DNA from: Akkermansiaceae bacterium
Lineage (GTDB): Bacteria > Verrucomicrobiota > Verrucomicrobiia > Verrucomicrobiales > Akkermansiaceae
Direction: 5' to 3'
Length of the DNA: 12,317 bases
Assembly: GCA_025457805.1 (NCBI GenBank)
Contig: JALOTR010000017.1
Location: 1-12,317, forward strand
The translations under genes were made by a program, and so were the position numbers. The notes under the pieces were generated by a model. That model saw only the letters and a list, made by a program, of their open reading frames with translations. It ran no database searches and was not told the origin of the DNA. Below, one piece after another: positions 1-12,317 of the stretch. Numbering within the stretch: the stretch's first letter is position 1; the number at the start of each line of letters is the position of its first letter.

Positions 1-38
1 GCGACAATTCTTGTGACGGCCGTCACGAGAATTGTCGC
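1..38. repeat. Dyad repeat, copy 1
   Basis: A 38-nt inverted repeat with arms of 19 nt that differ at one position and meet at a central GACGGCCGTC. A second copy lies at 1083-1120, so the two bracket the TerB-like gene. It could be the terminator hairpin of a gene ending left of the window, or a member of a dispersed palindromic family. No T-run follows this copy. Confidence 0.75.
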
Positions 39-132
39 GTTGTCTGGGGGTGGAAAATTGGCGTGAGTTTCCAAGTGCAGGTCGATTTTTGTGGGGAAAG
101 ATGAAAGGCCTATCATCCCAGCGATCCTCACC

Positions 133-1068
133 ATGAACATTCCCGGAACTGAAACCACCAGCACTCACGACTCCCTGCTTGCCGTTTGCCTCTTCGCAGC
201 CTTTTGCGATGGCGAGAAATCCGAGCGCGAGCGTGAGCAGATCGGGAAAATTGCCGAGGAGTTGGGAACTGGAAACCTCGCTCCGATTTCCCGCCAGATT
301 CTGATGGGAAAATTGCCGATCGATATGGCGATCGCTGAAATCCGGACCCGCGAGGACAAGATGCTCGCCTACGAGATGGCGCGTGGCATTTGCGAAGCGA
401 ATGGTGACATCTCGTCGGATGAAGAGGCCTTCCTCGCCGAACTCAAGACCAAGTTGAGCTTGGAAAACACAGACACGGCTCCAATCGACGAGGAAGTGGA
501 CGCGCTCACCTTGTCACCCATCGAAGCCACTCCGCCGCAGACGCTGGCTCCTAACAACAGCGGCATGATTCTGAAGTATTCGATTCTCAACGGTGCCCTC
601 GAACTCCTTCCGGAAACTCTCGCCACCATGGCGATCATTCCCATGCAGATGAAGATGGTTTATCGCATCGGCAAATCGCACGGAGTGGAATTGGATCGCT
701 CATCCATCAAAGAGTTTCTTGCAACAGCCGGGCTTGGTTTTGGCTCGCAGGTCGTCGAGGGATTCGCACGCAAACTGGTGCGAGGATTTGGCAAAAAGCT
801 GATCGGCAAAACCACCGGGCGCATTGCCGAGCAGATCACGGGTTCGGCATTTTCGTTTGCCTCGACTTATGCCATCGGTCACATCGCGGAGAAATATCAC
901 AGCAGTGGCCGGACGCTCAGCTCGCCGGAAATCAAGAATCTCTATCAGTCGCTGAGCACCCAGGGTAAGGATCTTCATAACAAACACCTGCCGGAAATCC
1001 AGCAACGGGCGAAGACTCTCAACCCTGCCGCCATCCTTGCCATGGTGCGTGGTACGACGCCGGTTTGA
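133..1068 (+). CDS. TerB-like / DUF697-like protein
   Basis: A protein of about 311 residues from ATG 133. A GTG at 91 in the same frame would add 14 residues, but the conserved part begins just after the ATG; neither start has a clear ribosome site. The N-terminal 120 residues are helical and acidic (SLLAVCLFAAFCDGEKSERE), which resembles the TerB / tellurite-resistance-like fold. The C-terminal half contains a glycine-rich amphipathic stretch (AGLGFGSQVVEGFARKLV) of the kind seen in DUF697/YcjF-type membrane-associated domains. These assignments are by eye. The exact role is unknown; TerB-like proteins are often linked to envelope stress or surveillance. It is convergent with the minus-strand operon and ends in a hairpin terminator. 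Confidence 0.7.
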   Translation: MNIPGTETTSTHDSLLAVCLFAAFCDGEKSEREREQIGKIAEELGTGNLAPISRQILMGKLPIDMAIAEIRTREDKMLAYEMARGICEANGDISSDEEAFLAELKTKLSLENTDTAPIDEEVDALTLSPIEATPPQTLAPNNSGMILKYSILNGALELLPETLATMAIIPMQMKMVYRIGKSHGVELDRSSIKEFLATAGLGFGSQVVEGFARKLVRGFGKKLIGKTTGRIAEQITGSAFSFASTYAIGHIAEKYHSSGRTLSSPEIKNLYQSLSTQGKDLHNKHLPEIQQRAKTLNPAAILAMVRGTTPV

Positions 1069-1079
1069 ATCATACATCA

Positions 1080-1130
1080 CCCGCGACAATCCGAGTGACG
1101 GCCGTCACGGGAATTGTCGCGGGTTTTGTC
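1080..1130 (+). terminator. Dyad repeat copy 2, terminator of the TerB-like gene
   Basis: The second copy of the 1-38 dyad. Outer arms CCCGCGACAAT and ATTGTCGCGGG pair, the centre is again GTGACGGCCGTCAC, and TTTTG follows immediately. It starts 12 nt after the stop of the TerB-like gene, so it most likely acts as its intrinsic terminator, and perhaps in both directions because the HNH gene ends at 1145 on the other strand. Confidence 0.7.
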
Positions 1131-1144
1131 ATGTCATGAAGCGC

Positions 1145-1732
1145 TCAAGAAGCACTCAGGAAACGCTGCCAATCTCGGATGCCGTGGAGATTGCGGATCA
1201 TCGCGGTGGCCGGCACGGCCCGCGGGGTGGCGGGCTTGCGGAGCAAACGCAGACCCGCTTCGTGGGGGAGGCGGTCGGCCTTTTTCTCATTCACCTCGCG
1301 GTGGGTGAGGACGCAGTTTTCCCACGATGATGGACCACCCCGCGAGCGGGGCACGATGTGGTCGATGTTGCCTTCGCCGGGTTTGAGTATCTTGCCGGTG
1401 TATTGGCAAACTCCACCATCGCGTTCCCAAATGCCGCGCGCACCGAAGCGAGGGCGGCAGATGGGAACTTTGGCATAGTTTGCCGCAACGATCACCGTGG
1501 GCACCCGCACCGCACCACGCGGAGTATTTACCGCATGGTCTTCGTCACGGATCGGCAGTTTCAACCAATCCTCCCATCGCACCGGAGAGATATGATCATC
1601 CCCATGCACATCCAAGCCCGTCGCGGAGCCACTCGCCATCATGCAGAAGGCCTCGGCCGGAGTCTTGGTGTGGATCGCCTGCCAGTTCCGGTTGAGGACC
1701 AGCACGGTGGTTTTGTGGAGGATGTCTTTCAT
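1145..1732 (-). CDS. HNH endonuclease
   Basis: A 195-residue protein from the ATG at 1732; the frame is open further upstream, but that part overlaps the RNA ligase and is not HNH-like. The N-terminus (TTVLVLNRNWQAI) matches a common family of stand-alone bacterial HNH proteins. The HNH core lies at about residues 109-154: CQYTGK, DH at 124-125, an Asn at 139 in WENC, and NEKKADR at 148-154. The spacing fits a beta-beta-alpha metal nuclease. It is the last gene of the minus-strand set and starts 22 nt after the RNA ligase stop, so it is probably cotranscribed. HNH proteins usually cut DNA, but the neighbours suggest a role in nucleic-acid damage. Its substrate cannot be read from sequence. 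Confidence 0.88.
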   Translation of the reverse strand: MKDILHKTTVLVLNRNWQAIHTKTPAEAFCMMASGSATGLDVHGDDHISPVRWEDWLKLPIRDEDHAVNTPRGAVRVPTVIVAANYAKVPICRPRFGARGIWERDGGVCQYTGKILKPGEGNIDHIVPRSRGGPSSWENCVLTHREVNEKKADRLPHEAGLRLLRKPATPRAVPATAMIRNLHGIRDWQRFLSAS

Positions 1733-1754
1733 GGTGGTGGAGAGAAAGTTTGAT

Positions 1755-2390
1755 TCAGTGGATTCCGTTGAAGTCGGAGGTTTTGAGTTTGGTAATAATT
1801 CTTGTGTTGTTCCTGGTTCGTAATTCGAGCTTGGGTCTGGCGACGATTCCCTCAGCAAGGAAATCACCCCATTGAGAGCGGATGCCTTTGCGGGTCGTTT
1901 CAACCAAATCAGCCAGAGTTCCCTCCCCGATAATCGGGACCACGCGAATGCCGAGCTTTGCGGCGATGTCCTCAACGTTGAAACGCTCCAGCCACCAATC
2001 TCCGATTTTCACATCAAACAGCACGAAATCCTGATTGGGTCCGTATTGGCCACCGTGCTTCTGGATTTTCGCACCGTAACCTTCACCATACAAACAGGCA
2101 CCTGCGGGGAAGATCTCAACAAGCTTTGAAAGTTGTGGTTCGAAGATGTGACGCAATTGTTCGATCAATGTAATCTGGATCTGGGCATTGTTGGTTCTGC
2201 CACCAAATCGGAGACGGCCTTCTTCAAGGATCACACGGATGTTAGTTCCATCGACCTTCTCAGTGAAAACCCAAGGACAGTCCTTGAGGAACTCAAATTC
2301 TGGCAATGAGTATTCCTCCATCAAAAGCGTCTTGCCCTTGTTGGTCATGTCTCGTTTGAAGACAGTTTGAATTTTATGATATTCGTTCAT
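1755..2390 (-). CDS. Rnl2-type RNA ligase
   Basis: A 211-residue ATP-dependent RNA ligase of the covalent nucleotidyltransferase superfamily, which joins 3'-OH to 5'-phosphate RNA ends. All motifs are visible: motif I at 44-50 (EKVDGTN, Lys45 the predicted adenylation site), motif III around Glu103 (LYGEGYG), IIIa at 125-126 (LFDVK), IV at 180-181 (AEGIVAR) and V at 200-203 (TKLK). It is shorter than T4 Rnl2 and lacks a recognisable C-terminal domain, as in other compact members. The start at 2390 is supported by the conserved opening EYHKIQTVFKRD, although no clear Shine-Dalgarno is present. It follows the rtcB remnant by 15 nt. With RtcB damaged, it is the only intact RNA ligase in the window. 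Confidence 0.93.
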   Translation of the reverse strand: MNEYHKIQTVFKRDMTNKGKTLLMEEYSLPEFEFLKDCPWVFTEKVDGTNIRVILEEGRLRFGGRTNNAQIQITLIEQLRHIFEPQLSKLVEIFPAGACLYGEGYGAKIQKHGGQYGPNQDFVLFDVKIGDWWLERFNVEDIAAKLGIRVVPIIGEGTLADLVETTRKGIRSQWGDFLAEGIVARPKLELRTRNNTRIITKLKTSDFNGIH

Positions 2391-2405
2391 TTTAATCAGA
2401 TAGTT

Positions 2406-3381
2406 CTAATCTTCCGCCTTCTCACCCGCAGGACTCATCTTAACGAGTTTGGGATCGAAGCGGCCTAACACTTCGACGAGGTCGGATTGTGCGGCCATGA
2501 CGGTGTGGATGTCTTTGAAATTCTTGTCCATCGGCCTCATCGAGCGTGAGCCATGCCAAGTGTTTGAGTTCCTTTGGCAGATTCGACCGGCGGGCCATGG
2601 CACGACGGCTGTAAACATCACAAACCTGCGCCCCGGTTCCGCGCGAACCCGAGTGGCTGAGCAGCGCGAGGTATTCGCCAGGCGGGAAACCGAGCGCATC
2701 ATCCACGACGGTGAAGGCCCCGAATTCGACGAAATGGTTTCCGCTCCCGCTGGTGCCGAGTTGTTTCCACGCCTTGTCGCGCAGGTGTTTCGTCACCGGA
2801 GAAACCGTCCAGTCATCATCCATCACATCGTGATCGCGGCGTTCCTTGAATTCCGCGCCGATACCGAAGCGGGTTTCGCTTTCGATGATGTTAGCCAAGC
2901 GGTCGCGCTGACCGGGGATGATGTTCGCTTTGCGATCATAGACGCTGAGCTTCATGCGGCACGCGATGTCAACGCCGACGGCGTAGGGAATCACGGCATT
3001 TTCGGTGGCAAGAACGCCACCAATGGGCAGACCGTAGCCGACGTGCGCATCGGGCATCAGTGCTCCGGCGACCGCGACGGGAAGTGCGCAGGCGTTGGCC
3101 ATTTGTTTGACCGCCTCCGCTTCAAGATCAGTCCCCCACTGACGCCATGGCGCAAGCTCCGCACGAGGCGTGAAGGCCGGACGATATAGGGCACGGGCCA
3201 ATGGCGCACGAAGCGCATCATCGAAGAACGCTGAAGGATCGGCGACGATGTGGAAAATGTCATTGCCCAGCACAGCGCCGTCGTTTCCGGTGGCGATGAA
3301 TTCGCGGATGAACTCGTGGGCGAGCTGCATCGCTTCTCCGCCATCGGGCACGCCGAGGTGGATGAGATCTTTGGTTTTCAT
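2406..3381 (-). pseudogene. rtcB: RtcB RNA ligase, internally deleted and frameshifted
   Basis: RtcB joins 2',3'-cyclic phosphate or 3'-phosphate to 5'-OH RNA ends using GTP and Mn. From ATG 3381 (MKTKDLIHLGVPDGGEAM) about 285 residues are normal, including DAHVGYG at 111-117, GVDIACRM at 136-143, SGNHFVEFG around 213-221 and LSHSGSRGTG at 241-250. After LAWLTLDEADGQEF the reading frame becomes nonsense and ends near 2440. A different frame then encodes the genuine C-terminus, KDIHTVMAAQSDLVEVL to the stop at 2406. The region between, which in intact RtcB carries the HGAGR segment with the guanylated histidine, is absent. The break lies near 2530-2545, where both halves encode LDEA, suggesting deletion between short direct repeats plus a one-base shift. 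Ligase activity is not expected. A sequencing or assembly collapse is the alternative. Confidence 0.85.
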
Positions 3382-3487
3382 GAAGTTGTTAGATAAGATG
3401 GATGAAGAGGGCCGGTGCTGGCAGTGGTGTTTGTTTTCAGAGGCAAATATCGAGAACGTGGTGGTCCGGAAAGGATGCCGGACATCA

Positions 3488-3514
3488 CCCCGGCGGAGAA
3501 TTTCTCCGCCGGGG
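3488..3514. repeat. Perfect GC-rich palindrome between the Ro60 gene and rtcB
   Basis: Two 13-nt arms (CCCCGGCGGAGAA and its complement) meet at a single central base, 12 nt after the Ro60 stop codon. Neither side carries a T-run, so a classical intrinsic terminator is unlikely. It may stabilise the upstream mRNA end, separate Ro60 from rtcB expression, or be a dispersed palindrome. The Ro60-rtcB gap is 145 nt, much longer than the other gaps in the operon. Confidence 0.6.
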
Positions 3515-3526
3515 CTTTGCATGGCT

Positions 3527-4963
3527 TCACAGGGGGATCGCTTCGATTTCGTGGATGAGCGCGTCCTTGTCTTCTTCGAGGAATTTCATCGTCTGCAGCG
3601 CTTTTTCGGAAAAGCCGGCGAGGCAGAAGATGTTCCTCTCGGGAAACTGGAGCGTGCCGTATCCGGCGAGGTCGAAGCTGAACACGCGGGGGTCGGAGCC
3701 CGTGCGGCGTTTCCAGTCCTCGAAGGCCGTGGTCGGCGCGTAATGGCCGATCCAGCCCTGCATGTCGGACAGGAGGATCACGCGGTCGTAGCCGGTTTTT
3801 GCCTGCTCGAAGATCGCGTGGAAGTTCGTCCCGCCTCCCGGCGCGCGACGAGCGATCTCACGAGCGAGCGTGAGAGTCGAGTCGCGGCGGTTGAGCGAAA
3901 CGAATTCGGCATCATTGCTGAAGACCATCACGTCGGCACTGGTGTTGGCCTTGGCAAGGACCGCGGCAAACAAGGAACCGATTTCAAGCGGACGGCCACT
4001 CATCGAACCCGAGCCATCGAGCGCGATCAAGGTGCGCCCATCGAAACGGGGCACGTTGGCGAGCGCCTTGTCGGCCGCATCGCTGATCGCCGCCATCGCA
4101 TCTCCCGCACGAGGCAGGCCGCTTTCGCGGACAGCCTCCAATGCGGTGAGGTAACGGAACGGAAGCACGAGCGATTTCGCGATGAGACGTTCATCCACCA
4201 ACATGGCCAACGCGGCGTCCACGCTCTGCGGTGCCTGATGCAGGATGTTGCGCAGGTTTCGAAGCAGCGCGAAGTATCCGAGCTTGCGATGTTGGATGAG
4301 TTCGTCCCATGCCTCGGCTTTGAGCGACTGAAGGTCTTCCCCCTCGTCGCGGGCTTTGGCACCGGCCTGGGTGAGCTTGGTTTCCCACGTTGCGGCGGGA
4401 GCAAGTTCACCTTGCACGAGTTTGCGCAGCGCTTCGGAGTGCGGCGGGTGGAGCAGGTTGACGGCATCCACCAGCTTGAAGTCCGAAGTTTCACGGCGGT
4501 ATTTCGCGAGTTGGTATTCGTCGAAATTCGCCAATGCCGCGCCGAGCCCCTTCTTGAGCGAATTCGGGATCGGGCGACCCACGGTGGCAAGATGGCAGGC
4601 AAGGATTTCCAACACATCGTCGGGGCGGCGGACCACGAGTTGATAGAAACGTTTCGTCCAATCCGCACCCTTCACGTGGCGGGCAAGTTCCGCCGCCACA
4701 AGGTGGGAAACGGAACGCATGCCCGCCTTGGTCCGGGCGTAGATCGCGGCCTTGGCAACGAAGGATTTGTCATCCGTTGCAGCGATGAGTTCCCTCACGC
4801 GGTTAGCAGTGGCGTTTCCCTTGCGGTAGAACGTGTCCTCAAGGGTTGCGGTCAGTAGAATCGAGACGAGTTCGCCTTTCGGTGATTGATGGAAGGCAAG
4901 GCCGCCTGCGAGGTTTGTGGTGTCGCCGTGTTTTTTGCGGGCGAGCAGTTTGCTGAATTTCAT
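3527..4963 (-). CDS. rsr: Ro60/Rsr homologue, TROVE and vWA domains
   Basis: A 478-residue bacterial Ro60. These ring-shaped HEAT-repeat proteins bind Y RNAs on their outer face and misfolded or damaged RNA ends in the central hole, and they assist exonucleases in RNA decay. The TROVE domain spans about residues 15-300 (GGLAFHQSPKGELVSILLTATLEDTFY, RSVSHLVAAELARH). The C-terminal von Willebrand A domain has a complete MIDAS: DGSGS at 316-320, Thr379 in GGGTN and Asp400 in LLSDMQG. The start is secure, with AAAGGAG six bases before ATG 4963. It is first among the protein genes of the minus-strand operon and lies directly downstream of four Y-RNA-like units, matching known rsr loci where Y RNAs adjoin the gene. 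Confidence 0.95.
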   Translation of the reverse strand: MKFSKLLARKKHGDTTNLAGGLAFHQSPKGELVSILLTATLEDTFYRKGNATANRVRELIAATDDKSFVAKAAIYARTKAGMRSVSHLVAAELARHVKGADWTKRFYQLVVRRPDDVLEILACHLATVGRPIPNSLKKGLGAALANFDEYQLAKYRRETSDFKLVDAVNLLHPPHSEALRKLVQGELAPAATWETKLTQAGAKARDEGEDLQSLKAEAWDELIQHRKLGYFALLRNLRNILHQAPQSVDAALAMLVDERLIAKSLVLPFRYLTALEAVRESGLPRAGDAMAAISDAADKALANVPRFDGRTLIALDGSGSMSGRPLEIGSLFAAVLAKANTSADVMVFSNDAEFVSLNRRDSTLTLAREIARRAPGGGTNFHAIFEQAKTGYDRVILLSDMQGWIGHYAPTTAFEDWKRRTGSDPRVFSFDLAGYGTLQFPERNIFCLAGFSEKALQTMKFLEEDKDALIHEIEAIPL

Positions 4964-4969
4964 GGATGA

Positions 4970-4976
4970 CTCCTTT
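4970..4976 (-). promoter_or_regulatory. Ribosome binding site of the Ro60 gene
   Basis: AAAGGAG on the minus strand, six bases before the ATG. It is by far the strongest Shine-Dalgarno among the operon genes and fixes the Ro60 start. A small GC hairpin (GCCGCG/CGCGGC, 4990-5006) lies just upstream in the leader. Confidence 0.85.
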
Positions 4977-5022
4977 CTTTGTTAGATATGCCGCGTGACG
5001 CGCGGCGCGTTGGGTGAGGGAT

Positions 5023-5094
5023 CCGGGGAGAAAAATGCCTGGAGCAAATGGGATTCGATTCGCAGTCGAAGGAACTCCAGGCTCACTTCCCCGG
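5023..5094 (-). ncRNA. Y RNA-like unit D (minimal)
   Basis: A 72-nt unit with the same plan as units A-C but stripped to the minimum. The outer stem is CCGGGG/CCCCGG, an internal loop has AAGUGA on the 5' side and AUUUUUCU on the 3' side, and the inner stem is GCCUGGAG/CUCCAGGC. Inside is a single hairpin, UUCGA/UCGAA, with a seven-base loop CUGCGAA that has the form of an anticodon loop (GCG after U33). D-arm and T-arm are missing. The 3' UUUUUCUCCCCGG could also act as a weak terminator before the Ro60 gene. Probably a Ro60-binding stem with a reduced effector end; binding is inferred. Confidence 0.65.
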
Positions 5095-5104
5095 AAAGGG
5101 GATC

Positions 5105-5241
5105 GCGGAGAAAACGGACAGGCTCTAGCACGGGGTCGCCGGGAATCGAACCCGGCTCCCGCTTGCGCGGGATCCCAACTCATGGGCGATGCGAATTCCG
5201 TGCAACTGTGTTGCGCGAAGAAATCCTGTCCTCACTGCCGC
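5105..5241 (-). ncRNA. Y RNA-like unit C
   Basis: A 137-nt unit. The ends pair as GCGG/CCGC, then an internal loop (CAGUGA opposite GUUUUCU), then a perfect 7-bp stem GGACAGG/CCUGUCC. Within it is a tRNA-like domain enclosed by GCACGG/CCGUGC (5128-5203), with a short CCC/GGG hairpin, a long variable-type arm UCCCGC-GCAA-GCGGGA and a T-arm with an ordinary UUCGAUU loop. No D-arm is evident; a GCAAC/GUUGC hairpin lies on the 5' side. A tRNA-mimicking module on a Ro-binding stem is the known plan of bacterial Y RNAs (YrlA type). The assignment rests on structure and on its position beside the Ro60 gene. Confidence 0.72.
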
Positions 5242-5252
5242 AAAAGGAAATT

Positions 5253-5402
5253 GAGGAGAAAAACGGAGCGGGTTGAAGGTTGTTCGATCTTGCGATGGCG
5301 AACAACCCGTTGCCCTACCAATGGCGATTCAGGGAAGCCCCCGAAGTTGGAGTCGAACCAACAATCGTTCGTGCGACGATGAAACCCGGTCCTCACTGCC
5401 TC
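5253..5402 (-). ncRNA. Y RNA-like unit B
   Basis: A 150-nt unit. The outer stem is GAGG/CCUC, where units A and C have GCGG/CCGC, a compensatory change that supports the pairing. The internal loop is CAGUGA opposite GUUUUUCU. The inner stem is GGACCGGG/CCCGCUCC with one C-C mismatch. Inside are a 5-bp hairpin AUCGU/ACGAU, a T-arm GUUGG-UUCGACU-CCAAC with an ordinary T-loop, a D-arm-like GCC-AUUGGUA-GGGC segment and a 9-bp hairpin GGUUGUUCG/CGAACAACC. The tRNA-like parts are in an unusual order (T-arm before D-arm), as if permuted or built from two fragments. Confidence 0.68.
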
Positions 5403-5413
5403 AAAGGTGGATT

Positions 5414-5548
5414 GCGGAGAAAGTGGCTGGAGATAGGAACGCCACGGATCACTCCGTGATATTCGGCGGGAGTTGAACCCGCGACAACGGACATGAAGCC
5501 CGTGCTCTAACCAACTGAGCTACGAAGTAACTCCGGCCTCACTGCCGC
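5414..5548 (-). ncRNA. Y RNA-like unit A with a full tRNA-like domain
   Basis: A 135-nt unit. The outer stem is GCGG/CCGC, the internal loop CAGUGA/ACUUUCU, and the inner stem GGCCGGAG/CUCCAGCC with one mismatch. The interior holds a nearly complete tRNA body: a short UUCG/CGAA acceptor stub, a D-arm GCUC/GAGC whose loop AGUUGGUUA has the classic GG, an anticodon-like arm ACGGG/UCCGU with loop CUUCAUG (formally a UCA anticodon), and a T-arm GCGGG-UUCAACU-CCCGC. A hairpin AUCAC-GGA-GUGAU follows instead of a CCA end, so it cannot be charged as drawn. This is the YrlA-like architecture: a Ro-binding stem carrying a tRNA mimic. A tRNA scanner may call it a pseudo-tRNA. Confidence 0.75.
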
Positions 5549-5557
5549 AAAATGGTT

Positions 5558-5632
5558 TGGTGAACCCGCAGGGATGTGCGCCCTGCTCCGCCGGTTAAAA
5601 GCCGGCTGCTTCGCTGTCTAAGCTTCGGGTCC
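5558..5632 (-). tRNA. tRNA-Lys(TTT), altered elbow
   Basis: Acceptor GGACCCG/CGGGTTC, D-stem GCTT/AAGC with loop AGACAGCG (no GG), anticodon arm GCCGG-CTTTTAA-CCGGC, 4-nt variable loop, T-stem CAGGG/CCCTG with loop CGCACAT, A73 and encoded CCA. U33, A37 and A73 suit lysine. The T-loop has G55-C56 instead of T55-C56, and position 58 is C rather than A. Last tRNA of the array; Y RNA unit A begins 9 nt downstream. Confidence 0.85.
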
Positions 5633-5650
5633 TTTGAAAAATCGGAAAAT

Positions 5651-5743
5651 TGGCGGAACGCGGAGGACTTGCACCCCATCCCGCGGTCGGCGGGACGTAT
5701 TCCTTAGCAGGGAATCCCGGCACGCTTGGCCGGTTCGCGTTCC
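5651..5743 (-). tRNA. tRNA-Ser(GCT), altered elbow
   Basis: A class II tRNA: acceptor GGAACGC/GCGTTCC, D-stem CCGG/CCGG with loop CCAAGCGTG, anticodon arm ATTCC-CTGCTAA-GGAAT, a long variable arm TCCCGC/GCGGGA that suits serine, T-loop TGCAAGT, G73 and CCA. One T-stem pair is mismatched (T49-C65). The D-loop lacks GG. Only one base separates it from the preceding tRNA, so processing must be precise. Confidence 0.85.
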
Positions 5744-5744
5744 A

Positions 5745-5819
5745 TGGTCCCGGCGGCAGGACTTGCACCTGCACTGGACGAGGTCTGAGCTCGTTGCCTC
5801 TGCATTGGGCTACGCCGGG
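5745..5819 (-). tRNA. tRNA with Leu anticodon (CAG) but a short variable loop
   Basis: Acceptor CCCGGCG/CGCCGGG, D-arm GCC/GGC with loop CAATGCAGA, anticodon arm ACGAG-CTCAGAC-CTCGT, variable loop CCAGT (5 nt), T-arm GCAGG-TGCAAGT-CCTGC, A73 and CCA. The CAG anticodon reads the leucine codon CUG, yet bacterial tRNA-Leu has a long variable arm and this one does not. It may be an anticodon-switched tRNA of another family, so the attached amino acid is uncertain. T-loop and D-loop show the altered elbow. Confidence 0.78.
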
Positions 5820-5830
5820 ATGGTTGGACC

Positions 5831-5910
5831 ACGGAGCGCTGGCTTCAGCCGGCGTGAATTGGATGAGTCGAAATCAAGTAATGACTCGCCGGCTGAAGCC
5901 AGCGCTCCGT
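5831..5910. repeat. REP-like palindrome, copy 1
   Basis: Perfect 24-nt arms (5831-5854 and 5887-5910), beginning ACGGAGCGCTGGCTTCAGCC, around a 32-nt centre. The same arms occur at 7037-7108. It sits between tRNA-His and the CAG tRNA, making that spacer 99 nt where the others are at most 22. Likely a dispersed palindrome or MITE-like insertion. The bases GGTCCAACCA just left of it, read on the minus strand, resemble a tRNA 3' end. Confidence 0.85.
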
Positions 5911-5918
5911 TTGAAAAC

Positions 5919-5994
5919 TGGGTTGACCAACCGGAATTGCACCGGCACTGCCGCCTTCACAGGGCGGGATGCTAACTGTTACAACATGGTCAAC
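5919..5994 (-). tRNA. tRNA-His(GTG), altered elbow
   Basis: Acceptor TTGACCA/TGGTCAA, anticodon arm CCGCC-CTGTGAA-GGCGG, 4-nt variable loop, T-arm GCCGG-TGCAATT-CCGGT, C73 and CCA. The base just before the acceptor (5994) is G and can pair with C73, reproducing the G-1:C73 pair that HisRS requires; I include it as the mature 5' end. The D-stem is weak (TGT/GCA) and its loop AACAGTTA has no GG. Retention of the His-specific pair is strong evidence for a working tRNA. Confidence 0.87.
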
Positions 5995-6004
5995 ATTGGG
6001 GAAA

Positions 6005-6081
6005 TGGCGCTTCCGCGAGGACTTGCACCTCGAACCTCCGCCTTCGCACGGCGGCATGCAGATCTCTTGCACCTCGGAAGC
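6005..6081 (-). tRNA. tRNA-Arg(GCG), altered elbow
   Basis: Acceptor GCTTCCG/CGGAAGC, D-stem GTGC/GCAT with loop AAGAGATCT, anticodon arm CCGCC-GTGCGAA-GGCGG, variable loop AGGTT, T-arm CGAGG-TGCAAGT-CCTCG, G73 and CCA. The GCG anticodon reads CGC. Most bacteria read CGN through a deaminated ACG anticodon, so genomic GCG is itself unusual. The elbow is altered at G55 and by loss of the D-loop GG. Confidence 0.84.
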
Positions 6082-6090
6082 TTGAAACAT

Positions 6091-6165
6091 TGGCACTCCA
6101 TGCCGGTGCTGCCCCGGCTGCTGCGGCGTGAAAGGCCGCTATGTTAGCTGATACACTAATGGAGT
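6091..6165 (-). tRNA. tRNA-Glu(TTC), altered elbow
   Basis: Acceptor ACTCCAT/ATGGAGT, D-stem GTGT/ACAT with loop ATCAGCTA, anticodon arm GCGGC-CTTTCAC-GCCGC, variable loop AGCA, T-arm GCCGG-GGCAGCA-CCGGC, G73 and CCA. The T-loop GGCAGCA is identical to that of tRNA-Pro in this array and departs from consensus at positions 54, 55 and 58. Confidence 0.85.
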
Positions 6166-6174
6166 TGATGAAAT

Positions 6175-6297
6175 TGGTGGCTGTGTCCGGACTGCCAACC
6201 CTACTTCGCGGAGCGCACTTCGCAGGTCGCGTAGCGACAATCGCGCCGGACTCTTCCCGGCTTCAACGGGACGCTGATCTGTCTCAGCTACACAGCC
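6175..6297 (-). tRNA. tRNA-Phe(GAA) with a 48-nt insertion in the T-loop
   Basis: Acceptor GGCTGTG/CACAGCC, D-stem GCTG/CAGC with loop AGACAGAT, anticodon arm TCCCG-TTGAAGC-CGGGA, T-stem TCCGG/CCGGA, A73 and CCA are all intact. The T-loop is 55 nt (6191-6245) instead of 7. Removing 48 nt (about 6193-6240) restores CGCGAGT, which fits the G55-C56 type of the array. The insert carries a GTCGC-TAC-GCGAC hairpin and two ACTTCGC repeats on the plus strand, so it looks like a small repeat element. Either a disrupted gene or a tRNA with an intervening sequence. Confidence 0.8.
6193..6240. repeat. Small palindromic insert in tRNA-Phe
   Basis: A 48-nt segment with a GTCGC/GCGAC hairpin and a doubled ACTTCGC motif, located exactly within the T-loop. 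Its exclusion yields a standard-size loop. Its boundaries are uncertain by one or two bases. The composition resembles dispersed bacterial palindromes; I cannot see another copy in this window. Confidence 0.6.
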
Positions 6298-6319
6298 ATG
6301 GTTGATCTTGTTGGAAAAT

Positions 6320-6408
6320 TGGCGGAGCGCCAGGGATTCGAACCCCGGACACCATTGCTAGGTGCAACTGTTTTCAAGACAGCGCCCTCGACCGACCGGA
6401 CGCGCTCC
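6320..6408 (-). tRNA. tRNA-Ser(TGA), canonical elbow
   Basis: Acceptor GGAGCGC/GCGCTCC, D-loop retaining GG (GTCGGTCGA), anticodon arm GCTGT-CTTGAAA-ACAGT, long variable arm GCACC/GGTGT, T-arm CGGGG-TTCGAAT-CCCTG, G73 and CCA. One of only two tRNAs in the array with ordinary TTCGA and GG loops, so it serves as an internal control for the altered ones. Confidence 0.92.
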
Positions 6409-6420
6409 TTTGTTGGAAAA

Positions 6421-6494
6421 TGGCTCCCGGACCAGGACTCGCACCTGGACGACCCGGTTAACAGCCGGGCATGCTGCTTTGACATCATCCGGAA
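6421..6494 (-). tRNA. tRNA-Asn(GTT), altered elbow
   Basis: Acceptor TTCCGGA/TCCGGGA with one G-U pair, D-stem ATGT/GCAT with loop CAAAGCA, anticodon arm CCCGG-CTGTTAA-CCGGG, variable loop TCGT, T-arm CCAGG-TGCGAGT-CCTGG, G73 and CCA. G73 and the GTT anticodon suit AsnRS. The D-loop has AG where GG is expected and the T-loop has G55. Only three bases separate it from the preceding tRNA-Ile. Confidence 0.87.
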
Positions 6495-6497
6495 AGA

Positions 6498-6571
6498 TGG
6501 TCCCTCCGCGCGGTTTCGCGCCGCGTTCTTCCATTTATCAAACGGATGCTCTGCTATTGAGCTACGGAGGA
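6498..6571 (-). tRNA. tRNA-Ile(GAT), altered elbow
   Basis: Acceptor TCCTCCG/CGGAGGG, D-arm GCTC-AATAGCA-GAGC, anticodon arm TCCGT-TTGATAA-ATGGA, variable loop AGAA, T-arm CGCGG-CGCGAAA-CCGCG, A73 and CCA. The D-stem and bases 8-9 (TA) are textbook, which makes the missing GG in the seven-base D-loop stand out. G55-C56 is present. Confidence 0.87.
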
Positions 6572-6585
6572 TGGTTGTTGGAAAA

Positions 6586-6661
6586 TGGTCGCGCGCCCCG
6601 GTGCTGCCCCGGGTGCCTCCTCGCTCCAAACGAGGCGGGTTTGCTGACTCCCTCGCGCGCG
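6586..6661 (-). tRNA. tRNA-Pro(TGG), altered elbow
   Basis: Acceptor CGCGCGC/GCGCGCG with C1:G72 and A73, the identity signature of bacterial tRNA-Pro. D-stem GGG/CCC with loop AGTCAGCAAA, anticodon arm CCTCG-TTTGGAG-CGAGG, variable loop AGGCA, T-arm CCCGG-GGCAGCA-CCGGG, CCA encoded. Position 37 is A where G is usual in tRNA-Pro, which would remove the m1G37 site. Its T-loop is identical to that of tRNA-Glu. Confidence 0.85.
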
Positions 6662-6677
6662 ATGTTGATGTTGAAAA

Positions 6678-6754
6678 TGGCGGCCTGTGCGGGCATTGCT
6701 CCCGCGACCTTCCGCCTGACAAGCGGTTGCTCTTCGTGGCTGAGCTAACAGACC
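6678..6754 (-). tRNA. tRNA-Asp(GTC), altered elbow
   Basis: Acceptor GGTCTGT/ACAGGCC, D-stem GCTC/GAGC with loop AGCCACGAA, anticodon arm with loop TTGTCAG and one A-A mismatch at the outer pair, variable loop AGGTC, T-arm GCGGG-AGCAATG-CCCGC, G73 and CCA. T-loop G55-C56 is present. The D-loop lacks GG but is the one case where an AG at positions 18-19 cannot be aligned clearly. Confidence 0.84.
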
Positions 6755-6765
6755 GTGTGATGAAA

Positions 6766-6855
6766 TGGTGGGTTGTGTCGGTAACGCTCCGACGCTGGTC
6801 CGGACAGGACAGCTGCTTTACAGGCAGCTCACGATCTTTACGTGACTAACAACCC
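6766..6855 (-). tRNA. tRNA-Tyr(GTA), altered elbow
   Basis: A class II tRNA with acceptor GGGTTGT/ACAACCC, a 5-bp D-stem TCACG/CGTGA with loop TAAAGAT, anticodon arm GCTGC-CTGTAAA-GCAGC, variable arm GTCC/GGAC, T-arm GTCGG-AGCGTTA-CCGAC, A73 and CCA. The long variable arm is the bacterial mark of tRNA-Tyr. The 54-58 pair reads A and T, an inversion of the usual T54-A58. Confidence 0.86.
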
Positions 6856-6861
6856 GAAGAA

Positions 6862-6936
6862 TGGTGGACCGCCCCGGCTTTGCACCGGGCTCTTCCGCGT
6901 GCGAGGCGGGTGACCTGCTGAATGATCGAGCGGCCC
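6862..6936 (-). tRNA. tRNA-Ala(CGC), altered elbow
   Basis: Acceptor GGGCCGC/GCGGTCC contains G3:U70, the decisive identity pair for AlaRS, with A73 and CCA. D-stem GATC/GGTC with loop ATTCAGCA, anticodon loop CTCGCAC, variable loop AGAG, T-arm CCCGG-TGCAAAG-CCGGG. The outer anticodon-stem pair is C-A mismatched. CGC is a less common Ala anticodon that reads GCG, a frequent codon in this GC-rich window. Confidence 0.87.
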
Positions 6937-6946
6937 ATTGGAAAAT

Positions 6947-7021
6947 TGGAGGCGGAGGCCGGATTCGAACCGGCGGTACGCGGCGTATGAGACCGCTGCC
7001 TTACCACTTGGCTACTCCGCG
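6947..7021 (-). tRNA. tRNA with CAT anticodon (Met-like), canonical elbow
   Basis: D-arm AGCC/GGCA with loop AAGTGGTAA (GG kept), anticodon arm GCGGT-CTCATAC-GCCGC, T-arm GCCGG-TTCGAAT-CCGGC and CCA. The acceptor is CGCGGAG/CTCCGCC, with a C1-C72 mismatch and T at position 73. A 1-72 mismatch recalls initiator tRNA, but the three G-C pairs of the initiator anticodon stem are absent and T73 is unusual for Met. It could be elongator Met, an Ile(CAU) type, or something specialised. Confidence 0.82.
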
Positions 7022-7036
7022 ATTGTGGAAAATGGG

Positions 7037-7108
7037 TGAACGGAGCGCTGGCTTCAGCCGGCGAGTGTGAAATGATGGACTCGCCGGCTGAAGCCAGCGC
7101 TCCGTTCA
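7037..7108. repeat. REP-like palindrome, copy 2
   Basis: Perfect 30-nt arms (7037-7066 and 7079-7108) around a 12-nt loop. The inner 24 nt match both arms of copy 1 at 5831-5910. It lies at the 5' edge of the recognisable tRNA array, before tRNA-Met. The hairpin would be very stable in the transcript and could hinder or pace transcription. Confidence 0.87.
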
Positions 7109-7440
7109 TAAATAATGAAAACAAACACCACTGCCAGTCCGGTGAAGGACTCGCACCCGCAGGAGATTTCTCGGCGGATCTTTCGGTGTTTCAGGCACAC
7201 CTCCCGTGGCAGTTAGATATAACTTCCAAGCCTCTGGTTTGTGATAACTCACCAGGACGCGGGAATCGGGCAATGCAGGTCCTTGAGCCAGTCATGATGA
7301 CATGACTCACTTGACAGTGGACTCGTGGATTGCAACCGTCATTGCGGTTGCTCACCCAGAGTCCGTCTCTCGCGGGACGATGCTGGATTGGCGGCCGATC
7401 ATGGCCCCGTCATCAGTTGCAGCTGATGGCGGGGTTCTTG
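7109..7440 (-). other. Structured stretch upstream of the array with degenerate tRNA-like pieces
   Basis: No convincing protein gene. On the minus strand I see a hairpin with an 11-bp stem (7405-7434, one mismatch), a clover-like fragment closed by GGACTC/GAGTCC with inner GCAACCG/CGGTTGC (7319-7364), a perfect AGTCATG/CATGACT hairpin near 7290-7307, and an 82-nt segment closed by CTGCCA/TGGCAG (7131-7212). The last contains GGTGCGAGTCC, the same altered T-loop as tRNA-Asn, and an arm GGTGT/ACACC with loop GCCTGAA. These may be decayed tRNAs or a folded leader RNA for the array. Confidence 0.45.
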
Positions 7441-7460
7441 CGTCCGGTGTTTCGGATTAA

Positions 7461-7466
7461 TTATGG
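7461..7466 (-). promoter_or_regulatory. Possible -10 element for the array transcript
   Basis: CATAAT on the minus strand, just upstream of the structured stretch and downstream of the terminator at 7551-7590, so a promoter is expected in this interval. No good -35 box lies at the right distance (ACAACA at 18 nt matches poorly). A weak suggestion only. Confidence 0.2.
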
Positions 7467-7550
7467 ATCATGGGAAAATGGGATGTTGTGGTTTGAAATG
7501 AGAGGTCTTCCGGATGGGGAAAACCCTTGAAAAACAGGGGAAAATCGCTG

Positions 7551-7590
7551 GAAAACAAAAACCCCGCCGGCTGGTGAAGCGGGCGGGGTT
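7551..7590 (-). terminator. Intrinsic terminator after the kinase gene
   Basis: On the minus strand AACCCCGCC and GGCGGGGTT pair in a 9-bp GC-rich stem with an approximately 13-nt loop, followed by TTTTTGTTTTC. A convincing Rho-independent terminator for transcripts from the kinase gene. It implies that the tRNA array has its own promoter. Confidence 0.85.
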
Positions 7591-7947
7591 CTCGAAAAAA
7601 TCGATGATCTGAATCAGATCTGAACTACCTGCCTGCCTCCTTGGTAAGGTTATCCTCTGCCGAAGCCAGTGACGGTTTCCCATTCCCGGAAATGAATCCG
7701 CATGCAATGGAACTATATCGGAAACCAAACTGGACCTCGCTGGATGCTTCACACATTCCCGGCAAGGACGACCACTGGGTCGGCTTGGGTTGATGGGGAT
7801 GTATTGTGGTGCGCATGACTTGCTGAAGGTTCAAAGGAGATATGGGAAGCGGATCGATCCGTCAACCCAATAAATGATAACTTTTGAAATTTTTTTCGAA
7901 GGCCATCCAATCCGGCGCAATTCTGTTAGAGTGCGACCCTCTCCATT
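7591..7947. other. Gap between kinase gene and terminator
   Basis: About 357 nt with no gene I can support. Short open frames exist on both strands (for example 33 codons from ATG 7692 on the plus strand), but they lack ribosome sites and recognisable content. No tRNA arm motifs were found. It is probably the 3' untranslated part of the kinase mRNA. Confidence 0.5.
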
Positions 7948-10773
7948 TCAGTGATTCATTCCAAGCTTGCCGAGCTCCTGTTCGAGTTGTTCGAGGTCCC
8001 AGCGCATCACACAACCGAGGGCGGTGTGGACCAGGAGATGCGAGGCGTCCGCATCAAAAACCAAGTGGCATTCGCCCAGCCATCCGGCGTGGGAAGGAGG
8101 AGTCAGGCGGAGGAGTTCGGTGAAGCGATCCGTTTCGAGAATCCGGATGTCGTTGTCGCCAAGCGTGGCAAGCAATCGTCCGTCCCGCGAGGCCGTCATC
8201 GCGTTGAGACGCAGGGACTCGGAAGGTGGTGATTCCTCACTCCAGTCCGAGCTGCGGAACACGCGGATCCTGCCGGAACTGCGTGCGATAATCCGTTGCG
8301 TTCCCAAGGCGCAGATCTGTGTAACTTTTTCGTTAGGGCACAAGGTATGGATGTGTTTTGCCTGTGGCAGCGACCAAATCTTCGCGCCATTTTCCTGATA
8401 ACTGCTGGTGGCAAGCCAGGTGCCATCCGGACTGATGGTCGCGGCAAGGGTCCCTGTCTGGCGGATGGGAATGATAGGTGACTTGTCTCGTGATATCACA
8501 ATGAAATGTCCGGTGCCATTGTTGCTGAGAACCAGTTTGGATCCATCCGAAGTGGAATCGCGCAGAAGATTTCCGTGACCTTTCAAGAGTGTCGATGCAG
8601 GGCCGAGGGTCGGTGTGTCGCCAGCATCGAATCGCATTGGCTGGCTTGTTAGATCATGATCCCAGCCACAGAAAAGAAGTTCGCTGCCATCGGGTTTGAA
8701 GCGTGAGCTGAGCCATTGACCGGGAAGTTTGGGAAACTCATGGACAAGGCGTCCTTGGGCGAAGTCCCACAACCTTGCGGATTGTTCATCGATGACAATT
8801 GCAAGACGTGCGTCCGCAATGAAATCCGCGCTGCCAAGGTTCTCCGAATGGGGTTCGTCCTGCGGAGGTGAGAGGAGATCAAGACAGGAGGAATGGTTCA
8901 CCGGAAATGCTTCTGCTTTTCCGTTGGAGACCGCCCCGAAGAGCGTCGCGCCATCGGCAGACCACCAGATCGCATGGTGAGGTTCGTGTTCTACTTCAAG
9001 ACGGACGATCTCCGCGCCACGTGCCGCATGCCAGAGGCGGACATAGGTGTCCGATGCAGTGGAGGCGAGTTCCTGTCCACCGGGTTTGAAGGCAAGACGA
9101 ACGTCTGCGGATTCATGACCGCTGAGGCGATGTTTGAGTTGTCCCTTGTCATTCCAGATATAGATGAATCGATTGTCACAACTGGTGGCGATGAGGTCGC
9201 CACTCCAATCGATGTCATGCAAGTGCATCGGGTGCTCGCAAGTTGCCACAATGCGATTGTCGGTGAGTGAAACCAAGCGGAGCAAACCACTTCCCGGTTC
9301 TGCGATGGCGATTCGCCGCCCATGATCATCGAGTTTGAGAAGCGATCCCGGCTTTTGGTTGGGAAGGCGCGCGATTTCACGGTTGGTGGTGATTTCATGC
9401 ACGACAATCTCGTTTCCCGAAAACGCTGCGGCGAAGCGTCCATCGGCGCTGCGGGTGGGATTGGGAGCATTGAGGTCAAGGACATGCATTTTCCCGATCG
9501 ATGGCAGAGCAAGACATGCCGCAGCCTCATGGCCGATTTCAGAAGAGGGGGAAATCGACCAAGCGAGTTGAAGTTTTGTGAGGGAATCCGCTTTGGCCGA
9601 TGCCATGCGCGATTGCCGCAAGGTGCGGGCTTCCGAGATCAACGATGTCCGGTGCTCCATGCGTGCCTGATGTCTGGCAAACGCGAGCGTTCCGACAATC
9701 ATGCCCGCGATGAGCAAGGCGATGACTGCCAGCATGGATGCTACGGCAGGATGTCGGCGGGTCCAGCGTGCGGAGCGACCGAAGATCCCGAGCGGACGGG
9801 CGAGGATGGGTTTTCCTTCGAGGAATCTTCCGATGTCCTCCGCAAGGTTGGCTGCGCTTTGATAGCGGCGATCGGAAGATTTTCGCAGGCACTTGAGACA
9901 GATGGTATCGAGATCGACAGGCACACTGGGATTGAGCCTGCGGATGGAGAGCGGATCATCCTCACGAAGCTGAACGAGGATGGAGTCCAGCGTGGGACCT
10001 TGGAAGGGCGGCTTTCCTGTTAGAAGATGATAGAGCAGTGCGCCCATGCCATAAACATCGGTGCGGGCATCCGCTTTGCCATCGAAGGCCTGCTCCGGCG
10101 CGGCATAACCGGGAGATCCGAGCATTTGTCCAGTGCGGGTGATTTCATGACCGGTGGTGCCTCCCGTGGCGATGCGGGCGATGCCGAAGTCGCCGATGCG
10201 TGGCATGCCATCGTGATCGAGAAGAATGTTGGATGGCTTGAGGTCGCGATGGAGGACGCCATGGTCGTGGGCGTGTTGCACGGCGAGTGCAATCTCCTTC
10301 AACAAACGCGCCGCCTCGCGGGATTCCATCGGATGTTCGCGCACCCGGTGCTCCAGGCTCTCACCGGAAATGTGCTCCATGCAAAACCATGGCACGCCTT
10401 CGGTTTCCCCCACATCGATGATGCCGATGATGCCCGGGTGGTGGAGTCGCGCGGCGGCCTGTGCCTCGCGGTGAAATCGCTCGCGTTCATCGGGACTGGC
10501 GAAGCGGGCGCGCAGCAGCACTTTCACGGCGACGATGCGGTCGAGCGCGGTCTGGCGGGCACGATAGACCACGCCCATGCCACCGCGACCGATTTCCTCG
10601 TAGAGATCGATGCCGGAGAAGCGGGTCCATGGTGCTTCCTTGTCGTCCGATGGGTTTTCGTCTTCGCCGAAAGTGATTTTAAAAAGACAACGCGAACAAT
10701 GCCCGCCTTGGACCAGGGTGTCGCTCATCACCTCTCCGCAGGTGGAACAAATCGATGGAGCGGCGGATTGCAT
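7948..10773 (-). CDS. Membrane Ser/Thr protein kinase with WD40-like C-terminal region
   Basis: A 941-residue protein starting at ATG 10773, with GGAGG a few bases upstream. An N-terminal zinc ribbon (Cys9, 12, 26, 29) precedes a Hanks-type kinase domain at about 55-320: glycine loop GRGGMG at 62-67, Lys84 in VAVK, HRDLKPSN with Asp177, DFG with Asp195 and APEQ at 225-228. All catalytic residues are present, so it should be active. One membrane helix lies at about 344-366 (AVIALLIAGMIVGTLAFA). The remaining 570 residues are repeated beta segments such as DIDWSGDLIATSCDNRFIYIWND and LAFKPGGQELASTASDTYVRLW, typical of WD40 propellers. This layout is common in Verrucomicrobiota and Planctomycetota. 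Target unknown; the terminator places it in a separate unit from the RNA-repair island. Confidence 0.93.
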   Translation of the reverse strand: MQSAAPSICSTCGEVMSDTLVQGGHCSRCLFKITFGEDENPSDDKEAPWTRFSGIDLYEEIGRGGMGVVYRARQTALDRIVAVKVLLRARFASPDERERFHREAQAAARLHHPGIIGIIDVGETEGVPWFCMEHISGESLEHRVREHPMESREAARLLKEIALAVQHAHDHGVLHRDLKPSNILLDHDGMPRIGDFGIARIATGGTTGHEITRTGQMLGSPGYAAPEQAFDGKADARTDVYGMGALLYHLLTGKPPFQGPTLDSILVQLREDDPLSIRRLNPSVPVDLDTICLKCLRKSSDRRYQSAANLAEDIGRFLEGKPILARPLGIFGRSARWTRRHPAVASMLAVIALLIAGMIVGTLAFARHQARMEHRTSLISEARTLRQSRMASAKADSLTKLQLAWSISPSSEIGHEAAACLALPSIGKMHVLDLNAPNPTRSADGRFAAAFSGNEIVVHEITTNREIARLPNQKPGSLLKLDDHGRRIAIAEPGSGLLRLVSLTDNRIVATCEHPMHLHDIDWSGDLIATSCDNRFIYIWNDKGQLKHRLSGHESADVRLAFKPGGQELASTASDTYVRLWHAARGAEIVRLEVEHEPHHAIWWSADGATLFGAVSNGKAEAFPVNHSSCLDLLSPPQDEPHSENLGSADFIADARLAIVIDEQSARLWDFAQGRLVHEFPKLPGQWLSSRFKPDGSELLFCGWDHDLTSQPMRFDAGDTPTLGPASTLLKGHGNLLRDSTSDGSKLVLSNNGTGHFIVISRDKSPIIPIRQTGTLAATISPDGTWLATSSYQENGAKIWSLPQAKHIHTLCPNEKVTQICALGTQRIIARSSGRIRVFRSSDWSEESPPSESLRLNAMTASRDGRLLATLGDNDIRILETDRFTELLRLTPPSHAGWLGECHLVFDADASHLLVHTALGCVMRWDLEQLEQELGKLGMNH

Positions 10774-10882
10774 GTGGATTTCCTCCGGGAAGAGGCGGCG
10801 GAATTACAGGAAAATGAAGGGATCGTGTCGAGACGCGAAGATTCTCTGTAAGTGGCGGACTGAAAAACGGTATGATCAGCCT

Positions 10883-12317
10883 GTGAGTGATCGCCGTCAT
10901 TGGAATCGTTGGCTTCGGAGTTTCCTGTTGGGAATCGCCGTTCTCGGGTGTGCAGTTGTGGAGGCGGCATCATCGGTCGGCACGCCGCAGCCCGGTGTTT
11001 TCCGGCAGACGGATCTGGATGCGGGCGGGTGGTTGACGGGTTTCGCGTCGCACTCGGGCGGCAGGCTCTATGCACGGACCGATGTGGGAGGCGTTTACCT
11101 AAGCGATGATCAGGGCGGCTCGTGGCGCTTTGTTTCAGGCAACATGACGAGTAGTGCCGGCCTTTTCGTACAAGGACTTGCCGTGGGCGAAAGCTCGGCA
11201 GATGTGATCTATCAGGCGGTGGGGACGAGTTATGTGGCATCCGATGCCGCACGGGGCCTGTGGCGCTCAAGCGACGGTGGTGGGACGTGGACGCAGGTGC
11301 TCGCAAACGTGAATTTTTCCGGAAACGACGATCTCCGCTGGCAAGGGGAATGCCTGGCCATCACGCCCGGTTCGTTGGATCAGGAAATCTTCGCGATCAG
11401 CCGCAAGAACGGCTTGTGGCGTAGCATGACAGGCGGTGCGGCAGGCACATGGAGCAAGCAGGGTGGCACTTTGTTTGATGGATTGATCGGACATGTGGTT
11501 CACATGCATTCCGCGTTTCCCAACGAAGTTTTCGTCGGTGGCGTCAAAGACGGCAGCACCAGCGCGCTCTACAAAGGCACACGCGGCGCCGGTGGAGTTA
11601 TTACTTGGTCGGCCGTCACAGTGAATGCCGCGACGACTTCTGTCACCCGTCTGGCGCGTTTGCCAAGCGGCGTGATGTTCGCCGCCGTGCAGGATGGATC
11701 TAACAATCGTTTCTACAAATCCGATATCACAGGCAGCACCTGGACCAATATCACCTCCACGGTCCTCGGTGGACTCACCGCCAATGGCGCTGTCGGCATG
11801 TGCCATGTGCTGCGGGATGGTTCGACCATCGTGCTTGGCTGGATCGGCGGGCCAACCCGGAAAAGCACCAACGCCGGTGTGTCATGGAGCACCGTGCCGC
11901 TTGCGATCACCGGGACACGTCCGCCAGCCATGTTGACCAGCGACACCAGCCCGGGTTGGTCGCGGGGTTCGCTGCATCAGGATCCTCTGAATGCGGATCG
12001 TTGGTATCTGCCCAATGGTTTCGGGCCTTTTGTATCCAATGATGCCGGAGCCACCGTGAGTTACATGACCCGAGGCATCGGCGAGGTGGTGACATGGAAA
12101 CCCTCATGGCATCCGAATGATCCGTTACGCGTTTACATGCCCGTGGCGGACTTGATCGGATTCATCGCAACCGACGGAAGTGAAACCGGACTCGCCCCGC
12201 GCAACCCGCGCCGCAGTTTGCCGGTGACGTTTGGAAATGTGGGCATGACCTATGCCACCGAGGCGCTGGTGGGACCGGTGGTGGGAAATGCATCACCCAA
12301 GGTCTATTTCATCGGCG
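10883..12317 (+). CDS. Secreted Asp-box / GH74-like protein, 3' end outside the window
   Basis: An open frame from GTG 10883 to the window edge, 478 codons seen with no stop. The first 30 residues form a signal peptide (basic RRHWNRWLR, then FLLGIAVLGCAVV, then AASS). The mature part begins with LYARTDVGGVYLSDDQGGSW, very like the opening blade of GH74 xyloglucanases. Asp-box motifs recur (SSDGGGTW, STNAGVSW, SNDAGATV), indicating a beta-propeller. It could be an extracellular glycoside hydrolase or a BNR-repeat protein of unknown activity; catalytic residues cannot be judged without the rest. The gene is divergent from the kinase, with 109 nt between their starts. The GTG has no clear Shine-Dalgarno, but an ATG at 10872 is out of frame and closes at once. 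Confidence 0.85.
   Translation, partial: MSDRRHWNRWLRSFLLGIAVLGCAVVEAASSVGTPQPGVFRQTDLDAGGWLTGFASHSGGRLYARTDVGGVYLSDDQGGSWRFVSGNMTSSAGLFVQGLAVGESSADVIYQAVGTSYVASDAARGLWRSSDGGGTWTQVLANVNFSGNDDLRWQGECLAITPGSLDQEIFAISRKNGLWRSMTGGAAGTWSKQGGTLFDGLIGHVVHMHSAFPNEVFVGGVKDGSTSALYKGTRGAGGVITWSAVTVNAATTSVTRLARLPSGVMFAAVQDGSNNRFYKSDITGSTWTNITSTVLGGLTANGAVGMCHVLRDGSTIVLGWIGGPTRKSTNAGVSWSTVPLAITGTRPPAMLTSDTSPGWSRGSLHQDPLNADRWYLPNGFGPFVSNDAGATVSYMTRGIGEVVTWKPSWHPNDPLRVYMPVADLIGFIATDGSETGLAPRNPRRSLPVTFGNVGMTYATEALVGPVVGNASPKVYFIG

Follow-up and report, generated by a model that had tools for sequence, protein, structure and literature searches.

The array of 15 tRNAs on the minus strand at 5558..7021 of the window, by which we mean the whole 12,317-nucleotide stretch of Akkermansiaceae DNA analysed here, consists of 13 tRNAs with a recoded elbow and two with a canonical one. 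In this additional set A18-G55 takes the place of the G18-U55 contact and G19-C56 persists. From the sequences we suggest, with a probability of about 0.45, that the set is likely charged and serves as a decoding backup, predicted to go unseen by enzymes specific for the usual elbow. Few features of tRNAs are as conserved as the elbow contact, and we found no description of such tRNAs in the portions consulted of openly accessible papers. The array and its neighbours are as follows.

6947..7021, minus strand: canonical-elbow tRNA CAT (ARAGORN and structure-only scan)
6862..6936, minus strand: recoded tRNA CGC (Ala), structure-only scan; T-loop TGCAAAG; G3:U70 kept, read from the stems
6766..6855, minus strand: recoded tRNA GTA (Tyr), structure-only scan; T-loop AGCGTTA
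6678..6754, minus strand: recoded tRNA GTC (Asp), structure-only scan; T-loop AGCAATG; no AG at 18-19
6586..6661, minus strand: recoded tRNA TGG (Pro), structure-only scan; T-loop GGCAGCA
6498..6571, minus strand: recoded tRNA GAT (Ile), structure-only scan; T-loop CGCGAAA
6421..6494, minus strand: recoded tRNA GTT (Asn), structure-only scan; T-loop TGCGAGT
6320..6408, minus strand: canonical-elbow tRNA TGA (Ser), ARAGORN and structure-only scan
6175..6297, minus strand: recoded tRNA GAA (Phe), by eye; T-loop CGCGATT; insertion of about 47 bases ahead of the 3' side of the T-stem
6091..6165, minus strand: recoded tRNA TTC (Glu), structure-only scan; T-loop GGCAGCA
6005..6081, minus strand: recoded tRNA GCG (Arg), structure-only scan; T-loop TGCAAGT
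5919..5993, minus strand: recoded tRNA GTG (His), structure-only scan; T-loop TGCAATT
5745..5819, minus strand: recoded tRNA CAG (Leu), structure-only scan; T-loop TGCAAGT; short variable loop; no AG at 18-19
5651..5743, minus strand: recoded tRNA GCT (Ser), structure-only scan; T-loop TGCAAGT; long variable arm
5558..5632, minus strand: recoded tRNA TTT (Lys), structure-only scan; T-loop CGCACAT
5028..5552, minus strand: four tandem Y-RNA-like units (5411-5552, 5258-5399, 5100-5240, 5028-5098), function predicted; canonical T-arm in three
3527..4963, minus strand: Ro60/TROVE protein (Pfam TROVE and vWA_Ro60)
2440..3522, minus strand: RtcB RNA ligase (Pfam RtcB, profile positions 1-233 of 426), frame interrupted towards the 3' end
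1755..2390, minus strand: Rnl2-like RNA ligase
1145..1720, minus strand: HNH protein

The structure-only scan relied on stem pairing and an encoded CCA, made no use of loop letters, and at the score used gave no match over 592,938 shuffled strand-bases. In the window it recovered 14 tRNAs of the array, all on the minus strand: two carry TTC and 12 are recoded. The thirteenth recoded tRNA, Phe-GAA, is a reading by eye. The array thus represents 13 amino acids by scan and 14 counting Phe, and with 15 genes it falls short of the at least 20 clustered tRNA genes taken to define a tRNA array unit (as in PMC5966550). An ARAGORN 'SeC' prediction at 5458-5529 was considered as a further member and assigned instead to a Y-RNA-like unit. 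The array tRNAs score low with the tRNA model; they have the cloverleaf stems, encoded CCA and identity elements of functional tRNA genes. The T-loop signature reported in an earlier note, G55-C56 followed by a purine at 57, was recovered in 13 of the 15 (12 by scan, Phe by eye), and GG is absent from the D-loop of all 13 and present in both TTC tRNAs (CAT and Ser-TGA). That note had also placed an AG at 18-19 in 12 of the 13; we place it in 11, AG fitting there neither in Asp AGCCACGAA nor in Leu CAATGCAGA. A further correction is that U54 is missing in seven of the 13.

The same paired change of D-loop and T-loop occurs in homologous Verrucomicrobiota arrays, where 343 of 395 tRNAs have G55-C56 and GG is found in the D-loop of 20 of these 343, against all 32 of the T55-C56 tRNAs. 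When the comparison is confined to 7-base D-loops, whose register is fixed, G55 goes with A18 in 167 of 176 cases and T55 with G18 in 45 of 45, as expected if the two loops change together, and the 19-56 pair is Watson-Crick in 219 of 224, so that G19-C56 persists while 18-55 becomes A-G. Of the 8-base D-loops, 177 of 190 fit the elbow code, whereas 1000 shuffles reached 124 at most. Compensatory changes keep 19-56 paired and positions 54-58 covary, which argues strongly against random decay, as the note had maintained; the broken, uncompensated pairing of pseudogenes is not what these tRNAs display. Several related arrays hold 27-37 tRNAs, and the largest (36-37) span all 20 amino acids. Some have shrunk to 1-5 recoded tRNAs and many are incomplete, which counts against a backup function. 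A model census reached its threshold in 174 of 383 genomes, but canonical tRNAs are among the matches scoring under about 66 bits, and this figure was therefore dropped as a count; only its strong matches were followed, together with the weaker G227 (an array) and G292 (canonical). The tree took in only loci with arrays, the canonical label of several of its rows comes from ARAGORN counts plus the scan, and two rows on extreme branches (L109 and L080), probably misread frames, were not relied on. In the collections searched, the cultured carriers of arrays include Brevifollis gellanilyticus (L108) and Chthoniobacter flavus (L109).

The ordinary tRNAs of the host do not share these loops: all 20 that were read, of 25 model matches outside the contig, are canonical, as are 53 of 54 readings of ordinary tRNAs in a one-contig relative. 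We scanned 55 of 80 genome loci with Ro60, the other 25 being taken as repeats or fragments and not each checked, and all 80 viral ones. Ro60-linked arrays found in other phyla retain the canonical elbow, and in one viral contig several elbow combinations stand side by side in a single array, which is what an arms race would give. Recent copying from host tRNAs was rejected, since the best canonical match by stem in genome G056 was of the same isotype for 76 of 335 recoded tRNAs, where 20.1 would be expected, with identities of 40-79%; the recoded set is therefore either ancient or of foreign origin. Descent from a known phage was likewise rejected, as LR745206, which has the closest phage Ro60 (51.6%), carries no tRNAs in the 25 kb examined.

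Most signals for charging and decoding are in place in the arrays. G3:U70 is found in 20 of 21 Ala array tRNAs and in four of 538 others, and discriminators agree with the E. coli set in 456 of 559, against 267 at most in 1000 shuffles. The anticodon loops have T33 in 480 and a purine at 37 in 552 of the 559. Since these loops and most charging signals resemble those of working tRNAs, the role outside normal translation that had earlier been proposed as one option appears less likely from the sequences. Several observations count against the backup reading: identity is uneven (33 of 41 Gly tRNAs carry A73, those for Thr mostly U73, and 10 of 23 His tRNAs G-1:C73), 39 of 40 tRNAs with a Leu anticodon have a short variable loop, and most CAT array tRNAs, by eye, lack initiator features.

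If the array is indeed a backup set, RNase P would trim its tRNAs, because the exposed 19-56 pair, on which RNase P stacks, is intact, and host synthetases would charge them. They would enter the ribosome once an attacker cuts or alters the ordinary tRNAs, and would themselves be spared if A18-G55 is not recognised by that attacker or by a modifier such as TruB, which requires U55; we infer such an escape from an elbow-reading enzyme, an idea already raised in the note for a nuclease, and no nuclease of this kind was found. Handling of the broken ordinary tRNAs would fall to Ro60 with its Y RNAs, to RtcB and to the RNA ligase.

The array RNAs could instead be sacrificial decoys or sensors, whose normal anticodon loops would attract tRNA-cutting toxins, whose altered elbow would bar them from translation, and whose fragments may signal damage. 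Conserved anticodon loops and the adjoining RNA-repair genes suit this idea, as does the activation of the Salmonella RNA repair operon by tRNA halves described in the available part of PMC7790460. A decoy for anticodon nucleases, however, needs no G3:U70, matched discriminators or encoded CCA, nor nearly all codons (the codon count of large arrays, with misreading wobble unfiltered, may run high by a few), and we consider it unlikely. Less probable again is that the array tRNAs are amino-acid donors outside the ribosome, charged but poor in EF-Tu binding through their elbow and used by transferases. The model here is the cell-wall tRNA-Gly of Staphylococcus, which has G at 55, the same place as in the array tRNAs; it is one isotype for one pathway, whereas the arrays have many isotypes and a paired A18. 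According to the accessible portion of PMC4810233, this peptidoglycan tRNA-Gly is charged and little used by translation, which makes specialised donors conceivable and was counted against the backup reading. The all-isotype content of the large arrays, however, is not that of a single-isotype donor, and no transferase was found among the window proteins tested.

In the window the array adjoins Ro60, the Y-RNA-like units, RtcB, the Rnl2-like RNA ligase and HNH. The Y-RNA-like units, whose T-loops are canonical in most, lie between the array and Ro60; their region consists of repeated units with permuted tRNA-like modules in excess of shuffles, and it matched no Rfam family. A C-terminal-like part of the window RtcB sits in another reading frame. 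Close RtcB occurs in nine of 28 related stretches, some of them ended by contig limits, and relatives of the Rnl2-like ligase are absent from the 28. Sigma-54 control was rejected, as no site was found upstream of the array in 25 loci, an absence that also weighs against the backup reading. HNH was rejected as an obligatory partner: among 14 stretches with close HNH homologues three have recoded tRNAs and 11 have none, and six stretches with distant copies have none. In further Verrucomicrobiota Ro60 loci the scanner finds no array in six of 22, two of these having less than 2.1 kb upstream; this too weighs against the backup reading. That the array tRNAs are ligands of the Ro60/Y-RNA machine, their elbow marking them for, or shielding them from, Ro60 and an exonuclease partner, would agree with the many loci in which Ro60 and Y-RNA-like units separate the array from the ligases, and with the binding of PNPase by the tRNA-like domain of a Y RNA reported in the part of PMC8394870 available. 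Of 12 further recoded arrays, 11 nevertheless have no Ro60 in the stretch examined, which also counts against the backup reading; Ro60 was rejected as an obligatory partner, and we think this role as ligands improbable. Decay of an array gained by horizontal transfer might explain the low tRNA-model scores, the Phe insertion, the broken RtcB frame and the shrunken arrays, but the compensatory changes and covariation, with intact stems, retained identity elements and persistence across the phylum, contradict decay for the family and make it very improbable, decay of the window copy alone being possible.

Known systems share parts of this organization. The Salmonella rsr-yrlBA-rtcBA operon, in the available text of PMC7790460, likewise combines Ro60, Y-RNA-like units and RtcB; the window, in contrast, has a recoded tRNA array, HNH and an Rnl2-like ligase, and neither RtcA nor RtcR was seen among the seven window proteins tested. 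The array units of mycobacteria and of their phages and plasmids are dense, redundant sets for many or all amino acids with HNH nearby, as here, but loop recoding, Ro60 and RtcB are not reported in the accessible part of that account (PMC5966550). Extra phage tRNAs were proposed as replacements for attacked ones, as we propose here, and to escape host tRNases by changes in the anticodon loop (PMC10264068, in its available portion), whereas here it is the elbow that is changed, and the tRNAs belong to bacterial chromosomes. The bacterial Y RNA YrlA, as far as the accessible parts of PMC8394870 and PMC11472068 describe it, has a tRNA-like module that is permuted and keeps the canonical elbow, like the units at 5028-5552; Y RNAs are tRNA mimics, while the array consists of complete tRNAs whose parts follow the usual order.

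Whole tRNA sets have moved, with near-strict pairing, to another elbow solution, which shows that recoding of the elbow need not cost the 19-56 pair. Recoded arrays are a natural test of the readers of G18-U55, namely EF-Tu, RNase P, the L1 stalk, TruB and toxins. More tentatively, we propose that Verrucomicrobiota may hold, beside an RNA-damage locus, a second and near-complete tRNA complement written in another elbow code, orthogonal and of translation grade, which would be hidden from readers of the universal elbow and used when the ordinary tRNAs are destroyed. If the backup reading is true, some bacteria would hold spare tRNAs with which to withstand attacks on translation, and the tRNA arms race would not be confined to the anticodon loop.

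ARAGORN reports 10 tRNAs in the window, and a custom scanner, which relies on stem pairing and an encoded CCA and ignores loop letters, detected 14 in the array; the fifteenth, Phe-GAA, was read by eye (6175-6297, minus strand) and has about 47 extra, palindrome-rich bases at the T-loop. The G55, C56 and purine 57 that an earlier note had claimed for thirteen of these tRNAs were recovered in 12 scanned tRNAs plus Phe, and the CAT and Ser-TGA tRNAs indeed combine TTC with GG. AG at 18-19 was found in 11 of the 13 recoded tRNAs, one fewer than claimed. The host's ordinary tRNAs do not share these loops: of the 25 hits that the model gave elsewhere in the genome, 20 were read and all are canonical, including Ala-CGC, Asp-GTC, His-GTG and Lys-TTT. 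In a one-contig relative with an array (G056), all 54 ordinary tRNA readings, which count some neighbouring genes twice, show T55-C56; 53 of them also carry GG, which is absent from one low-scoring Pro.

The window is one contig of a metagenome-assembled genome (59% complete), and its gene order is as follows:

7021 to 5558, minus: tRNA array
5552 to 5028, minus: four tandem Y-RNA-like units
4963-3527, minus: Ro60/TROVE gene
3522-2440, minus: RtcB
2390-1755, minus: Rnl2-like RNA ligase
1720-1145, minus: HNH gene

The RtcB frame (2406-3522, minus) is interrupted, its C-terminal-like part sitting in a different frame. Similar palindromes (1-38 and 1082-1125) flank the gene at 91-1068; the resemblance of its product to DUF533 falls short of the curated cut-off. 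One inverted repeat, its arms identical (GGAGCGCTGGCTTCAGCCGGCG), is present twice, inside the array (5831-5911) and before it (7040-7106), and a possible tRNA remnant with a TGCGAGT stretch lies upstream (about 7115-7213, minus). The host has a second, distant Ro60 (31% identity; G000:C465:2848-4308).

Some match to the window's Ro60 was found in 114 of 189 genomes of the order, and 28 loci besides the window carry close homologues, a few of them incomplete, at 53-66% identity. We fetched 29 stretches, one being a distant paralogue that served as control. Counting the window, 28 of 30 stretches hold 395 tRNAs at most 9.5 kb upstream of Ro60 on the same strand; none was found upstream in the paralogue (L080) or in L077, which is nearly devoid of upstream sequence. 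These comprise 343 G55-C56, 32 T55-C56 and 20 other tRNAs, and the paired loop change holds in the homologous arrays, GG occurring in 20/343 of the first class versus 32/32 of the second. An HNH gene follows in 25 of 28 related stretches, close RtcB occurs in 9 and RNA ligase in none, some stretches being cut by contig ends. GOLLD RNA lies among the tRNAs of two recoded arrays of 25 loci scanned (L054 7889-8318; L057 10589-11012).

The elbow code was read from distinct tRNAs with a score of 18 or more (913 in all); its counts carry no shared-ancestry correction, and distinct sequences may be close kin. Among the 224 with a 7-base D-loop, where the register is fixed, G18 accompanies T55 in 45/45 and A18 accompanies G55 in 167/176, while 19-56 is Watson-Crick in 219 and pairs in 5 of the 8 with 56 other than C. 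With 8-base D-loops, either of two registers being permitted, the full rule (T55 with G18 or G55 with A18, plus Watson-Crick 19-56) is satisfied in 177/190 (best of 1000 shuffles, 124), and in 13 of 23 with 56 other than C (best shuffle, 6); eight of the remaining 10 have a U19-A56 pair, yet G18 faces G55. Since C19-G56, A19-U56 and U19-A56 are all found, the 19-56 pair is under selection. Positions 54 and 58 also covary.

For a wider survey, 80 loci from named genomes and 80 from viral contigs, the best of each set, were fetched, and 55 and 80 of them were scanned. Verrucomicrobiota loci with an array are always recoded, Opitutaceae and the isolate Chthoniobacter flavus among them; the scanner found no array at 6 of 22. 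The Ro60-linked arrays seen in several viral contigs, a SAR202 MAG, Saprospiraceae and Acidobacteriota have the canonical elbow. On a Ro60 tree limited to loci that have arrays (66 rows, 40 of them recoded), 2 changes account for the recoded label, against a shuffled mean of 20.8. Viral contig L163 has mixed elbows (AG with GC, GG with TC, GA with TT, GG with CC); its array also contains a class A RNase P RNA (6111-6379). Recoded arrays occur without Ro60 too: 12 of 13 further stretches contained recoded tRNAs, Ro60 was absent from 11 of these, and HNH was present in 9 of the 11.

Most Verrucomicrobiota loci have tandem Y-RNA-like units upstream of Ro60, and many of these units contain a tRNA-like module that is circularly permuted and has a canonical elbow. 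Units that begin with GCAGTGAG and close near TTTCTCC number 103 in 44 stretches, upstream of Ro60, versus one in an equal amount of shuffled sequence; 62 carry a canonical T-arm, and three of the window's four carry a T-arm. Modules in permuted order (T-arm, closed acceptor, D-arm) number 48 in 42 stretches versus 9 in five-fold shuffled sequence, the majority with TTC loops near Ro60. A bacterial Y RNA has been described as superposing on tRNA via circular permutation (PMC11472068). Given these canonical T-arms and TTC loops, a single locus combines two elbows: the probable Y RNAs keep the canonical one, and the tRNAs have the recoded one.

Identity elements were examined in 559 tRNAs with G55-C56, drawn from at most 41 Verrucomicrobiota loci. 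G3:U70 is present in 20/21 Ala tRNAs versus 4/538 others, and discriminators agree with the E. coli rules, our reference, in 456/559 (best of 1000 shuffles, 267). T33 occurs in 480/559 and a purine at 37 in 552/559. Pointing the other way, Gly (A73 in 33/41), Thr and half of the His tRNAs deviate from the discriminator rules. The variable loop is short in 39/40 Leu-anticodon tRNAs, unlike that of ordinary bacterial tRNA-Leu, and their charging by LeuRS is uncertain. By simple wobble count, arrays L114, L116, L321 and L322 (36-37 tRNAs each) reach 52-55 of 61 sense codons and 20 amino acids; in L056, 27 tRNAs serve 20 amino acids, and the window array serves 13 by scan.

The elbow code, its conservation, the identity elements and the neighbouring genes are direct observations; beyond them, we propose that the array tRNAs would be conditionally expressed, processed by RNase P, charged and used in translation. 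RNase P is described as stacking on the 19-56 pair (PMC4810234). The recoded tRNAs may evade a putative attacker, the weakest step of this mechanism. Alternatively, the array tRNAs may act as decoys, as non-ribosomal donors or as ligands of Ro60. Phages are described as bringing tRNAs and RNA ligases to counter attacks on translation (PMC7824862; PMC10264068), the same logic as that proposed for the array.
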